A stretch of DNA of 62,559 bases from a virus, in IMG/VR virus record IMGVR_UViG_3300021090_000020, positions 1 to 62,559 of that record; one strand, written 5' to 3'. Position numbers and translations under genes: made by a program. The notes under the pieces are model-generated. The model saw only the letters and a program-made list of their open reading frames with translations, had not been told where the DNA came from and did no database searches. Below, piece after piece: positions 1 through 62,559 of the stretch (its first letter is position 1; every line of letters begins with the position of its first letter).

Positions 1-1
1 T

Positions 2-220
2 GTGCTACATGCCGACGATCTAGCAAAGCTTGTCGGTGTGCTCGATCTCAGCACCCGCGTCGACCACGGCACGCCGGTCACGCTGTTTGCCAGCAATCCC
101 GATCTGCCGTTCTTGTGCGGGGGGGGGAAGGATTTGTACGCGGTGGCGGTCGCCGGCGGCACCATCAATCTCGGCGCCACCAACGATCTGACATTCGTGT
201 TCGGCCTTCGCCGGGACTGA
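2..220 (+). CDS. Hypothetical phage virion-associated protein, C-terminal part
   Basis: The reading frame enters from the left window edge and ends at TGA 218-220, giving about 72 residues. It looks like the second half of the small protein that begins at 62349 and runs off the right edge. Related proteins start with a stretch on 'GD.IGG' and end with '(L).FG'; this one ends TFVFGLRRD. Joining the last window base directly to the first breaks the frame, so some codons are missing between the parts. It lies directly before the portal gene (3-nt gap), in the late operon. Function unknown; probably a small structural or decoration protein. Confidence 0.6.
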   Translation: MLHADDLAKLVGVLDLSTRVDHGTPVTLFASNPDLPFLCGGGKDLYAVAVAGGTINLGATNDLTFVFGLRRD

Positions 221-223
221 TCC

Positions 224-2218
224 GTGAAATTCGGCCCGGTCCCACCCAAGCTTCTGCCGCGTCAGGACTCGGCTAAGGTCCTGCTATTGGCGGAGCGCTG
301 GCAGCGCGCCTCCTGGGCGCACGCGCGATGGGCCGAACGAGCCAAGCTTGCGGTCGATTTTTTCGAAGGCCGGCAGTGGACCGAGACGCAGCTCGCCGAG
401 ATGAAGCGGCAAAGTCGTCCGGCCTTCAAGTTCAACATGATTGCGCCATTGGTGCGGTTGATCCTCGGCTATCACCGCGGCAACAAGACCGACATCACCT
501 TCAAGCCCGGCCAGGACATGCGCTCGTCCGAGCAATTGGCCGAGGCGCTCACCCGCATCGAGAAGGTGAACGCCAACGGATCGAAGTTGGAGTTTGTCGA
601 TACTGAAGTGTTCATGGACGGCCTGATTGCCTCGCGCGGGTTCTATGACACGCGGCTGGATTTCGAGCACAACGACCTCGGCGAAATAATGGATCGGGCG
701 GTCGATCCATTCACCGTCAAGATCGACCCGGACGCCGACACCTACGACCTCAACGACAGCGCGTCGTTCCTGCAAACCGACAAGTGGGTGTCGATAGACG
801 AGATCGAATGCGCCTACGGCAGAACGGTGGCGAGCCTGGTACGGCCTTTCATGAGCGGGCAGACGCCATTGGCGCCGCTCTCAAGCCTGGTGCTTAACGA
901 CGACATCACGCCGGTGCGCTTGTTCGGCGAGCGCTCGGAATCGGACCGCATGTTTTGGGACGATTTCTACGGCATGATGGGCGACTTCGTCGATACCCGC
1001 CGCAAGACGATCAGAATGATCGAGACGCAATACAAGGTGGTCGAACCGAAGAACGTCATCATCGACCTGGAGACCGGCGACAAGAAGACCCTGCCAGACG
1101 AATGGGATCAGGAGCGCATCAAGAAGGCACTGCTCTATTGCGAGCAGATCGGCAATCCATGCGTGGTCGAAAACCGCATGGTCGAGCGCATCCACTGGAC
1201 GATCATGGCCGGCGACATGATCCTGTACGACGCGCCGTCGCTCTACGATCGCTACACGCTCACCGGATATTTCCCGTATTTCCGGCGCGGCATGACGCGC
1301 GGCATGGTCGACGACCTGATCGACCCGCAGATGGAGAAGAACAAGCGCCGCTCGGCCAATGTCGAGGCGGCGTCGAAGACAGCGAACGGCGGCTGGCAGT
1401 ACCACGCCGATTCGCTGGACCCTGTGCAGAAGGCTAAGCTGCTTAAGCACGGCTCGTCGCCCGGCTTTAACCTGGAATGGAAGGGTGAGGGCGGCGACAA
1501 GAAGCCCAACATCATCCAGGCCGCGCAGCCCGACATAAAGCAGGAGCGGTTGGAGAAGCAGGCCGACGACGACCTGCGCGCCATTTCCGGGGTGAACGAA
1601 AGCGCGCTCGGGCAATTGGATCGCGTGCAGTCCGGCCGGGCGATCGAGGCACGCCAGCGTCAAGCCGTGCTCTCGGTCCAGATGTACATGGACAATCTCA
1701 AGCGCTCGAAGATGCTGGTCGGGCAAAGCCACCTCGGCATTATCCAAAACCACTACACCGAGCCGCGCATCTACCGGATCATGGGCGAAAACGGCAAGTT
1801 CTCGCAGGTGATGCTCAACCAGGAGCAGGTCGATCCAGCCTCGGGCCTTAAGGCTATCCTCAACGATGTGACAGTCGGCAAATACGAAGTCGTTGTGGAC
1901 GACGCGCCGATCAGCGCGACCTTCTTGAGCGCGCAGTTCGAGGAGATGATGTCGCTGCTGGAAAAAATGGGGCCGGCGCTCGGGCAGAACATGCCGATGT
2001 TTGCCGACCTCATCATGGATTTGTCGTCGCTGCCGCGCAAAGACGAGTGGGTCGCACGCTTCAACGCGCTGGCCGGAGCCGCCGCACAGAACGCGCAACC
2101 GCCGGCCGGCGGCGGCGCAGGTGGGCCTGCCGGTCAACCGGCGCCCCAACCAGGACAGCAAGCCCCGCCGCAAGGCGGCAACGTCGTTGCTATGGTTCCA
2201 CAAGCAGCACAGGCCTGA
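224..2218 (+). CDS. Portal protein (P22 type)
   Basis: This 664-residue protein should form the dodecameric portal ring at the capsid vertex through which DNA is packaged and ejected. The N-terminal third reads as a P22-like portal: an early 'FFEGRQWT' segment, then 'PAFKFNMIAPLVRLILGYHRGN' type wording, and a 'VDPFTVKIDPDA' region. The last ~45 residues are an Ala/Gly/Pro/Gln-rich tail, a common disordered end in this family. The start is GTG 224, 3 nt after the previous stop, with a weak ribosome site. It lies downstream of terminase (through the circle junction) and upstream of scaffold and capsid, the normal head order. Confidence 0.85.
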   Translation: MKFGPVPPKLLPRQDSAKVLLLAERWQRASWAHARWAERAKLAVDFFEGRQWTETQLAEMKRQSRPAFKFNMIAPLVRLILGYHRGNKTDITFKPGQDMRSSEQLAEALTRIEKVNANGSKLEFVDTEVFMDGLIASRGFYDTRLDFEHNDLGEIMDRAVDPFTVKIDPDADTYDLNDSASFLQTDKWVSIDEIECAYGRTVASLVRPFMSGQTPLAPLSSLVLNDDITPVRLFGERSESDRMFWDDFYGMMGDFVDTRRKTIRMIETQYKVVEPKNVIIDLETGDKKTLPDEWDQERIKKALLYCEQIGNPCVVENRMVERIHWTIMAGDMILYDAPSLYDRYTLTGYFPYFRRGMTRGMVDDLIDPQMEKNKRRSANVEAASKTANGGWQYHADSLDPVQKAKLLKHGSSPGFNLEWKGEGGDKKPNIIQAAQPDIKQERLEKQADDDLRAISGVNESALGQLDRVQSGRAIEARQRQAVLSVQMYMDNLKRSKMLVGQSHLGIIQNHYTEPRIYRIMGENGKFSQVMLNQEQVDPASGLKAILNDVTVGKYEVVVDDAPISATFLSAQFEEMMSLLEKMGPALGQNMPMFADLIMDLSSLPRKDEWVARFNALAGAAAQNAQPPAGGGAGGPAGQPAPQPGQQAPPQGGNVVAMVPQAAQA

Positions 2219-2221
2219 CGC

Positions 2222-2791
2222 ATGCTCACGGACAACCAGATCGTCACGGTCACGTTGCTGCGCCGCTTTATGGCGGAGGCGGAGTTCGACGGTGGCGATG
2301 GCCGCTATTATGGCATGATCCGTCTCACCGATGGCCGGCTGTTCTCGCATCATCCCGGCTCACCGACGCTTGCGGCCGAGCAACTGATGTGGGGCTCCGA
2401 CATACTCAACCTCTTGAACAAGGAGCTACACCACGACGGCGCCTGGGTGGTGGTGTTCACCAACCCGGAAATCCCGGCCGACTTCCGCGCTATCGACGCT
2501 GCGCCGCGACATTGGGACTATGGCCGCTACGCGCTGATCTGGCTCGATGAGGACGGCGATCCGCAGTTCACCATGGAATGGGCCAAGGGCGACGGCGAGC
2601 TTGCCGATTTTACCGACGTGCTGCTCGCTGGCCGGCATTCGACGGCGGAGAAGTGCGAAGCCGCATGGCGGATTTGGAGCTCGACGCACAGGGCGCTCGA
2701 TCTCAAGGAAGGGCAGACCTTCAAGCGCGCGCGGGCAAGTCGCAGCGTCGTTATCGAGGCATTGAGTAAGATGCGTCAACGACTGACATGA
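2222..2791 (+). CDS. Hypothetical protein between portal and scaffold
   Basis: A 189-residue soluble protein, ATG 2222, 3 nt after the portal stop. No motif recognised: it is a mixed alpha/beta sequence rich in Trp, Asp and Glu, with a basic C-terminus (residues ~160-189). Its place in the head operon suggests a head-assembly or accessory role, but nothing in the sequence shows this. The stop overlaps the next ATG as ATGA. Confidence 0.7.
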   Translation: MLTDNQIVTVTLLRRFMAEAEFDGGDGRYYGMIRLTDGRLFSHHPGSPTLAAEQLMWGSDILNLLNKELHHDGAWVVVFTNPEIPADFRAIDAAPRHWDYGRYALIWLDEDGDPQFTMEWAKGDGELADFTDVLLAGRHSTAEKCEAAWRIWSSTHRALDLKEGQTFKRARASRSVVIEALSKMRQRLT

Positions 2792-2985
2792 CCCTCATTA
2801 AAAGGGAAGTCCGCCGGCTTGCCTCACAGAACGCCGATCGCTCGCTGATGTATCCGGGCGAACAGGTTCTCACTTGGATCAAGACGCCTGGAATGCCGTG
2901 GATGCTGGCGAGCATTGAACCACGCGAGGAGCGAGCTTGCGGCTCTGGAATAGATCGATCTGCTTCTCAGGCGGCAGCGCCATGA
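2788..2985 (+). CDS. Small hypothetical protein, possibly decayed
   Basis: A 65-codon frame starts by ATGA overlap with the upstream gene. The first ~40 residues (Lys/Arg-rich start, then a 'GMPWMLASIE' stretch) look coding; the rest is low-quality. In another frame, from about 2920 to 3035, a helical Arg/Glu-rich sequence continues (AALE, then after a TAG, DLLLRRQRHERAQRLREEPL). The gene may therefore once have been longer and now be broken by an indel and a nonsense codon. The following 220 bases (2986-3205) hold no other gene. Confidence 0.35.
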   Translation: MTLIKREVRRLASQNADRSLMYPGEQVLTWIKTPGMPWMLASIEPREERACGSGIDRSASQAAAP

Positions 2986-3205
2986 ACGTGCGCAGCGCCT
3001 CCGCGAAGAACCGTTGAAATTAAGGATCATTGATGTCGTTCGGTAATGCCATCGCCGACGCATATCAGTTTTCGCCTTCGCTTTGAAGGCCTCGCTCACC
3101 CGCGAGTAGCTCGGGTTGTTTCCGCCGCCGTCAGCGACATGACGGATGGGCCGCCGCCATACGGGCGCTTCCGCAAAACATCACGCGATAGAGGATGCAC
3201 CACCC

Positions 3206-4378
3206 ATGACCACAGGGAACGATCCCGCTCAGCCTATCCCTACCGATCAGCCGATTCCGCCTGTAGCGGAGACAGCACCAGCCGCAGCCGATCCCAATGC
3301 CCCACCGGCAGTTCCGGATGCAGTGGCCGAAGCCGCCGCCAGGATGCAGGCCGATCCAGACCTGATCGAACTCAGCGAAGCGATCAAAGCGGTTAAAGTC
3401 GAGGAAGCCGCCAAGATCGCGCCCGCAGGGACCGAACTGGTCGAAGGGAAACCCGACGATCCGCTGAAGCCAGTCGTAGCGCAACCGGAACCAAAGCCGG
3501 CAGGGCAACGCCCCGCCGTGCCGATGATCCCGAAGCCGCGGCTTGACGAAGCGCTCGAAGGGAAAAGCAAGGCCGAGCAGCATGCCGCCTACTGGCGCGG
3601 CGTTGCCGAAGCGCGCGGTCAGCCGCAGGCCCAACCAGGCCAGCAGCAGCCTACGCAGAACGCACCGCCAAAGCCGGAGGACAAGCTTGCCACCATTCAC
3701 GCCGCGCAAGATGAACTCGCCGCCAAATTCGACGACGGCAATATCACCTACGCGGACATGAAAAAGCAGGAACGCGCGCTCACCGATCAAGAACAGGCTA
3801 TCCGCGAGGAAATTCTGGTCGCGAAGGTGAAGCCCGCCGACCCGCCGAAGGCGAACGAAGGCGGCGATAAGCTCTATCTCGATCGGCTCACGGTCGACCT
3901 TGAAACGATGCACCCTTGGACGGGGGTGTTCGACCAGGTCGGCACCGACGCGGACTGGGCTTATCTGTCGGGCAAGGCGATGGAAAATCTCGCCGCGCGC
4001 GGCATTGATCCGAAGAACGGCTCGATCGGCACCTACGAATTCCGCAAGGAAATCGCGGTGCTCGCCGATCAATTCGGGCCGTCGCTCGTCGGCGCCCGCG
4101 CCACCGCCGCAGGCATCGCGCTCCCCAATGGTCAACCACCGTCGCAAGGCCAGCAGCAACAGCAGCAACAAAAGCCACTTAGCGCGGAGGCGCAAGCCCG
4201 AGCCGCCAAGTTGACTCTCCAACAGGGCGCCCCGCCGAACCTCTCCGCAATGAGGGGATCGAACGAGGATCCCGCTGCACCCACCGATTCGCGCGTCGAA
4301 AGTCTATCCGACGACGAGATCGCGGCGCTGCCGGCAACTGTCCGCAACAAATTCCTCGGCATAACCGCATCGGGATAA
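3206..4378 (+). CDS. Putative scaffolding protein
   Basis: A 390-residue acidic, Ala/Pro/Gln-rich protein directly upstream of the major capsid gene, the usual place for the scaffold that guides procapsid assembly. Residues 1-60 are Pro/Ala-rich. The middle is charged and helical with Lys/Glu-rich coiled-coil-like stretches (~150-215). A Gln-rich run (QGQQQQQQQ) sits near residue 315. The ATG at 3206 was chosen because AGAGG lies at 3189-3193 and the region before it is not protein-like. No enzymatic motif. Assigned from position and composition, not sequence identity. Confidence 0.65.
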   Translation: MTTGNDPAQPIPTDQPIPPVAETAPAAADPNAPPAVPDAVAEAAARMQADPDLIELSEAIKAVKVEEAAKIAPAGTELVEGKPDDPLKPVVAQPEPKPAGQRPAVPMIPKPRLDEALEGKSKAEQHAAYWRGVAEARGQPQAQPGQQQPTQNAPPKPEDKLATIHAAQDELAAKFDDGNITYADMKKQERALTDQEQAIREEILVAKVKPADPPKANEGGDKLYLDRLTVDLETMHPWTGVFDQVGTDADWAYLSGKAMENLAARGIDPKNGSIGTYEFRKEIAVLADQFGPSLVGARATAAGIALPNGQPPSQGQQQQQQQKPLSAEAQARAAKLTLQQGAPPNLSAMRGSNEDPAAPTDSRVESLSDDEIAALPATVRNKFLGITASG

Positions 4379-4383
4379 AAACC

Positions 4384-5496
4384 ATGGCTACCACTGACTT
4401 TGGCTCCCTCACCGTCGCGCAGAAGCGGGTGTGGGCGGCAACGCTATGGGCGGCTGGTCGCGACCAGTCGTTCTTCTTCGCCAATGGCTTCATCGGTTCG
4501 TCCGGCAGGGACATGAACTCGGTGATCCAGCGCGTCACCGAACTGACCGAGACCGAACGCGGCCTCGAATGCGTCATGCAGCTCGTGCAAGACGCGCAGG
4601 GCGACGGCGTGGTCGGCGACAACGAACTCGACGGCCAGGAAGAAGCGCTGGTCAACGACGCGCAGACCATCCGCATCGACCAAATCCGTCACGGCTTCAA
4701 GTCGAAGGGCGAGATGGCCGAGCAGGCCACCGTTGTCCGCTTCCGCGAGCAGTCCAAGGACAAGCTGTCGTTCTGGCTGCCCGACAAGCTCGACGAGCTG
4801 ATGTTTCTGACGCTCTCGGGCAGGGCCTACACGCTCAAGACCGACGGCTCCACCCGTGTCGGCTCGCAACTCCCCTCGCTGCGCTTTGCCGCCGATGTCG
4901 TGGCACCGTCATCGAGCCGCATTCTGTACGCGGGTTCGGCGACCAGCGAGGCCACGCTGACCACTTCGGACAAGATGTCGTGGGCGACCATCGTTCGCGC
5001 GCGCACCTTGGCCGAGCGCAAGCGCCTGCGTCCGATCAAGTCGGGCGGCAAGAACTATTTTGCCGTGCTGATCTCGTCCGAACAGCGCCGCGATCTCGTG
5101 CTCGATCCGACCTACCAGACCATCCTGCGGTCGGCCGAGAAGGTGGGCGACAAGAACCCGCTGTTTACCGGCGCGATTGCGTCCATCGATGGCGTGGTCA
5201 TCCACAGCCATCAGAAGGTGTTCAACACCTTCGGCCTGTCGTCTGGCTCCAAGTGGGGCGCGGGTTCGACGGTCGATGGCGCGCAGGCGATGTTGCTCGG
5301 CGCGCAAGCCGGCGGCATTGCCATGATCGGCAATATGTTCTGGCGGGAATCGACGCTCAACGACTACGGCAATCGCCCGTCGGTCGGCGCCGGCCGCAAG
5401 ATCGGGATGCTCAAGCCGCAGTTCAAGTCGATCTTCGACAGCAACACCCGGCAGGACTTCGGCACCATCGCGATCAAGACCGCAGCCGCGGCCTAA
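4384..5496 (+). CDS. Major capsid protein (N4gp56 family)
   Basis: A 370-residue protein that forms the icosahedral shell. It has the family hallmarks: an N-terminal arm with 'FGSLTVAQKRVWAATLW', a 'FFFANGFIGSSGRDMNSVIQ' segment, then 'ELTETERG' and a long E-loop-like region, ending in 'QDFGTIAIKTAAAA'. Length and position after the scaffold fit. ATG 4384 follows the scaffold stop by 5 nt. It is followed by a strong hairpin (5522-5550) that may set its expression above the next gene. Confident by motif, though not checked by search. Confidence 0.9.
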   Translation: MATTDFGSLTVAQKRVWAATLWAAGRDQSFFFANGFIGSSGRDMNSVIQRVTELTETERGLECVMQLVQDAQGDGVVGDNELDGQEEALVNDAQTIRIDQIRHGFKSKGEMAEQATVVRFREQSKDKLSFWLPDKLDELMFLTLSGRAYTLKTDGSTRVGSQLPSLRFAADVVAPSSSRILYAGSATSEATLTTSDKMSWATIVRARTLAERKRLRPIKSGGKNYFAVLISSEQRRDLVLDPTYQTILRSAEKVGDKNPLFTGAIASIDGVVIHSHQKVFNTFGLSSGSKWGAGSTVDGAQAMLLGAQAGGIAMIGNMFWRESTLNDYGNRPSVGAGRKIGMLKPQFKSIFDSNTRQDFGTIAIKTAAAA

Positions 5497-5521
5497 CCGC
5501 CAGCCACCACCGAACACACAG

Positions 5522-5550
5522 AGGCCCGCCTCTACAGACGGGGTGGGCCT
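5522..5550 (+). terminator. Hairpin after capsid gene
   Basis: An 11-bp stem (5522-5532 with 5540-5550, two G-U pairs) with a 7-nt loop. It is followed by TCACCCC rather than a T-run, so it may act as a partial terminator or mRNA 3'-end stabiliser. Confidence 0.55.
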
Positions 5551-5586
5551 TCACCCCTTCACGCGTTCAAACGAAAGAGCACTCTC

Positions 5587-6270
5587 ATGACTGCTTATCG
5601 CGAGTATCGCATCCAGTTGAAGGATGCGGCGACGGGCAAGACCATCATCACGGCTGGCGGTGCGTGCCATGTCGCGACGGCGGGCTCCCCCGACAAGGCG
5701 ACCCTGTACGACAAAGACGGTGCGGCGCTCGCCAATCCGATCACCCCGACCCGCGGCTTCCTCAACTTCTTCACGCTCGACAGCGTGGCCTCGGTCGATC
5801 TCTACATCCAGGCGCCCGGTGGGCAATTCGCGGTCGAGGCCGGCGTGTCCGCCGGCGGGCCGAACGAAATCCTGATCGACACCGCCAACAAGCTGCATTT
5901 CTACAAAATCCCGTTCTCGATCGCCGACAGTGTTGCGGCGACCGAGAAGGACACGGGATTTGATCTGCCGGCCTACGCGGCCGTGCTGGATCGCCTGCAC
6001 GGCGCTGGCATCCAGGTCACGGCGATCGACGCCACCGAAACGATCGACGTCGGCACCCTCACTGGGGAAACCGGCGCCGATCCGAATGGGCTTAATGCTG
6101 CGGCGGTGCTCGACAATCTCGGCCTGTTGGCCGGCACCAACGGCGCGCTCCATTCCTCGAACGCGCCGTACATGTCGGACGCCAATGCTTCGAAGTCGAT
6201 CAGCTACACGCTGACGGCGGGCTCCGATACGGCGAAGGGCTACATCCTACTGCCGGTCGTCCTCGTCTAA
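5587..6270 (+). CDS. Hypothetical structural protein, possible decoration or head fibre
   Basis: A 227-residue protein, ATG 5587, sitting alone between two hairpins right after the capsid gene. It is beta-rich with many Gly, Thr, Ala and Asp residues, no membrane segment and no catalytic motif. The composition and the isolated position between hairpins are typical of abundant capsid-associated (decoration or head fibre) proteins, which is inference. It ends in a hydrophobic strand (GYILLPVVLV). Confidence 0.6.
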   Translation: MTAYREYRIQLKDAATGKTIITAGGACHVATAGSPDKATLYDKDGAALANPITPTRGFLNFFTLDSVASVDLYIQAPGGQFAVEAGVSAGGPNEILIDTANKLHFYKIPFSIADSVAATEKDTGFDLPAYAAVLDRLHGAGIQVTAIDATETIDVGTLTGETGADPNGLNAAAVLDNLGLLAGTNGALHSSNAPYMSDANASKSISYTLTAGSDTAKGYILLPVVLV

Positions 6271-6299
6271 CCGGATCGTCAGCACTTCCACGAAATCCA

Positions 6300-6326
6300 A
6301 CGGCCGGGGTTTGCAGCCCCGGCCGT
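6300..6326 (+). terminator. Hairpin terminator
   Basis: A perfect 10-bp GC stem (6300-6309 with 6317-6326) and 7-nt loop between two structural genes. No U-tract follows (CATTGC), so termination is probably partial. Confidence 0.6.
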
Positions 6327-6355
6327 CATTGCATCCAACCGGAGAAACACCGCCG

Positions 6356-6880
6356 ATGACGAAACTCAGCGACATCATTGCCGCCACAGCCACAAACGCC
6401 GCCGACAGCGCCATGCTGGTGCTCGATCCGACCGCCAAGGACGGGCCGCGGGTGCACGAAATGCGGGTCAACGATTCGGTCAAGCCGTTCACGTTCGAGC
6501 CGGGCAAAGGTCTGCCGTTGCCGACCGCCATCGCCATCAAGTTCCTGGCCAAAGGCTTCAAGCTGGTCGACGACAAGGGCAGCCTGATCCCCTGGCAGCT
6601 CCGCCCCAAGCAGCCAGATGAGTTGGGCGCCGGCGAATCCATCAAGCTCTCCGATAACGAGACCATCGCCCGCGTCGACGAATTGTCGACCGAAGCGCTG
6701 CTGCAGCGCGCGCTCGAAATGCCGGGCGGCGAGCAGTTCGCCGCCAAAGGCGAACGCGGCGCCATGATCGACTTCATCGTGGCAACGACCATCGCGCGCA
6801 ACAAGGCGAAGGTTTCAACGCAATCCGAACTCGGCGACGATGAATTTGTGCCCGAGGCGGAAGCCGAAGAAGCTGCCTAA
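6356..6880 (+). CDS. Hypothetical virion-operon protein
   Basis: A 174-residue soluble protein with no recognised domain. ATG 6356 has GGAGA at 6341-6345. The middle resembles a small beta domain ('PGKGLPLPTAIAIKFLAKGFKLVD'); the C-terminus is acidic (VPEAEAEEAA). Position between the capsid-associated protein and the gp4-like adaptor suggests a minor head or connector component. Confidence 0.6.
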   Translation: MTKLSDIIAATATNAADSAMLVLDPTAKDGPRVHEMRVNDSVKPFTFEPGKGLPLPTAIAIKFLAKGFKLVDDKGSLIPWQLRPKQPDELGAGESIKLSDNETIARVDELSTEALLQRALEMPGGEQFAAKGERGAMIDFIVATTIARNKAKVSTQSELGDDEFVPEAEAEEAA

Positions 6881-6885
6881 GCCCG

Positions 6886-7629
6886 ATGTCGCGCCTGCGC
6901 ACGGCCAAGGAAATCTGCGAGGAAGCGCTCGGCGCAATCGGGGCGTTCCCTGTTACCGACAGTGCGGCCGATCCCGAGGCACTGCGCCGTGCAATAAACT
7001 GGCTCGACATCATCATGGCCGAGCGTGCCGGCGTGGGAAGGCTGTTCTCGCTCATTCCGGCCACGCTGCCGATTCCGCTGACCAACGGCACCACGCAATA
7101 CAATCTCAACACCGCGCTCGGCGCCGATCTGCCGCTCGATCATGTGCAGTTTCCGGTCAAGGCGTGGCTCGAAGATGCCGCTGAAAATCGCACGCCGATC
7201 GAGATAGTCACGCGCGACAAGTTCGAAAATGTCTACAAGGAGAACGACACCGGCGCGCCGGTGATGATCCACATCGATCGCCTGTCGGCCACGCCGATAC
7301 TGCGCATCTATCCTACGCCAGCGAGCGACGATCCGACCGCGTGGACGCTCAAGCTGGTGGTGCAGACTTATGCCCCCAACGTCTCGCCCGGCGGCGTGAC
7401 CGGGATGCAGCCATCGGCCTCGATCCTGACGAAATTCAGTCAGGCGTGGCAGCGCTGGTTGATCTTCCAGCTCGCATCCGACTTGGGCTCCGGCCCGATC
7501 CACAAGCTGCCGCAGGCCAGCATCAACAATTTTGAGAGCAAGGCGAAAGCCTCGCTTGCTTTGTTATTGGCCTTCGAAAACCGCGAGCACGACGACGAAA
7601 TTCCCGTCTGCCAAGCGCACGGTATGTAA
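6886..7629 (+). CDS. Head-tail adaptor / tail accessory factor, P22 gp4-like
   Basis: A 247-residue protein that probably binds the portal and closes the head. The start 'TAKEICEEALGAIGAFPVTDSAADPEALRRAINWLDIIMAERAG' style helix pair (residues ~5-50) is the usual opening of gp4-type adaptors. The rest alternates beta strands and ends in helices rich in Phe/Trp. The gene sits 5 nt after the upstream gene and 3 nt before the tail fibre. The family call rests on the N-terminal pattern and order; an equivalent adaptor fold of another family is possible. Confidence 0.55.
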   Translation: MSRLRTAKEICEEALGAIGAFPVTDSAADPEALRRAINWLDIIMAERAGVGRLFSLIPATLPIPLTNGTTQYNLNTALGADLPLDHVQFPVKAWLEDAAENRTPIEIVTRDKFENVYKENDTGAPVMIHIDRLSATPILRIYPTPASDDPTAWTLKLVVQTYAPNVSPGGVTGMQPSASILTKFSQAWQRWLIFQLASDLGSGPIHKLPQASINNFESKAKASLALLLAFENREHDDEIPVCQAHGM

Positions 7630-7632
7630 TCA

Positions 7633-10149
7633 ATGGCAATATTCCGCGGCACCATTCCAGATTTTCAGCTCGCCAACCCGCTCTACATCGGGGCACAGGT
7701 GAGCTTTTTCACAGTCTCTGGCGGTGTTGCGACGACCACGCTTGCCACGCTGTACGCGGCGCCGACCGGCGCGACGACGATGGCAAACCCGCAGACCTTG
7801 GACAGCGAAGGTAAGTTCGTCGCTCCGGTCTATATCGAGGAGCCGGTCATTGCTTCGGTGGTGGGTGCCACGGTCGGCAGTCACACCACCGGCGTCATCG
7901 GGCTGTCGCCTGACACGGGATCGGTGAATACGGTCGTCGGCGGCGTTCCTCAGAACGGCATAGCAATCTTCGCCGACACCTCCGGATACTTGCTGAAGGG
8001 AATTGCTGGCGTCACGATCGGCGACGACGGTTCGATCACCACGCCGTTCTTGACCACGGCCGCAGGCGCCACCGGCATCAAGTTCAATCAATATGGCCTG
8101 GGCCTACTGCATTCGAGCGCGGCCGGCGTGCTCAGCTCGGCGGCGGTTTCACTAACGGCGGACATATCGGGTGTTTTGGCCGGCGTGAATGGCGGCACCG
8201 GACTTTCCACCGCCGCCATCGGCGACATCATTTATGCCAGCGCCATCACGCCGACCTGGGCGCGGCTGGCCGGCAACATCACAACGACGAAAAAATATCT
8301 CAGCCAGACCGGCAGCGGCGCGGCCTCGGCGGCGCCGGCCTGGGCGCAGATCGCACAGGCTGATATTTCAGGACTGACGACGGCGGATACGCCGAGTTTC
8401 GCCGGGCTCACGCTCACCGGCACGCTTTCCAGTACCACTTCCGGCATGACGGAAGGGTTGAGCTTCGCCCAAACGACGGGCGATGGCCTCGATTGGACGG
8501 CCGGTTTTCTTTTCCCATGGAAATTTTCACATACTCACACGGCGACCGCCGGCACCGGCCTGGGGCCAACGACATTCGTCAGCGCCGGCGTACTCAGCGC
8601 CATAAATTATGGCTATGGCGGCGTGGCGGCGCTGGGAACGGCGGCGGCGTTCTCGGCGTCCTATAATGTGTTCGGCAACGGCAATGCGTTAAACGAACAC
8701 ACCCCTGTTATTTTTAATTTGAATTGCCAAATTGGCACCGGCTTTACGCAAACCGCGGGACCGACCGGACGCCTCTGGCTCTCCGATCGTAACTTGCACG
8801 GCCCCATCGGCGTCCAGCCGGACTTAATGATCGGGCCTTCGATCTTCGTCAACAACTACTATAACGGCAGTCCCGGGACCGCGCTGTCATCGGCGTTGGT
8901 TATTTCAACCGGCAAGGGTTTAGGTGGCGGCAATGACGCCACGCACGTAGCCGCAAACACCTATCCGTTCGACAGCGCCCTCACGATTGTCGGCGACAGC
9001 AATGCCGGCAGCCCGGCCAATGGTTTCAATGCCGGCATCACCATCGGCGGCATTGCCGCGCGCGGGCCGTGGGGTGAAAATGCCTCGCGCATCGGTATCG
9101 GCGTCAAGTTCGGCGGCACGATCACCGATAGCTGCATCGACACCACGGGCGCCACCGTCACCAATTATCAATTCAAGGGCACCGGGTTCACGGTCAACGC
9201 GGACGGAACCGCGCTAACTCTCGGCGGCCGAAATTTTGCGGTGACGACCGGCACGGCCACCACCTATAACAACCTGTACGACAGCGCCGGCAATTTAGCG
9301 TTTTCCGCCGGCGGCGGCGGCGTCACGCCCGACGCAAGAAACTACATAAACAACACCGAGACAAGAATAGGGAACATCGGTGGCGGCGTGGTCTTCGCGC
9401 AGTTTGCAACCGGCACCACCGGCATCAAGTTCAATCAGTATGGCTTTGGGCTGCTGCAATCGAGCGCGGCGGGTGTCTTAAGTTCGACCAGCACGCCGAC
9501 GCTTGGCGTCGCCAGCACGACGCTTGGCACACTTGCATTTGCGACCGCCGCCGGTGCCGGCATTGGCACTTTGCAATATGTCGGCGGCGCTGGATCGGCC
9601 ACGCTGTCGCTGCCGGCAACGACGACAACGCTCTCCGGTCTTGCTGTCGCTGAAACCCACACCGGTCTAAAAACGTTTAGCCCAGCCGGAACTGTTGCCG
9701 CGACATTCAAAACAACGGGCGGCGCTGGTAGTTTTATTATCATCGACAATTCGGCCGCTTCGCAGCAATCCGGTTTTAACCTATATGATAACGCGGTTCC
9801 CATCTGGCAGGTTATCAAACACACCACTCAATCGCTTTTAATTTATGATGCCGTGAACGGCGTCGTAATGGCAACCTTTACGCCGGGGGCAGTCGGGGCG
9901 GGTTACCTGACGTTCGCCAATACATTGGACGCCAGCAGTTCAACCGTCGCCGCGGCTAGGTTTGCGGGCGGGCTTGCCGTGGCGAAAGCTATCGCGCTCG
10001 GGACAAATCTTTGGCATCCCACAATTGCAAACGGTTCCGTCGCGACGGCGTTGTCGTCTGTCGGGCCGGTTGGATCAAACACCACGGTGCAGGAGTGGTT
10101 TCCGATTAAAAACGCCGCGGGAACGATTCGATATGTTCCCGGCTTTTAG
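7633..10149 (+). CDS. Tail fibre protein
   Basis: An 838-residue, Gly/Thr/Ser/Ala-rich, Cys-poor fibre. The N-terminal ~130 residues form a virion-attachment-like domain ('LANPLYIGAQVSFFTVSGG', 'LDSEGKFVAPVYIEEPV'). Then come fibre repeats such as 'ADTPSFAGLTLTGTLSST'. A ~20-residue block (TGIKFNQYG.GLL.SSAAGV) occurs near residue 150 and again near 600, also visible in DNA. The C-terminus ends 'EWFPIKNAAGTIRYVPGF', the typical end of fibre knobs. It should bind the host surface. It contains TTA codons at 8689, 8824 and 9838, and its last 44 bases overlap the oppositely oriented radical SAM gene. Confidence 0.8.
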   Translation: MAIFRGTIPDFQLANPLYIGAQVSFFTVSGGVATTTLATLYAAPTGATTMANPQTLDSEGKFVAPVYIEEPVIASVVGATVGSHTTGVIGLSPDTGSVNTVVGGVPQNGIAIFADTSGYLLKGIAGVTIGDDGSITTPFLTTAAGATGIKFNQYGLGLLHSSAAGVLSSAAVSLTADISGVLAGVNGGTGLSTAAIGDIIYASAITPTWARLAGNITTTKKYLSQTGSGAASAAPAWAQIAQADISGLTTADTPSFAGLTLTGTLSSTTSGMTEGLSFAQTTGDGLDWTAGFLFPWKFSHTHTATAGTGLGPTTFVSAGVLSAINYGYGGVAALGTAAAFSASYNVFGNGNALNEHTPVIFNLNCQIGTGFTQTAGPTGRLWLSDRNLHGPIGVQPDLMIGPSIFVNNYYNGSPGTALSSALVISTGKGLGGGNDATHVAANTYPFDSALTIVGDSNAGSPANGFNAGITIGGIAARGPWGENASRIGIGVKFGGTITDSCIDTTGATVTNYQFKGTGFTVNADGTALTLGGRNFAVTTGTATTYNNLYDSAGNLAFSAGGGGVTPDARNYINNTETRIGNIGGGVVFAQFATGTTGIKFNQYGFGLLQSSAAGVLSSTSTPTLGVASTTLGTLAFATAAGAGIGTLQYVGGAGSATLSLPATTTTLSGLAVAETHTGLKTFSPAGTVAATFKTTGGAGSFIIIDNSAASQQSGFNLYDNAVPIWQVIKHTTQSLLIYDAVNGVVMATFTPGAVGAGYLTFANTLDASSSTVAAARFAGGLAVAKAIALGTNLWHPTIANGSVATALSSVGPVGSNTTVQEWFPIKNAAGTIRYVPGF

Positions 10150-10993
10150 GCTTCCTATGAAAGAGAGGTTCTAGAGAACTCCCTGCGCGCTGTGAATTTT
10201 CCGCGATGCGAAGCGCGGAAGCATTGAGATCGTTGTTCGGTGCGAAAAGCAATTTGATACGATCCTCAAACCTGCTGCCGATGTGCTCGGTCATCGCGGC
10301 AAACTCACCGGGACGCAGGATTAAATTTGGCATTTTTGAATGGTCGACAATGTTGTTGCTTGGGTAATAAAGAACCTCACGAAACACCACGCGCTCAACA
10401 CCCAGGCCGAGGGCCAGGTCGACTAGACTTTCCATTTGGCCGATGTTGGCGCTAGTCACGACGCTGATAAATTCGACAAAAACGGTAGGCACCGCTCGCT
10501 TGAAATCTTCGACGTTGCGCACGACCTTTTTAAGACTCATGCCGCCGCGCAGTTCGCGTTGCATTTGCGGATCGGCCGCGTCGAGAGACACCGCAAGATT
10601 CGTAAGACCCGCTGCCACCATCTTGGCCTGATCGTGCTTATGTAGCAGCAGGCCGTTGGTCTGCAACAAAAACGTCCCGGCTGGGCGCGCGGGTGAGACG
10701 CCGATCATCTCGATAATGTCGGCGAGCCGATGATCGAGCGTTGGCTCCATGATGCAGCCAACCTGAAAAAATGAAACTCCGAGTATTTTGGTTACGAGGA
10801 ATTGCCGCAGCGCATCGGTGTCGATGATCTTATTCGATCGGTGATTGTGGCAATAAACGCAGTGCAAATTGCAGGTGTTGTTCGGATCGAAGCGTAGAGC
10901 TTCATATCTCATCGGCGGTTGCCCTTGCAGCGTCTTGAAATTGTAGACGTTGAGTTGGCAGTCTGAAATCACGCTGGAGCTATTCTGCGGCAT
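10106..10993 (-). CDS. Radical SAM enzyme
   Basis: A 295-residue protein with the radical SAM cluster motif C41-x3-C45-x2-C48 (CNLHCVYC), which holds a 4Fe-4S cluster that cleaves S-adenosylmethionine. A 'QTNG' strand near residue 108 and 'SLDAADP' near 136 also fit the SAM-binding barrel. No extra C-terminal cysteine cluster (SPASM/Twitch) is visible. It is the only minus-strand gene inside the tail module and is less GC-rich than its neighbours, so it is probably a moron acquired by transfer. The substrate cannot be read; radical SAM enzymes in surface-sugar and peptide-modification clusters are the nearest pattern I recall. It overlaps the fibre gene tail-to-tail by 44 bp. Confidence 0.85.
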   Translation of the reverse strand: MPQNSSSVISDCQLNVYNFKTLQGQPPMRYEALRFDPNNTCNLHCVYCHNHRSNKIIDTDALRQFLVTKILGVSFFQVGCIMEPTLDHRLADIIEMIGVSPARPAGTFLLQTNGLLLHKHDQAKMVAAGLTNLAVSLDAADPQMQRELRGGMSLKKVVRNVEDFKRAVPTVFVEFISVVTSANIGQMESLVDLALGLGVERVVFREVLYYPSNNIVDHSKMPNLILRPGEFAAMTEHIGSRFEDRIKLLFAPNNDLNASALRIAENSQRAGSSLEPLFHRKPKSREHIESFPRRF

Positions 10994-11094
10994 GGCCGGA
11001 AGCCTATCCAGTCCGCAACCCGGAGTCGAGCATGGTCACTGTTTATCAACCATTTCGTCGCAAACATCGCTGCATCCCGACGTCGGAGGAATAA

Positions 11095-11583
11095 ATGAAG
11101 CTCTCAATCCGCGAGATTCAGGCCTTGAACGGGTCCCTTGAAGGGTTGTTCAAGGGCGGCAATCCGCAGGTGATCCGGCGTAACAGCCAGGACGAGATCG
11201 CCGTCGTTCCATTCAAGCTGTCGGCCGACATCTACCAATGGGCGATGACCCTACAAGGCCGGTTGACCGAGCTATTGCATACGTACAACGGCGCCATGAC
11301 CGCGCTGATGCGCGAAAAATCAGGCGGGACCGGGCACATCGATAATGGCACCAAGGCCATGCTCGAATTCCAGGAGGAGAGCGTAAAGCTGCTCGACGGG
11401 TTTAAATATGTCCGTATGCTCACTTTGCCGCTGGAGAATCTCAAGATCGATGACAATCCCGGCTTGGCGCAACATCTCGCTGGCCTGATGCCCGCGCTCA
11501 AGCTGCCGGCATTAAACGTCGCAGCCGAAGAAAAAGATGAACAAGCGCAGCCGGCGGCGAAGGCAAAATCAGCCGCCGCGTAA
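11095..11583 (+). CDS. Hypothetical protein
   Basis: A 162-residue mostly helical protein with a strong ribosome site (GGAGGAATAA before ATG 11095). It ends in an Ala/Lys/Glu-rich tail (residues 140-162). No motif recognised. It is closed by a good intrinsic terminator at 11611, so it is a short transcription unit within the tail region. A small tail chaperone is possible, but nothing shows it. Confidence 0.65.
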   Translation: MKLSIREIQALNGSLEGLFKGGNPQVIRRNSQDEIAVVPFKLSADIYQWAMTLQGRLTELLHTYNGAMTALMREKSGGTGHIDNGTKAMLEFQEESVKLLDGFKYVRMLTLPLENLKIDDNPGLAQHLAGLMPALKLPALNVAAEEKDEQAQPAAKAKSAAA

Positions 11584-11610
11584 GCAGCGATCAACACCGA
11601 GTTATTCGAG

Positions 11611-11637
11611 AAAGCCGTCCGCTTGGGGCGGCTTTTT
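11611..11637 (+). terminator. Intrinsic terminator
   Basis: A 10-bp stem (11611-11620 with 11626-11635, one G-U pair), 5-nt loop, then a T-run (11633-11637). Confidence 0.85.
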
Positions 11638-11661
11638 CATTTCGACAGTTTGAGATGACCC

Positions 11662-13530
11662 ATGCCCTCCATTCGCATCCATGAGTTTGACACATGGCGC
11701 CCTGGTTATGGGTTCGCCATAGTGACGGTCTTGCGCGCCGGCACCAGCGTGGAAGCCGACATCTACAGCGATGAGGCTCTGACCGTTCCGGTCGCCAATC
11801 CGGTGACGCTTGAGGAAAAAACCGACACTGGAATTTCCTACGGCAAGTTCCAGCAGCCAATCTATGTCGGCGAGCCTTATCAGCTTCAGATTAATTCGAT
11901 AGACGAGACCGGCATCACGCGCCCGCCGCTCACCACGCTGGATGATCAGGATGCCTCACTGGCGACAGTCAAGGTCGAGGGCGGATCGCAAGATATCGCG
12001 CTCAATGATCATCTCGCCCGCCGTATCGATGTGCAGGACTACGGCGAATTCAAAGCCGTCGGCGAGGTCGGGGCTTCCGCCTCGACCAATAACGCTACGC
12101 TCACGAGTGCCCTTGGCGTCGGCGGCACACGAGGTGGAGCCTTCGTCGAATTGCCGGCGGGCACATTTCAGATCACGAGTTACACGATCCCGCAGGGTGT
12201 CGTCGTGCGGGGCGCGGGACGTGCCGCCACCACCCTGCAATCGGCCTTCGCCGGCAACGTCACCATAATCGGCGGCGCACGGGCCGGTTTGTCACGCCTC
12301 ACCCTCGATGGCGTCACCCTGATCGGGCTTTCCGTCGGCGTCTACGCAGCGAACAAGGATCAGGTTGTTTTCGACGACGTAGAAATCAAGCGATTTGAGA
12401 CCGGCCTCAACCGCAAGGGCGGCTCGCTCTCAAACTGGCGCGAGCTTTACATCTCGAACTGCGTCAATGGCTATAAAGGGCATGGCGATCTCGCGAGCGC
12501 GCTTGGCGCTGCTTTGCAATTCAATCAATGGACCGGCGGCAAGATCGAGCTTTGCTCGACCGTCGGCATCGATCTCAAGAACGTCGACGCCGCCTGCGAG
12601 CATAATCTTCTGCGCGGCGTCTTTTTAGACAGCAATACCGGCGATGCCGTCAGGGTCACCGGCGCGCGCGCCACCACCTTCGAAGATTGCCGGTGGGCTG
12701 GCAATACCAACAATCTCGTCGTGGCCGACACCACCCCAGCAACCCCCGACAACACCGTCATCGGCCTTGAGATCAAAGGCGGCTCGATCGACGGCGGCAC
12801 TATGTCGCTTTCCGGGACGCTCGAACAGGTGGCGTTGCGCCGCGTCGATCTGAAAGACCTTGCGGTCACGCTGACGACGCCAAGCCATAACGTGCTGGTC
12901 GAGGATTGCCGGGAGATTTCCGGGGTCTCGCTCGTCGGCACGGCGACCGCCTGGACCCGCCACAAAACCGGAGATCGGGGATCGTCCTCCGGTATTACGA
13001 CGGGCGCGGTCGCCACCAAGGCATGGGCGATCGCGCTGGCGCCGGGACAACAGGTTTATCTGGAGGGCAAGGTCGTCGGCCGGCAGCGCAACGGCATCGG
13101 CACTGCCTTCTATCATCTTGGCGTTTCCGCCGGGCGGCCGGGTGCCACGCTCAATTACGATACACAGACCGCGAACTTCACGCTTGGCAATGTGCTTACC
13201 GGCGCCACCTCCGGCGCCACTGCCCGCATCACCGCGGATACCGACGCCGGCACTACCGGCGCGCTGACCTTGCAGGATGTGGTCGGCGTCTTTGTCGACA
13301 ACGAGATCATCACCGATAGCGGCGGTGGCTCGGCGATGGCGAATGGCGCGCTTTCTTTTACCAACGCCGCATTGGTCGGTTCGGTCGCCGCTATTCGCGC
13401 GGCGCAGGAAACTGTCGCCGGATGGGATGCCACGTTTGTGGCAAATGGTCCCGAGATTGAATTACGGGTCACGGGGGCCGCCTCGACCACAATCGAATGG
13501 ACCCCGGACGTGGATGTCGTGAGTTCCTAA
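11662..13530 (+). CDS. Tailspike-like right-handed beta-helix protein
   Basis: A 622-residue protein with an N-terminal attachment region (1-115: 'FDTWRPGYGFAIVTVLRAG', 'IYVGEPYQLQ'). A pectate-lyase-like entry follows (~120-190: 'VQDYGEFKAVGEVGAS', 'FVELPAGTFQI', 'GVVVRGAGRAATTL'), then beta-helix coils rich in Asn, Val and Gly to ~430. Residues ~500-590 carry a 'NFTLGNVLTGATSGATARIT' module that recurs in phage receptor-binding proteins. It probably binds or depolymerises a surface polysaccharide; catalytic residues cannot be named. The stop TAA shares its last A with the next ATG. Confidence 0.75.
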   Translation: MPSIRIHEFDTWRPGYGFAIVTVLRAGTSVEADIYSDEALTVPVANPVTLEEKTDTGISYGKFQQPIYVGEPYQLQINSIDETGITRPPLTTLDDQDASLATVKVEGGSQDIALNDHLARRIDVQDYGEFKAVGEVGASASTNNATLTSALGVGGTRGGAFVELPAGTFQITSYTIPQGVVVRGAGRAATTLQSAFAGNVTIIGGARAGLSRLTLDGVTLIGLSVGVYAANKDQVVFDDVEIKRFETGLNRKGGSLSNWRELYISNCVNGYKGHGDLASALGAALQFNQWTGGKIELCSTVGIDLKNVDAACEHNLLRGVFLDSNTGDAVRVTGARATTFEDCRWAGNTNNLVVADTTPATPDNTVIGLEIKGGSIDGGTMSLSGTLEQVALRRVDLKDLAVTLTTPSHNVLVEDCREISGVSLVGTATAWTRHKTGDRGSSSGITTGAVATKAWAIALAPGQQVYLEGKVVGRQRNGIGTAFYHLGVSAGRPGATLNYDTQTANFTLGNVLTGATSGATARITADTDAGTTGALTLQDVVGVFVDNEIITDSGGGSAMANGALSFTNAALVGSVAAIRAAQETVAGWDATFVANGPEIELRVTGAASTTIEWTPDVDVVSS

Positions 13531-14948
13531 TGGCCGAGCAGTGGGTTCCTCTCCCCATCGACAAGGCGCTGTTCGCCAATCTCGATCAGGACGCAATCAT
13601 CGGTGCGCAGACTGCGATCGAGAACGGCTTCATCAACGAGAAAGGCGGTCACACCCGTTTTCCGGGGCTGATCGAGCGGGTCGATCTTGGAGATCCCGCG
13701 CGGGTCTATCTCAACGATCTTGATGGCGACATGGTCGCGGCTAACGCCAAGGGCCAAGTATTCCGCATTGATCGCAGTTTTACCGCCACCAACGTCACCG
13801 GCGTGCCGAATTCGGGCGGGCGCCGCACGATCTTCGCTAAAACCGACCGCGATCTGTTGATGGCCTCTGGCGGCCCCATTACCAGGTTGCGCAACGACAA
13901 GACCGAACTACTCAGCAGCGCTGCCCCACTCTCCACGCATGTAGGCTGGATCGACGGCTTTACCATCGCGACCGAACTCAACTCGGGTCGCTTCTACCAT
14001 ACGCCACCGGGCGAGCCGGAAACCTGGGACCCACTCGATACGTTCGCCGCTGACGGCAATCCCGACAACATTAACTCGATGATCGTGACGCCGTTTCGCG
14101 AGCTGCTACTCGGCGGCGAGGACTCGATCGAGCAATTTGAGCGATTACCAACCGGCACCGTGCCGTTCTTCCGCCGGTGGGCGGTCGGCGACGGCGTAAA
14201 GTTTGCTTACGTGATTTTGTTCGCCGACAACGCGTTGTGGACGATCAACAATCTCACGGAATTGGTGCGCTTCTCGGGGCAGCTTTCGAACGCGGCATCT
14301 TCCGACATAGGCCGGCTGCTCGAATCGATCGACGACTGGACCGACGCCTGGCTTGGTGGATATCCCGACCGTCCGCTGCATGTCGTCGGGCAGAAGTTCA
14401 TGGTGCTGCAAGCGCCGCAAGCCACCAATGCCTATGGCACCAAGGGCATTACCCTCTTGTTCGACTACCGCAACAAGCGCTTTTCGAACTTGTACGGATG
14501 GGACAATGCCAACGGCGTGCCGGCGCGCTATCCGGGCTGGTCGCACTGGACGCTGTGGAACAAGGTGTTCGTCGGCGGCGAAGGCAAAATCTATGAGTTG
14601 TCGGAGGACGTGTACGCGCATGGCGGCGGCTTGCAGCGCTGGCTGGTACGCACCTCGCACATCGCCGAGCAGCACCAAACACAGGTAAAAAACCTGCGGC
14701 TGCGGCTCAAGCGCGGCATCGGCACCTCATCGACCGAACCGACCATCCGCGTGCGCTGTAGCCGCGATGGCAGGGCGTTCGGCTCCTGGATCACCCGCGG
14801 CCTTGGCAAAGCCGGCGATCGTGTGCCGTTCAAGACCTTCGGGCACTTCGGCACCGGATCGAGTTTTATGTTCGAGATCAGCAGCGCGGACAATTGCCGC
14901 ATCGATCTGATCAGCGCGGAAGTTCTCACCGAAGATATAGGACACTGA
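13530..14948 (+). CDS. Packaged-DNA stabilisation / tail needle hub protein, P22 gp10-like
   Basis: A 472-residue beta-propeller-like protein. Repeated blades such as 'NSMIVTPFRELLLGGEDSIEQFERLP', 'ADNALWTINNLTEL' and 'WTLWNKVFVGGEGKIYELSEDVY' match the pattern of P22 gp10-type proteins, which plug the portal and connect tail parts. The start ATG 13530 overlaps the upstream stop by one base (TAATG), so translation is coupled. The longer frame from 13497 would begin inside the spike gene and is less likely. Order (adaptor, fibre, spike, gp10-like, internal proteins) fits P22-type podoviruses. Confidence 0.7.
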   Translation: MAEQWVPLPIDKALFANLDQDAIIGAQTAIENGFINEKGGHTRFPGLIERVDLGDPARVYLNDLDGDMVAANAKGQVFRIDRSFTATNVTGVPNSGGRRTIFAKTDRDLLMASGGPITRLRNDKTELLSSAAPLSTHVGWIDGFTIATELNSGRFYHTPPGEPETWDPLDTFAADGNPDNINSMIVTPFRELLLGGEDSIEQFERLPTGTVPFFRRWAVGDGVKFAYVILFADNALWTINNLTELVRFSGQLSNAASSDIGRLLESIDDWTDAWLGGYPDRPLHVVGQKFMVLQAPQATNAYGTKGITLLFDYRNKRFSNLYGWDNANGVPARYPGWSHWTLWNKVFVGGEGKIYELSEDVYAHGGGLQRWLVRTSHIAEQHQTQVKNLRLRLKRGIGTSSTEPTIRVRCSRDGRAFGSWITRGLGKAGDRVPFKTFGHFGTGSSFMFEISSADNCRIDLISAEVLTEDIGH

Positions 14949-14949
14949 C

Positions 14950-15219
14950 ATGGCTGCCAATGCTGTCGTCCCTCCGCCGCCTCGCCTGACTGGCGATCCC
15001 GCGACCGATGTGCTCGCGATTAATAAATGGGCGTCCGACTTTTTCAATTCGACGGTGGTGGAAAGTGGCCTGCTCGATCCGGCGTATCAGGCCAACCCCG
15101 GCACGTTCGATCAAAACAACCTGCACGACCCGGTCAACAGCAGCATCGCAAAGAGCCAAGACACCGCCAACCGCGCCATTCAAGCGCTGATAGCGGCCGG
15201 CATTCCAATCCCCGATTAA
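14950..15219 (+). CDS. Small hypothetical virion-operon protein
   Basis: 89 residues, ATG 14950, 1 nt after the upstream stop. A Pro-rich start (VVPPPPRLTGDPATD) is followed by helices. No motif recognised. Position suggests a tail component. Confidence 0.6.
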   Translation: MAANAVVPPPPRLTGDPATDVLAINKWASDFFNSTVVESGLLDPAYQANPGTFDQNNLHDPVNSSIAKSQDTANRAIQALIAAGIPIPD

Positions 15220-15232
15220 CCGCGAGAACCCC

Positions 15233-16318
15233 ATGGCACAGCAAGCCGCGACCCAAGACGCCGGATCAATCAATCCGACGCGTTATACCGAGCGCCGCGC
15301 GCCGCAGTTCGCCGGCGGCGATGTCGACCCGGCGAGCGGTAATCTCGTCCTTCCAACCAAGAGCAGCTATGCAACGCCGGAGCCGGCGATACCGAAAACG
15401 AAGCTTGGCAGCATAGACGCGGTGAGTGCGCCGAAACCGCCAGGACTTGCAGCGATGGCCGGCAGTGTGGCCGCGCCATATCTCGGGGCGCAGATCGGAT
15501 CGCAGATCGGTGGCGGGGCTGGCGTGGGTGAAGCCATAAGCGGCACCGCCTCGCACATCGGCGAAGCGTTCGGATTTGGTAGTTCTGGACCGGCCGCCGT
15601 TGGACTAGGCGAAGGGGCGGCTCCGGCAATCGGTTCTTTTGCTGGCGGCCCACCCGTTAGCGCTCCTGTCGCAGAGGCCGGCATGTCATCGTTCGGCGAG
15701 CTCGCTGGTTCAAGCGTGATTGGCGGCGCCGTCGGTGCCGGTCTTGGCACCGCAGCCTTCGGCGCACTCAGCGGCCAGCAGATCAAGGAATATGCCCCTG
15801 CCGCCATCGGGTCGGCCGTCGGTTTTGCGATCGGCAGCATGATTTTGCCCGGCATCGGCGGCTTTGTCGGCTCCTTCATCGGCGGAATGTTCTGCCACGC
15901 CGCCGGCACTCTGATCCGCATGACGGACGGCACATTGAAGGCGATCGAGACGCTCCAGATCGGCGATCAAGTCGCCCTTGGCGGGCGCATCGTTGGACGC
16001 GGCGAAGTGCTCGCCACCGATATGTTCGATTATCTCGGCACCCGTGTGAACGGCCGCCATGCCGTGTTCGAAGATGGCCGCTGGCTGCGCGTGGAGAAAT
16101 CGGCGAAGGCCACGCCCGTTTTCACCGCCGAACCGGTCATGGTCTACCCGCTTGTGACCGAGGCGCATTTGCTGGTGTGCGAGCATTACGTCTGTGCCGA
16201 CTTCGCCGAGACCAACGACGCCGACATGAGCGCCAGCGAAAGACTGGCCAAGCTCAACGCGAACGTCGAACTTAATCAACGGCTCGCCATCGTTGGAGCG
16301 CCACGGCTTGCGGCTTGA
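15233..16318 (+). CDS. Glycine-rich virion protein with C-terminal Hint domain
   Basis: A 361-residue protein. Residues 75-220 are Gly/Ala-rich with long hydrophobic stretches (for example 'AAIGSAVGFAIGSMILPGIGGFVGSFIGG', 190-218), able to enter membranes as ejection proteins do. From C221 a Hint (hedgehog/intein) domain begins: 'CHAAGTLIRMTDGT', 'AIETLQIGDQV', then a block-B-like 'TRVNGRHAVFEDGRWLRV' with H276. Hint domains cut the peptide bond before their first Cys. I do not see a clear C-terminal His-Asn, so cleavage without splicing is more likely. The last segment (TEAHLLVCEHYVCADFAE) recurs in phage Hint proteins as I recall. Confidence 0.7.
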   Translation: MAQQAATQDAGSINPTRYTERRAPQFAGGDVDPASGNLVLPTKSSYATPEPAIPKTKLGSIDAVSAPKPPGLAAMAGSVAAPYLGAQIGSQIGGGAGVGEAISGTASHIGEAFGFGSSGPAAVGLGEGAAPAIGSFAGGPPVSAPVAEAGMSSFGELAGSSVIGGAVGAGLGTAAFGALSGQQIKEYAPAAIGSAVGFAIGSMILPGIGGFVGSFIGGMFCHAAGTLIRMTDGTLKAIETLQIGDQVALGGRIVGRGEVLATDMFDYLGTRVNGRHAVFEDGRWLRVEKSAKATPVFTAEPVMVYPLVTEAHLLVCEHYVCADFAETNDADMSASERLAKLNANVELNQRLAIVGAPRLAA

Positions 16319-16757
16319 GCCTTACGATACCGCCAAGCACTACGCGCTGATCGCAGCGTGGTGGAAGGCGCGCGGCGATGAGTGCCTGCCGGCAGACGTG
16401 CTGCCGCCGACTGGCGCGGTTGTTACGCGTGATGGAGAGCCGATTGCGCTCTGCTCGATCTGGCTGACCAATGCTAAGGCCGCCTATCTGGCGTTTCCGA
16501 TCACCGCGCCAGGCCTGTCACCCAAGGTGGCTTATGCGTCGATGGTCCTCGCCATTCAGGGCGCGGTTGATATTGCCAAACTCGCCGGCTGTAAATTTAT
16601 CTGGGCGAGCACCGCCAACAACGGCGTCGATCGTATCTTCACCAAGCATGTCGGCTTCACGCGCACGACACCGCACCACAATCATTTTCTGTTGCTCGAT
16701 CCTGCGCTGTCGCACGACACGCTGGTGGGCGAGGATTTTCACGAACCGAAAGGCTGA
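16308..16757 (+). CDS. GNAT-like acetyltransferase-fold protein
   Basis: About 149 residues with an N-acetyltransferase-like layout: 'YDTAKHYALIAAWWKARG' at the start, 'GAVVTRDGEPIALCSIWLTNAKAAYLAFPIT' as the central beta strands, and 'DRIFTKHVGFTRTT' near the end. TTG 16308 was chosen because GGAG lies 9 nt upstream (16295-16298); TTG 16293 is the alternative. It overlaps the Hint gene by 11 nt. Similar proteins sit in podovirus virion operons; the classic acetyl-CoA loop (Q/RxxGxG/A) is not evident, so it may be structural only. Confidence 0.5.
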   Translation: MRLEPYDTAKHYALIAAWWKARGDECLPADVLPPTGAVVTRDGEPIALCSIWLTNAKAAYLAFPITAPGLSPKVAYASMVLAIQGAVDIAKLAGCKFIWASTANNGVDRIFTKHVGFTRTTPHHNHFLLLDPALSHDTLVGEDFHEPKG

Positions 16758-16762
16758 CAACC

Positions 16763-17203
16763 ATGCCTCCGATGCCAATGCCGATGATGCCGCCGAATTC
16801 CGCGCCGCCCGCCACATCGGGCGCTATGCCAATGCCAGCTGACGGCGGCGCCCCTCCGGGCGGCGTGATGCAGGTACCGCCCGAGTTCGCGCAGCACATC
16901 GACCCGAACAATCAAATGCAGATGACGCTGTTGCAGCGCGTCGACAAGCTCACCCCGCAAGATGGTGAGGCGATCAAGAGCGGGATTTCGCCGGCAGCGG
17001 TACAAGTGCTCAAGAAAGTCCTGCCCGAGCTTGGCTTCATGCTCGACATGATCGTGCAGGATCAGCAGCCCGACGAGCAACAAATGGCGCAGGGCCCCGA
17101 TCAATACGACGAGCAGCAGGAAGCGCCCGAGCCGCCCGACGGCGCCACGCCGCTGCGCCCTGCCGGCGACATGCGGCCGGGAACCAGGCTCGCGCGTTAC
17201 TAA
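16763..17203 (+). CDS. Hypothetical protein with Met/Pro-rich start
   Basis: 146 residues. Residues 1-40 are a Met/Pro/Ala-rich disordered arm, followed by a short helical core (~45-95) and an acidic Gln/Pro-rich tail. No recognised domain. It lies 5 nt after the acetyltransferase-like gene in the ejection-protein cluster. Confidence 0.6.
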   Translation: MPPMPMPMMPPNSAPPATSGAMPMPADGGAPPGGVMQVPPEFAQHIDPNNQMQMTLLQRVDKLTPQDGEAIKSGISPAAVQVLKKVLPELGFMLDMIVQDQQPDEQQMAQGPDQYDEQQEAPEPPDGATPLRPAGDMRPGTRLARY

Positions 17204-17229
17204 CAGTATAGACCACAAGGTAATTCAAT

Positions 17230-17856
17230 ATGTGGGGAACACTGCTCCCATTTCTCGCCATTCTCGGCGGCTCCTATATATCGTCGCAGGCGAACACCGC
17301 CGCGGCCGAACGCGCCAGCGAGGCGACGTTGCAAGGCGCGCAAATCACAGCCGGCGCCATGAAGGACGTGAGCGAGGCCGCGGCGACGCGCGCGGCGCCG
17401 GGCGTTTCCTATCTGCGTCGGGTCGTGGCAGAGCCGGGCGAACTCACGCCGCTGCAAAGGCAGCAGCTTGAGGATTCGCGCCGCTCCACGGCGAACACCA
17501 TCCATTCCTCGAACTTCGCCGGCTCCGGCCGCACCGGAGTGGAATTGCTGCGCCGGAACGAAAGCGACTTCGTCAATCAGGCGTTGGAAAACAACCGGCA
17601 GCGCGCCATGACGGCGGCGGGTGAACTCGCCGGCAGTCAGAATACTTCCGATGCCGCTGCTATCGGTGCCGGTAAGGCAGTCGGCGATGCCACCGCCAAG
17701 GGCGGGCTCTATGACGCGCAAGCCGGCCTTGCCAGCGGACAGATCACCGGCAAAGCGATCGGCGATATCGGCTCGCTCATTGCCTCGCAGCAGCGCGAAA
17801 GCCGCTATGCCGACCGCGTGAGCAAGCTTGAAAAAGCACTCGGGATAAACGGGTAA
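17230..17856 (+). CDS. Putative internal (ejection) protein, P22 gp7-like position
   Basis: 208 residues. The hydrophobic N-terminus (MWGTLLPFLAILGGSYISS) is followed by long Ala-rich amphipathic helices, the usual make-up of proteins ejected with podovirus DNA to form a trans-envelope channel. It is the first of three or four such genes before the giant polyvalent gene. Assignment is by composition and order; no catalytic motif is seen. Confidence 0.55.
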   Translation: MWGTLLPFLAILGGSYISSQANTAAAERASEATLQGAQITAGAMKDVSEAAATRAAPGVSYLRRVVAEPGELTPLQRQQLEDSRRSTANTIHSSNFAGSGRTGVELLRRNESDFVNQALENNRQRAMTAAGELAGSQNTSDAAAIGAGKAVGDATAKGGLYDAQAGLASGQITGKAIGDIGSLIASQQRESRYADRVSKLEKALGING

Positions 17857-17862
17857 GCCGCC

Positions 17863-19266
17863 ATGGCAAATACAACCCTCACGTCGTCGGGCGCCCGCGA
17901 TCTTTCCTTCATCACCACCAATCCGGCGATGGACGCGTTCGAACGTGGCCGGCAGATCGCACAAGCGCAGCTCGAAGCCGATCAAAGGCTGGAAGCCGCA
18001 ACGCGGACAAACGTCGAGAACATGGCGAGCGCGCCGTCGCGGCTGCGCACGATCAACGCCAATGCCGATACGGCCGTGGCCGGCGCGCAAGTCGCAACGC
18101 AAACCGCGCCCTACAAGGTGCAAGGCGCCTATGACACCATGCGCGGCGGGACCGCCGACGCGAATGTGAAAGTCGGCACGCAAGGATCGAGGATCGCGGA
18201 CGCCGCCGCCGGCACGCGGCTGCACACCACCGAGGCCAATGTCGCCGAGCAGACCGCGCCTTATAAAGTGCAGGGTGCTTACGACGCTTCACGCACCGGC
18301 ACGGCCAACGCCGATGTTGCGGTTGGCACCGTTCCCGATCGCCTGTCGCAATCGAACTCGCAAACGCGTGTCCAGGCGGCCAATGCCGAGACCGCGCAGA
18401 TGCAGAGCTTCGACAAAACGCTTGCCTTGCTCAAAGTCGGCGACATTGCCGGCGCCGAGGCTTACGCGGCGCGCACCGGCGAGGCCATCCCGCCGGAAGT
18501 GTTGCAGAACGCCGAAGTGCGCGATGCCGTGATCAAGGCATGGGATCACGCCAAAGCCGCCTATCCGAACCGCCCGCAAAATCAGGCGCAGTTCATGCAG
18601 GGCTTTCTCAAGGACATGGCCGAGCGCAAGGCGCAAGGTCAGCCTGCAAACGATCCGACCGCGCTCTACAGCGTGCCAGAGGCGCCGCAGCCGCAGGACC
18701 AATCCGCCAGCGGCACCAACAGATTTGAAATGCTGCCCGGCTCGCAGGATGGGATTACCGGCGTCTGGAAACACGACCGCGTCACCGGCAATCGAAATTT
18801 CGAACCCAACGCATCCGTGTCGTCACGCGCGGGCGGCGCCGGTGGCAATTCGGTGTACCAGCAAAAGCGCCGCGATTGGCTTGCCGTGCATCCCAACGAC
18901 GAGCAAGGCGCACTCGATTTTGCCGCCGGCCGTCGTCAACTGTCAGGCGCAGAGTTGGTGCGCTCGGCGCGCGCTCAGGCCATCCAAGAAATCAACGGCA
19001 ATGCGCTACTCCATTACAAGAGCGAGAATGAGCGTAATGCCGCGATCAATCGGCGCGCCGACGAGAACCTGCAACGGATGCGGCAGGCTAACCAGCCGGC
19101 ACCGGCGCAGCCGCCATTGGCGCGTCCAGCAGCTCCACAATCCGCGTTGCCGCCGCCTGCCATCGATCCGATCGCACGCGCACGCGATGCCATCCAAAGA
19201 GGCGCGCCACGCGATGCTGTCATTCAACGGTTGCGCGACAATGGCATTGACCCGAGCGGGCTTTAA
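17863..19266 (+). CDS. Putative internal (ejection) protein with internal repeats
   Basis: 467 residues, ATG 17863. Helical, Ala/Gln/Arg-rich. Two ~27-residue repeats (starting 'QTAPYKVQGAYD', near residues 79 and 127) mark a coiled segment between ~60 and 190. The second half is Pro/Gln-rich and ends in a helix-rich tail. Its stop shares a base with the next ATG (TAATG). Probably a structural part of the ejection machinery; function inferred only from place and composition. Confidence 0.55.
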   Translation: MANTTLTSSGARDLSFITTNPAMDAFERGRQIAQAQLEADQRLEAATRTNVENMASAPSRLRTINANADTAVAGAQVATQTAPYKVQGAYDTMRGGTADANVKVGTQGSRIADAAAGTRLHTTEANVAEQTAPYKVQGAYDASRTGTANADVAVGTVPDRLSQSNSQTRVQAANAETAQMQSFDKTLALLKVGDIAGAEAYAARTGEAIPPEVLQNAEVRDAVIKAWDHAKAAYPNRPQNQAQFMQGFLKDMAERKAQGQPANDPTALYSVPEAPQPQDQSASGTNRFEMLPGSQDGITGVWKHDRVTGNRNFEPNASVSSRAGGAGGNSVYQQKRRDWLAVHPNDEQGALDFAAGRRQLSGAELVRSARAQAIQEINGNALLHYKSENERNAAINRRADENLQRMRQANQPAPAQPPLARPAAPQSALPPPAIDPIARARDAIQRGAPRDAVIQRLRDNGIDPSGL

Positions 19267-19778
19267 TGGCTGGCCTCTCATTTAATGATCTTGTTCCGGG
19301 AAATATTGACCTCAACGCGCGCCCAGTCGTGCGCAATTCCGATGGCTCGATAAGTACCGTTTATTCCAAATCATTCAATTTTGATGGCGTCGAAACGCTG
19401 CTCCCGACAGTCAGCAATGACGGGCGCATATTGTCGGATCAGGAGGCCATTGATCTCTATCTCAAGACAGGACGGCACCTCGGGCAATTTGCCTCACCTG
19501 ATGCCGCTAACGCCTTTGCGCAGCAACTCCACAAGGATCAGGAAAAACTATACGTTCCGCAGCCGGCGCAGCCGACCACGCGCTTGCAGCAGATGAGTGC
19601 GTTCGGCCGGACTGGCGACATTAATCAAGGTGAGCAGGCACAGCCGCCGCCCGGCAGCTTCAACACCAATCTCCCGCCCCCAGGCGATCACGCGCTGGTA
19701 CAGCCGCGCGAACTCCCGCTCGATCGCAACACCATTTATCCGAACGATATCGCTCCGCGCGGCCTTGAGGATATCTAA
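19266..19778 (+). CDS. Ejection-operon protein with LSFxDLVP start motif
   Basis: 170 residues. It starts 'MAGLSFNDLVPG', a motif shared with the next gene. Residues ~14-98 form a compact domain ('ARPVVRNSDGSIST', 'LLPTVSNDGRILSDQEAID', 'LYLKTGRHLGQF', 'AQQLHKDQEKLY') that I recall from many phage internal and polyvalent proteins, without an assigned function. The rest is Pro/Gln-rich. It is joined to both neighbours by TAATG overlaps, so all three are probably made and packaged together. Confidence 0.6.
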   Translation: MAGLSFNDLVPGNIDLNARPVVRNSDGSISTVYSKSFNFDGVETLLPTVSNDGRILSDQEAIDLYLKTGRHLGQFASPDAANAFAQQLHKDQEKLYVPQPAQPTTRLQQMSAFGRTGDINQGEQAQPPPGSFNTNLPPPGDHALVQPRELPLDRNTIYPNDIAPRGLEDI

Positions 19779-22700
19779 TGGCCGCGCTCTCATTCGATGA
19801 CCTGATCCCGGACAGTTCGGGCGCAAATCCCGCCGCTTCCGGTTTGGGAGCGGCGCCGCTTTCGTTTGATGATCTGGTGCCCGCTTCGTCGATCGCGGCG
19901 CAGCCCGACGACAGCAGCTTGACAGATTACACGCGCGAGGGTGTGACCGCGTTTGCGGAGCAGGGCAAGAACCTGTTTGCCGGGGCGCTCAAAGGCTACG
20001 GCGCCGCAGCACCAGCCATTGCAGAGCGCTCGATCTCAGCACTCGACAACATCAACGCGCCGCTGGCTGACGACAGCCCGGAGGCGCGCGCGGCTTACCG
20101 CGTTCGCCGCGGCGTGCAGCATCCTTCCGACGATGTGATCGCGCAACGGCGGGCTGCGCTTCAGGGGCGCGCCGATCTCCCGATTGCGGAACAACCACTT
20201 TATCGCGCCGGGCGTGCCGTCGAGGATTTCGGCAAGGAGGCGCTTGGCGCTTCTCCCGGATGGGAGAAAAGCTGGACGCGCGACATTATGGGCGGCCTCG
20301 GCTCGATGACAGCAGGCGTCGGGGTGTCGATGATCCCGGGTGCCGGTCCCGGTCTTGCCGCAACGATCTTCCTCGGCGCCGGCATGGGCGAGGCCGTCGA
20401 CAAGGCGATCAAGGAAGGCGCTACCGAGGAACAGGCGCGCCGAGCGGCAGAGTTAGGTTCCATCGCTGGCGCAACCGACATGATCGACGCGCTGTTGCCT
20501 GCGCTCGGCTCGACCGGCAAGGCATTGGGCTTTATCCGGCGCGTCGGCACACGGGCAATCTATGGATCACTCGCCGAAGGCGGGCAGGAGGGCTTGCAGC
20601 AGTTCATTCAGAACATGATCGCCAAGGGCGTCTATAAGCCCGACCATGACTTGATGGAGGACGTGCTGCGATCAGCCGCGATCGGTGCCATCGTCGGCGG
20701 TGTTACCTCGGGCGGATTTGCGGCTGTGCAGCGCCAGCAGCCAGTCGAAGTCGCGGGGCAGCCCATCGCGCAACCCGAGGACATCGCACCTCCCGGTGCC
20801 GTTCCCGCCGATATGGTCATGCCGGCAGCGGCGGAAGCGCCCGCGCCTGCAGCAGGGACCCCGGCTGCCCCCATTGAGAGCATTCCCACCGGCGCCATGC
20901 CAGCCGAAACCATGCTCCCGTCGGCGGGCCAGCCTTACACGGCGCAAATTCAGGCGCCGCAAGCGCCCCCACCACAGGATCCCGCCGGCCGGCACACCCT
21001 CCAGGCCATGCTGGACGACCCACGCACGGCCGAGGAGATGCGCGCCGACCTGGCGCGCGCCGAGAAAGCCGCCCAGGCCGCCGCCGACCGGATAGGAGCC
21101 GTAGCGCCGGCCGGTAGCCAGACCAGCGTCACCATTAACGGCCTAACCGCGCAGCCCGCGCCACCGTTCGGCCACGATGCTTCACGTGAAACACCCCCGC
21201 AGCCTGTCATCCGTGAGGGTACAGCGGCAATGTACGATCCGGCCGCCGTCGCCGTCGGCCCGGAGCAAACGGCGCAGCCCACGGCCGCGCCCGTGACGCC
21301 GGGAAGCGCTATTGCGGGCGCGGCGCCAACAACCGAGATCCCGCCACCTTCCATCGGCGATGGCACCCGCACAGCGCCGGTTGACGTCCAGACGTCATCC
21401 GATGTGGCCAAGGCCGCGGCGGCGGCCACTACCAACTACAGCCCGAAGCAGGGCGAGGCCAACAACCGCCAGCTCGGGCACGCCAAATGGAACGGCCTTG
21501 AGGCCTCGATCGAGGTTGCTGCAGGTGGTGTCCGGCGCGGCACCAAAAAGACCGGCGAGCCGACGCAGACCACATTCACCGCGCCTTATGGCTATTGGAA
21601 AAAAACCGTTGGCGCCGACAAAATGCCGGTCGATGCCTATTTCGGGCCGCACATCGGCGACCCGAACCTGCCGGCCTACGTGCTGGACGAGCTCGATTCC
21701 AAGACCGGCAAATTCCGCCAGATCAAGACGTTCGCGGGCTTCGCATCGCCGGAGGCCGCAACACAGGCCTATCTCGGCACCAGCACCAAAGGCCCGGAGA
21801 ATATCGGCGGCATCACCGCAATTCCGGCGGCTGAGTTTCCGGCCTGGGTGAGCGACGAGAAGAACACCACCAAGCGGCTGTCGGCGCCGCCGGCTGACAT
21901 AAAAGTCAACACGCCAAAACAGCGCCAGGGCAAGAAAGGCCCGCTGTCGCTCATCGAATTCATCGCGCAGCGCGGCGGCATCGACCCACGGGATCCTCTG
22001 ATCGGCGACGTGCGCATGATCCTCGGCACGCCCAACAGATATATGCGCGGTTACGGGATGCTGATCCGGCCCGGCGGAAAGTACCTCGACAATTTGCACG
22101 AAGCGGCCGTGGAAGCCGGCTACCTGCACGACGAGGCGCGAAACTCAGGCGGCGTAGCTCAATCCACCACCACCGACCTGCTGAACTTGCTCGATGGCGA
22201 ACTGCGCGGCCAGAAAGCCTATTCCGATAACGATCGCGATGAGGTCGCCAACCGCCAGGACATGAAGGACGCCAAGGCGCAGGCCGAACAGCTCGCACGC
22301 GCCCAGGACGAAGTCCGCGCCGTTGCCAAGCGCGATGGCTACAACGCCAGCGACGAGCAGGTGCGGCGCGCCGCCGAGGCCAGTTTGGTCAATGATGCTG
22401 ACCCAATCGACGCGCTTGTGGACATTCTTGAGCGCGACGCCATTGCGGATCGCGACGATCTGGCGGAAACTGTCAAAGCGCGAGGAGAGAAAGATGCTGC
22501 CACAGGAACGGATGCGGGTCGCGCAAGACCTGCGGCGACTGTCCAATCAGCCGGACCTGCCGATCAAGCGTCGGATGGAGGCGCGTCGGCACGCGTCGAA
22601 TCTGGTCAAGATCAACTCGGCCGAGGCGAAACGCGGACCGAAACTGCCGAAGCCACCCGCCGCCCCGAAGGCGTTCGCGGCACCGAAGCCGCCAGCACCA

Positions 22701-25700
22701 CCGAAGCCACCGGCACTGCCGAAGCTGTAGCGGCGGTAGAGCCGGATTCTTCCGGGAAAGAATTGCCAAAGAATGCACCAACAATAAATATTCCTCGAAA
22801 TATTCCTGAAGCAGCCAAGGCCCCGGAAACGGGGCCTTCTGATTCCGGGGCTGTGCAGGTCCAGGCTCCGGTCAAAGCCAAGGGCGTGGCGATTCCGGCG
22901 AAGGCCGAGCCTACAAAAGCGGCGGCCGGCGACGAGCCGAAGCTCGCCATGCGCCGCGATGAAGCGCCGGCAGAGAAGCAAGCAGCACCGGGCGTGCCCG
23001 ACTACGAGCTGCGCACGCCGTTCACGCCTGCGTTCCTCGATCACGCCAACGCGGTGCAACCGCTATTGCGCGCCGAACTCAACCGGCTCGGGCTCCATGA
23101 TATTGCGCTGAAACTGGCCGACCGAATTAACCTATGGGTGCAGGGCCGGCACTCAAGCGCCGATGGCGTCTATTGGAAGCGCACCGTCACGTTGGCGCTC
23201 GATGCCGACCATCAATTCCGCACCCTGCACCACGAGGCGCTGCACGCCTTGCGCGAACTCGGGCTGTTCACCGACGGCGGCGATATTGCCAACCCGCGTG
23301 ATAACGAATGGGGCCTACTTGAGCGCATGTCGAAGGCCAAGTGGCGGGAGCAATTCGAGATCGACAGGTTCTATCCAGAGGTTTCGGAAGAAACCAAGAA
23401 TGAGGAAGGCATCGCCTACGCCTATGCCGCATGGGCCGACGGCAAGTTGAAGGTCGACGGCCGCTTTGTGCGCCTGTTCAAGCGCATCAAGGCGTTCCTC
23501 GAAGCGCTCGGCAATGCGCTGCGGGGTAACGGGTTCAAGACGGTCGAGAGCATCTTTAGCGACATCAAGAGCGGCGAAGTCGGCAAGCGCTTCGGTGCGG
23601 AGCGCGCGGGCGAGCCGATGGCGGCGGCGCGCAAGGGTGACAGCGACCTGTTCAAGACCGAAGTGGTGCAGACCCCCGACGGCCCGCGCGAGCAGGGCGT
23701 CATTCCAGGCGCCGAGAAGATCAGCGAAAAGGAGCGCTTGCAGCGCCAGGCCAACAAGCCGCTCAAGCCGGGCAAGGCGCAGAAAGATGTTGACGGCCTG
23801 CCGCTGTTCAACGACGAGCCAAGCCCCGACCTGCCGATGTTTGCGCTCAAGCGTGAGCCGGAGACGGCCCAGGAACTCATGCGCGTCAGCCAGGGATTTA
23901 TTGCCCGTGGTCAATTCATCGACCGCGCCATGCGCGTGCCGTTCGATTATGCCGGCGGTCTCACGAAAGACGGCCAGTGGAAGCCGGGACTTTACCTTTG
24001 GGACAAGCATCCGACCGCGATGGCCGGCGCGCTCATCGGTGCCCGCATTGGCGCTGCGATTACAAACCCCATCGGCGCGGCAGCCGGACATATTGCTGGC
24101 AAGCTGGTAGCCGGCAAGGTCGGCGCCGGCGTTGGCGAAACCGTCGCGGCCTTTACCGGCGGTCTGCCGGGCGCGGCCGTTGGTGCTGTCGTTGGTGGTG
24201 CTGGCGGCAGGCTCATCATGGCGAAGTTTTCGCCCGCCGGCCGCTTTGCTTTCATGAACCCCATCCTCGAAACCGCGCGCAGCAACTTGATCGACCGCTA
24301 CAATCTTCGCAACCTGCCGGAGTACGTTACGCGCGAACGCGACCGTGCATTGGACGAGCGCGCCAAGCTGATGCAGGCAAACGAAATACTCAAGGCGATG
24401 AACCACGCCGGTGTCGGTTTGCAAGAGGCGCGCGTGCTGCACGCCATCATTACCGAGGGTGCGGTTGCCAGCGCCGATATGGCGGCATTGGCCGAACCGA
24501 TCCAGGCCGCGGTCGATCAATGGGGACAGGAGGCGGTGGCGTATGGACTTGTGAGCGCCGAAAGTTTCGAGCGCAATCGCGGAACCTACATGCACCGCGT
24601 TTATCTCAAAGACGAAGCCGAACAGCACGGCTTGCGGCGCATGGTCAACGGCATCATGGGGTCACGCAGGAAGAAGATCATCGGCGACCAATACAAGGGT
24701 CGCGGCATATTCAACGAGATCGAGTTGCCCCGCCTGATGCGCGACGTACCGGATTGGCATGAGGGCGCGCGCGGCAAGCCGGAAAACGGCGAGAAGTTCG
24801 TGCGTCTCGATGAAATGGCAACACAGCAGCAGCTTGCGCTCGACGAAAAAAAGACCCCCGAAAAGGTGCTGCGCACGGTTTATCTGCCGGTCGGCCGGCA
24901 GATCCCCGACCGCTATTCCGCCTTCCGCAATCAAGGCACATGGGAGGTGCGCGGCAGCAAGAATGGCAAGATCGTGATCTGGCGCGACTTCACCAAGGAA
25001 GAACGCACCAAACTGGGCGAAATTCTCGACGCCCGCTACACTTTCGCCAAGACCGCGATGCTTACCGCTCATGATCTCTCGGTCGGCAAGTTTTACAAGG
25101 ATATATCGCAGAACGAGGATTGGACCAGCAGCACGCCGCCCGATGGCAGAATCATCGACGCCGCCGAATGGCAGGCCGGGCGCCGAGCTTACAAGCCGAA
25201 AGATCACGATTGGGTGCGCGTCCCTGAGACGGAGATTGGCAGCACCGGCGGCAAGAAGCGATGGGGCGCGCTCGCTGGCAAATGGGTACGCGAGGAAATC
25301 TGGCGCGATTTGAACGAGTTGGAAATCCTGTCGCGGCCCAGCACATGGCGCGCGATCATGACAGGCTGGAAAAAAAACAAAACCGCGCGCTCACCCAACG
25401 TCCACATGAACAACGTGGTGTCGAATTTTACGCTGATGGATTTGTTGGACGTGCGGTTCCAAGACTTGATTGACGGTATCCGGTCCTTCGCCAAAGGGGA
25501 CCGGCATTACGAGGAAGCCTTCAAGCACGGCGCGTTCGGCGCCGACATGATTACGCAGGAAATTCGCGACCAAGTCTTGAAGCCGATCCTTGATGAAATC
25601 GCCCGCAGCAATTCCTTGCCTGCCGGCCGCCTCGGCCTGATGGGGCAGGCGTCTAAGTTTACGGAGCTGTTGTGGTCCAAGTTGCAAAAACTAGATCAGA

Positions 25701-26692
25701 AGATGGTCGACCTCTACCGGGTAGAGGACGAGATATTCCGCATGGCGACCTATCTGCGCCGAATTCAATTGGGTGACACCCCCAAGCAGGCGGCCGATCA
25801 TGCCCGCGAGCAGTTTATCGACTACGACATTCGCGCGCCCGGAATTCGCGCCCTGCGCAACACGGCGGTGCCATTTATTTCCTATACCTATCGCGCTGGC
25901 CCGCTGGTGGCAAAAGCCGTTGCAACGCGGCCGTGGAAACTGGCGAAGTACGCGCTCCTTGGCTATGTGCTCAATGCGCTGGCCTACGCCGTCACCGGCG
26001 GCGACGAAGACAAGGAACGGCGCAGCTTGCGCGAGCAGGAGCAAGGCAACACATGGGTTGGCACCGAGCGCATGACGCGGATGCCGTGGAACTCTCAGAA
26101 AGAAGGCTTCCCCGTGTTCCTCGATATTCGCCGGTTCATGCCGGCGGGAGATATCGTCGACTTCAATCAGGGGCAGACGGCGCTGCCAATCGTTCCAGCC
26201 TGGCTGATGATCGGCGGGCCGATGGTGCTCGGCGCGGAATTCTTCTTCAACAAGCAGATGTTCACCGGCCGGGAAATCACCAACGACAAGTCCGACGACT
26301 GGTGGGACAAGACAACAAAGACCGCCAATTGGGCGTGGAAGTCGTGGATGCCGAACGCGCCGTGGGTGCCCAGCTCGTACTCCAACGAAAAGATATGGGA
26401 TGCCGCCTGGGGTGCGCGTGAAAAATATACCGACCGGCCACTTAGTTTGCCGCAGGCGCTTCTATCGTCGGTCGGCATCAAGATCAAACCCGAGGACATG
26501 GATCGCAATTTTGCGCGCAAGGGCCGCGAATTCAAGAAGGTATTCGAGGCACTAAAAACCGAAGAACGAGATTTCAATCTGGACCACGAGGCTGGCACGC
26601 TCTCCGACAGCGCATTTGATCGGAAGACAAAGAACGTGGACAGGAAGCGACAGAACGCCATCGAAAAGATGACCGAGACGTTCAAGGACTGA
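19778..26692 (+). CDS. Giant polyvalent virion protein (2304 aa)
   Basis: The N-terminus carries two 'LSFDDL(I/V)P' motifs (~4-10, ~28-34), then a Gly/Ala-rich hydrophobic helical part (~165-320). A Pro/Ala linker (~320-560) follows. An inorganic-pyrophosphatase-like domain lies around 560-690 ('FTAPYGYWKK', 'MPVDAYFGPH'), and a helical domain at ~710-860. After another linker comes a zinc-metallopeptidase-like domain with HEALH at ~1152-1156. A glycine-rich hydrophobic segment (~1418-1482) and a long C-terminal region (to 2304) resemble polyvalent-protein-associated domain 38. Such proteins are packaged and ejected; they may form the conduit or disarm the host. A near-perfect parS sequence lies inside its first linker. 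Confidence 0.75.
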   Translation: MAALSFDDLIPDSSGANPAASGLGAAPLSFDDLVPASSIAAQPDDSSLTDYTREGVTAFAEQGKNLFAGALKGYGAAAPAIAERSISALDNINAPLADDSPEARAAYRVRRGVQHPSDDVIAQRRAALQGRADLPIAEQPLYRAGRAVEDFGKEALGASPGWEKSWTRDIMGGLGSMTAGVGVSMIPGAGPGLAATIFLGAGMGEAVDKAIKEGATEEQARRAAELGSIAGATDMIDALLPALGSTGKALGFIRRVGTRAIYGSLAEGGQEGLQQFIQNMIAKGVYKPDHDLMEDVLRSAAIGAIVGGVTSGGFAAVQRQQPVEVAGQPIAQPEDIAPPGAVPADMVMPAAAEAPAPAAGTPAAPIESIPTGAMPAETMLPSAGQPYTAQIQAPQAPPPQDPAGRHTLQAMLDDPRTAEEMRADLARAEKAAQAAADRIGAVAPAGSQTSVTINGLTAQPAPPFGHDASRETPPQPVIREGTAAMYDPAAVAVGPEQTAQPTAAPVTPGSAIAGAAPTTEIPPPSIGDGTRTAPVDVQTSSDVAKAAAAATTNYSPKQGEANNRQLGHAKWNGLEASIEVAAGGVRRGTKKTGEPTQTTFTAPYGYWKKTVGADKMPVDAYFGPHIGDPNLPAYVLDELDSKTGKFRQIKTFAGFASPEAATQAYLGTSTKGPENIGGITAIPAAEFPAWVSDEKNTTKRLSAPPADIKVNTPKQRQGKKGPLSLIEFIAQRGGIDPRDPLIGDVRMILGTPNRYMRGYGMLIRPGGKYLDNLHEAAVEAGYLHDEARNSGGVAQSTTTDLLNLLDGELRGQKAYSDNDRDEVANRQDMKDAKAQAEQLARAQDEVRAVAKRDGYNASDEQVRRAAEASLVNDADPIDALVDILERDAIADRDDLAETVKARGEKDAATGTDAGRARPAATVQSAGPADQASDGGASARVESGQDQLGRGETRTETAEATRRPEGVRGTEAASTTEATGTAEAVAAVEPDSSGKELPKNAPTINIPRNIPEAAKAPETGPSDSGAVQVQAPVKAKGVAIPAKAEPTKAAAGDEPKLAMRRDEAPAEKQAAPGVPDYELRTPFTPAFLDHANAVQPLLRAELNRLGLHDIALKLADRINLWVQGRHSSADGVYWKRTVTLALDADHQFRTLHHEALHALRELGLFTDGGDIANPRDNEWGLLERMSKAKWREQFEIDRFYPEVSEETKNEEGIAYAYAAWADGKLKVDGRFVRLFKRIKAFLEALGNALRGNGFKTVESIFSDIKSGEVGKRFGAERAGEPMAAARKGDSDLFKTEVVQTPDGPREQGVIPGAEKISEKERLQRQANKPLKPGKAQKDVDGLPLFNDEPSPDLPMFALKREPETAQELMRVSQGFIARGQFIDRAMRVPFDYAGGLTKDGQWKPGLYLWDKHPTAMAGALIGARIGAAITNPIGAAAGHIAGKLVAGKVGAGVGETVAAFTGGLPGAAVGAVVGGAGGRLIMAKFSPAGRFAFMNPILETARSNLIDRYNLRNLPEYVTRERDRALDERAKLMQANEILKAMNHAGVGLQEARVLHAIITEGAVASADMAALAEPIQAAVDQWGQEAVAYGLVSAESFERNRGTYMHRVYLKDEAEQHGLRRMVNGIMGSRRKKIIGDQYKGRGIFNEIELPRLMRDVPDWHEGARGKPENGEKFVRLDEMATQQQLALDEKKTPEKVLRTVYLPVGRQIPDRYSAFRNQGTWEVRGSKNGKIVIWRDFTKEERTKLGEILDARYTFAKTAMLTAHDLSVGKFYKDISQNEDWTSSTPPDGRIIDAAEWQAGRRAYKPKDHDWVRVPETEIGSTGGKKRWGALAGKWVREEIWRDLNELEILSRPSTWRAIMTGWKKNKTARSPNVHMNNVVSNFTLMDLLDVRFQDLIDGIRSFAKGDRHYEEAFKHGAFGADMITQEIRDQVLKPILDEIARSNSLPAGRLGLMGQASKFTELLWSKLQKLDQKMVDLYRVEDEIFRMATYLRRIQLGDTPKQAADHAREQFIDYDIRAPGIRALRNTAVPFISYTYRAGPLVAKAVATRPWKLAKYALLGYVLNALAYAVTGGDEDKERRSLREQEQGNTWVGTERMTRMPWNSQKEGFPVFLDIRRFMPAGDIVDFNQGQTALPIVPAWLMIGGPMVLGAEFFFNKQMFTGREITNDKSDDWWDKTTKTANWAWKSWMPNAPWVPSSYSNEKIWDAAWGAREKYTDRPLSLPQALLSSVGIKIKPEDMDRNFARKGREFKKVFEALKTEERDFNLDHEAGTLSDSAFDRKTKNVDRKRQNAIEKMTETFKD
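21178..21193. promoter_or_regulatory. parS-like site (15/16)
   Basis: TGCTTCACGTGAAACA differs at one base from the bacterial consensus TGTTTCACGTGAAACA bound by ParB. It lies in the low-complexity linker of the giant protein gene. Confidence 0.6.
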
Positions 26693-26867
26693 CGAACCAT
26701 CGCGCAACAACGGCGCAGCCGACGATCAGCCCGGCGGCAATGCAGAGATCGCGCGGCAGCGCCGCCGCCAAAGGCGGGGCATAGCGGGTCAGCATGAGGT
26801 GAAGCCTCAAGCCCCCGACCATCGCCGAGGCAATGGTAATGAGGCCGCCGATGGTGGCGAGAATCAA
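26682..26867 (-). CDS. Small two-helix membrane protein
   Basis: 61 residues from TTG 26867, with two hydrophobic helices ('ILATIGGLITIASAMVGGL' and 'LCIAAGLIVGCAVVARWF'). Codon third positions are strongly GC-biased, as in real genes here, and no gene occupies the other strand. The frame stays open upstream to about 26997 with no ATG, so the real start may lie further up or be unusual. The 3' end overlaps the giant gene by 11 nt. It could be an antiholin, superinfection-exclusion or holin-like protein; nothing decides. Confidence 0.45.
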   Translation of the reverse strand: MILATIGGLITIASAMVGGLRLHLMLTRYAPPLAAALPRDLCIAAGLIVGCAVVARWFVSP

Positions 26868-26963
26868 TAGGTCGGGCGTGGGCTCGGCCCGAGTTTGCCG
26901 GCTGCGGCCGGGATCCGCAAGGGTCGGATGCTCCCTTAACCCAATCCAATAGCGAGCGATTTC

Positions 26964-27374
26964 ATGCGATCCTTTCTCGCCACCCTTTTACTCGCGCTCT
27001 CGCTCGCCACCTGCGGCACCATGGTGCCGGTTCTGGCGCGTGATCTCGGGCAATGGCAGCAGACCGATCCGCGCATATCGGCCTGGTTCAAGAGCCTGAT
27101 GCAACCGGACAATCCCAACGTGCCGTGTTGCGGAGAAGCTGACGCATATTGGGCCGACAGCTTCGAAATCCAAGGCGATCAGTACGTCGCGATCATCACC
27201 GACGAGCGCGAAGACGCGCCGCTCGGGCGCCTGCATATCGATCCCGGCACCCGCGTCGTCATCCCAAATCACAAACTCAAGTTCAACAAGGGCAACCCCA
27301 CCGGCCACGGCATCGTGTTCATGCACGCGGCGAGCGGTCAGGTGTGGTGCTACATCGCGCCGGGAGGCGTCTGA
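26964..27374 (+). CDS. Exported small protein of the lysis region
   Basis: 136 residues. A signal peptide (MRSFLATLLLALSLA) is followed by possible cleavage after VLA, or a weak lipobox LATC at C17. The mature part has a conserved look ('CCGEADAYWADSFEI', 'GDQYVAIITD', 'PGTRVVIPNHKLKFNKGNPTG') that I recall from Rhizobiales phages and prophages. It ends 2 nt before the endolysin start and likely acts in the periplasm, but its function is unknown. Confidence 0.7.
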   Translation: MRSFLATLLLALSLATCGTMVPVLARDLGQWQQTDPRISAWFKSLMQPDNPNVPCCGEADAYWADSFEIQGDQYVAIITDEREDAPLGRLHIDPGTRVVIPNHKLKFNKGNPTGHGIVFMHAASGQVWCYIAPGGV

Positions 27375-27376
27375 CC

Positions 27377-28213
27377 ATGGTCGACATCACATTCGACGCC
27401 GTCGCTTTTCCATTCTCGATCGCGCATGAGGGCGGCTGGGACAACGACCCGCACGATCGCGGCAACTGGACCTCGGGTGTCATCGGCAAAGGTGAGTTGA
27501 AGGGCACCAAGTACGGCGTGGCCTCGCACGTCTATCCAAACCTCGACATCAAAAACCTGACGCTGGAGCAGGCGCGCCAGATCCAGCGCCACGACTACGC
27601 CGACAAGGTGGCCTATGACGCGATGCCGGCGGGCGTCGACGTGTCGGTGTTTGACATGGGCTACAATGCCGGCCCGCCACGCTCGCTGATCCTGCTGGAG
27701 CGCGCGCTCGGCGCCACCACCGCCGCGCCGGCACAGCTTGCGGCGCTGGCCAACACGGCACCCGATAAGGTCGCGATCATCAAGGGCTTTGCCGGCAAGC
27801 GGCTGTCTTTCTACCAGGGACTGGCGAAATTCCCGCGCTATGGCCGCGGCTGGTCGCGCCGCGCCGCCGAATGCGAGGCGCTGTCGGTCAAGACCTGGCT
27901 CGGCTACGGCGCCAAGAAGCCGGCGGTCGAGATCAAGCAGACGCTCGAGACCGAGAGCAAGGCGGCGAACAAGGCATCGGCTGGTCATGCCACGTCGGGC
28001 GCGACCGCAGGCGGCGCCGAGACGGTCAATCAGTCGCAAAGCGATTGGGTCTGGCAGTGGGATTGGTCGACCGCGCTGGAAGTGTCGCTGATCGCCGCCG
28101 CCCTTGGACTGATCCTGTATTTCGGCTGGAAGGCGCTGGCGCACAAGGACCGCGCCAATGCCTATGCCGCGCTCGCCAAGGACATCGACATCGCGCCGGC
28201 ACTGCCGGCTTAA
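27377..28213 (+). CDS. Endolysin, GH108 lysozyme with C-terminal membrane helix
   Basis: 278 residues. The N-terminal glycoside hydrolase 108 domain (~10-95) has the catalytic glutamate in 'AHEGG' (E18) and 'TKYGVASHVYP'. A peptidoglycan-binding-3-like domain follows (~95-190: 'DVSVFDMGYNAGPPRSL', 'FPRYGRGWSRR'). After an Ala/Thr/Gly linker a hydrophobic helix (~232-253, 'ALEVSLIAAALGLILYFGW') would anchor the protein. It should cut the glycan strands of the host wall. ATG 27377 follows the upstream stop by 2 nt. The C-terminal anchor is unusual for this family and may restrain or localise the enzyme. Confidence 0.85.
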   Translation: MVDITFDAVAFPFSIAHEGGWDNDPHDRGNWTSGVIGKGELKGTKYGVASHVYPNLDIKNLTLEQARQIQRHDYADKVAYDAMPAGVDVSVFDMGYNAGPPRSLILLERALGATTAAPAQLAALANTAPDKVAIIKGFAGKRLSFYQGLAKFPRYGRGWSRRAAECEALSVKTWLGYGAKKPAVEIKQTLETESKAANKASAGHATSGATAGGAETVNQSQSDWVWQWDWSTALEVSLIAAALGLILYFGWKALAHKDRANAYAALAKDIDIAPALPA

Positions 28214-28229
28214 CGAGGAGAGAGAAGTC

Positions 28230-28577
28230 ATGCGTTTGGTTATTGGACTAACCTTCATCGCCATCATCGCGATCTATGTCTGGCAGATGGTGCTCAGCTA
28301 TCGCGAATTGGCGCAGACGGGCGGTAGCCTCTGGCAGCATTTGCTGGCGGCGGCTTGGGGCTCGGCCACCAAGCTATGGGCTAAGTCGGTCGGCATCGTC
28401 GCATCGCTGATCGGCTATGTGGCGACCATGACCGATTGGCTCAACGCGCCGCAAATAACAGCGCTGATCAAGCAATATGCCGATCCGCAATGGATCGTCG
28501 CGATCATGGCCGCGCTGTTCCTGTTGACCACCTTCGTCACCGAATGGGCGCGTGGCCGCACGCTGGATAAGAGCTGA
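28230..28577 (+). CDS. Holin-like membrane protein
   Basis: 115 residues with about three hydrophobic segments (2-20, 36-62, ~88-106) and a charged tail. ATG 28230 is preceded by GAGGAGAGAG. Immediately downstream of the endolysin, so a holin or holin-like role in forming the lysis hole is likely. No family name can be given. Confidence 0.6.
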   Translation: MRLVIGLTFIAIIAIYVWQMVLSYRELAQTGGSLWQHLLAAAWGSATKLWAKSVGIVASLIGYVATMTDWLNAPQITALIKQYADPQWIVAIMAALFLLTTFVTEWARGRTLDKS

Positions 28578-28580
28578 GCC

Positions 28581-28796
28581 ATGACGCTGCAGAGGGTCAG
28601 GCTGCGGCTGGCGCCCAGCAGCGGTAGCGGCGGCGGGCGCTGGATCAGCGCATGGGTCGATCTCGCTGAATTTCCACACGGCCCTAACCGCACGGCGCTG
28701 GCGCGCGCCAACGCCTTTTTCGCCCGCTTCGTGCCGGACGGCGAGCGCATCGCCGTCGTAGATTTGAGCCAAGGCAACGGTGCAGGAGGGGGATGA
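28581..28796 (+). CDS. Small hypothetical protein of the lysis cassette
   Basis: 71 residues, ATG 28581, soluble, Arg/Gly-rich start and an 'ERIAVVDLSQG' strand near the end. ATGA overlap with the next gene. Function unknown. Confidence 0.5.
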   Translation: MTLQRVRLRLAPSSGSGGGRWISAWVDLAEFPHGPNRTALARANAFFARFVPDGERIAVVDLSQGNGAGGG

Positions 28797-29296
28797 TGTT
28801 TGGTCTAACGACAATCATCAGCGGCGCGCTCAAGATCGCCAATTGGGGTGCGGAATATCTGCAAAGAAAGCAGGATATCGAGGCCGAAAAGTATAAGGCC
28901 GATGTCGGTGCCGCGACCACGCTGGGCACGGAAGCCTTGCGCGTCGAGGCGGCGCGCAATGAAGCTTGGGGCCGCGTCGCCGTGCAGGCCATGCTGCATC
29001 CGATGTGGTGGGTGGCATGGGGCCTGTTTGTGCTGCCGGTCGGCTTCTATGACGGCATGATCTTCTTCGTCTCGACCTTCGACCGCTGGCTCAACACGCC
29101 GGGCTGCTCCATTCCTGAAATCGGCCATGGTGTCACGCGCGGCTTGCAGCTCTGCGAGTGGTGGGTGCGCAAGGTGCCGCCGGATCAAGCCGCGCTGCGC
29201 GCCAGCGTGATCTATTTTATTTTCGGCGCACAAGCGACATCCGGCGCCGCGGCCGGTATCGGCCAGGTGGTGTCGCGCTGGCTGGCGAGGAAATAG
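28793..29296 (+). CDS. Membrane protein, holin-like
   Basis: 167 residues. An amphipathic charged helix (~20-55) is followed by hydrophobic segments at ~65-90 ('WWVAWGLFVLPVGFYDGMIFFVS') and ~135-160. The layout resembles phage 'holin of 3TMs' type proteins. It overlaps its neighbour by ATGA and lies inside the lysis cassette; it could be a second holin or an antiholin. Confidence 0.55.
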   Translation: MMFGLTTIISGALKIANWGAEYLQRKQDIEAEKYKADVGAATTLGTEALRVEAARNEAWGRVAVQAMLHPMWWVAWGLFVLPVGFYDGMIFFVSTFDRWLNTPGCSIPEIGHGVTRGLQLCEWWVRKVPPDQAALRASVIYFIFGAQATSGAAAGIGQVVSRWLARK

Positions 29297-29299
29297 CCG

Positions 29300-29572
29300 A
29301 TGGCGCCCGCCCGCAAAATTACCGCCAGCAGCGATGAGATGGCGTTGCATCTGGCGGTCGGCGAGCTGACCGCCGACGTGCGTACGCTCAAATCCTCGGT
29401 CGATAAACTGACCACCATCGTCGAACGGCTGACCAAGCACGAGCAACGCACGCTGTTCCTGCCGGCGGCAGAGAGCGTGCTGCCGCTCGCATTGCGCGTT
29501 GTGTTCAAAGCCGGCTACGGCATCGTCTGCGCGCTGATCGGTGGGCTGAGCGCGCGATACTTTCCTCAATAA
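29300..29572 (+). CDS. Coiled-coil protein with C-terminal membrane helix
   Basis: 90 residues. A heptad-like helix (~15-48: 'ELTADVRTLKSSVDKLTTIVERL') is followed by a hydrophobic helix (~60-83). Tail-anchored coiled coils of this size recur in phage lysis cassettes. Function not shown. Confidence 0.55.
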   Translation: MAPARKITASSDEMALHLAVGELTADVRTLKSSVDKLTTIVERLTKHEQRTLFLPAAESVLPLALRVVFKAGYGIVCALIGGLSARYFPQ

Positions 29573-29624
29573 TTTTGGGACTTATCTCCCTTGTGAAAAT
29601 GAACTGAAACATGAGGATAAAACC

Positions 29625-29885
29625 ATGCTTTCATATCTCGTAGGCCCAGTTGACATTAATTCCGCCCTTGTTCTGGCGGCTGCGATCATCTGTACGTGCA
29701 TCGTTATCACGTCACTCATCGTCAAGCGGCGGAGCCGTGTCGATATTTCCAATGAGTTCGAGTTGGCAAAGATGAAGCAGGAAGCGGAAAACGCTCGCGC
29801 TCTGTACGCCGTGGAAACCGACCGCGCCTACAAGTTCAAGCAGATTGAGACGGGCTTAATAACGTCGCACGCGCGCTCTGAATGA
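29625..29885 (+). CDS. Inner-membrane coiled-coil protein, possible i-spanin
   Basis: 86 residues, ATG 29625 with a GAGGATAAAACC leader. One N-terminal membrane helix (~13-33) is followed by a charged coiled coil (~40-75). This is the topology of Rz-type inner-membrane spanins, which fuse the two membranes at lysis, but no outer lipoprotein partner is visible nearby. Last gene of the rightward late operon. Confidence 0.5.
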   Translation: MLSYLVGPVDINSALVLAAAIICTCIVITSLIVKRRSRVDISNEFELAKMKQEAENARALYAVETDRAYKFKQIETGLITSHARSE

Positions 29886-29925
29886 GGGACAAAGGACTTA
29901 TGTAATTCCCATAATTTTTGCCTGA

Positions 29926-30029
29926 CCTCCCTCAACACGGGAGGCTGTCTGACGACTTCCCCGCTCCTGGCCTCGCGCCCGCCTTCGCCCTCACGGGCTA
30001 CGGCGGGACAAGCCGGGGGCGGTCTTTTT
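29926..30029. terminator. Hairpin region between converging operons
   Basis: Hairpin 29926-29931/29939-29944 (CCTCCC...GGGAGG), a two-part hairpin 29978-30007, and a T-run at 30024-30028. It separates the rightward late operon from the leftward accessory genes and probably stops transcription from the left. Confidence 0.5.
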
Positions 30030-30049
30030 GCGTTTGTGCATTCGGCCCA

Positions 30050-30871
30050 TTAACGATCCTGTGGTCCCGGCTCGCAGACTCGAACTGCGGTATCCGCGTC
30101 CACAGCGCGGCGCCCTACCCTTGAGTTAACCCGGGATTGCCAGTGCGTCGTATGCGCCTTTACCATAAAGGCGTTGATCCGAGCGCGGTCTGTTTTCCAA
30201 TCGCAATCCTTCAATAGCTCACGAAGCTGCATTTCGGCGGTGTCGATCATCCGCAGCGTTTCATCTTTCGTATATTTTCCCGTCCTGATGCCCCGCAGGA
30301 TGCTGAGGTTGGGTTCCGCGACCGGCAGTGTAATCGTGCGGCGCACGAGCATTTCGATACCCTCAAAAGCAAGCCGCATAGCGTGCATGGCAAACTTGGT
30401 ATCGAAGCCGTATTTGGCGACAAGCTCAGGCCGGTTGACCGTCTGATTACGCTGGCCGGTCATCTTCATCCTTTGAGCGACAAGATAGCCAAGGAAGCGA
30501 TCGCCGGATTCGCGGCTGATAAAAGCCTCGCGCATTTCGACTAGACCCGCGCCTAGTTCTGTCTTGGCCTCATGCGTCGGAAGCCATAGCAGGATCACCA
30601 CAGACGGATTGCCCTGCTCGGCAAGGCGGCAGAACTTGCGCAGGCTATACATTGTCAGGTCTAGGTCGCCCGCCTCACTACGGACGCCCTCTGGTTTGTC
30701 GCGATAGATGTAATGGTCACACGATGATAAACCGCAAACGTATTCCGGCGGTTCGATAAAGATGCCCATTTCGTCACGGTCATCCTGCCCGTCAACGGCG
30801 GTGCCATGTGCGGTTGACCCCACGACGCCGCGTAGGATTTCATTGCCGAGTGCTATTTCACGCGAGTTCAT
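30050..30871 (-). CDS. Predicted nucleotidyltransferase (DNA polymerase beta superfamily, RlaP/YcgL-like)
   Basis: 273 residues, ATG 30871 with AGGGA upstream. The N-terminus has the nucleotidyltransferase signature GST (18-20) followed by 'DDRDEMGIF' (D31 and D33, metal ligands). 'DLDLTMYSLRKFCRLAEQGNPSVVILLW' and 'KFAMHAMRLAFEGIEML' match the helical part of the family that phages often carry and that has been proposed to act in RNA repair. The last ~28 codons run through a tRNA-His gene on the same strand, so the true protein end or the transcript end is unusual. Confidence 0.75.
   Translation of the reverse strand: MNSREIALGNEILRGVVGSTAHGTAVDGQDDRDEMGIFIEPPEYVCGLSSCDHYIYRDKPEGVRSEAGDLDLTMYSLRKFCRLAEQGNPSVVILLWLPTHEAKTELGAGLVEMREAFISRESGDRFLGYLVAQRMKMTGQRNQTVNRPELVAKYGFDTKFAMHAMRLAFEGIEMLVRRTITLPVAEPNLSILRGIRTGKYTKDETLRMIDTAEMQLRELLKDCDWKTDRARINAFMVKAHTTHWQSRVNSRVGRRAVDADTAVRVCEPGPQDR
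30062..30135 (-). tRNA. tRNA-His (anticodon GUG), A73, no G-1
   Basis: A full cloverleaf on the minus strand: acceptor 30129-30135/30066-30072, anticodon arm 30094-30110 with loop CTGTGGA, T arm 30073-30089 (perfect), CCA encoded at 30062-30064. The discriminator is A73 and position -1 is T, not G: the recoded alphaproteobacterial tRNA-His form. There is a G6-G67 mismatch and an A10-C25 mismatch, so it may be slightly decayed. It overlaps the 3' end of the nucleotidyltransferase frame. Confidence 0.8.
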
Positions 30872-30896
30872 TTTTTAGTCCCTGATGCATACTGGC

Positions 30897-31103
30897 CTAC
30901 AGCGCAAACTTTTGCTTGCCGATCACCACCTGGCCGGTGACAGCACCGAGCGGCTTGGCGGATTCGACCAGCTTCTTTGCCTTCTCACCTTCTGCCGCGA
31001 AGTCCGCCAGCGTCATGTTCTCCTTGGCGGGATAGCTGACGGTGAGGGTGATGGTGACGGTAGGTTTTGGTTTGGGCTTGGTGGTGGTGGCGGCGGTGTT
31101 CAT
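30897..31103 (-). CDS. Small hypothetical protein with Lys/Pro stretch
   Basis: 68 residues from ATG 31103, which has GGAGAGG 6 nt upstream. A 'TTTKPKPKPTVTITLTVSYP' start is followed by a short helical part. Unknown function. Its leader is one copy of a duplicated block (see repeat at 31101). Confidence 0.6.
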   Translation of the reverse strand: MNTAATTTKPKPKPTVTITLTVSYPAKENMTLADFAAEGEKAKKLVESAKPLGAVTGQVVIGKQKFAL

Positions 31104-31117
31104 GGTGGCCTCTCCGT

Positions 31118-31726
31118 TTAGTTGCGCCAATAGCGTTTTGGCGGCGGCACGCTCGGTTTTTGTGGTATAGGGTTCACCAGATCGATACTCAAGATCAGAT
31201 CGCGGCTGTAAATTGGAATTATCCAATTCATTGCGTTGAGCTTGGTCCTTTCAAGCTCGTATCTGTATTTTTCCCTATGCACCTGCTCAGCCAATTCCCA
31301 AATATTTCGCGAGTTTATCATCAGGTCACGGCACCTATCGCGGCTCAGACCGATACGATCCATCGTCTCCAGGAGCATGTCGGCGGTCAGTGTCCCTCCA
31401 TCGTGAGCCCGCGTCGGCTTTCGCTCGGGCCTAAACTTCGCCGGGCGGTGGAATGTCGGTGGAGGTGGCGCGTTCGTCTCGAACAGCACCGTGCGCCTCG
31501 GGCCTCGTTCCTCAACATCACAAATCGTACCGACGTAGCGCACCGACAAACGGCGGGCGGCGCGAAACTTCTTTTCCTCGATAGTCAGCCACTCGTGATC
31601 GTCGGCAAATTCTGCGCTCCGGTCGAGCTTGTAGTTATGGAACCATCGACACAAAGTGGAGTATGTATCCAGCCTTTCCAGGCTGGCGGTGCCCTCGTAA
31701 TCGAGCCTGTAGAGGGAGGCCATCAA
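31118..31726 (-). CDS. Hypothetical protein, full-length member of a duplicated pair
   Basis: 202 residues. The N-terminal half (1-100) contains several aromatic and charged strands and ends at a Pro-rich linker (APPPPTFHRP). The C-terminal half (~103-202) starts 'TRAHDGGTLTADMLLE' and ends 'QKPSVPPPKRYWRN'. The gene at 31944 repeats this half alone. No family recognised. ATGA overlap with the upstream gene. Confidence 0.6.
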   Translation of the reverse strand: MMASLYRLDYEGTASLERLDTYSTLCRWFHNYKLDRSAEFADDHEWLTIEEKKFRAARRLSVRYVGTICDVEERGPRRTVLFETNAPPPPTFHRPAKFRPERKPTRAHDGGTLTADMLLETMDRIGLSRDRCRDLMINSRNIWELAEQVHREKYRYELERTKLNAMNWIIPIYSRDLILSIDLVNPIPQKPSVPPPKRYWRN

Positions 31727-31929
31727 TCCACTTCATGTTTGTTATTTTCGCCGAGATTGGCGCGCATCGCATTGATCATCCGCTCAAGCACATAGGCAAG
31801 ATCGCGGACTTCGTTGTGGTGGATGCCGGAAGCAACCACTTTGCCTCTATGCTTGATCGTTAGCCACATCGGATGGCCTTCCGTCCAAGCCTCGGCCTTA
31901 AAATCGCCTGCGGAGAATTCCAGTTTCAT
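31723..31929 (-). CDS. Small hypothetical protein
   Basis: 68 residues from ATG 31929, with GGAGAAG upstream in a leader nearly identical to that of 31103. Beta-rich start ('MKLEFSAGDFKAEAW', 'LTIKHRGKVVASGIHHNEVRDLAYVLERM'). Unknown function. Confidence 0.6.
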   Translation of the reverse strand: MKLEFSAGDFKAEAWTEGHPMWLTIKHRGKVVASGIHHNEVRDLAYVLERMINAMRANLGENNKHEVD

Positions 31930-31943
31930 GGTGGCTTCTCCGT

Positions 31944-32252
31944 TTAGTTGCGCCGGTAGCGGCTTGGTGGTGGCACGCTCGGCTTCTTTGGTGTGACCAT
32001 TTCAAGTTTAAGAATCCGGTCGCAGTCACGTATCGGCAAAATCCAATTCATCGCGTCGAGCCTAGTCCTTTCAATCTCGTATCTATACTTTTCCATCTGC
32101 ACCCGCTCGGTCAATTCCCATATAGTCCGCGAGTTCATCACCATGTCCTCACGCAATTCGCGGCTCAGGCCGAGCTGGAATATCGTCGATAGGAGCATGT
32201 CATAGGTCAGAGTGTCCCCATCGTGAGCCCGCGTCGGGCTGAGCACCGTCAA
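31944..32252 (-). CDS. Truncated paralogue of the 31118 gene
   Basis: 102 codons. Residues ~7-102 match the C-terminal half of the 202-residue protein at 31118 (shared 'TRAHDG', 'WEL.E.V..EKYRYE.ERT', 'KPSVPPP'). The first few codons read antisense through the fragment of an XRE gene, so the 5' end was lost at a rearrangement point near 32236. It may still be expressed, but no good ribosome site is visible. Confidence 0.45.
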
Positions 32253-32391
32253 GGACTATGAGGCGGGCAAAAGGACCCCGATAGCCAACAATTTAGAGGC
32301 TATTCAGCGGGCTTTAGAGGGCGCCGGGGTACGTTTTACTGAGGATTCCGTCAGCGGCCCACTAGAGGCCAAGAATACCGACAAGAATTGA
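32236..32391 (+). pseudogene. 3' fragment of an XRE-family regulator gene
   Basis: The frame [19 protein letters not shown]... to TGA 32389-32391 (51 codons) is the recognition helix and C-terminus of a short HTH regulator; the first ~30 residues are missing. The break at ~32236 abuts the duplicated block on the other strand. With no start, it is almost surely dead. Confidence 0.65.
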
Positions 32392-32413
32392 TTTATTTTT
32401 GCACAACCCGCAG

Positions 32414-32446
32414 TTGATTCTATTGCTTTTCGTTTTATGCTATAAA
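32414..32446 (+). promoter_or_regulatory. Promoter for the candidate structured RNA
   Basis: TTGATT (32414-32419) and an extended -10, TGCTATAAA (32438-32446), or TATGCT (32436-32441) with a 16-nt spacer. The stretch is AT-rich in a GC-rich genome. Start expected near 32453. Confidence 0.5.
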
Positions 32447-32452
32447 GGCAAG

Positions 32453-32601
32453 ATAGGGCCGCCGCAGGGGCGACTAACTCCCTGCGGTCGGGGTCTACCA
32501 GAGCCGACACCCCCGACAGTCAGTAAAGTCGGGTAGACCGGTTCCACATCCCGCACCTGGCGGGCTGGATTACGGGCCACAGCGACCACCGCTGTGGCCC
32601 G
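32453..32601 (+). ncRNA. Candidate structured RNA, about 150 nt
   Basis: No protein frame, but four consecutive stems. H1 is 32462-32469/32480-32487 (8 bp). H2 is 32492-32499/32532-32539 (8 bp), with inner CCGAC copies at 32504 and 32513 that can instead pair with GTCGG at 32528. H3 is 32550-32554/32560-32564. H4 is 32573-32584/32590-32601 (12 bp, terminator-like). A promoter lies just upstream and the neighbouring gene converges on it. Function unknown; a regulatory RNA or protein-binding decoy is possible. H4 may also serve the converging gene. Confidence 0.5.
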
Positions 32602-32607
32602 AACTGT

Positions 32608-33060
32608 TTAATCCTTTGGGATTGGCACCCCTTTTAGCCAGTACCAGCCCTTCCGGATTGATTGCAAAGTCGATTTATCGTGGGCCAAATAAGCACTTAG
32701 CGTTGATTCTGGCCTCTTGCCGCCCAGCACGACGCCGTGGCCAACAACCCATTCATAAAGTTCGGTAAATTGGACGGGGCGCGCTCTGGAACGGACCAGT
32801 TTGTCTGCTTCCCGGATGGCTACTACGTAGCGGGCCTCGCTACTGGGAGGGGCACCTAAAAGGTCGGGCGCATGGCCATTTGATGCCGACTTCGCGCCAG
32901 CGGCGCCCTTCGGTGCCAGTGCCAAGCCGTATTTATCAGCCAAAGTTTGCAGCCGCTCCAATTCGCGCAAGTCAACGTCAACCGCCTCAGCCTCTCGCTG
33001 AGCAGTCTCAAGAATTTCAGCCTTCTTTGCCTTCAATGCCTGTAGCGGGTCCGCCATCAA
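32608..33060 (-). CDS. Coiled-coil protein with winged-helix (HARE-HTH-like) C-terminus
   Basis: 150 residues, ATG 33060. Residues 1-45 are a charged coiled coil. Residues ~78-145 ('YVVAIREADKLVRSRARPVQFTELYEWV', 'RPESTLSAYLAHDKSTLQSIRKGWYWL') read like a HARE-type winged helix found in DNA-associated proteins. A good promoter with paired repeats lies upstream (33064-33104), so it may regulate itself. The family call is tentative. Confidence 0.6.
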   Translation of the reverse strand: MMADPLQALKAKKAEILETAQREAEAVDVDLRELERLQTLADKYGLALAPKGAAGAKSASNGHAPDLLGAPPSSEARYVVAIREADKLVRSRARPVQFTELYEWVVGHGVVLGGKRPESTLSAYLAHDKSTLQSIRKGWYWLKGVPIPKD

Positions 33061-33063
33061 ACT

Positions 33064-33104
33064 CTCCGATCTCAGTAGATACTCCGATCTCTGAGTCGGG
33101 TCAA
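33064..33104 (-). promoter_or_regulatory. Promoter with two direct-repeat operators
   Basis: On the minus strand: -35 TTGACC (33099-33104), 17-nt spacer, -10 TATCTA (33076-33081). Two identical 9-mers AGATCGGAG (33064-33072 and 33082-33090), 18 bp apart, flank the -10. A 7-bp inverted repeat (33109-33115/33121-33127) lies just upstream. Confidence 0.6.
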
Positions 33105-33142
33105 GTCTTGCCAGAGACTATCTGGCATGGTAGTCCAAAATG

Positions 33143-33173
33143 AGAACGGCCCCGCTTTTGGCGGAGCCGTTCT
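33143..33173. terminator. Hairpin before the tRNA
   Basis: Stem 33143-33150/33166-33173 extended by 33152-33155/33161-33164 with one mismatch, loop TTTTG. It may terminate either strand or mark a processing site 5' of the tRNA. Confidence 0.5.
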
Positions 33174-33180
33174 TACCCCT

Positions 33181-33271
33181 GGCGGGGTGGCAGAGTGGTC
33201 GATTGCAGCGGTCTTAAAAACCGTAGAACGGGCTAGCCCCCGTTCCGTGGGTTCAAACCCCACCCCCGCCG
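33181..33271 (+). tRNA. tRNA with anticodon UAA on a serine-type body
   Basis: Class II cloverleaf: acceptor 33181-33187/33264-33270 (7 perfect pairs), D arm with 3-bp stem (33190-33206), anticodon loop CTTAAAA (anticodon UAA, codon UUA, Leu), long variable stem AACGGG/CCCGTT, T arm 33247-33263. The discriminator is G73 and the D arm (GCAGAGTGGTCGATTGC) is of tRNA-Ser(UGA) type. Leucine tRNAs normally have A73. By anticodon it is tRNA-Leu; by body it looks like tRNA-Ser with one changed anticodon base. Confidence 0.8.
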
Positions 33272-33355
33272 CACTTTCCGGCAAGGCTGGACCGAACCAA
33301 CGAAATCATTGTAGCACACCCCGATTCGGGGTCAAAACGCCCTATTGCGGCTTAG

Positions 33356-33643
33356 CTAGTGCCGAGAGCGGTAGGCCGCAATATCGGCCGCCGTTACGTC
33401 CTGCGGATAGCACTTAGGGGAAGCCCCGCCGGGGCGGCTATGGGCGCTCCTAGCCCCACACCGGCTACCATTCCGGGCATGGTCATCCGGGCAGGCGCAC
33501 GGGCGGCCCGTCGCATGGTAGGCCGCCCGACTGTCTTGAATGACGTGCTGGATTACCTGCTGATCCGACAGGGCAGTGGGGGACTGAGCGAGCGCCGCGC
33601 TCGCAAGAAATCCAATAAGCAGGGCTGATAAAAACGCGCGCAT
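33356..33643 (-). CDS. Small exported protein
   Basis: 95 residues with a clear signal peptide (MRAFLSALLIGFLASAALA, cleavage after ALA). The mature part has three Cys in a conserved-looking pattern ('HATGRPCACPDDHARNGSRCG', 'PKCYPQDV') that I recall from small periplasmic proteins of Rhizobiales. Probably a host-derived moron; function unknown. Confidence 0.65.
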   Translation of the reverse strand: MRAFLSALLIGFLASAALAQSPTALSDQQVIQHVIQDSRAAYHATGRPCACPDDHARNGSRCGARSAHSRPGGASPKCYPQDVTAADIAAYRSRH

Positions 33644-33649
33644 CGCGGA

Positions 33650-33928
33650 TCAATAGCGCGGCGCTCGGGTGCCGAACTGCCCGGAATAAGGATTGTAGTT
33701 CCCGCTCGTTCCGTAATTGTCGCGTTGTGTGTTGTTCGGGTTGGTTTGCTGGTGAGGCTGCACGTAGACGCCGTCTCTGCGCGTATAACCATCGACGGAA
33801 TGGCTGTTCGGGTTTGACCCGGTGCCATATAGGCCGCCGGAATTTTGTTGCTGGATCCCATAAAGCTGGGCCGAAGCGCCGCCAACGCTGGCGATAACCA
33901 ACGCCAAAGCGAATGCTAATTGTCTCAT
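33650..33928 (-). CDS. Small exported Gln/Asn/Gly-rich protein
   Basis: 92 residues. Signal peptide MRQLAFALALVIASVGGASA, then a Gln/Asn/Gly/Tyr-rich mature part without Cys. GGGAGGATT before ATG 33928. 6 nt from the next exported-protein gene, so the two form a pair. Function unknown. Confidence 0.65.
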   Translation of the reverse strand: MRQLAFALALVIASVGGASAQLYGIQQQNSGGLYGTGSNPNSHSVDGYTRRDGVYVQPHQQTNPNNTQRDNYGTSGNYNPYSGQFGTRAPRY

Positions 33929-34169
33929 TGAATCCTCCCGTTGCCCCCGGCGTGGGACGGGGAGAGTGGATCACCCCTAGAGGTTGAGAGCAACCCATGC
34001 CGCAGCAATTGAGATATAAACGTAAGGGTTGCTGACCATTTAAAAGACTCCCATAGCGAGTGCGAATCAAATACTTGGCAATAGGCCATCTGGGTTGAGC
34101 TGCTGCCCGCTCTCTTCCCAGACGGTGCGTTGCGTTCACTAAAACCCAAACCATGAAGAGGAAATAGCA

Positions 34170-34340
34170 ATGTCGAAAGTCAGCCCATTTCACTCGACCA
34201 ATCCGAACTTGGCCGATGACAAGAAACGCTATCATGACGAAAGTACATGCACGGAAGGCAACAACATCGAGAAGCACTATTGGGCGTCCGGCACGGACAA
34301 TCGCCCCAAGTGCAAAAACTGCAAAGAAATCAGCGGATGA
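34170..34340 (+). CDS. Small zinc-ribbon-like protein
   Basis: 56 residues, ATG 34170 after AGAGGAAATAGCA. Cys at 'STCTEGNN' and a C-terminal 'CKNCKE' pair suggest a small metal site. It is the only plus-strand protein gene in this leftward stretch. It recalls a short conserved protein of Rhizobiales. The 240 bases before it (33929-34169) hold no other gene; no convincing promoter was found there. Confidence 0.6.
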   Translation: MSKVSPFHSTNPNLADDKKRYHDESTCTEGNNIEKHYWASGTDNRPKCKNCKEISG

Positions 34341-34599
34341 CGTATCGATGGTTTACTGAGGGCTCTTTTTCGAGCCTCTTGCAGTGATCCCAAATCAGTT
34401 CGCCGAGGGTGGGGAGGCTCAATCCCCACTTTTCGGCGAGCCAATTAAACGTCATTCCATTTGAGTGAATCTCCCAGCAAAGCAATTCGCCGAAGCTATC
34501 GCCGCAGCCAGTGGGGCGAGTTTGGTACTGTTCCTCGATTAGGCGCCGCAACCGATCTAAGTGCCCCTCATTCATGGTGACCTGTGGCGTTTGCGCCAT
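34330..34599 (-). CDS. Hypothetical protein with HTH-like segment
   Basis: 89 residues. 'MTFNWLAEKWGLSLPTLGELIWDHC' (~48-72) has helix-turn-helix character (LAEKWGLSLPTLGELI). The 3' end overlaps the plus-strand gene by 11 nt. Possibly a small regulator; not a known family to me. Confidence 0.55.
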   Translation of the reverse strand: MAQTPQVTMNEGHLDRLRRLIEEQYQTRPTGCGDSFGELLCWEIHSNGMTFNWLAEKWGLSLPTLGELIWDHCKRLEKEPSVNHRYVIR

Positions 34600-34666
34600 A
34601 ATACCGCACCTTTCATCCCGGTCCGGCTGTCGCGCTTCCGTCGGTCATCATTCGGGATGGGGTGGC

Positions 34667-35533
34667 TCATGCTGCGTCTCCGATTTTGTCAAACAGCGGC
34701 CCGTGACCGAGCGCTGCTACGCAGACTGGATTAATCCACAAAACTTCCGTGCGCTTGCGGGCACCGTCCGCTAGGGCTGCTATCTCGACACGGCGCCAGC
34801 CCTTTAATCTCTTGTCGTACAACTCGGAAGGGTAGCCGCTTAGGACTACCCCCCCCTGGAGAGTTTTCAGGGCGGCGAGAAGTTGCGCGTGCTGGCGCGC
34901 CGACATTTCATGCCGATAGGCGTGGTAGCGCAGCTTGCCGCGGCGGCTCTTGTTCGAGCGCGTTTCCGGCATGTAGGGCGGATCGACGTAGTGCAGGGTG
35001 TCGGGGCCATCGTGCCGGCGCATCACATCGATCCCCGGCCGGCACTCGATCACCACGCCATCGAGGCGCTCAATGATCGCGCGGTAGCAATCGCGGAGAT
35101 TGCGCCAGTTGTGCGCCGGCGTGGTGCCGGAACGGTTGCTCGCCGCGCGGAAGCCGGTGCGCACCTGGGCATTGTGCCCGTCCGAGCCAAAGCCCATGAA
35201 CGAGCGAGCGATCAGACGCCGGGCTCGCTCAATCGGATCGTCCGTCTCGATGTACGACAACTCGAATTCGCCGCGCGCAAACGGCGTCAGTTCAAGCAAG
35301 CGCAGCAACTCGCCTGCGTGTGTCGAACGCAGGACGCGGAACAGGTTCACTACCTCGTCGTCGAGATCGTTGTAAATCTCAGCGTAGGACCGTTCCTTGC
35401 GCAGCAGCACCGAAGCAGCCCCGCCATACGGCTCGACGTACACGCGATGCGGCGGGAAGTGCGCGATGATCCACGGTGCCAGCAACCACTTCCCACCGTG
35501 CCAGCGCAGGACCGGGCGAGTGGGGGCGCTCAT
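34667..35533 (-). CDS. dam: DNA adenine N6-methyltransferase (Dam / MT-A70-unlike D12 class)
   Basis: 288 residues from ATG 35533. It has the D12-class signature: 'WHGGKWLLAPWI' (11-22, SAM binding), 'VYVEPYGGAASVLL' and the catalytic DPPY at 184-187. It should transfer a methyl group to adenine in DNA, by family likely at GATC. A phage Dam protects its DNA from restriction or times replication and packaging. The start overlaps the HNH stop (ATGA), so the two are co-translated. Confidence 0.85.
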   Translation of the reverse strand: MSAPTRPVLRWHGGKWLLAPWIIAHFPPHRVYVEPYGGAASVLLRKERSYAEIYNDLDDEVVNLFRVLRSTHAGELLRLLELTPFARGEFELSYIETDDPIERARRLIARSFMGFGSDGHNAQVRTGFRAASNRSGTTPAHNWRNLRDCYRAIIERLDGVVIECRPGIDVMRRHDGPDTLHYVDPPYMPETRSNKSRRGKLRYHAYRHEMSARQHAQLLAALKTLQGGVVLSGYPSELYDKRLKGWRRVEIAALADGARKRTEVLWINPVCVAALGHGPLFDKIGDAA

Positions 35534-36354
35534 GCGGTTGCGCCTTTTTCTTTGTCGCGGAGCTGATGCTCTAATTTTGCGACGGCCATTATCGTCGGCT
35601 TCAGTTCCGCCGGCGCGGCATCGTAGCCGCGGCCGGAACGGCCATTGAGGCGCGGCAGCAGCCCGCGCGGCACAAGCTCCCAATTTGACGGGTCTGTGTT
35701 GAGCCGATCACCCTTGCATTTGAGGGCCATGCCTTCCGGCACCGGGCCGTGCTTCTGCTGCCACAGCCACTTGTGTTTTAGAACGTAACGACGCTCGAAG
35801 CCGGTGTGGGGATTGGTTTCATCGACGCTGATCTCGATATAGCCATCCGCCTTCCGGACGCGCTCGTGACCCGCGTATTTGGTGTTGAGGGGCGAGACGC
35901 CTTTCTTGAATTGAGTGCGCGCGCTGTTCGGATTGAAGGGCATCTTCTTGCCCCTGTTCGCTGGCACTGCACCTTTTTCGAAGCGTCCGGAACGGCCCGT
36001 CTTCCAGCCTTCCCGCTTTCTGAGGGAGTGGAGACTTGCCGCCGACATATCGTCTCGACCGAATTCGGCGCAGAACGCCCGATGATACTCGTCGATCACC
36101 ATCGTGCAGTTGTTGCGCAGCCAAGCGATCTCAACGGCGTTGAAGCGCAGGTGTCGGCCAATAAACCGGCTGGGAGCGCGGCCGACTTTCCAGCCCTTGC
36201 GCTTGCGCAGGCCATGAAGGTGAGCGGCAGAAACATCTTGCCGCTTAAACTTGGCACAGAACGCGCGGTGATAGTCGCTGATGACCATCATTCGATTGGC
36301 ATCCAGCCACTGCATTTCGGCAGTGGAGTAATGTAATCGAGCGGCGCGGCTCAC
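35530..36354 (-). CDS. HNH endonuclease with duplicated N-terminal DNA-binding repeats
   Basis: 274 residues. Two ~48-residue repeats (about 9-58 and 71-120) share 'YHRAFCA.F.R.D.SAA.LH.LRKR.GWK.GR', probably HTH-type DNA-binding units. The C-terminal HNH domain (~165-230) has 'HKWLWQQKHGPVPEGMALKC', 'DRLNTDPSNWELV'. It resembles self-splicing-element or homing HNH nucleases of phages. Its ATGA coupling to dam could hint at a nicking and modification pair, but a selfish homing gene is the simpler reading. Confidence 0.75.
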   Translation of the reverse strand: MSRAARLHYSTAEMQWLDANRMMVISDYHRAFCAKFKRQDVSAAHLHGLRKRKGWKVGRAPSRFIGRHLRFNAVEIAWLRNNCTMVIDEYHRAFCAEFGRDDMSAASLHSLRKREGWKTGRSGRFEKGAVPANRGKKMPFNPNSARTQFKKGVSPLNTKYAGHERVRKADGYIEISVDETNPHTGFERRYVLKHKWLWQQKHGPVPEGMALKCKGDRLNTDPSNWELVPRGLLPRLNGRSGRGYDAAPAELKPTIMAVAKLEHQLRDKEKGATA

Positions 36355-36617
36355 GACTTCTTCCCTTCGATCGCCCGCAACTGCGGCCTATTCTCGATCT
36401 CCGTAAGCTGCCGCGTCGGGTCGAGGCCGTGATCCGATAGAATCTTTGCGGCCTGTATTTTGAGGCTGGCGTTCCGGATGATCTGGTCGGCGACCGCGAC
36501 GATGGCCGCACCGCGCTTGGCCTCCTGTTCGAGCTTCTCCCCGCTTAAGTCCTCGTCGGAAAGCCGCTCGATTTGAGCGAACAGGTGGTCGTTGAGATCA
36601 GTGAGCCGGTTTTTCAT
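36351..36617 (-). CDS. Hypothetical helical phage protein
   Basis: 88 residues, 'MKNRLTDLNDHLFAQIERLSDEDL', then long helices. I recall homologues next to HNH or dam genes in P22-like phages, function unknown. Joined by ATGA overlaps on both sides. Confidence 0.65.
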   Translation of the reverse strand: MKNRLTDLNDHLFAQIERLSDEDLSGEKLEQEAKRGAAIVAVADQIIRNASLKIQAAKILSDHGLDPTRQLTEIENRPQLRAIEGKKS

Positions 36618-36787
36618 CGCCTATGCTCCACCTTCGCGACCATCGCCACGCGCATGAGCTGCTGCGGCCAAGTAGCAGCGCCGAACACCACGGTCACGGT
36701 CGGCAGGTCCATGCGCGCCAGGAGGATGCCGAACGGCAGGGCCCCGGCGACATAGGCGAATAGGAAACCGGCGGCGAAGTTCTTCAT
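36614..36787 (-). CDS. Small membrane protein
   Basis: 57 residues from ATG 36787 (GGAGCGGGGGTG leader). Hydrophobic helix at ~5-24 (AGFLFAYVAGALPFGILLA). The stop overlaps the next ATG (ATGA) and the start overlaps the previous stop, which supports a real gene. Function unknown. Confidence 0.6.
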   Translation of the reverse strand: MKNFAAGFLFAYVAGALPFGILLARMDLPTVTVVFGAATWPQQLMRVAMVAKVEHRR

Positions 36788-36972
36788 CACCCCCGCTCCT
36801 CGATCTGCACAGCCTGCACCGCAGTCTGATCCATCACCGCGCGCGCGAAACTTTCCAAAGAAAGCTCAACCTGCGACACAACAACCGCACCCCTCCACAC
36901 CATAACAAGAACCGTATCTTCGTTCGGCTTGCGCAAGACCTGGAGACGAACGTCGGTGAGGCTTAGGCTCAT
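36787..36972 (-). CDS. Small hypothetical protein
   Basis: 61 residues, beta-strand start ('LSLTDVRLQVLRKPNEDTVLVMVWRG') and one helix. ATGA overlap with the upstream frame. Function unknown. Confidence 0.6.
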   Translation of the reverse strand: MSLSLTDVRLQVLRKPNEDTVLVMVWRGAVVVSQVELSLESFARAVMDQTAVQAVQIEERG

Positions 36973-37145
36973 CGCCCCCGCTCCCGCGTTGCCTTATTGC
37001 CGTTGGGATCGAGATCGATCACCTGCGCCTGGCACGCCACCGGCCGCGCGTTGGCGTCGAACAATTGCTTGGACGTGCAGGCCGGCGCGCGGCTGCAGGC
37101 GGTGAGGGCGAGCAGCAGGAGGATGGCCGCCGAATCGTGTGACCA
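36969..37145 (-). pseudogene. Headless small lipoprotein gene
   Basis: The frame contains 'AAILLLLALTACS', a lipoprotein signal with lipobox LTAC, followed by ~40 residues (TSKQLFDANARPVACQAQVIDLDP). It has no ATG, GTG or TTG nearby upstream in frame; a plausible GTG start lies in another frame, so a frameshift or attP-side rearrangement has probably removed the start. Alternatively the frame starts at ATG 37437 through the attP core, which seems unlikely. Confidence 0.4.
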
Positions 37146-37553
37146 CTTTTGCGACCACCACGGTCGCGAAGCGGAGCGTTCAGCGGGGCCGTGGTGCTGG
37201 CCTTTTTGCGCGCGCCGGCCGGCGCTCGTCCCGATTCCCGACCGCTGGTCAATGGGATGGCCGGAGCGGTCGCTGTGACCACTTTTGCGATACGGGAGAA
37301 CGACGTTCGATTCGGTGGATTCGGTGGATTCGGGGTTTGCGGACGCCTCGAAAATGCCTGGGGCGCGCGGGTTACTCAACAAAACCAGCGGTGCCGGGTG
37401 AGAGAATTGAACTCCCGACCAACGGTTTACAAAACCCATTGAGGGGGTGGTGCTGCGACTCGTCATCATGCTCGTTTTCTCTCGCATTTATGGGCATAAG
37501 CTGAAACGTATGACGCTACAAACCGTTGGCACTGCGACTCTTTTTGCGACTCC
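37138..37553. repeat. Possible integrase arm-binding repeats
   Basis: An exact 17-bp direct repeat TGTGACCACTTTTGCGA at 37138-37154 and 37274-37290 on one side of the core. TGCGACTC occurs at about 37453, 37532 and 37546 on the other side. All share TGCGA. Confidence 0.45.
37391..37436 (-). other. attP: attP core: 3' half of a tRNA-Thr(UGU) gene
   Basis: On the minus strand this reads as the anticodon loop (TTTGTAA), 3' anticodon strand, full T arm (GGGAG/CTCTC) and acceptor 3' strand with A73 and CC of a tRNA-Thr. The 5' half of the tRNA is absent and pairing stops at position 28. It lies 118 bp downstream of the integrase stop. A tyrosine integrase would recombine it with the host tRNA-Thr gene and restore that gene. 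Confidence 0.8.
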
Positions 37554-38678
37554 TCACGCGCCTTTCTGCTCGGCCTCGGCCTGCGCCGGCGCGCCGCCGC
37601 CGTACATCGCCGCGGTGGCCTCCTCGGGCGTCAGGTACTTCAGGTAAATCTCGGTGGTGACCACGCTCTCGTGGCCGAGCTGCTTCTGCAGGTCGCGGAT
37701 CGTCCCCTCCCGGTTCCTGAGATAGTCCACGGCGTAGCGATGGCGCAGGTGGTGGAAGGCCATGCGCCGGAAATCCGGGTGATCGTGCCCGGCCTCCTCG
37801 GCGGCCTTCCTGGCGGCCTTCTCCTCGGCTTTGCCGGTCTTGTAGAAGCGACCGGCGACGTCGCGCAGCGGGCCGCCGTCCTCCTGCCAGAACAGCCATT
37901 TGCAACCGAGGCGGTGGGGCAGGCTGCGCAGGTAATCGTAGGCCGCGGTACTCAGGCTCACCACCCGCAGCTTGTTGCCCTTGCCGATGACGGTCAGTTC
38001 CTTGCGCACGCGATCGAGCCTGGCGACCTCGGCGGTGACCAGCTCGTCCTGCCGGCAGCCGGTCAACAGGGCCGCCCTGGCGATGGCGCCGATCGCCGGC
38101 ACGGCCCGCTTGAGCACGCGGTCGATGTGGGCGTGCTCGGGCAGCACGATAGGATCCCGCCGCTCCTTGAGGCGGGACTTCTTGCGGCCACCTGGGCGCA
38201 ACCAGGTCCCGATCGGATCGTCCTCGATCTCGGCAAAGGCGAGCACGCTGGAGAGCGCCGTCAGGTCGCGCTTGATGGTGGCGATCGACACGCCGGCCGC
38301 GCGCCTGCCCGCGACGATCTCACCGATCTTGGCCTTGTCGATCTCGTCCATGAACAGGTCGAGCAGGAACGGCTCGAGCTGCGTGAGCGACGCGGCGTAG
38401 CGTTCTGCGGTCTTCGGCCCTACGGCGTCGAGAATATGCCGCTCGGCCCAGGATGCCACCACATCGGCATATTTGATCCTGACGCCGTTGTGGAAGGCAA
38501 CAGCCTTCATCCGCCCGATATCCTCCTGGACGATCTGTGCCGCAAGTTCGACATCGCTCGTGCGTAGCGACCAGCGCCGGAGCTTGCCTTTGATGCGGAT
38601 GCGACCGTGAAGGGTGCCACCCCGCCACTCACAGTTCTTCGGGGCTTTGCGTTTGCGGCGGCTTTTCTCTGCTGGCAT
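37554..38678 (-). CDS. int: Tyrosine-type integrase
   Basis: 374 residues from ATG 38678, with GGAGAGG upstream. An N-terminal arm-binding-like region (1-60) and core-binding domain (~65-150, SAM-like) precede the catalytic domain with R209 (TGCRQDE), a lysine near 235, H309-x-x-R312 (HHLR), H336 (LGH) and nucleophile Y345 (EIYLKY). It catalyses insertion into and, with Xis, excision from the host chromosome. attP lies just downstream. Confidence 0.9.
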   Translation of the reverse strand: MPAEKSRRKRKAPKNCEWRGGTLHGRIRIKGKLRRWSLRTSDVELAAQIVQEDIGRMKAVAFHNGVRIKYADVVASWAERHILDAVGPKTAERYAASLTQLEPFLLDLFMDEIDKAKIGEIVAGRRAAGVSIATIKRDLTALSSVLAFAEIEDDPIGTWLRPGGRKKSRLKERRDPIVLPEHAHIDRVLKRAVPAIGAIARAALLTGCRQDELVTAEVARLDRVRKELTVIGKGNKLRVVSLSTAAYDYLRSLPHRLGCKWLFWQEDGGPLRDVAGRFYKTGKAEEKAARKAAEEAGHDHPDFRRMAFHHLRHRYAVDYLRNREGTIRDLQKQLGHESVVTTEIYLKYLTPEEATAAMYGGGAPAQAEAEQKGA

Positions 38679-38875
38679 TGTTGCCTCTCCAAATCGTCGA
38701 GCCACGCACGCAACTTCACTTCGTCATAGGTCCACAGGCCGTCGATCTTGATCGCGCCGGGGATTTCCCCGCGCTCGGACTTCTGCTGCAGCCGGCGCTC
38801 TTTCAGGCCAGTGATTCCGCGTGCACAAGCACTGTCGATCCTCTCCGGCTGGATTGGAAGCGCCCGGGCGGTCAT
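38507..38875 (-). CDS. Xis-like / MerR-type small DNA-binding protein
   Basis: 122 codons from ATG 38875. Residues 1-75 resemble excisionase/AlpA folds ('GITGLKERRLQQKSERGEIPGAIKIDGLWTYDEVKLRAWLDD'). The remaining ~50 residues are Ser/Arg/Ala-rich and overlap the 5' end of int by 172 nt, so translation of int may be coupled to this frame or the tail may be dispensable. Likely controls the direction of integration. Confidence 0.6.
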   Translation of the reverse strand: MTARALPIQPERIDSACARGITGLKERRLQQKSERGEIPGAIKIDGLWTYDEVKLRAWLDDLERQQCQQRKAAANAKPRRTVSGGVAPFTVASASKASSGAGRYARAMSNLRHRSSRRISGG

Positions 38876-38878
38876 TGT

Positions 38879-39457
38879 TCACAGCCTCGCGCGGTTAAGG
38901 CGTCGAGCGAGATAGAGGTTCACGCGAGCGCGGCGAACGCAGCCGGCGTAGGTCATACGGCCGATCTGCTCGCACCACCGCTGATCAACACCGCTCCTTG
39001 TCGCTCGCCCATGCCACGTCATTGCGTATTCTCTCCACATGCGGGCTTGGAAAAGACGCGCGTGCAATGACATTCCACCAGCGGGCATATTGACCACCAG
39101 CCCGCGCGTCGTCGGCAGCGGTTGCCTCAGTAGCCATTCCGTCACTTCAAGCGGGTTCATGCTTTCAACGCCTCCGCGAAGCTTCCTCGCCGGCTCGATC
39201 AGATCGCAAAGGTTCGCCTGCTTGGCAGCGCCTTCCTCGCCGTGCATGGCGACGTCCAGTTCACGCGTCAGGCGGCGCTTGTCGGCAAGGACTTCCTCGT
39301 AATAGGTTCTCACTTCGGTCAGCGCTTGCGCGATAGCTTCTGCAACAACGTCGCGCTGGTTAATGAGGCGCCCGTCGCGCATGACGTTCGATCCCCACGC
39401 GAAGAGGTTGACGATCTCGTTGGCGGTTTCTTTGTCGACGGCGAGGGGCGCGGTCAT
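38879..39457 (-). CDS. Hypothetical early protein
   Basis: 192 residues from ATG 39457. Helical start ('ANEIVNLFAWGSNVMRDGRLINQRDVVAEAIAQALTE'), then coiled coil and an Arg-rich end. No family recognised. ATGA overlap with the upstream gene at the far end of the leftward early operon. Confidence 0.6.
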   Translation of the reverse strand: MTAPLAVDKETANEIVNLFAWGSNVMRDGRLINQRDVVAEAIAQALTEVRTYYEEVLADKRRLTRELDVAMHGEEGAAKQANLCDLIEPARKLRGGVESMNPLEVTEWLLRQPLPTTRGLVVNMPAGGMSLHARLFQARMWREYAMTWHGRATRSGVDQRWCEQIGRMTYAGCVRRARVNLYLARRLNRARL

Positions 39458-39744
39458 GGCTTCGCCTCCGGCTTCTGCCACAAGCTGCACGCCGGACTGC
39501 CGGCGAGAATGTCGCTGCCCGGCCCGTGCGTCCAATGCGCCTCAAGCAAGCCGCACTTGCGGTAAACTTTTGCATGCGCCACGCGCCTGATGTGCGTGCA
39601 ACTCTTGCAGGTCTCGCCGGCAGGGCCGGAGCCGGGCGGCTTGGCGTAGCCGTTTGGACGCAGTGTCTTGCGCGTGATGCTCTTGCGCTCATCGCGGGTG
39701 AGCAGCGGACCGGAGGCGAGCCTGAAAAGATCGGGCGTGTTCAC
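39454..39744 (-). CDS. Small zinc-binding phage protein
   Basis: 96 residues with 'ETCKSCTHI', 'KVYRKCGLLEAHWTHGPGSDILAGSPACSLW', a CxxC...C...C set typical of a small zinc-binding phage protein I recall from many genomes. Function unknown. ATGA overlaps both sides. Confidence 0.65.
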   Translation of the reverse strand: MNTPDLFRLASGPLLTRDERKSITRKTLRPNGYAKPPGSGPAGETCKSCTHIRRVAHAKVYRKCGLLEAHWTHGPGSDILAGSPACSLWQKPEAKP

Positions 39745-40184
39745 GGCTTGGCTCCGGTTGTCTTTGCGATTTCGGCGCGCGCCCGGATAACAGGGTCTAT
39801 GTCGCGGTCGTATCGCATTTTCATCGCCGGATGATCTTTGGTCGCGGCGTAGTGGCCCTCAATCATGTCGGCCAAATCATCGGCACATTCTTGCAGCAGT
39901 TTCACTACCGCCGACATCGGATGCTGCTGGCATTGCGCGATGTGCGCCTTCAACGCGTCCGCCATGCTCACAGGCGTTGTCTCGCCAGGACCATAGCGAT
40001 GGCCGCAATAGACGCAGTTGACGTACATGCCGGATTGGAGATCGGCGACCCAGGCGTTGAGACGATCAATCTCGTCGGCTCCTACGTCGAACAAATCAAA
40101 ATCAGGATCGTAGTCGTAGGCGTCACCCGCGCCGTAACGTCTGCGCTTGAAGGCTTCGCGGAATTTCTTGCTCAGTTCGCTCAT
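39741..40184 (-). CDS. Hypothetical protein with zinc-finger-like motif
   Basis: 147 residues. A central 'NCVYCGHRYG...ALKAHIAQCQQHPM' gives C-x2-C-x~20-H-x4-C, a likely zinc site. The N-terminus is Arg/Asp/Tyr-rich, the C-terminus helical. Recalls a conserved early phage protein without assigned function. Confidence 0.65.
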   Translation of the reverse strand: MSELSKKFREAFKRRRYGAGDAYDYDPDFDLFDVGADEIDRLNAWVADLQSGMYVNCVYCGHRYGPGETTPVSMADALKAHIAQCQQHPMSAVVKLLQECADDLADMIEGHYAATKDHPAMKMRYDRDIDPVIRARAEIAKTTGAKP

Positions 40185-40402
40185 CGCTTCGCCCTCCCGA
40201 GATCGGTATTGAGCTTCGCCACGATCTGCTGAAGCTGTTGTTTATTCCTGGCCTGTACCGCGCGCCCAATTGCGGATTTCATCGGCTTGTCCCGCATCGC
40301 CTTTAGAGTGCATGACATGCAGATACCGCTCTCGGCGGCACCGCCTTTCCCGCACTCGGCGCATTTAATATCCATGTTGATCGTGATCGTCGGAACGCTC
40401 AT
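40181..40402 (-). CDS. Small zinc-ribbon protein
   Basis: 73 residues. 'IKCAECGKGGAAESGICMSCT' forms a four-Cys zinc ribbon (C14, C17, C28, C31 approximately); the rest is a basic helix. Possibly nucleic-acid-binding; unknown. Confidence 0.65.
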   Translation of the reverse strand: MSVPTITINMDIKCAECGKGGAAESGICMSCTLKAMRDKPMKSAIGRAVQARNKQQLQQIVAKLNTDLGRAKR

Positions 40403-40893
40403 CGCTTCGCCCTCCTGAGATTATTCCGCGAGCGCAGCGGCATCTTGGCCTTGGAAAACGGCCGGCTAGGAATCCTGCGCTTTGGCTTGAGCCGCGAGCG
40501 CTGCTCAATCGCCGCCGTGAGATTGGCGACGAGCTGCGTATCGCCGTCCGCTATCGCGCGCCGCATTTTACTCAGGCGCAGGCCGTCGCGGACGTGGCGA
40601 TCGCGGGCAGCTTCCCCCACGTCTGAGCCCCTGGTGGTGACAGTGCGCTCCGCGCCGGCCTTGCGCCCGAACGTCTTCTCGTCGTGCGCCGGCTTTTCCT
40701 TGAGAAAGATTTTGCTCGCGTCGTGCTGCGGCGGTATGAAATCTTCGGCCTCGGTGTCGTAGGAGCGGTTGGTCAGGGCCGGATCGTGGTCAAGCTGGTA
40801 GCGCTTGCGCACGGCACGCTCCACCGCCGCCGGAATCGACTTGCGGTAGTCGGAGGTTTTGAACGCGCCAGGCGCGAGGATCATCCGATCCAC
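40399..40893 (-). CDS. Hypothetical basic protein
   Basis: 164 residues, Arg/Lys-rich, especially the C-terminal 40 residues. No domain recognised. It overlaps the upstream gene by 13 nt. Confidence 0.55.
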   Translation of the reverse strand: MDRMILAPGAFKTSDYRKSIPAAVERAVRKRYQLDHDPALTNRSYDTEAEDFIPPQHDASKIFLKEKPAHDEKTFGRKAGAERTVTTRGSDVGEAARDRHVRDGLRLSKMRRAIADGDTQLVANLTAAIEQRSRLKPKRRIPSRPFSKAKMPLRSRNNLRRAKR

Positions 40894-41114
40894 CTCCGCA
40901 CATCGTCATAGTCGGCCGCGGAAACGCAGGCGGTGTCGGCGCCGGTCGGCAACGCGCTGACGCGCCCGAGGTCTGCAACCTTGGCGTAGCCCAGCACTTG
41001 GCGGCCACGGCAGAACATCACCTTGCCCGCCTGCACGATCTGGCTTTCCTGCCAGTCCAGGTCTTTGAGCCGGTAGCGATCGGTGACGGAGAGGGTGACG
41101 GTGGGGGCGGTCAT
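40881..41114 (-). CDS. Small hypothetical protein
   Basis: 77 residues from ATG 41114 ('MTAPTVTLSVTDRYRLKDLDW', 'AGKVMFCRGRQVLGYAKVADL'). It has no visible ribosome site of its own because the bases upstream belong to an HNH-like fragment fused in frame; it may now be made as a 186-residue fusion from ATG 41441. Confidence 0.55.
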   Translation of the reverse strand: MTAPTVTLSVTDRYRLKDLDWQESQIVQAGKVMFCRGRQVLGYAKVADLGRVSALPTGADTACVSAADYDDVRRWIG

Positions 41115-41441
41115 GTTGTTCAACTGTGGTAAACGCCGGGCTAGAACATATTGGTGCAGAATGTCAGGCCAAATGTTGTATTCTGGTAGTCTCTTGCCGC
41201 CTGTTGACGAGCCGCGCGTTGCGCCGTGCGTGATTGAGCGAGCAGCAAGCACGTCAAGTTTAAGACACCCGCACGATCTAACTCTGCCGTGAGCAAGATC
41301 ATGACCAACTGCGATGGTTTCCCGGCCGCAGTCGCATATACATCGCCAGCGCGCTACCTTATGTCCCAGCGCGCGGCTAAGAACCAATAAGCGACCGCAT
41401 CGCTTTCCTGTAAGCTTGTGTTTGAGGGGCCGACCCATCAC
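41115..41441 (-). pseudogene. N-terminal fragment of a phage HNH/homing-type nuclease
   Basis: 109 codons: 'GKRCGRLLVLSRA', 'RWRCICDCGRETIAVGHDLAHGRVRSCGCL', 'THGATRG', 'PEYNIW' match the zinc-rich start of a common class of phage-encoded homing nucleases. The HNH core is missing; the frame runs directly into the 77-residue gene at 41114. So it is a truncated selfish gene, or the leader of a fusion protein. Confidence 0.55.
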
Positions 41442-41447
41442 GCGCCC

Positions 41448-41894
41448 CTACTTAGGGCGGTGACCAACCCATTCGAGAATGTGCTGCTGCATTCGCCTGC
41501 TGGAAATATTGCCAAGGTAATCACGGCAAAGAATTTCGATAGCCACGTCCACGTAACTGGAAAACTCTGTCTGATCCATAAGAGGGAATGCCGTCGATTT
41601 GAGTCGGACCGCGATGGCGCCTCCGATCTTAGGCGACTTGACCATGATGATCTGTTCGACCAAGCCTGCCTTGAACTTAACCTCGCAATGCAAGGCATCC
41701 GGGTTAGCGTCGATGGCTTCGGCCACCTTACCGATGACCCCCCTATACCAACGCTGCAATTTGAGATTTCGGTTGAAATGCGTCTGCACTTGCAGCGGCT
41801 CACTGTGCCGGATGCTGCGCAGGCGTTCCTCATCGAGAGGCGTAGCCGCGACCAGCGCGGGACGGCGCGGATCGCGGACCATGAGCAGGTCCAT
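41448..41894 (-). CDS. DUF1367/NinB-like phage recombination-region protein
   Basis: 148 residues. 'TPLDEERLRSIRHSEPLQVQTHFNRNLKLQRWYRGVIGKVAEAI' and 'ISLKSTAFPLMDQTEFSSYVDVAIEIL'-like wording match the layout of DUF1367/NinB proteins near phage recombinase genes. No catalytic motif visible. ATG 41894 used; 41882 is an alternative. The next 138 bases upstream show no gene. Confidence 0.5.
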   Translation of the reverse strand: MDLLMVRDPRRPALVAATPLDEERLRSIRHSEPLQVQTHFNRNLKLQRWYRGVIGKVAEAIDANPDALHCEVKFKAGLVEQIIMVKSPKIGGAIAVRLKSTAFPLMDQTEFSSYVDVAIEILCRDYLGNISSRRMQQHILEWVGHRPK

Positions 41895-42032
41895 GCGCTC
41901 GATATAGTCATTGCAGATTGCCGCATGGTTAAACCTCGATTAAGTGCCCGGATTTCTTCCCGTCGCTCCGGGCGGCGACGGTCGTGCATGGCGGGCCAAC
42001 TGGAGGGAAAGACCCGCCGCGCCAGAAGCTCG

Positions 42033-43232
42033 TCAGCCCGCCGTCATCAGGTCGGCCATGCCGCGCTCGGGTGCGGCCTGGGCGGTGTGGGCTTTGTTCT
42101 TGTCGCGCGCGGCGGGGTGGCGTTCCTCGGGCGCCGGCTTGGGTTCCGTCACAGGCGGTGTGCCTTCGCCGCTCTTGCCTCCGTCCGGCTCGTCCTTCTT
42201 CGGATCGTCGCCGCCGTCGTGGCCGTTGCCGGGGTTCTTGGCGATCTCCTGCTGGCGCGCCATCAGCGCCTTGCCGATCTCGCGAAACTCGGCATCAGTC
42301 AGGCCGTCTGCGCGGGTGACTTTTTGTGCGAAGTTCTCACAAGCGGCCATCGTCTCAAGTCCCGGTATCTCGGCGAGCAGCGTGGCACTTTCCGTTTCCG
42401 CGAGTGGTGGTGCCTCGCCGACCACTGGCGGCAGGGCCTTGCGTTCGCCGTCCGCTGGCGGCTGGATGACATTGGCCGGTTGGCGCCTTCCTTTGCCGTT
42501 TGGTTCGGCGTCGAAGTTGAACAGGTCATCATCCCGCCTTGCGATCTGCTCTAGCGGCTCCGACACCGGCACGCTCTTGATGCCACGGCGGATCACGGTC
42601 TTGCGCCACGCCTCTTGCTGGAACTTCGTCCACATGAGGCTGCCGGGGGCTTTAGATTGCGCCTGCACCGACTCTATCTGCGCAGCGTCCATGACCTCTC
42701 GATGCAGGATGCCGCTGGCGTTGCGGAACACCGCATAGGCGCCGATCATCTTGCCTCGCTGGCTGCCGAGTTGCGCGGGCTTGTGCTCGATCTTCGGCTC
42801 GTCGCCTTCTTCGCGGACAAAGAGATCGTTCTCGTGCACCACCTGGGCATTGATGAGGATGCCGTCGAGTTCACGCGCCCGCTTGCGCAGTCCGTGCGTC
42901 ATCGGGTTCCACTGTGCGACTTTTTGATAGGAGCCGTCTTTTTGTTTTTCGTTGTAGATCGTGATGACACCCTCGCGCCCATCGGGCAGCAATCCGTCCT
43001 GGGCGCTCTTGGCGATGGCGGCAAACAGCGAGCGCGGGGTGGCGGTGAGCAAGTCCGGCGTCTGCTTTATCGCCGCGATGGTCGAGTTGATGAACTTCTG
43101 TTTGCTGACATTCTGCGGCAGCAGGCCGATGATCGACTGTTCACGCTGATGCAGCTCGGCCTCGAAATCTTGCCAAGCCGCGAGAGCGCGGCCACGCTTA
43201 GGGGTGTTTTCAGTTTGGGTATCGTCTGTCAT
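42033..43232 (-). CDS. recT: RecT-family single-strand annealing protein
   Basis: 399 residues from ATG 43232 with GGAG upstream. Typical features: 'SKQKFINSTIAAIKQTPDLL', 'SLFAAIAKSAQDGLLPDGREGVI', 'WNPMTHGLRKRARE', 'GAYAVFRNASGILHREVMDAAQIESV', 'MWTKFQQEAWRKTVIRRGIKSVP'. It anneals ssDNA and works with the exonuclease at 43244. The C-terminal ~130 residues are a long Pro/Glu/Lys-rich tail, longer than usual. Confidence 0.9.
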   Translation of the reverse strand: MTDDTQTENTPKRGRALAAWQDFEAELHQREQSIIGLLPQNVSKQKFINSTIAAIKQTPDLLTATPRSLFAAIAKSAQDGLLPDGREGVITIYNEKQKDGSYQKVAQWNPMTHGLRKRARELDGILINAQVVHENDLFVREEGDEPKIEHKPAQLGSQRGKMIGAYAVFRNASGILHREVMDAAQIESVQAQSKAPGSLMWTKFQQEAWRKTVIRRGIKSVPVSEPLEQIARRDDDLFNFDAEPNGKGRRQPANVIQPPADGERKALPPVVGEAPPLAETESATLLAEIPGLETMAACENFAQKVTRADGLTDAEFREIGKALMARQQEIAKNPGNGHDGGDDPKKDEPDGGKSGEGTPPVTEPKPAPEERHPAARDKNKAHTAQAAPERGMADLMTAG

Positions 43233-43243
43233 GGTACTCTCCT

Positions 43244-43891
43244 TTACTTGACGCGCTTTTCCACGGCCTTCACCTGGTCGTAGAGCTTCCGCATCGCGAG
43301 GAAGCACTCGACCTCGGCATCAAGGCGAGGAAAATAATGGTGGGAAAAGTCGCCTTCTTCCTTGGCGAAGCGGGCGAGGTGAAAGCCGCCGATCAGCAGA
43401 TGCTCGGGGTAGTTTTCTTCCCACAGCACCTTGTAGCCGGCGAGCTGCAGAATGTAGTCGGCGTAAACGGCGTTCGAGGTCTTCCAGTCGAGCAGGACAA
43501 GCTCGTTATTGTTCAGCCCGACGGCATCGAGCCGGCCACCGTATTTGTGCGTCTCGCTGACCAGCGACACTTCGGTGTGGCGGATCGTGATTTTGTTGCC
43601 GTCCATCCACTTGAGGAAGGTCTCGTAGGCGGCGCGCGCCTTGGCAATGATTTCGGGATCGCCAGAAAGATCAGGGAGCGGGCGCGTGTTGATGTGCGCT
43701 TCGACGAGATCGTGCGCCATGGTGCCGGCAGTCGCCGCTGGCGCGCGCGCTTGCTCAAGCGTCTTGCCGTCAAGCCCGGCTTGGTTTGCCCAATAGAGCA
43801 GGCCGCCGCTTTCCTTGAAGCGCGACAGAATGGTGGTGACGCTCGGCAACCGTGTGCCGGCTTTGTCTTTATAAATTTCTCGAACGGCCAT
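43244..43891 (-). CDS. PD-(D/E)XK exonuclease
   Basis: 215 residues. Active-site pattern: D122 (GGRLDAV), D135-x-K137 (LLDWKTS) and QLAGY (149-153), as in RecB/lambda-exo-type nucleases. It would resect DNA ends to give ssDNA for RecT. AGGGAG lies about 10 nt before ATG 43891. Together with recT it forms a two-gene recombination module. Confidence 0.85.
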   Translation of the reverse strand: MAVREIYKDKAGTRLPSVTTILSRFKESGGLLYWANQAGLDGKTLEQARAPAATAGTMAHDLVEAHINTRPLPDLSGDPEIIAKARAAYETFLKWMDGNKITIRHTEVSLVSETHKYGGRLDAVGLNNNELVLLDWKTSNAVYADYILQLAGYKVLWEENYPEHLLIGGFHLARFAKEEGDFSHHYFPRLDAEVECFLAMRKLYDQVKAVEKRVK

Positions 43892-43895
43892 GACG

Positions 43896-44252
43896 CTATA
43901 CTCCCTTGGTTGAACGGTGTTGCTTGCGCCGCCGCTCAGTCACCACGTTCATCGTGGTGCTGAGCAAGTTCGACGCGATGGCGTGCAGATCGCCGCGCAA
44001 GGCGATTTCAAGTCGTGCCGCGGCGGAAATAGCCAAGGCAGTGTCGCTCTGCGCATTGGCCAGATTAAAATCCCCGAGCGCCATATTGGCTTCGTCGAGG
44101 GCGCCACGAAGCCGCGATATGTGCAGCACGGCGCCCGGGGACAGCAAAGCGGGTTGTTCCTCGAATTGAGCCGGCGGGAGCGCGTCAGACGCCTCGATCA
44201 GGTCCGGCTCTTTCGGTTGTGACCGCTCGATGAAGGAGGTTTGGGCGTTCAT
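43896..44252 (-). CDS. Hypothetical early protein
   Basis: 118 residues, helical in the middle ('LHISRLRGALDEANMALGDFNLANAQSDTALAI'). No motif recognised. 4 nt upstream of the exonuclease gene, so it may belong to the recombination module. Confidence 0.6.
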   Translation of the reverse strand: MNAQTSFIERSQPKEPDLIEASDALPPAQFEEQPALLSPGAVLHISRLRGALDEANMALGDFNLANAQSDTALAISAAARLEIALRGDLHAIASNLLSTTMNVVTERRRKQHRSTKGV

Positions 44253-44253
44253 G

Positions 44254-44826
44254 TCACGCCCCCAACATCAATCGCTGGTCGCCTTCAATATGGGCGGCAA
44301 TCTTCTGGACGAGAGCCAAGCAATCCTTACGGTCACTCACGCCGCCAGGGCCCCAATGCTCGTAGGAATCCTTGATCGAGAGATTGTGGCAGCCGGCCAG
44401 TACGCGCCATTGACCGCGGATGGTGACGCCTTCGAAATTGTAGCCGCGCGAATCGCAGCCCGCGTAGAAATAACCGAAAGGACAGGGATCGTTCACCACG
44501 TTGACCCCCGGCATTTCCGGCAGCGACGTGAGCGCGGCGCAGCCCCTCGCGTCCAGGGTCTTCACGTTCGGCATTTCCGGCAGCGACGTGAGCGCGGCGC
44601 AGCCACTCGCGTACAGGTACTCGACGTTCGGCATTTCCGGCAGCGACGTGAGCGCGGCGCAGCCACTCGCGTACAGGTACTCGACGTTCGGCATTTCCGG
44701 CAGCGACGTGAGCGCGGCGCAGCCCCTCGCGTACAGGGTCTTCACGTCTTCCCTTTTCATCGCCAGAAGGGCGGACAAGGACATGCGCTCGTCGTTGACG
44801 ATGAGAAAGATTTTGTCGGCGTTCAT
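44254..44826 (-). CDS. Leucine-rich-like tandem repeat protein
   Basis: 190 residues from ATG 44826 (GAGGA upstream). A 26-residue head is followed by four 20-residue repeats (~27-106) of the form 'V..L.A.GCAALTSLPEMP', LRR-like as in YopM-type proteins. A C-terminal domain follows ('WRVLAGCHNLSI', 'HWGPGGVSDRKDCLALVQKIAAHI'). Repeats would make a small binding surface. The DNA repeats are nearly perfect, so copy number can change. Partner unknown. Confidence 0.65.
   Translation of the reverse strand: MNADKIFLIVNDERMSLSALLAMKREDVKTLYARGCAALTSLPEMPNVEYLYASGCAALTSLPEMPNVEYLYASGCAALTSLPEMPNVKTLDARGCAALTSLPEMPGVNVVNDPCPFGYFYAGCDSRGYNFEGVTIRGQWRVLAGCHNLSIKDSYEHWGPGGVSDRKDCLALVQKIAAHIEGDQRLMLGA
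44511..44747. repeat. 60-bp tandem repeat array
   Basis: Four units with exact 60-bp period (starting 44521, 44581, 44641, 44701; the last is incomplete). Units 44581-44640 and 44641-44700 are identical. Confidence 0.9.
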
Positions 44827-44863
44827 GGTGTCCTCATTTTTCTGCTTTGTTCGGTCGTCCATG

Positions 44864-45130
44864 TCACGCCACCCTTACTACGCGCGGCAATTTGTCTTCG
44901 AGCTTCCGCCCCACCACCTGGATGAGTTCGCCCACGGTGTTGAATTCGAAACTGTCCGGGTCGAATAAGATGCTGAATTCCTCCTCGATCTCCATGGACA
45001 GATCGAGGCGCACGAGATCGTCGGCGCCCAGGTGATCGCGGAAGTGGGTGTCGTCCTTCAACGTGGCGACGTTCACCTTTATGTCGGGATGGCGGGCGAC
45101 GATCTGCTTGATGCGCTCGGCGGTGGTCAT
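44864..45130 (-). CDS. Acyl-carrier-protein-like protein without the attachment serine
   Basis: 88 residues with an ACP four-helix look: 'DDTHFRDHLGADDLVRLDLSMEIEEEF' and 'FNTVGELIQVVGRKL'. In true ACPs the motif is G-A-D-S-L, where Ser carries the phosphopantetheine arm; here D38 replaces it. It therefore cannot carry acyl groups and may act as a decoy or binding partner of host acyl enzymes. ATGA overlap upstream. Confidence 0.65.
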   Translation of the reverse strand: MTTAERIKQIVARHPDIKVNVATLKDDTHFRDHLGADDLVRLDLSMEIEEEFSILFDPDSFEFNTVGELIQVVGRKLEDKLPRVVRVA

Positions 45131-45594
45131 GAAACAACCTCATGCGTTGCCGCGATCAGGAGCGACTTGAAGGTCGCGTTCCATGTTTTCCCACCCTGAT
45201 AGCCAAGGTCCTTGCAAAGCGCGGCCATGGCTTCGAGCTTGGTGGACCCAAAGCCGACCGGCGATTCCGGCATCGAGCCGCCATTCGGCAGCGCGCACCA
45301 TTGGTCGCCATCGCGGGTGATCTCGACGCCGTCGCCTACGCGCGATGCGAATTTGTCGGCGTCCGCGTCATCGCACCGCCACAGGGCGGCAAGTTCTTTG
45401 ATGCGTTCCGGGTCTGCGCCAAGGGAAAGCGCCTCGACCAGCACCGTCCACGCCATTTCGCGGTCGGACGGATCGCAGGGCCACATTGCGCGCGCGAAGT
45501 CGCTCTCGCGGATATCGGCGGCGGCGCCTCCGTCCTCACGCTTGTAGATCAGCGAGCCGTTGGTGTGCAGGTAGTACCAGCCGATGATGCTCAT
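45127..45594 (-). CDS. Hypothetical early protein
   Basis: 155 residues starting 'MSIIGWYYLHTNGSLIYKRE'. Mixed alpha/beta, no motif. I recall similar starts in Rhizobiales phages. Function unknown. Confidence 0.6.
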   Translation of the reverse strand: MSIIGWYYLHTNGSLIYKREDGGAAADIRESDFARAMWPCDPSDREMAWTVLVEALSLGADPERIKELAALWRCDDADADKFASRVGDGVEITRDGDQWCALPNGGSMPESPVGFGSTKLEAMAALCKDLGYQGGKTWNATFKSLLIAATHEVVS

Positions 45595-45598
45595 CTTT

Positions 45599-45682
45599 TC
45601 ACCCGTGCTGCGCCAGCGCGTGGGCTACTTCCGCCACCGCATGTCGGCCGGCATTGCCTTCATGCTTATCCGCTTTCAACAT
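45599..45682 (-). CDS. Very small ORF (27 aa)
   Basis: 'MLKADKHEGNAGRHAVAEV...' to TGA 45599. The 5' end coincides with one arm of a 24-bp inverted repeat, and the start sits within it. Could be real or chance. Confidence 0.3.
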   Translation of the reverse strand: MLKADKHEGNAGRHAVAEVAHALAQHG

Positions 45683-46022
45683 GCCGCTACTCCCACTTGG
45701 GTTCGTTGAACTGCCTACATGGATCGTCCGGCCAAACCATCGTGTCTCGTACGAAGCCCTTGCGAAAGCCGTCATAGTCCTCGCTGCCGTCGATTAGGGA
45801 CCGACGCAGCATTTCGGTACAGCGCGGGCAAATAGCCCTATTGGCGGCCCTCGTATGGACAAGGTGGCCGCAGTCCAGTTGAACGACGAACTTGCGTTCA
45901 CGGATCATCTTTTCAGCGTTAGCCATCGTAATCAGCGGCTCACGGCTGATGATTTTTTCAAGCGGTGTCTTTGCCGAAAGCATCAACATTTAGCGCCTGC
46001 ATGTTGAAAGCGGATGAGCATG
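45661..46022. repeat. 24-bp inverted repeat flanking one gene
   Basis: 45661-45684 and 45999-46022 are reverse complements with 23 of 24 bases identical. The right arm codes the end of the XRE gene. The element could be an invertible or mobile cassette. Confidence 0.7.
45687..45989 (-). CDS. Small zinc-binding protein between inverted repeats
   Basis: 100 residues from ATG 45989. 'VVQLDCGHLVHTRAANRAICPRCTEMLRR' (C-x-H...C-x2-C) is a likely zinc site. The gene is bracketed by a 24-bp inverted repeat (45661-45684 / 45999-46022). Its start directly follows the TAA of the XRE gene. Function unknown. Confidence 0.6.
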   Translation of the reverse strand: MLMLSAKTPLEKIISREPLITMANAEKMIRERKFVVQLDCGHLVHTRAANRAICPRCTEMLRRSLIDGSEDYDGFRKGFVRDTMVWPDDPCRQFNEPKWE

Positions 46023-46343
46023 ATTGCCTTTGATGGCGAGGAAGGATTCGGCGAGCTTCATGCCGCCCGGCGCCGTCACCATGCGGGTGACGATATCGGC
46101 CTCGGCCTTGTGCCCGTTCGCCTTCTCGTCGAAGAACCACGCCACCGGCTTGCCGAGCGCCGTCGCGATCTGCACCATGCGCGAGGAGCCGATGCGGTTG
46201 GTGCCCTTCTCGTATTTTTGTACTTGCTGGAAGGTCAGCTTGAGTTGCAGGCCGAGCCATTCCTGCGACTTGCTCATTTCGAGACGGGCGAGACGCACGC
46301 GGGCGCCTACGGCCTTGTCGATCGGGTTGGGGATTTTCTTCAT
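45990..46343 (-). CDS. XRE-family HTH regulator
   Basis: 117 residues from ATG 46343. HTH at ~15-70 ('VGARVRLARLEMSKSQEWLGLQLKLTFQQVQKYEKGTNRIGSSRMVQIATALG'), a standard HTH_3 domain. The short C-terminal part ends in the inverted repeat-coded HPLSTCRR. In the early operon rather than the immunity region, so it may be a second-level regulator. Confidence 0.8.
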   Translation of the reverse strand: MKKIPNPIDKAVGARVRLARLEMSKSQEWLGLQLKLTFQQVQKYEKGTNRIGSSRMVQIATALGKPVAWFFDEKANGHKAEADIVTRMVTAPGGMKLAESFLAIKGNHAHPLSTCRR

Positions 46344-46564
46344 GACGCTACTCCACTGGTTGCGGGTTTCTTTGGGGGCCAATTACCTTCGTCTTTTGCG
46401 CGCTGCTTGGCGGCATCCACCATGTCGGCGAAGTTGTCGCGATAGCGGTCATAGGCGCCGTCGGCGGTTTTCTCGTAGGCTTCGTCCCATGTCGCGTCGG
46501 GATGATCGTTCATGTATTGCTCGACCAGTTCCTCGTGCGCGGCGATGTAGAGGTCTTTGCTCAT
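46340..46564 (-). CDS. Small acidic hypothetical protein
   Basis: 74 residues, helical, acidic, with aromatic residues ('DLYIAAHEELVEQYMNDHPDATWDEAYEK'). ATGA overlaps both neighbours. The charge would suit a DNA mimic, but nothing proves that. Confidence 0.6.
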   Translation of the reverse strand: MSKDLYIAAHEELVEQYMNDHPDATWDEAYEKTADGAYDRYRDNFADMVDAAKQRAKDEGNWPPKKPATSGVAS

Positions 46565-47748
46565 GATGCGGCTCTTGCTTTGGCTTCTTCCATGCCGCAG
46601 ACGCGCTCGACCATGCTGAATAGTTTTTCAAACAGCAGATTTTGCAGCGGGCGACTCTCGTCGGTCATGTTGTGATTTTTGTGCAGCCATTCCTCGTAAA
46701 GTGTGCTGGCGATGAAGCGCACGCCCATGTCGATCGTCGCCTTGGCGACTAGGATGCGGCTCGCGCGCACGGTGCCGTAGATGGACGCGCCGAGGCCTTC
46801 GACCACGGTAAAGTCTGCGCGATCGATATCGCACCCAAGCCGTGCGACCAGGGTGATAGCTTTCCCGATCTGTGCTTCCTCGAAGGCGTCGAGCAAAACC
46901 TCGGTGTAAGTCAGCCGCGCATCAGAGTGCGCTTCCCAAAGCCTGAGAGCCGACCGATTACAATGGGCGTTGTGGCGAAGCCGAAATGCTACGTCCATAA
47001 AGGCCAAGGTCGGCTTGCCTGCCGGCGAGTAGTCGAGGCCTGCCTCGAAGGTGCCCCGCGGTGCCATCAGTGCCAGTTCGATCAAATCCTCGTCCTGGCA
47101 CAGCGCAATGGCCCGCACCGCGTAGTGCGCGACGTACCACGGATATTTAACGGTCCGGTCCTCGGTCAATTCGAGCGGATCGGTGATGTTGTACGTCAGC
47201 ATCGCGTGCAGTTGATGCTTGTGCGCCTTCACGCCGCGATAGAAGGCGTCATGCGTTTCGCCCGCGTGGATTTCGCACTCGTCGGAGGCAAAGAGCGGCA
47301 CCGACTCGAGAAAGATGTTGCGCTTGTTGCGATGTGCCAGCGCGAGGGAATCGCCTTCGATCTCGAAGATTGTGCCCCATTTGCCTTCCGGCAGGCTGTC
47401 AGCGATCACGCCGCCCTCGTCGGTGCAGTTGCAGTGCAGTTCGCGGTAGGCCTGCCACGGCTCCCAATTACGGCCGAGCTGCGTGGTGAAGCCGAGCAGT
47501 TCGTCGCCCATCCTCACCCGCTGAAACTCCTCACCGCGGATTGTCTCAGCGGCGGCGGTAAACTCGATACGTTCGCCCGCGCGGATCAGCGTGACCTTGT
47601 GGCCGGTGCGCAGCAGCGTGGCGATTGAGAATTTCAGGCCGGTGCCAAAATAGCCGATGGGGTTATCGACGACCTTGACCGATACGCCCATCACGGCGAT
47701 GGCGTTGAGATCGATGGGCTCGTGGTTGCAGAAATAGACTGCGCTCAT
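46561..47748 (-). CDS. GHKL-type ATPase domain protein
   Basis: 395 residues. 'DNPIGYFGTGLKFSIATLL' (28-46) matches the glycine-rich G box of GHKL ATPases (Hsp90, MutL, MORC, rIIA-like phage proteins), with an acidic start. The remaining ~340 residues are alpha/beta of unknown type. ATGA overlaps both sides. Might remodel protein or DNA; rIIA-like function is a guess. Confidence 0.6.
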   Translation of the reverse strand: MSAVYFCNHEPIDLNAIAVMGVSVKVVDNPIGYFGTGLKFSIATLLRTGHKVTLIRAGERIEFTAAAETIRGEEFQRVRMGDELLGFTTQLGRNWEPWQAYRELHCNCTDEGGVIADSLPEGKWGTIFEIEGDSLALAHRNKRNIFLESVPLFASDECEIHAGETHDAFYRGVKAHKHQLHAMLTYNITDPLELTEDRTVKYPWYVAHYAVRAIALCQDEDLIELALMAPRGTFEAGLDYSPAGKPTLAFMDVAFRLRHNAHCNRSALRLWEAHSDARLTYTEVLLDAFEEAQIGKAITLVARLGCDIDRADFTVVEGLGASIYGTVRASRILVAKATIDMGVRFIASTLYEEWLHKNHNMTDESRPLQNLLFEKLFSMVERVCGMEEAKARAAS

Positions 47749-47969
47749 CGCCCGAACCCTCCCTGATCCCTCGGCAGTTCAAGATTGCGGGAAATCCACA
47801 GCACCAAGACAATCAGCAGCATGGCGAAGAAGATCGCGGTGAGCTTCACCAAGCCGATGGCGGAAAAGTCGATGTAAGACTCGCCCTGGTCGTACCAGCC
47901 CTTGAGAATGCCGAAGGCGGCGATGAGGGCGAGGTTGATGGTGGTGTAGCGGGCGAGGGTGGAGATCAT
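47745..47969 (-). CDS. Small two-helix membrane protein
   Basis: 74 residues from ATG 47969. Hydrophobic helices at ~9-23 and ~40-60 ('LVKLTAIFFAMLLIVLVLWI'), charged tail. ATGA overlap with neighbours. In the early operon it could be an exclusion protein. Confidence 0.6.
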   Translation of the reverse strand: MISTLARYTTINLALIAAFGILKGWYDQGESYIDFSAIGLVKLTAIFFAMLLIVLVLWISRNLELPRDQGGFGR

Positions 47970-48316
47970 GGCGCCGCTCCCGTTGCCTTGGCGATCCCGA
48001 CGCGCCACGAAGTACAAATCGGGCAATCAATTCGCGATGAGCCGGGGACCTGTCCGATCTGCGTCTCATCCTCCATCGTGTAGGCATTGCCCTTGCCGTC
48101 GCACGCATCGCAGTGCGCGGCTGCATCTTGCAGTTCCGTCAGCATGGCCGGCGCAGCGGCATACAACCGCGCATCTTCCATTCTGACCGCGCACGCGATC
48201 TGGCGGCTGCCCTGATAGATCGCATAGAGATCATTGCCCACGATGCTCGGCCTGTAAGTGAGCGGGCCGAGCGTGTGGCCAGTGTCGTGTTTTTGGCGGC
48301 GAGTGTTTTTTGCCAT
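47966..48316 (-). CDS. Small hypothetical protein with Cys pairs
   Basis: 116 residues. 'HCDACDGKGNAYTME' and 'IDCPICTSW' make a DnaJ-like C-x2-C...C-x2-C zinc site. The rest is mixed. Function unknown. Confidence 0.6.
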   Translation of the reverse strand: MAKNTRRQKHDTGHTLGPLTYRPSIVGNDLYAIYQGSRQIACAVRMEDARLYAAAPAMLTELQDAAAHCDACDGKGNAYTMEDETQIGQVPGSSRIDCPICTSWRVGIAKATGAAP

Positions 48317-48323
48317 CGCGCCC

Positions 48324-48419
48324 TCACTGGCTCACGCAGACGTATTGCGAAGCCGTCATGCCGAGCGCGCGTGCGGCGCCAAGCGAAAGATCGAGACTGG
48401 CGAGACGATGTACCATCAT
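48324..48419 (-). CDS. Very small protein (31 aa)
   Basis: From ATG 48419 to TGA 48324. The start overlaps the HNH stop (ATGA), and the next gene begins 7 nt downstream. A short form of this size and content recurs in related phages as I recall. Helical; function unknown. Confidence 0.45.
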   Translation of the reverse strand: MMVHRLASLDLSLGAARALGMTASQYVCVSQ

Positions 48420-48907
48420 GACGCCCTCGCAAATTTGCCGAACATCTTTTCTGCGGCTGCTTTGTAAGCGGCATGGGCATCTTTTGGGTCTGTAAAGAAG
48501 CCTAGATGAACTTGCTTTCTATTTGGATTGATTTTTGCGGCCCACTTTGATTTCTGCTTGCTCCAAAAAACTCCTTTGTAGCCCGACGTATTATTTTTTT
48601 TCTTTTTTGAATTGAACCCATTTTCCGCGTTCGTTGCCGGCCTAAGATTGCTCCACCAGTTGTCATCACGATTAGTATTTTTGTGATCGATCTGTAGCGT
48701 GGGCCAATGCCCTGTCATCCACAAACATGCAAGCCGATGCGCACGGTAGCGAGAACCGTCTATTCCAATGAATCGGTAGCCGCTTGGCTTTACGTCTCCT
48801 GCAACCTCGCCAACTTTAGTTGTGCTACTGAGATATTTTTTCCAGATAAAAATGCCCGTTGCCGGGTCGTAATCTAGAACGTCCTTCAATCGGGCTTGTG
48901 TGATCAT
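48416..48907 (-). CDS. HNH homing endonuclease with AP2 domain
   Basis: 163 residues from ATG 48907. HNH core at ~55-100 ('HRLACLWMTGHWPTLQIDHKNTNRDDN', 'NLRPATNAENGFN') and AP2-type DNA-binding domain at ~108-160 ('SGYKGVFWSKQKSKWAAKI', 'HLGFFTDPKDAHAAYK'). The stretch is clearly AT-rich against its surroundings (runs of A/T near 48590), so it is a recent selfish insertion in the early operon. Confidence 0.85.
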   Translation of the reverse strand: MITQARLKDVLDYDPATGIFIWKKYLSSTTKVGEVAGDVKPSGYRFIGIDGSRYRAHRLACLWMTGHWPTLQIDHKNTNRDDNWWSNLRPATNAENGFNSKKKKNNTSGYKGVFWSKQKSKWAAKINPNRKQVHLGFFTDPKDAHAAYKAAAEKMFGKFARAS

Positions 48908-49518
48908 CGGGCCACCGAGAGCACGCGCGGCCACGGCTCTTGCGTGGCGCGACCGTGAACAGCGAGATTCCAATGACCGTTGTCGGCATAGCCCCAGCGC
49001 GCGCCGCTGATGACGCCGCATTTGTCGGCGGCGGCATTGGCGACTGATCGCGGAATATGCGGCGAGGTCACATCGCGGCGCACCTGATTGATGTCGAGGG
49101 CGCGGCCGGAAGGATGCAGGCTGCCGCGCACGGTGCCGTTGCCGTAGCCGCGCATAGCCTTGATGCGCGCGCCAGCAGCCTCGACGTGATCGACCACGCA
49201 TTGCAACGCGGCGCGCGCGCCCGGAGATACCCGAACGGCAATGCCTCTACTGGATTTTACTGTAGTGCCTTTCGCGCCGAGCACTGGCCACGCCCGATGC
49301 CGGCGGGATGTGGCTCTCTCCCTGGTCACAGCCAGCGCGCCCATGCAGGTCACGCGGCCGTTGTTGTCGTAGGAGCAGGGCGCGGAGGTGACGTAGCCGC
49401 GTTCGCGCGCCTGCGCCGGCATCGACGCGAGCAGCAGAAGCGCGATGGCAAGTCCGGTGCCGGCGAGCATCGACAGGATTGCGGTGGTGGGATCTTCCGC
49501 GTCGTCGGGGTGTGTCAT
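48904..49518 (-). CDS. M15-like D,D-peptidase with N-terminal membrane/signal segment
   Basis: 204 residues from ATG 49518. Residues ~14-38 form a signal or anchor ('SMLAGTGLAIALLLLASMPAQA'). The C-terminal half has zinc-peptidase features of the M15/extensin-like group: 'RGSLHPSGRALDINQV' (His and Asp ligands) and 'WGYADNGHWNL' (His). It would cut peptidoglycan cross-links. An exported wall enzyme in the early operon is odd; it may act in lysogeny or help entry. A second lysin is also possible. Confidence 0.65.
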   Translation of the reverse strand: MTHPDDAEDPTTAILSMLAGTGLAIALLLLASMPAQARERGYVTSAPCSYDNNGRVTCMGALAVTRERATSRRHRAWPVLGAKGTTVKSSRGIAVRVSPGARAALQCVVDHVEAAGARIKAMRGYGNGTVRGSLHPSGRALDINQVRRDVTSPHIPRSVANAAADKCGVISGARWGYADNGHWNLAVHGRATQEPWPRVLSVAR

Positions 49519-49523
49519 GGGGT

Positions 49524-49820
49524 TCACCGCACCACGACGCCTTTCGGCGCGCCCTTTTTGAGCCAGTCGCACCACGCTCTCAGCGCATCGCAGCCGGCAG
49601 ACTGATCGGGCGCTTCCGGCACCCCAGGCACCAGAAGCATGTCAGAACCCGGAATCTTGGTCGGGCGTCCGCGCACCTTGCGCGTGCGATAGCCGTGACG
49701 CGCGTGAACTTCGATGAAGTCGCGCAACGTCCTCGCTGGACCGCGCGCGATTGGCAGCGCGCCGTCAGGGACGGAGCGCGCGAAATCGATGTGACCTGAA
49801 GCGTAGCAATAAGCGTGCAT
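49524..49820 (-). CDS. Hypothetical early protein
   Basis: 98 residues from ATG 49820, 'MHAYCYASGHIDFARSVPDGALPIARGP', then Arg-rich middle and 'LLVPGVPEAPDQ'. I recall this protein from Rhizobiales phages; function unknown. Confidence 0.6.
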   Translation of the reverse strand: MHAYCYASGHIDFARSVPDGALPIARGPARTLRDFIEVHARHGYRTRKVRGRPTKIPGSDMLLVPGVPEAPDQSAGCDALRAWCDWLKKGAPKGVVVR

Positions 49821-49825
49821 GATGC

Positions 49826-50080
49826 TCACTCCGCTGTTGCTGTTGCCGGCGCATCGCGCCAGATCGCAATGCCGGCGCCATCGCTTTGCATCGACAGGCC
49901 GCAGGAACATTTCAGGGGATCGAGGCCGGGGTGCTCGTGTGCCTTGTGGCAGCTCGGGCATTCGAAATAGGCGACGACTGCTTCGACGCTCGGGCAGAAT
50001 TTTGATGGCTGGCGCCGCGTGCGGTAGATCGCCATCAGATCGACGCGCTCGGCGTGGGCGGGGATTGCGTTGTTGGTCAT
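49826..50080 (-). CDS. Small hypothetical zinc-binding protein
   Basis: 84 residues from ATG 50080. 'YFECPSCHKAHEHPGLDPLKCSCGL' gives C-x2-C...C-x-C, a zinc site. ATGA overlap upstream. Function unknown. Confidence 0.6.
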   Translation of the reverse strand: MTNNAIPAHAERVDLMAIYRTRRQPSKFCPSVEAVVAYFECPSCHKAHEHPGLDPLKCSCGLSMQSDGAGIAIWRDAPATATAE

Positions 50081-50454
50081 GACGCCCGCCCCCTCGCGTT
50101 TTCGGCGGCTACGATCTCGACGCGCTCCCGCATGCGCAGCGCCCATCGCTCCTCGAATTCCACGTCGGCTGCTGCACACGCCGCGCGCAGAGCGGGTGCC
50201 TCGGCGGCAACGCGGGCGCGAAAATCATCGCGCCATTGTTCGAGCAACGCGTCGACTGCCGCTGCACGCGCCGGATAGGTCGCGAGTTGCGCCGTGAGCC
50301 ATCGATGCGTGCGCCAGCGCTGCACATGGGCGTCGTGCTCCGACGGACCGAACATGAAGGCGAGGCAGTCGCTTGCCGATGAGAAGAGATACGCGCCGGC
50401 CGATGGCCACGCGGCGCCGCCGAATAGTGCGTGGGACCGGGAAAGATCAGCCAT
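50077..50454 (-). CDS. Hypothetical Ala/Arg-rich protein
   Basis: 125 residues, helical with many Ala, Arg and Glu, start 'MADLSRSHALFGGAAWP'. No motif. Overlaps the upstream gene by 8 nt. Confidence 0.55.
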   Translation of the reverse strand: MADLSRSHALFGGAAWPSAGAYLFSSASDCLAFMFGPSEHDAHVQRWRTHRWLTAQLATYPARAAAVDALLEQWRDDFRARVAAEAPALRAACAAADVEFEERWALRMRERVEIVAAENARGRAS

Positions 50455-50905
50455 AGACGATCTCCCCGAGCGCGACGTATTGGAGAAAAACGTCTTGGGT
50501 GATGTTGTCGTCGTTCTCGGCCATCATGTCCCCGAAGTGGTCGGGGGAGTTTTTGGCCATCAACGCGAGGCCCTTGGCGAAGTCGTCCTGATTGCAGCGG
50601 TGGCGTTTTAGGTTGCTGCCCTTCGCCTCTTTGCTCTCGTCGAGAATTTCGATGATCTCAACGGTGAACTGGCCGCCGAAAATCTTTTCCTGGTCGTACC
50701 AGTTGCCAAGCTCGTTGAGTTTCTTCTCCCAAGCGCCGCGCAGATAGACACCCGCGCACCAAGCGCGCGTCATGTGGTTGCCTTCGATGGCGCCAACCAT
50801 CATGTCGGCGATGCGGCGGGCCGGAACCTCAATCTCAATTTTGATGGATGGCGCCGGCAGCGTCGGGGCTTTGGGCGAAGATCGCAGCGCGGGTTGTGTG
50901 GACAC
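50447..50905 (-). CDS. First gene of the leftward early operon, hypothetical
   Basis: 152 residues from GTG 50905, which has GGAGGG 6 nt upstream. A TTG at 50962 would leave no room for a ribosome site beyond the operator and was rejected. 'EIEVPARRIADMMVGAIEGNHMTRAWCAGVYLRG' and 'IEILDESKEAKGSNLKRHRCNQDDFAKGLALMAKNSPDHFGDMM' look conserved. First gene under the leftward operator, so expressed immediately after repressor loss. Confidence 0.65.
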   Translation of the reverse strand: MSTQPALRSSPKAPTLPAPSIKIEIEVPARRIADMMVGAIEGNHMTRAWCAGVYLRGAWEKKLNELGNWYDQEKIFGGQFTVEIIEILDESKEAKGSNLKRHRCNQDDFAKGLALMAKNSPDHFGDMMAENDDNITQDVFLQYVALGEIVYG

Positions 50906-50937
50906 GGGCAGCCCTCCAGAATCGCGAGAGGGCAGGT

Positions 50938-50985
50938 TTACACCAGCGATGTAAGCAGTCAAGCAATTTTACACTTAGAGTGTAA
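50938..50985 (-). promoter_or_regulatory. Leftward early promoter with two operators
   Basis: Two 17-bp dyads, 50969-50985 (TTACACTTAGAGTGTAA, perfect) and 50938-50954 (TTACACCAGCGATGTAA, 5-bp arms), centres 31 bp apart. -35 TTGACT at 50957-50962 (minus strand) and a weak TAAACC near 50935-50940 lie between and over them. They match the operator at 51705. Confidence 0.75.
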
Positions 50986-51042
50986 GGTGGTGCGGCGTAT
51001 GCGCGATCTATCAGCAGGACAGCCAAGAAAAGGTCAGCAAGG

Positions 51043-51072
51043 TTGACGTTGTATTTCTGTGGACGGTAACTC
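51043..51072 (+). promoter_or_regulatory. Promoter candidate
   Basis: TTGACG (51043-51048), 18-nt spacer, TAACTC (51067-51072), 60 nt before the small gene at 51135. Confidence 0.45.
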
Positions 51073-51134
51073 CCCGGCAAAGCTCCCTCGCCTCAGATAG
51101 CGGAAATAAAAAAGACAATCAGGGAGGGAAGCCA

Positions 51135-51323
51135 ATGGGCGACGTCACTCCCTTCAATCGGGGCGGGGGTGACGGGCCGCGCGATCCGCATGAGCTTTGG
51201 CTGCGGCGCCAAGCGCTCCAGATCGCCGCGCAATTGCCGGATAATATCGATGATGCGATGAGAATTGTGCGGTTGGTCGAATTGCTGCTGCGGACCTTCG
51301 TGAACCCGCAATCGCCGACCTAG
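51135..51323 (+). CDS. Small protein inside the immunity region
   Basis: 62 residues with a strong AGGGAGGG ribosome site. 'GPRDPHELWLRRQALQIAAQLPDNIDDAMRIVRLVELL': helical. It converges on the repressor and overlaps its end by 4 nt. Similar small proteins sit in immunity regions of Rhizobiales phages; role unknown. Confidence 0.65.
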   Translation: MGDVTPFNRGGGDGPRDPHELWLRRQALQIAAQLPDNIDDAMRIVRLVELLLRTFVNPQSPT

Positions 51324-51640
51324 GCGCGCTTGGCGCCTTTCTGTTTTTCCAGCCGCTCCATCTCGATCGCCAGCTCATGCGGCAGACCGCGCAGATCGCC
51401 GAAGTAAATATAATCGAGGCTGACGCCCGTGCGCCGGCAGATCGCCATCGCGTTGTCCACGCCAATGCGCGAATCGCCGGTTAGGACATTGTTCCAGGCC
51501 GAAATCCCGATGCCGCAAAGGCGAGCAAAGGCGGAATCGCTGATCGGCCGCGCGTTCTTCTGCGCTGCGCTATAGGCCTGCTGGATCAGGCGCAAACGGT
51601 GCGCCATCGCCCGCCAATCGTGGTTTTTTGGAATAGTCAT
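51320..51640 (-). CDS. CI-like XRE repressor
   Basis: 106 residues from ATG 51640. 'ISDSAFARLCGIGISAWNNVLTGDSRIGVDNAMAICRRTGVSLDYIYFG' is an HTH (XRE-like) followed by a short C-terminus. It lies between matching operators at 50938-50985 and 51705-51721, divergent from the Cro-like gene, the classic lysogeny switch. The longer frame to 51727 would read through the operator and was rejected. No peptidase domain for RecA-dependent cleavage, so induction may work differently. Confidence 0.75.
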   Translation of the reverse strand: MTIPKNHDWRAMAHRLRLIQQAYSAAQKNARPISDSAFARLCGIGISAWNNVLTGDSRIGVDNAMAICRRTGVSLDYIYFGDLRGLPHELAIEMERLEKQKGAKRA

Positions 51641-51696
51641 TGCGGCGGAAAGGCTTTCAAAATCCGCCCCTTGCCGCCATCTATGAGACACCAAAC

Positions 51697-51724
51697 TTGA
51701 CACCTTACACCTCAAGTGTAATTT
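51697..51724 (+). promoter_or_regulatory. Rightward early promoter with operator
   Basis: TTGACA (51697-51702), 16-nt spacer, TAATTT (51719-51724). The operator TTACACCTCAAGTGTAA (51705-51721) fills the spacer, so a bound repressor would block polymerase. Drives the Cro-like gene at 51734. Confidence 0.85.
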
Positions 51725-51733
51725 CATCGGCCC

Positions 51734-51964
51734 ATGAAGATTCGGACCCTCTCAACGGTTGATGCAGTCATCGACGAAATCGGCTCCTTGCGCCTCCAGG
51801 AGATCACCGGGAAGCGAAGCGCCAACCTGACCAACTGGCGCGAACGCGGTCGTTTCCCTCCCACCACCTTCAAAGTCATGGAAGCCGAGTTGAAGCGACT
51901 GCATTGTCGCGCGCGCGGCTCGCTGTGGAGCCAGATAGAAGTCGTGAAGTCGCGCGCGGCTTAA
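51734..51964 (+). CDS. Cro-like regulator
   Basis: 76 residues, ATG 51734. 'VDAVIDEIGSLRLQEITGKRSANLTNWRERGRFPPTTFKVMEAEL' is an HTH of the Cro/YdaS type, with the recognition helix around 'SANLTNWRE'. First gene under the rightward operator; would repress the repressor gene and open the lytic path. Confidence 0.8.
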   Translation: MKIRTLSTVDAVIDEIGSLRLQEITGKRSANLTNWRERGRFPPTTFKVMEAELKRLHCRARGSLWSQIEVVKSRAA

Positions 51965-51971
51965 GGAGGAC

Positions 51972-52061
51972 ATGAGGCGAGCCGCCGTTGTTTCCAGGCC
52001 CTCATCCGCTGCGATGAGGGTGATCCTGCGGTGGCGTAGGATTTTGCGGCGGCTCACCTGA
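51972..52061 (+). CDS. Very small basic protein (29 aa)
   Basis: ATG 51972 has a perfect AGGAGG 6 nt upstream. Arg-rich, ends at TGA 52059-52061. It follows the Cro-like gene by 7 nt. The perfect ribosome site supports translation; function unknown. Confidence 0.45.
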   Translation: MRRAAVVSRPSSAAMRVILRWRRILRRLT

Positions 52062-52103
52062 TGTTCATTGCGTTCGAGTGTGCGTGTCAGGAGTGCGTGA
52101 GTC

Positions 52104-52457
52104 TTGGAAAGTTTGTCCCGCGCTCGGGAAAAGTTGTCCCGCGTATCCATGACCGAGTTGCGTCGCCTTGTCGCCGCGGTGGCAGGTCCAAAGCAATGGA
52201 CCGACACCCGCGATAGCTGGCTGCACCGCGCGGCGCGGCGGGCCGGTCTTGGCGACCGCATGATGAAGCGGCTGTTTTACGCGGAGATCGACGACCCCGA
52301 CCATCCGGCGGTCGTCAAACTGATGGAAGCGGCGGCGCACTATGAAACCGAAAACCTCGCGGATCGCCTCGACGAGATGGCGCAGACCTTGCGCCGGCTT
52401 ATCGTGGTGCGGGGAAGGGCGGGCGAACCATGCCTGCCCTTGAGCAAGCCCCGGTAA
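52104..52457 (+). CDS. Hypothetical early regulator-like protein
   Basis: 117 residues from TTG 52104 (AGGAG 10 nt upstream); ATG 52149 is the shorter alternative without a ribosome site. 'MTELRRLVAAVAGPKQWTDTRDSWLHRAARRAGLGDRMMKRLFYAEI' has a helix-turn-helix feel (ARRAGLGDRMMKRLFY). The rest is helical. Recalls small regulators next to cro in Rhizobiales phages. Confidence 0.55.
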   Translation: MESLSRAREKLSRVSMTELRRLVAAVAGPKQWTDTRDSWLHRAARRAGLGDRMMKRLFYAEIDDPDHPAVVKLMEAAAHYETENLADRLDEMAQTLRRLIVVRGRAGEPCLPLSKPR

Positions 52458-52699
52458 GCACCACCGCATTCTCAACCCCGCGCGGCGCCTGGGTGATCTA
52501 CCGCGAGCGCCAGGATCATGTTTCCGGTGAGCGCTACGTCGCGCGCAAGTTCTACATCGGCAAGCTGTTCACCTTCGACGCCGATGAAGAATTACACGCC
52601 GACACCATCGAGGAAGCGCGCGCCTTGCTGCCGCCTGGGCTGATCAATGTCGGACGGCAGGATGGCGACGAGTTCGAAGTCATCGAGACGTGGTGCTAG
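52430..52699 (+). CDS. Hypothetical early protein
   Basis: 89 residues, ATG 52430, overlapping the previous gene by 28 nt. Beta-rich ('RGAWVIYRERQDHVSGERYVARKFYIG'). Function unknown. Confidence 0.6.
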   Translation: MPALEQAPVSTTAFSTPRGAWVIYRERQDHVSGERYVARKFYIGKLFTFDADEELHADTIEEARALLPPGLINVGRQDGDEFEVIETWC

Positions 52700-52702
52700 C
52701 CC

Positions 52703-53065
52703 ATGCTGACCAGACAAAACCTCGACGCCACCTTCGCCGTCCTGGTCGCGAAAGCCGTTGCCGGCGAGCGCTGCCCGCAACGCGGCCGGATCAACACCGA
52801 TGGCTTGAATTCGGCATGGGTGGTGGAACTTGCGCACGCCGGCCGCATCCGTATTGAGATTTCTGGCCAAAACTATCGCACTGTCGAAATCCTCAAAGGC
52901 CCACACAAGGGAAAAACAACTGCGCCCGATCCGCACCGCAGTAGGCCCTGGAAGATCATCGACCAAAACGGCACGCGCACACTGAGCGGCAGCGTGAGGT
53001 CTCCACCGAGAAAATTGCCGTCGGCGCCGCGGCTGCTGCCCTACGCCGGCAAGGAGAAATTATGA
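52703..53065 (+). CDS. Hypothetical early protein
   Basis: 120 residues, ATG 52703, basic C-terminus. No motif. Stop overlaps the DUF1376 gene start (ATGA). Confidence 0.6.
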   Translation: MLTRQNLDATFAVLVAKAVAGERCPQRGRINTDGLNSAWVVELAHAGRIRIEISGQNYRTVEILKGPHKGKTTAPDPHRSRPWKIIDQNGTRTLSGSVRSPPRKLPSAPRLLPYAGKEKL

Positions 53066-53988
53066 GTCGGCCTTGGATGCCACTTTACGTCGCGGACTAC
53101 CTTGGCGATACCCGCCATCTGACGGCGGCACAGCACGGTGCGTACCTGCTTTTGTTGATGCACTACTGGCAACACGGAGAACTGCCGGACGACGATCAGC
53201 AGCTTGCTCGCATAGCCAGCATGACTGACGATGAGTGGAGAGTAGCAAGACCTGTTGTTCGGGCGTTTTTTCAGGACGGGTGGTATAATAAACGGCTTGT
53301 TCGAGAGTTAGCCGAATCCGCTGCGGCTTACGAGAGACGCAGCGCGGCCGGTAAAAAACGTCACATAGCCAAACCCCCTCCACCCCAGCAATGTTCCAGC
53401 ATTGACCTAGCATTACATCAGCAATCACTACCACAAGAACAAGAAGTAGATGGTGGTGGTGGCGCGCGCGCGCGCGACCCCGTTGTTTCACGTGAAACCA
53501 GCCTGATCTCATCGGAGGCCATGGTGATAGCGGACGATCTCGCGGTGATCGCGGGTCACGATCCGCGATTTTTGCCGCCGGGTTTTGCCGGCGCGGCAAT
53601 GCGAGTTCAAGCTTGGCTCAATTACGGATGGACGCGCGAGGTGATGGTCGCCGCGGCGCGCGGAGCCATGTCGCGCAAGGCGGATGGTCCGCCGCAGACC
53701 GTGAACTATTTCGAAAAACCGATCAGCCGGATGGTCGCGCAGCAATCGGCGCCGATCGCAACTGTGGAGGAAAATCATGTCGCCCAATCTTCCGGCGTTC
53801 AGAGTGGAGCGGGCCGTCGAAACAATCAAAGCACTATCCTTGCCGGATTTACTGCAGCGCTCAGTGAGTGCTCTGGGTCACGCCTCGGTCCAGGGCCCGC
53901 CAAAAATCTGGAAGGGGATAGAATACCGGCAATCGCACATGGTCACAACGATCCCGCGCCAGTTCGCGCCGTCGCCGGAAGATCGTGA
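53062..53988 (+). CDS. DUF1376 replication-associated protein
   Basis: 308 residues. Residues 1-95 form DUF1376 ('WMPLYVADYLGDTRHLTAAQHGAYLLLLMHYW', 'LARIASMTDDEW', 'FFQDGW'), a winged-helix-type domain typical of phage replication initiators. The middle (~100-140) is coded by the iteron-like repeats, CG tract and parS-like site. The region after residue ~145 is another folded segment. The last 212 nt overlap the next gene. Analogous to lambda O, whose gene contains the origin. Confidence 0.75.
   Translation: MSRPWMPLYVADYLGDTRHLTAAQHGAYLLLLMHYWQHGELPDDDQQLARIASMTDDEWRVARPVVRAFFQDGWYNKRLVRELAESAAAYERRSAAGKKRHIAKPPPPQQCSSIDLALHQQSLPQEQEVDGGGGARARDPVVSRETSLISSEAMVIADDLAVIAGHDPRFLPPGFAGAAMRVQAWLNYGWTREVMVAAARGAMSRKADGPPQTVNYFEKPISRMVAQQSAPIATVEENHVAQSSGVQSGAGRRNNQSTILAGFTAALSECSGSRLGPGPAKNLEGDRIPAIAHGHNDPAPVRAVAGRS
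53387..53430. other. Iteron-like repeats, candidate replication origin
   Basis: Four 11-bp phased repeats starting at 53387, 53398, 53409 and 53420, each beginning AGCA(A/T)T, inside the DUF1376 gene. Then an A/C-rich easily melted stretch and an alternating CG tract (53461-53476). Confidence 0.5.
53484..53499. promoter_or_regulatory. parS-like site (15/16)
   Basis: TGTTTCACGTGAAACC matches the bacterial parS consensus at all but the last base. It lies 54 bp downstream of the iteron-like repeats. Confidence 0.7.
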
Positions 53989-54556
53989 GGCCATCGCGAA
54001 GCGGATAGCGGAGTTACGGCGTTGCGTCGCGCATTGCGACATCGATCAGTCCTGCGCATTGGTGGCGCAACTGCAACTGCAACTCGCGTCGAAAACCTTA
54101 ACCGACGAAGGCGCTAAGGCGCTGGCGAAGGGCTTTATCGCGGTGGTGGAAGACATACCTACTTTCGCCGTGGCCGAGGCCTGCCGGCGCTGGTTACGCG
54201 CCGAAACCGGGAAGATCGGCGATGGCAAAGACGCCTATGTCCCGCGCTTCGTATTCGCGCCGTCGCCGCCAGAACTTGCGATGGTGGCGCGGCCCATCGT
54301 GTTCGTGGCGACGGTGCAGATCAGCCAACTCAAGCGCTTGCTTGAAGCGAAGATTGTCGAGGATTTTCCGGAACGGCCGGAACTGGCGCACCTTGCTGGT
54401 AAAGCCGTTTCCGGCCTTGCCGCCAGCATGAAGGCGCCGATGACGGGTTACGCCGTCGAAGCTGATCTGCCTGCCGACGGCCAACACGCTTTGCGGGTCC
54501 AGGCCGACCTGACCGCACGCAAGGAACGTAATGCGATGCGCGAGCAGACAGCATGA
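53777..54556 (+). CDS. Hypothetical replication-region protein
   Basis: 259 residues from ATG 53777, chosen for its excellent GGAGGAAA site although it overlaps DUF1376 by 212 nt; ATG 53939 is the alternative. The core from ~60 ('FAPSPEDREAIAKRIAELRRCV', 'ALAKGFIAVVEDIPTFAVAEACRRWLR', 'YVPRFVFAPSPPELAMVARP') looks conserved and follows DUF1376 genes elsewhere as I recall. Might be the helicase loader, but no AAA+ motif is visible. Confidence 0.6.
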   Translation: MSPNLPAFRVERAVETIKALSLPDLLQRSVSALGHASVQGPPKIWKGIEYRQSHMVTTIPRQFAPSPEDREAIAKRIAELRRCVAHCDIDQSCALVAQLQLQLASKTLTDEGAKALAKGFIAVVEDIPTFAVAEACRRWLRAETGKIGDGKDAYVPRFVFAPSPPELAMVARPIVFVATVQISQLKRLLEAKIVEDFPERPELAHLAGKAVSGLAASMKAPMTGYAVEADLPADGQHALRVQADLTARKERNAMREQTA

Positions 54557-54879
54557 CCGCTCGAGCATCACTCCAGACCGCGATCAAGGATCCCGACGCC
54601 GCCCAGGCCAAGAAGCTGCTGGCCGAGCTCGAGGAGGTGGTGCGCGACCTGGCGCCGCTGCTTATCGAGGCCCGAGTAAGGCTCGCGCACGTCTTTGGGG
54701 AGGGCCGTGAGTTGCAGGTGGCGCAGGCCATCTATCCCACGCCGGTGCGGATCGCCAGCACGCCACTGGGGCGCTCGTTCTTCCCGGATGCGTTCCGGTC
54801 GGTTGCCGCGCTGCGGCGCGCCGTGGACGACGCCAAGGTGATTGCCGCGCAGGTGCGGGAGCTTCCGGGGAAGGTTTGA
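54553..54879 (+). CDS. Hypothetical early protein
   Basis: 108 residues, ATGA overlap upstream. Helical, Ala/Val/Leu-rich, ending 'IAAQVRELPGKV'. No motif. Confidence 0.6.
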   Translation: MTARASLQTAIKDPDAAQAKKLLAELEEVVRDLAPLLIEARVRLAHVFGEGRELQVAQAIYPTPVRIASTPLGRSFFPDAFRSVAALRRAVDDAKVIAAQVRELPGKV

Positions 54880-54894
54880 AGAGGGAATTCCTAC

Positions 54895-55347
54895 ATGAAA
54901 GAGCCAGTTGACCACATCTTGCGCCCTTGCCTCCCGTGGCGGACCGATGATGCAGCGATCACCGAATGCGGATACGCTGCGGGGTCGGTAAAGACGATTA
55001 CGCGGCCGGAGTTCTTCCAGCGCATCAAAGACCTAGGCAAGCAGCGCACGGCCATGCTGACGTGCATGACGTGCGCTCAAACTGCCGAGCGATGGGGAAC
55101 GTGGGATGATGACCCGCGCCGCGCGCTCGACCGAGAGATCACTTGGGAATACGGCGGCGGCTACCGGGCGCGCGCGGATCGCGGCGAGCGTCTCAAGGAC
55201 GAGTTGCTGGCTATCGCTGCGCTGATCGAGGCACGTCGCGACGAGTTCGACACATTTATGGCCACGACAGAGCAGCGGCGCGAGTGGCTTGAGAAGAAAG
55301 CGGCGCTTGATCAGAAACGACCAGCACGCAGTTCTTCCCCACTTTAG
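54895..55347 (+). CDS. Hypothetical early protein with Cys pair
   Basis: 150 residues, ATG 54895, 'LPWRTDD', 'AMLTCMTCAQTAERWGTW'; coiled coil near the end. Last gene before an AT-rich promoter region. Function unknown. Confidence 0.6.
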   Translation: MKEPVDHILRPCLPWRTDDAAITECGYAAGSVKTITRPEFFQRIKDLGKQRTAMLTCMTCAQTAERWGTWDDDPRRALDREITWEYGGGYRARADRGERLKDELLAIAALIEARRDEFDTFMATTEQRREWLEKKAALDQKRPARSSSPL

Positions 55348-55397
55348 CCCGCTAAATCATCGCTTTAACTCTATCAAGCAACTCATTGTCATATCAC

Positions 55398-55441
55398 TGG
55401 ATTTTATGTACCGAATAGGCCTATAGTGCTGACCTATTCGG
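55398..55441 (+). promoter_or_regulatory. Promoter with operator dyad
   Basis: A 9-bp inverted repeat CCGAATAGG (55411-55419) / CCTATTCGG (55433-55441) with a -10-like TATAGT (55422-55427) in its centre and a weak TGGATT (55398-55403) upstream. A bound protein would cover the promoter of the gene at 55449. Confidence 0.5.
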
Positions 55442-55448
55442 GGGTCGG

Positions 55449-55703
55449 ATGGCCGACACACAGCACTGCGATCATCCGGCGCAGCCGGTGCGCGAGGACG
55501 CGGCCGGCGCCGGCGCGTGCCCCTTTAAGGTGGGCGAAACGGTTACGGTCATAGGAGTGGTTGCCAAGGTGTGGCCGCGCGAAGAGGGACAGGCGCAGCA
55601 GTGCGTGCACGTCCGATTCAGGGGCACCGTCCAAGGGAGCGCGATGTTCACGCCGGTTCCTATCGACATCATCCGCTCCGCGCCCGGTGGGGGATCAACA
55701 TGA
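55449..55703 (+). CDS. Small beta-rich hypothetical protein
   Basis: 84 residues. 'FKVGETVTVIGVVAKVWPREEGQAQQCVHVRFRGTV' looks like a small OB or SH3-like barrel. The start has two His/Cys. First gene after the dyad promoter. Function unknown. Confidence 0.55.
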   Translation: MADTQHCDHPAQPVREDAAGAGACPFKVGETVTVIGVVAKVWPREEGQAQQCVHVRFRGTVQGSAMFTPVPIDIIRSAPGGGST

Positions 55704-55800
55704 AAATGTAACCGCGTCGATTCGGTGCGGCTCTGTGAGGGGCGCCGCGCGCGAAATATAACAAAATTGCTATATCGGACACAGGAGCCATCGGCAGCGT

Positions 55801-56610
55801 GTGAGGCTGGTGGTGGCGGTAAAACAATCAGTCGAAGTCGAAAAGCTCCTGCATTGGGCCTACGGCGACGAGCTTAGCAAGCGCACGACGTCATCCGCCG
55901 AAGGCATTTGGGATCACATCGAAGAATGGGGCCAGCGCGGCGGCATCGATCCCGGCCACGGCGCCGCGCAACGCTATCCGCATTTCGGACTGCCGCATCC
56001 CGACGCTTACAAGATCGAGATCGCCGTCACGGCGCTGCCAAACCTGGTGCTCGACTGGGCGGCAAGCTCCGACGCGATCTTGGGCGGCATGGCGGCGCTG
56101 CTGCAAAGCCGTGACGTGCTGCTGGTGCGCACCTTGCGCACTTCCGCTTTAGTAACCATGCACGCCAAGATGAACTCGCGCCCGGATTGGCGCGAGGAAC
56201 CGCCACGGCCGTGTCGGATTCAGGCCGAGCGCGGGCGCAACCGGCCCAAGATCATCGGCGAGTGCAAGGGCAGGGACCGCTATACCATCGGCTCGTATTG
56301 CCCGCTGCAATGGGAGCCGTCGCCAATTTCCATCGCGGAATTGCGCGCCGATTATGCGTGCTGGCACCGCGGACTGACGACGCTCGCGCAAACGCTCGAA
56401 CTCGATGAACATATAGCGCTGCCGCCGACGGCGCCGGCGCTACCCTGGGCGGGTGAGAAAGACCCGCCGCGCCGGATTTTCTATATTGGAGAGCGCGCAC
56501 AAGCGCAGACGTTACCGCTGAATCCCCAACGCCCGCTTGCATTTGGCGCGGGCCGCAAAAACAGAAATAGCTCTGTTCGATTTCCGCTTGACTTGGGGGC
56601 AAAGACTTGA
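55801..56610 (+). CDS. Hypothetical phage protein
   Basis: 269 residues from GTG 55801; later GTG codons are possible. 'VKQSVEVEKLLHWAYGDELSK' and 'DYACWHRGLTTLAQTLELDEHIALPPTAPALPW' recall a protein found in Rhizobiales phages. No catalytic motif. The 97 bases before it hold no gene. Followed by an intrinsic terminator. Confidence 0.6.
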   Translation: MRLVVAVKQSVEVEKLLHWAYGDELSKRTTSSAEGIWDHIEEWGQRGGIDPGHGAAQRYPHFGLPHPDAYKIEIAVTALPNLVLDWAASSDAILGGMAALLQSRDVLLVRTLRTSALVTMHAKMNSRPDWREEPPRPCRIQAERGRNRPKIIGECKGRDRYTIGSYCPLQWEPSPISIAELRADYACWHRGLTTLAQTLELDEHIALPPTAPALPWAGEKDPPRRIFYIGERAQAQTLPLNPQRPLAFGAGRKNRNSSVRFPLDLGAKT

Positions 56611-56644
56611 CTACGCGGTGATGGTCGGAAAATCCCGATTGAAG

Positions 56645-56669
56645 CCCGCGCCCCCAAGCGCGGGTTTTT
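56645..56669 (+). terminator. Intrinsic terminator
   Basis: 7-bp stem CCCGCGC/GCGCGGG (56645-56651/56658-56664), 6-nt loop, then TTTTT. Confidence 0.85.
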
Positions 56670-56793
56670 GCGTTCCCTGCGGCGGCCACGTCCGTGGCGT
56701 CCACACGCGCTCAACCGACGTGAGAACCGAAGCACGACCGGGCGCGATCAAATCCGCCACGGGTAAGCCGGCGCCGTGTCCCGGCCCGCAGGG

Positions 56794-56810
56794 GTCAACT
56801 TGAGTTGACA
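56794..56810 (+). promoter_or_regulatory. Palindrome over a -35-like TTGACA
   Basis: GTCAACT-TG-AGTTGAC (56794-56809); its right arm plus one base is TTGACA (56805-56810). No clear -10 follows, so the promoter is uncertain; operator likely. Confidence 0.4.
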
Positions 56811-56835
56811 GGTTATTCACCTTAGCGTCACCGGC

Positions 56836-57188
56836 ATGGGTGAGGGTCACAAGGCTAGAGCGCAGCGCTTTCGGGTGCAGTACGAGCGGTTTGACGTGCT
56901 CGATATTTTTCGGCGCGATGCGTGGCGGTGTCAGATTTGCGGTTGTCCGACGCCCTCTAACTTGAGAGGGACGACTGATCCGCAAGCTCCGCATCTGGAC
57001 CACATCACCCGCTTTCAAAAGGTGGATCGCACACCCAAGCAAACTGCCAATGTTCCTGTCTGCGCTGCAATTTGCGCAAGGGAAATCGCGCCCCGGCAAT
57101 TCCTAAGCCGCACATTAGCGAGCTGGCCTATATACCGACCAAGCCGAAGGTCAGGCGGCGCTCCACTAAGACTTATGTAACCTATTAG
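56836..57188 (+). pseudogene. HNH endonuclease gene with one-base frameshift
   Basis: From ATG 56836 the first ~58 codons encode 'FDVLDIFRRDAWRCQICGC' and 'PHLDHI', the first half of an HNH nuclease. The frame then goes wrong. The -1 frame continues the domain ('PLSKGGSHTQANCQCSCLRCNLRKGNRAP') to TAG 57186-57188. One C seems missing from the CCC at 57008-57010. HNH proteins next to terminase help cut DNA in many phages. Could be a sequencing error, true decay or frameshifting. Confidence 0.7.
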
Positions 57189-57195
57189 TTACATA
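57174..57195. promoter_or_regulatory. 22-bp dyad
   Basis: Perfect 8-bp arms TATGTAAC/GTTACATA with a 6-nt spacer, over the end of the HNH gene. Probably a regulator site before the late genes. Confidence 0.45.
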
Positions 57196-57299
57196 CGGGA
57201 CTATCCGGCGCGCCTCAACGCGCTCGCGTGGTCCCGGTCAGCCCTCATCGGCTCCGCTGTCCAGGCTGGCCGGGACGCGCTTCATAGGAGGGTCGGCTG

Positions 57300-57644
57300 A
57301 TGAACGTCGAGGCCATCGCTCGGGTTTGCCACGAGGCCAACCGCGCATATTGCGAATCGCTGGGCGACGCATCGCAGCAACCATGGGAGCAGGCCCCCGA
57401 CTGGCAGCGAACAAGCGCCATCAACGGCGTGCAGTTTGCGCTCGATCATCCGGATGCCAAACCGTCCGACAGCCACGAGTCGTGGCTCGCCGAGAAGCGC
57501 GCCACCGGCTGGAAGTTCGGTCCGGTGAAAGACCCGGAGAAGAAAGAGCATCCGTGCTTCGTGCCCTACGCAGATCTGCCGCCGTCGCAACGCGCGAAGG
57601 ACATGCTCTTCCTCGCCGTTGTGCGGGCACTCGCAGCAGGCTAA
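57300..57644 (+). CDS. RyR-domain protein
   Basis: 114 residues. 'MNVEAIARVCHEANRAYCESLGD', 'SHESWLAEKRATGWKFGPVKDPEKKEHPCFVPYADLP' and 'RAKDMLFLAVVRAL' are the classic RyR domain (named after ryanodine receptors) found as single units in many phages. Function in phages unknown. ATG 57300 has AGGAGGGTC upstream. Confidence 0.85.
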   Translation: MNVEAIARVCHEANRAYCESLGDASQQPWEQAPDWQRTSAINGVQFALDHPDAKPSDSHESWLAEKRATGWKFGPVKDPEKKEHPCFVPYADLPPSQRAKDMLFLAVVRALAAG

Positions 57645-57648
57645 TCGG

Positions 57649-58107
57649 ATGAGCGGCCGTTCCCTGCACCTGCGGGAAGGCGTCCTCATCACCAACCGCA
57701 AGACGGACAGGCGCCAGTCACCGAAGCGGCCGATGATCGAGCGCTTACACGATCTCGCTGTGGCGGGGATCACGCCATTACCGGACGGACAAACTGAAGT
57801 CCGCATGGTGTTCGATCTGCCCGACTGGTTGCAGTGCCTCGTTTCGAAGGGCGAGCACAAGGACGGGGTGACGGTTTTCCCGCGCGGCTTCGTTCGGATC
57901 ACGAGCTGGTCGGCCGAGAAGTGCTTCATGCGCGCGCAGGCATTCTTTCGCGATGTAGCGAGTGAGCGGGGCGCCTTCACTCGCCGAGCCGTCATCATCA
58001 ACACGCAAAACCCGAGGGCGAGCTACAGCCGGTGGATGAGCGTGGTGCGCGGCGCGCTGGTGATCTCCTCCGGGGTGCATGAGCCCAAGGTGTTCGAGGC
58101 GGCTTAG
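57649..58107 (+). CDS. Hypothetical protein
   Basis: 152 residues from ATG 57649, 4 nt after RyR. Basic middle, several strands ('EVRMVFDLPDWLQCLV'). No motif recognised. Confidence 0.55.
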   Translation: MSGRSLHLREGVLITNRKTDRRQSPKRPMIERLHDLAVAGITPLPDGQTEVRMVFDLPDWLQCLVSKGEHKDGVTVFPRGFVRITSWSAEKCFMRAQAFFRDVASERGAFTRRAVIINTQNPRASYSRWMSVVRGALVISSGVHEPKVFEAA

Positions 58108-58156
58108 AGACCAGCGGAACCCCGCGCGATATTTAATTTCACAAGGAGAAATGCAG

Positions 58157-58384
58157 ATGCACGACGCAAAAGGCCGTGAGTTGAAGGTCGGCGATATTGC
58201 CATGATCCCGGTCAAGATTACCGAGCTCCATGCCACCGAGGATTACTGCAACGTAAGCGCCAAAAGCCTATTCGGTCGGCGCCCGGACAAGGAGAAAGAG
58301 ACATTCAGCGCGATCAACACTGGTGTGATGCTCCGCGCCAACCCCGGTGATGAGAACGAATATCCTCAGGGAGAGGTTCACTGA
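58157..58384 (+). CDS. Small conserved phage protein
   Basis: 75 residues from ATG 58157 (GGAG 8 nt upstream; ATG 58151 is too close). 'DAKGRELKVGDIAMIPVKITEL' and 'CNVSAKSLFGRRPD' look like a small beta barrel found in many phages; function unknown. The next 139 bases hold no gene. Confidence 0.6.
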   Translation: MHDAKGRELKVGDIAMIPVKITELHATEDYCNVSAKSLFGRRPDKEKETFSAINTGVMLRANPGDENEYPQGEVH

Positions 58385-58523
58385 GAACTGCCGAGCTACG
58401 CCCACACAAAGAAACTGCTGCGCGGCGGTGATGCCCCTGTCAGCAGCATGAAGAGAGGGCGACGCGCGTGAGGCCATTGTGCCGCACTGGACGCAGTAAG
58501 CGCGCGGATCAATTCGAGGCGGC

Positions 58524-58838
58524 ATGATGGCATTCGTTGTTGAGCACATCCGCCATCGCGGGCCGCCTACGCCCAAGAGCGTGAAGCCGGCGCCGCAGCC
58601 GACCGGCAAGTCGCCGCTCTCCGTCGAGATGGAAGCGTTGGCCGAACGGATCGGCCGCATTCGCCCCGTCGGCCGCAACGGCGATGCCGACCCGTTTTAC
58701 CTCGATCGCTCGCAGGTGAAGGACGACGCGCGCAAGTTGGCTGAATGGGAGCGGACCGGACGTCAGCCGGCAAACTACGTGCTGGCGGGCGAGCGCGGCA
58801 TGCGGGATGAACACCGCACGCGGTATTCGCGGCGATGA
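58524..58838 (+). CDS. Hypothetical basic protein
   Basis: 104 residues, Pro/Arg-rich, GAGGCGG upstream of ATG 58524. Stop overlaps next ATG. No motif. Confidence 0.5.
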   Translation: MMAFVVEHIRHRGPPTPKSVKPAPQPTGKSPLSVEMEALAERIGRIRPVGRNGDADPFYLDRSQVKDDARKLAEWERTGRQPANYVLAGERGMRDEHRTRYSRR

Positions 58839-59065
58839 TTGACCTCGCGCGTGAAGAGTCGATCGAGGCCACCATCATCGAGGCGCAGCTCGACGCCAGG
58901 GACGATCGGGAGCCGGTCAAGATCATGGCCTGCGCCGGCTGGCCGCGGTGCGAATTACAAGATGGGCGCGCACTCAATGCGATGAGCCGGCATTGCCCCT
59001 GGTGCAGCGTGATCCTGGTGCAGCCGGACGGCACCTACAGCCGCAGCGATCCTCCGGTCGCCTGA
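58835..59065 (+). CDS. Small zinc-binding-like protein
   Basis: 76 residues. 'CAGWPRCEL' and 'SRHCPWCSV' give two Cys pairs. The gene lies just before the terminase genes. Function unknown. Confidence 0.5.
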   Translation: MIDLAREESIEATIIEAQLDARDDREPVKIMACAGWPRCELQDGRALNAMSRHCPWCSVILVQPDGTYSRSDPPVA

Positions 59066-59087
59066 AGGCCCGAAAGCGGCCAAACGC

Positions 59088-59158
59088 GGTGAACGGCCGG
59101 TAAACGAGCCCGTAGGAACCCCGCACAGCGATTATTCGAACCGTCCAGGTATCTGGAC
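59088..59158. other. Repeats before the terminase genes, possible pac/cos-like site
   Basis: GGTGAACG (59088-59095) and GGTAAACG (59099-59106) as direct repeats, then a perfect dyad GTCCAG-gtat-CTGGAC (59143-59158), 51 bp before the small terminase gene. Such sites are often bound by the small subunit. Confidence 0.35.
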
Positions 59159-59209
59159 ATGGGGGTAAATCGCCCTCGCGTGGCATGAAAACAATCACCG
59201 GATATCAAG

Positions 59210-59701
59210 ATGGGCCACGGCGGCAGACGCGAGAACTCCGGCCGCAAAGCCGGCAGCGCCAATCTCAAGACCCGCGAGATTGCCGACAAGCGCGCGGCCG
59301 ACGGCAAGCTGACGCCAGTCGAGGTCATGCTCGACAACATGGATTTCTACCATCACCGTGCCGACGAAGTGCTTGAGCGCCTATTGACCGAGATCCCGCA
59401 AGCCGGGGAGGCGATAGCCGCCAGCAGCGAGGATCCCGCGATCGCACAGGCTGGCGCCGACACTGCGCGGCAAGCCGCGCTCGATACCCTCAGAAGCATT
59501 CTCCGCCTGCGTGAAATGGCCGGTGAAGCAGCGGTGCAGGCCGCGCCCTTCATGAACGTGCGCCTGGCCCCGATGGTGGTGAAGCCGGACGACGGTGGCG
59601 AAGATCATGTGCCGCTGGCCGAGCGCCTGAAAGCCTACGCCCAGGCGGAAGCAATCGAGGCCAGCCAGGGCAAGGTCGTGGCATTGGGCGGGAAGAAATA
59701 A
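59210..59701 (+). CDS. Terminase small subunit
   Basis: 163 residues, ATG 59210. 'GRRENSGRKAGSANLKTREIADK' is a common start in small terminases (DNA-binding, basic), then 'LTPVEVMLDNMDFYHH' and helices. It recognises the packaging site and guides the large subunit. It lies 16 nt before the large-subunit gene. Confidence 0.75.
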   Translation: MGHGGRRENSGRKAGSANLKTREIADKRAADGKLTPVEVMLDNMDFYHHRADEVLERLLTEIPQAGEAIAASSEDPAIAQAGADTARQAALDTLRSILRLREMAGEAAVQAAPFMNVRLAPMVVKPDDGGEDHVPLAERLKAYAQAEAIEASQGKVVALGGKK

Positions 59702-59717
59702 CCGTGCGGCATCACGC

Positions 59718-61313
59718 GTGACCCATCCCCCCGCTCGCTTCGAGCCCTACGACGAGACCGATCATAAGCTCCGCGCCGACCTGAAGCTCTACTGCCGCAA
59801 CCTAGTCAAGATCGGCACCAAGAAGCCGGGTGAGTTGCTGCCGTTCGTGTGGAACCACGCGCAGCAGCAGCTTCACGCCAAGCTTGAGCGCCAGCGCGAG
59901 GCTAGAGGCCTGGTGCGCGCGATCATTCTCAAGGCGCGGCGCCTGGGGATTTCAACTTACGTCGGTGCTCGCTACTACCACCGCTCAACGCTCTGGCGCG
60001 GGCATCAGGCCTTCATCCTCACGCATGAGGACAGTGCAACGCAGACCTTGTTCGACATGGTCAAGCGGATGCACAACAACATGCCGGCCGATTACCGGCA
60101 CGCGCTCAAAGCCGCCAACGAGAACGAGCTAGACTTCGCCGACACCGAGAGCGGCTACCGCGTTGGCACCGCCAAGAACACGGCGGGCTTAGGTCGCGGC
60201 AAGACCATTCAGCTATTCCACGGCTCCGAGGTGGCGTTCTGGCGCGGCGCCGAGACGCACTTTGCCGGCGTCATGAAGGCGATGTCGCTGGTCGAAGGCA
60301 CCGAGGGCATTCTCGAAAGCACGGCCAACGGCGTCGGCGGCACCTTCTACGAGCAATGGGGCTTGGCCGAGAAAGGCCAGTCCGACTTTATCCCAATCTT
60401 CCTGCCGTGGACGATCGACCCGGACAACCGCCGCCCGCTCACGTCCGACTATGAGCCTTCGCTTGAGGAAGAAGAATACGCGCGGCTCTACAAGTTAGAT
60501 GCCGAGCAACTGTGCTGGCTGCATTACGAGAACATCACGCTCGGCGGCAAGCCCGGCCGCATCTGCTCGCTGTTTCGCCAGGAGAACCCGGCGACCGCGG
60601 CTGAGGCGTTCCAGACTACCGGCACCGACAGCTTCATTACCGGCGAATCGATCCTGCGCGCCAGGCGCTTTACCGCTCCAAGCCAGAAGTATCTGCCGCG
60701 CGTGCTCGGCGTCGATAGCGCCCGCTCGATTGGCGAGACCGGCGACGACACTCGCATTGTCGACCGCCAGGGCCGCCGCGCCGGCGAAATCTCCATCGTG
60801 CTGCGCACCGACAGTGAGGTGAAGATCGCGCACGAGGTCATGAAACTACTGCGCGACAACCCGGACATTCGCAAGGCCTTCTTCGACGTGACCGGCGGCT
60901 ACGGCTCGGGCGCCTACGACATCTGCAGGACCAACGGCTTCGAGGATCGTGTCAGCGCCGTCAACTTCGGCTCGAGCGCGCAAGAAGAAAACGAATACGT
61001 CAACCGCCGCGTGGAAATGTGGCACCGGATGCGCGATTGGCTGCTCGATCCGGGCGGCGCACAGATACCGGACGACGACGTCGCCCATCGACACTTAGCG
61101 GCGCCCTGGCTGCTATCACCCGACAGCAACAGCCGCAAGCGACTGGCGCCGAAAGAAAAGATCAAAGACAAGCTCGGGTTCTCGCCCGACTTTGGCGATG
61201 CGCTCGCACTGACGTTTGCCGAAATCCTCCCCGTCGAGATGCCCGACGAAAAGCCCAAATGGGCACAGGGCATGGGCGATGAGGATGGCGGCGGCGACTT
61301 CATGACCCGTTAA
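59718..61313 (+). CDS. terL: Terminase large subunit
   Basis: 531 residues, GTG 59718. Walker-A-like 'KARRLGIST' (72-80), Walker-B region around 'IQLFHGSEVAF' (E171), coupling motif 'ESTANG' (200-205), then the RNase-H-type nuclease part beginning 'VLGVDSARSIGETGDDTRIV'. It packages DNA into the head and cuts it. The deviating Walker A (R instead of GK) is usual for this group. Confidence 0.9.
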   Translation: MTHPPARFEPYDETDHKLRADLKLYCRNLVKIGTKKPGELLPFVWNHAQQQLHAKLERQREARGLVRAIILKARRLGISTYVGARYYHRSTLWRGHQAFILTHEDSATQTLFDMVKRMHNNMPADYRHALKAANENELDFADTESGYRVGTAKNTAGLGRGKTIQLFHGSEVAFWRGAETHFAGVMKAMSLVEGTEGILESTANGVGGTFYEQWGLAEKGQSDFIPIFLPWTIDPDNRRPLTSDYEPSLEEEEYARLYKLDAEQLCWLHYENITLGGKPGRICSLFRQENPATAAEAFQTTGTDSFITGESILRARRFTAPSQKYLPRVLGVDSARSIGETGDDTRIVDRQGRRAGEISIVLRTDSEVKIAHEVMKLLRDNPDIRKAFFDVTGGYGSGAYDICRTNGFEDRVSAVNFGSSAQEENEYVNRRVEMWHRMRDWLLDPGGAQIPDDDVAHRHLAAPWLLSPDSNSRKRLAPKEKIKDKLGFSPDFGDALALTFAEILPVEMPDEKPKWAQGMGDEDGGGDFMTR

Positions 61314-61332
61314 ACCCCCACGGAGAACAACT

Positions 61333-62280
61333 ATGTCGAGTACCGCACTACAGCGCTTGCAGGCCGCGTTCGGTTCAGCATGGCACGTTAATTCCGATGC
61401 TGCGCTCGCGCAGGTCGTCGCCGAGATCGATCGCGCTAACCCGACCGGCGCCCAGGACTATTACGTCGACCTCAACGTGGCGGATACCGGAGACGGCACC
61501 ATCGCCGCGCCATTTGCCACGCTGGCCGAGGCCATCACTGCCAGCAATACCAGCATCGGGCTTTCCGCCAACCGCTGGTGGGCGCGGCGCAACCGCATCT
61601 TCGTGATGGGCGACGGCATCACCGAAAGCCTGACCGTGCTGCCCGAGAAGTGCGACATCATCGGCATCGGCTCCGATCTCTACCCGTTCCCGCGGATCAT
61701 CGGCGCACATGCCATCGTGTTGAACAAGGTGGCTTGCCGTTTCATCAATATGGGCTTCCAGGCGACGGGCACGGGTGACTTGTTTGCCGCCCCGGCCGGC
61801 TGCCATGGCCTGCAGTTTCTGGGCTGCACGTTCACGCCCGCCACCGCCGGCAATACCAAGGCGCTGGAAATCACCGATTCGGCCCACGTCAGGGTTAAGT
61901 GGTGCGATATCCTCACATCGGCCGGCGCACTTGCCACCAGCATCTTCGGGCTTGGTATCGGCATCGAGGGCACGGCGGCGATCCACGACTTCGATATCAG
62001 CGACAACTTCATCTTCGGCACTGCCGGGGTCGCGGTGGCCAACGGCACAACGCAGGGCAGCCGGATTTCCCGGAACACCATCCGGGCGGAGGGCGGCCTG
62101 TGCATCAACGACGATTCCGATGATGTGGCCTGTGTCGATAACCGACTTATTTCGTCCAACGCCGGTCTTGTCGAGGCGAATTTCTGTGATTGGAACTCGC
62201 TGCTTGCCGTCAACAACATCGGCTCCTCGAACTCCGCGCACAACGCCCCCGTCCCGGCGGTGGTGGTGCTGACCTCGTAA
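61333..62280 (+). CDS. Beta-helix virion protein
   Basis: 315 residues, ATG 61333. 'YYVDLNVADTGDGTIAAPFATLAEAI' is the standard entry of pectin-lyase-like right-handed beta helices, and the rest has Asn/Val/Gly ladder coils ('GLQFLGCTFTP', 'VRVKWCDI', 'FDISDNFIFG'). Between terminase and portal it may be a tail or head spike. No catalytic pair named. Confidence 0.7.
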   Translation: MSSTALQRLQAAFGSAWHVNSDAALAQVVAEIDRANPTGAQDYYVDLNVADTGDGTIAAPFATLAEAITASNTSIGLSANRWWARRNRIFVMGDGITESLTVLPEKCDIIGIGSDLYPFPRIIGAHAIVLNKVACRFINMGFQATGTGDLFAAPAGCHGLQFLGCTFTPATAGNTKALEITDSAHVRVKWCDILTSAGALATSIFGLGIGIEGTAAIHDFDISDNFIFGTAGVAVANGTTQGSRISRNTIRAEGGLCINDDSDDVACVDNRLISSNAGLVEANFCDWNSLLAVNNIGSSNSAHNAPVPAVVVLTS

Positions 62281-62295
62281 GGGTCGGCGACCTTT

Positions 62296-62321
62296 GAGGC
62301 GGCGGAATTCGCTGCCGCCTC
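62296..62321 (+). terminator. Hairpin terminator
   Basis: 8-bp stem GAGGCGGC/GCCGCCTC (62296-62303/62314-62321) followed by TTGCTGATTT. Confidence 0.6.
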
Positions 62322-62348
62322 TTGCTGATTTGCTCGGGAGCGCGGCCT

Positions 62349-62559
62349 ATGCAATCCAAGATCGTCAACAAGACGCCAACCGTCCAGGCCACACCCGATT
62401 ATTCCGACGGCGACGTGATCGGCGGCAAGATGACGCTGTCGGACGCGGTTGCGTTCATCGGCGATAGCGGCTCGATCAAGTCGGCACTGGTTTATTCCGC
62501 GGTCGACATCGGCGCCGGCATCCCGATCCGGGCGTTCCTGTTCAGCGCCGATCCGACCA
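62349..62559 (+). CDS. Hypothetical virion protein, N-terminal part (runs off the edge)
   Basis: 70 complete codons from ATG 62349 (GGGAG upstream), 'KIVNKTPTVQATPDYSDGDVIGGKMTLSDAV', then 'IRAFLFSADPT' at the edge. The remaining part is the fragment at 2-220. Similar small proteins recur between terminase/spike and portal in many phages; function unknown. Confidence 0.65.
   Translation, partial: MQSKIVNKTPTVQATPDYSDGDVIGGKMTLSDAVAFIGDSGSIKSALVYSAVDIGAGIPIRAFLFSADPT

What the first reader, a model, noticed from the sequence alone, without database searches (positions are those of the whole stretch)
53484..53499. Two parS-like sites in a phage without a visible ParB
TGTTTCACGTGAAACC (53484) and TGCTTCACGTGAAACA (21178) each match the 16-bp bacterial parS at 15 positions. 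By chance, even one such match is very unlikely in ~62 kb. Both lie in low-complexity coding linkers, so the DNA site rather than the protein may be selected. The phage may recruit host ParB for segregation of its genome, placement of the prophage, or to disturb host segregation.
Basis: partly seen in the sequence, partly recalled or inferred. Interest (0 to 1): 0.8.

Follow-up and report, generated by a model that had tools for sequence, protein, structure and literature searches.

The report
Host centromere sites in a phage
This bacterial virus carries one perfect and one near-perfect copy of the short DNA signal (parS) that bacteria use to pull their chromosomes apart, although it has no gene for the protein that reads it; because such copies are far commoner in phages than chance allows and appear to match the host, the virus probably borrows the host's own segregation protein, ParB.

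Summary
TGTTTCACGTGAAACC (53484) contains the complete 14-bp parS core. TGCTTCACGTGAAACA (21178) has one mismatch. Nothing else in the window has up to 3 mismatches, and the chance of two such sites is about 7e-8. No ParB domain was found; the phage has an integrase.

Both sites use rare codons (joint synonymous probability 2.8e-4 and 3.6e-5). Site 1 sits at the end of a predicted disordered linker in the replication initiator. Site 2 lies in a 2304-aa polyvalent virion-type protein.

The sites are not conserved in structural relatives or in aligned initiator homologues. But parS as a class is heavily enriched in phages. The exact 16-mer occurs in 286 phage records, against 0 for two scrambled palindromes. 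The Pseudomonas-type parS is most frequent in Pseudomonas phages. Site 2's exact 16-mer occurs in 112 viral loci, against 4 for a matched scramble. In DUF1376-initiator phages parS-like sites cluster near the initiator.

Most likely both are host-ParB loading sites, site 1 the strong one. The downstream benefit (genome positioning and segregation, or ParB titration) is inferred. Phage phi29 and Spo0J, recalled from memory, is the precedent.

The parts
53484..53499 (.). Site 1: TGTTTCACGTGAAACC, perfect 14-bp parS core (53485-53498); in frame it encodes V-S-R-E-T (residues 142-146 of the initiator)
   Evidence: the same 16-mer occurs in the putative parS cluster of a Falsiroseomonas genome
21178..21193 (.). 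Site 2: TGCTTCACGTGAAACA, one mismatch inside the core; in frame it encodes A-S-R-E-T (residue 468 onward)
   Evidence: this 16-mer occurs in 112 IMG/VR loci (89 flank clusters) against 4 for a matched scrambled control
53062..53988 (+). Replication initiator / primosomal protein: N-terminal DUF1376 (4-84), disordered linker, C-terminal part like phrog_3926 replication initiation protein (139-248)
19778..26692 (+). 2304-aa large polyvalent-type protein with an InPase domain (PF18823, residues 557-691); site 2 lies in its Pro/Ala-rich N-terminal third
37554..38705 (-). Tyrosine integrase (PF00589): temperate lifestyle
224..2218 (+). P22-type portal protein used to find relatives and to suggest the host (nearest cellular hits are alphaproteobacteria)

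Best explanation
The two sequences are parS sites for the host's chromosomal ParB, carried by a temperate phage of an alphaproteobacterium (host inferred) that has no ParB of its own. Site 53484 is a full-strength site placed in the disordered linker of the replication-initiator gene, where five free amino acids (VSRET) can be written as a palindrome without harming the protein. Site 21178 is a weaker, accessory site in the linker of a very large virion-type protein. Inferred mechanism: after injection or excision, host ParB-CTP dimers load at 53484 and slide over the flanking replication module. Through ParA, SMC and, in alphaproteobacteria, polar anchors, they treat the phage replicon like an origin region, keeping copies on the nucleoid or pole, compacted and separated. 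Shown: sequence identity, improbability by chance, rare-codon encoding, enrichment of parS and of site 2's exact 16-mer in viral genomes, host-related variants, clustering near DUF1376 initiators. Inferred: ParB binding, spreading, and the benefit.
For: Perfect 14-bp core, with P(two sites) about 7e-8. Codon choice improbable given the peptide, 2.8e-4 and 3.6e-5. Linker predicted disordered. Exact parS16 in 286 isolate and metagenome phage records (412 sites), 0 for two scrambled palindromes. The Pseudomonas parS form TGTTCCACGTGGAACA has Pseudomonas as its top genus, and that form is the published P. aeruginosa / P. putida site (PMC7022226). In 50 phage records with related DUF1376 initiators (2.14 Mb) there are 3 exact and 4 one-mismatch sites, with 0.008 and 0.34 expected and 0 in the control; all lie within 7 kb of the initiator (P about 1e-3), one directly after its stop codon. 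phi29-like phages carry the same VSRET-in-linker parS in endolysin gp15; phi29 itself has 4 one-mismatch sites, and its gp15 copy reads VSRGT with the palindrome retained in the other B. subtilis form.
Against: The sites are absent from 19 of 20 portal-related contigs (one has a 1-mismatch site), from 9 named DUF1376 phage stretches examined and from 15 alphaproteobacterial genomes with DUF1376 near that gene. The initiator linker in 11 homologues has no VSRET. Site 2 has a core mismatch not seen among the host parS sites that were listed. The two sites are 32 kb apart, not clustered as chromosomal parS are. Ten Klebsiella phage records carry the Pseudomonas-type site although Enterobacteriaceae lack ParB, so not every phage parS can work through host chromosomal ParB. 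No binding data.
Confidence: 0.62

Rival explanations
1. ParB decoy: replicated phage genomes titrate host ParB away from the chromosome, blocking segregation and division (ParB is essential in Caulobacter and Hyphomonas), to the benefit of lytic growth.
For: parS also occurs in phages that need no segregation: Listeria P100-type, phi29-like and small ssDNA viruses. ParB is essential in several alphaproteobacteria (PMC7022226).
Against: One strong and one weak site per 62 kb is a poor sponge until copy number is high. The placement near the initiator is not explained by titration. The window phage is temperate.
Confidence: 0.15
2. A local regulatory role: ParB (or a phage repressor with similar specificity) loaded at the site silences or insulates neighbouring phage genes, like ParB/KorB spreading on plasmids.
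For: ParB-family clamps can silence genes on plasmids (KorB, PMC11790492, abstract). Sites cluster near early/replication genes in DUF1376 phages. In Microbacterium phages the site lies in HTH regulator genes.
Against: The window sites are inside genes and not at a detected promoter. Site 2 lies far off in a virion-type gene. The host-related variants point to host ParB rather than a phage repressor.
Confidence: 0.12
3. Chance, or protein-level constraint only: VSRET/ASRET happen to be written this way and no protein binds.
For: No conservation in relatives at either position (31, 91). Linkers drift freely.
Against: P about 7e-8 for the pair. Rare codons. Enrichment of the same 16-mers across viral genomes. 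VSRET is not conserved in homologues, so protein constraint cannot explain it.
Confidence: 0.1

Closest known systems
Bacillus phage phi29 and B. subtilis Spo0J (ParB); from memory, Meijer et al. 2005, EMBO J, paper not held
   Same: Phage without its own ParB carrying host-type parS inside genes: four one-mismatch sites. The B103 relatives carry an exact parS in the gp15 linker (VSRET), the same coding solution as in the window. Spo0J is reported to take the infecting genome into spores.
   Different: Virulent, 19 kb, protein-primed, spore-forming host. The window is a 62 kb integrase-bearing phage of a probable alphaproteobacterium, with its strong site in the replication initiator.
SGI1 hijacking of the IncC plasmid parABS (PMC10954446; abstract only, seen)
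   Same: A mobile element exploits another replicon's partition system in trans.
   Different: Uses a plasmid system, not the host chromosome's; an island, not a phage.
Phages with their own parABS (P1; extrachromosomal mycobacteriophages, PMC7157519)
   Same: parS-type sites on a phage genome.
   Different: These encode their own ParA/ParB; the window has no PF02195 domain.
Chromosomal parS sites of alphaproteobacteria
   Same: Identical 14-bp core; the same 16-mer occurs in a Falsiroseomonas parS-like cluster.
   Different: Not clustered next to oriC and parAB; lies within phage genes.

Membership tests
chromosomal-type parS (ParB-binding site) | 14-bp palindromic core GTTTCACGTGAAAC (or an accepted variant) | tested here: met
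   Site 53484 exact; site 21178 has one core mismatch
chromosomal-type parS (ParB-binding site) | Bound by ParB, which loads and spreads with CTP | not testable with these tools
   Needs EMSA / bio-layer interferometry / ChIP-seq
chromosomal-type parS (ParB-binding site) | Located by a replication origin, usually as a cluster | tested here: inconclusive
   Site 1 lies inside the initiator gene and DUF1376 phages show clustering near that gene, but the phage origin is unmapped (no iterons found) and the two sites are 32 kb apart
chromosomal-type parS (ParB-binding site) | Host lineage uses this site form | tested here: met
   50 of 58 alphaproteobacterial genomes carry sites with up to 1 mismatch; the host itself is inferred from portal and DUF1376 relatives
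phage-encoded parABS | ParB gene on the phage | tested here: not met
   PF02195 gives no match in the record; the record may be incomplete
host-parS-carrying phages (phi29 type) | Host-form parS above chance and no own ParB | tested here: met
   class enrichment
host-parS-carrying phages (phi29 type) | Host ParB shown to act on the phage genome | not tested
   No experimental data; phi29 precedent recalled from memory

The most novel reading that the evidence does not exclude
Carrying the host's parS in coding linkers is a widespread, convergent phage strategy with host-matched variants across bacterial phyla: phages without ParB plug their genomes into the host ParB-SMC machinery, often next to their replication initiator. 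The window is one temperate alphaproteobacterial case.
Probability: 0.5. Interest if true: 0.8.

Novelty: new variant of a known kind. Interest (0 to 1): 0.64.

Why it matters
If true, host ParB, normally seen as a housekeeping segregation protein, is a common phage host factor. ParB-parS foci, SMC loading and cell-cycle checkpoints would then be affected directly by infection, and a 14-bp site would mark which phages exploit it. The prediction can be tested with single synonymous mutants in ordinary laboratory phage-host pairs. It may also offer a sequence-based clue to the host of uncultured phages (the Pseudomonas form being commonest in Pseudomonas phages).

Tried and rejected
Own phage ParB: none found. 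Conservation in portal relatives: absent. A general rule that DUF1376 genes carry parS in the linker: rejected (0 of 9 named phage stretches; 0 near 15 alphaproteobacterial DUF1376 genomes; 0 of 11 aligned homologues; and no DUF1376 hit in the 120 exact-core loci); only proximity is supported. Iterons or an origin around 53484: none found. Homology of the polyvalent protein P0002 to other parS-bearing giant ORFs: none significant. A literature report of host-type parS across phages: ten full-text searches of the held open-access library found none, which does not exclude subscription papers or preprints. One genome search failed.

Full report
OBSERVATION. Both sequences are present as stated. 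TGTTTCACGTGAAACC (53484-53499) and TGCTTCACGTGAAACA (21178-21193) are the only places in the window with up to three mismatches to TGTTTCACGTGAAACA. In 14-bp terms the first is perfect and the second has one mismatch. A first-order Markov model of the window expects 3.6e-4 sites with up to one mismatch; P(at least 2) = 6.6e-8. Even after allowing for a reader who knows a thousand motifs, this is not chance. The 14-bp unit is the one used in the ParB-parS crystal structure (PMC7383237), and M. smegmatis parS is listed as exactly GTTTCACGTGAAAC (PMC7022226).

ANATOMY. Site 1 is in frame in ORF 53062-53988, a replication initiator/primosomal protein with DUF1376 at residues 4-84 and a C-terminal stretch (139-248) like replication initiation protein phrog_3926. 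It encodes VSRET, residues 142-146. An AlphaFold model from a 12-row alignment gives residues 111-146 below pLDDT 50, between a helical N-terminal domain and a helix starting at 144. Overall confidence is modest (mean pLDDT 56.5), so this supports a disordered linker but does not prove it. Site 2 encodes ASRET from residue 468 of a 2304-aa ORF with an InPase domain at 557-691 (PF18823), a polyvalent-type protein. Given the peptides, the codons are rare in this 61% GC phage: joint synonymous probability 2.8e-4 for site 1 and 3.6e-5 for site 2, and 300 synonymous recodings of 29.7 kb of coding sequence, including both genes, gave no site. The window has a tyrosine integrase, a P22-type portal and other head genes, and no ParB N-domain. 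The nearest cellular portal hits are mainly alphaproteobacteria (Rhodospirillaceae MAG 53%, Falsiroseomonas 45%, Roseospira 36-37%), and the best DUF1376 hits in named phages include Bradyrhizobium and Rhizobium phages. The host is therefore probably an alphaproteobacterium. In 58 sampled alphaproteobacterial genomes such sites are few (typically 2-3) and mostly clustered, and the Falsiroseomonas cluster contains the exact 16-mer of site 1.

CONSERVATION. The sites are not conserved in close structural relatives. Of 20 portal-related viral contigs, only one has a site with up to one mismatch (TTTTCACGTGAAAC), and none has a DUF1376 match over the family cut-off. In 11 initiator homologues the linker is variable and lacks VSRET. 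Named DUF1376 phages of Rhizobium, Bradyrhizobium, Komagataeibacter, Acetobacter, Azospirillum, Pseudomonas and Leptolyngbya have no site with up to two mismatches in the stretches examined. However, in 50 viral records with related DUF1376 initiators (2.14 Mb) there are three exact cores and four one-mismatch cores, with 0.008 and 0.34 expected and none for the reversed control. All seven lie within 7 kb of the initiator gene (P = 8.5e-4 for within 8 kb under uniform placement), the three exact ones within 2.5 kb (P = 0.004), and in L229 a perfect 16-bp parS directly follows the DUF1376 stop codon.

THE CLASS. A 30-letter BLAST query holding parS16 between Ns reports exact 16-mers. The phage collection (50,697 records, 2.3 Gb; about 0.5 expected) gave 286 records and 824 places, i.e. 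412 sites counted on both strands. They come from Listeria, Microbacterium, Arthrobacter, Gordonia, Bacillus, Lactobacillus, Ruegeria, small ssDNA viruses and others. Two palindromes of the same composition gave none. The variant TGTTCCACGTGGAACA, listed for P. aeruginosa and P. putida (PMC7022226), gave 58 records with Pseudomonas first. That is what host matching predicts; ten Klebsiella records are an exception, since Enterobacteriaceae lack chromosomal par genes. The exact 16-mer of site 2 gave 112 stretches in 89 flank clusters against 4 for a matched scramble. IMG/VR contains some bacterial contamination (clusters of five sites in L030 and L075 look chromosomal), so these ratios are less clean than those from named phages. 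The in-frame VSRET-in-linker solution recurs: terminase N-termini, a head protease, portal proteins, polyvalent proteins, and the gp15 endolysin of phi29-like phages. There B103, Goe1 and BSP11 keep the exact 16-mer although B103 differs from the other two by 12-13% upstream. phi29 itself has four TGTTTCACGTGGAACA sites, one at the corresponding gp15 linker position where the protein reads VSRGT instead of VSRET: the palindrome stays within the B. subtilis parS consensus while the amino acid changes.

MECHANISM. The best-supported reading is that host ParB is recruited in trans. Site 1 would load ParB-CTP clamps that spread over the replication module. From established ParB biology, such a region recruits SMC and is moved by ParA, and in several alphaproteobacteria it is anchored at the pole. 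The likely benefit is positioning, compaction and separation of phage genome copies before integration or after excision. Titration of ParB and local gene silencing are rivals that sequence cannot exclude. The occurrence in virulent and very small phages shows that plasmid-like inheritance cannot be the only use.

KNOWN OR NEW. From memory, phi29 is the precedent: Spo0J is reported to take part in trapping the infecting genome in spores (Meijer et al. 2005, not held, so not checked). No paper in the held library reports host-form parS as a widespread phage feature. I therefore call the window a new variant of a known kind, and the survey around it the more interesting result.

Noticed in passing
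L548 (PQ006149.1, bajarodino virus 6), 635, 662, 1414, 2857, 4096, 5628: A 5.9-kb inovirus genome carries six exact 16-bp parS sites, mostly at gene boundaries. A strong candidate for episomal maintenance through host ParB.
   Followed up: partly
L546 (phi29) 10445, 15903, 17243, 18760; L547 (B103) 10120, 15611: phi29 has four TGTTTCACGTGGAACA sites. The gp15 linker copy reads VSRGT in phi29 and VSRET (exact parS) in B103, a coding change that keeps the palindrome within the B. subtilis parS consensus.
   Followed up: yes
Klebsiella phages RaK2, phiKp_21, vB_KpnM_W12-3 and others: Ten Klebsiella phage records carry the Pseudomonas-type parS although Enterobacteriaceae lack chromosomal ParB; unexplained.
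   Followed up: no
L069 (1450-5037) and L092 (4200-6869): Two giant phage proteins only about 35% identical over 114 residues both have an exact parS core at what looks like the same linker position (VSRET...PLPPSLPPM), suggesting DNA-level conservation.
   Followed up: partly
L072, 6705 and 6765: A 30% GC viral contig has two exact parS 16-mers 60 bp apart inside a repeated protein motif (NVSRETSFNFSSIGTNTT).
   Followed up: no
window 53777-54556 (+): A 259-aa ORF in another frame overlaps the last 212 bases of the DUF1376 ORF and has no family match; possible frameshift or overlapping gene at the end of the initiator.
   Followed up: no
window 30062-30135 (-) and 33181-33272 (+): Phage-borne tRNA-His (gtg) and tRNA-Leu (taa) genes.
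   Followed up: no
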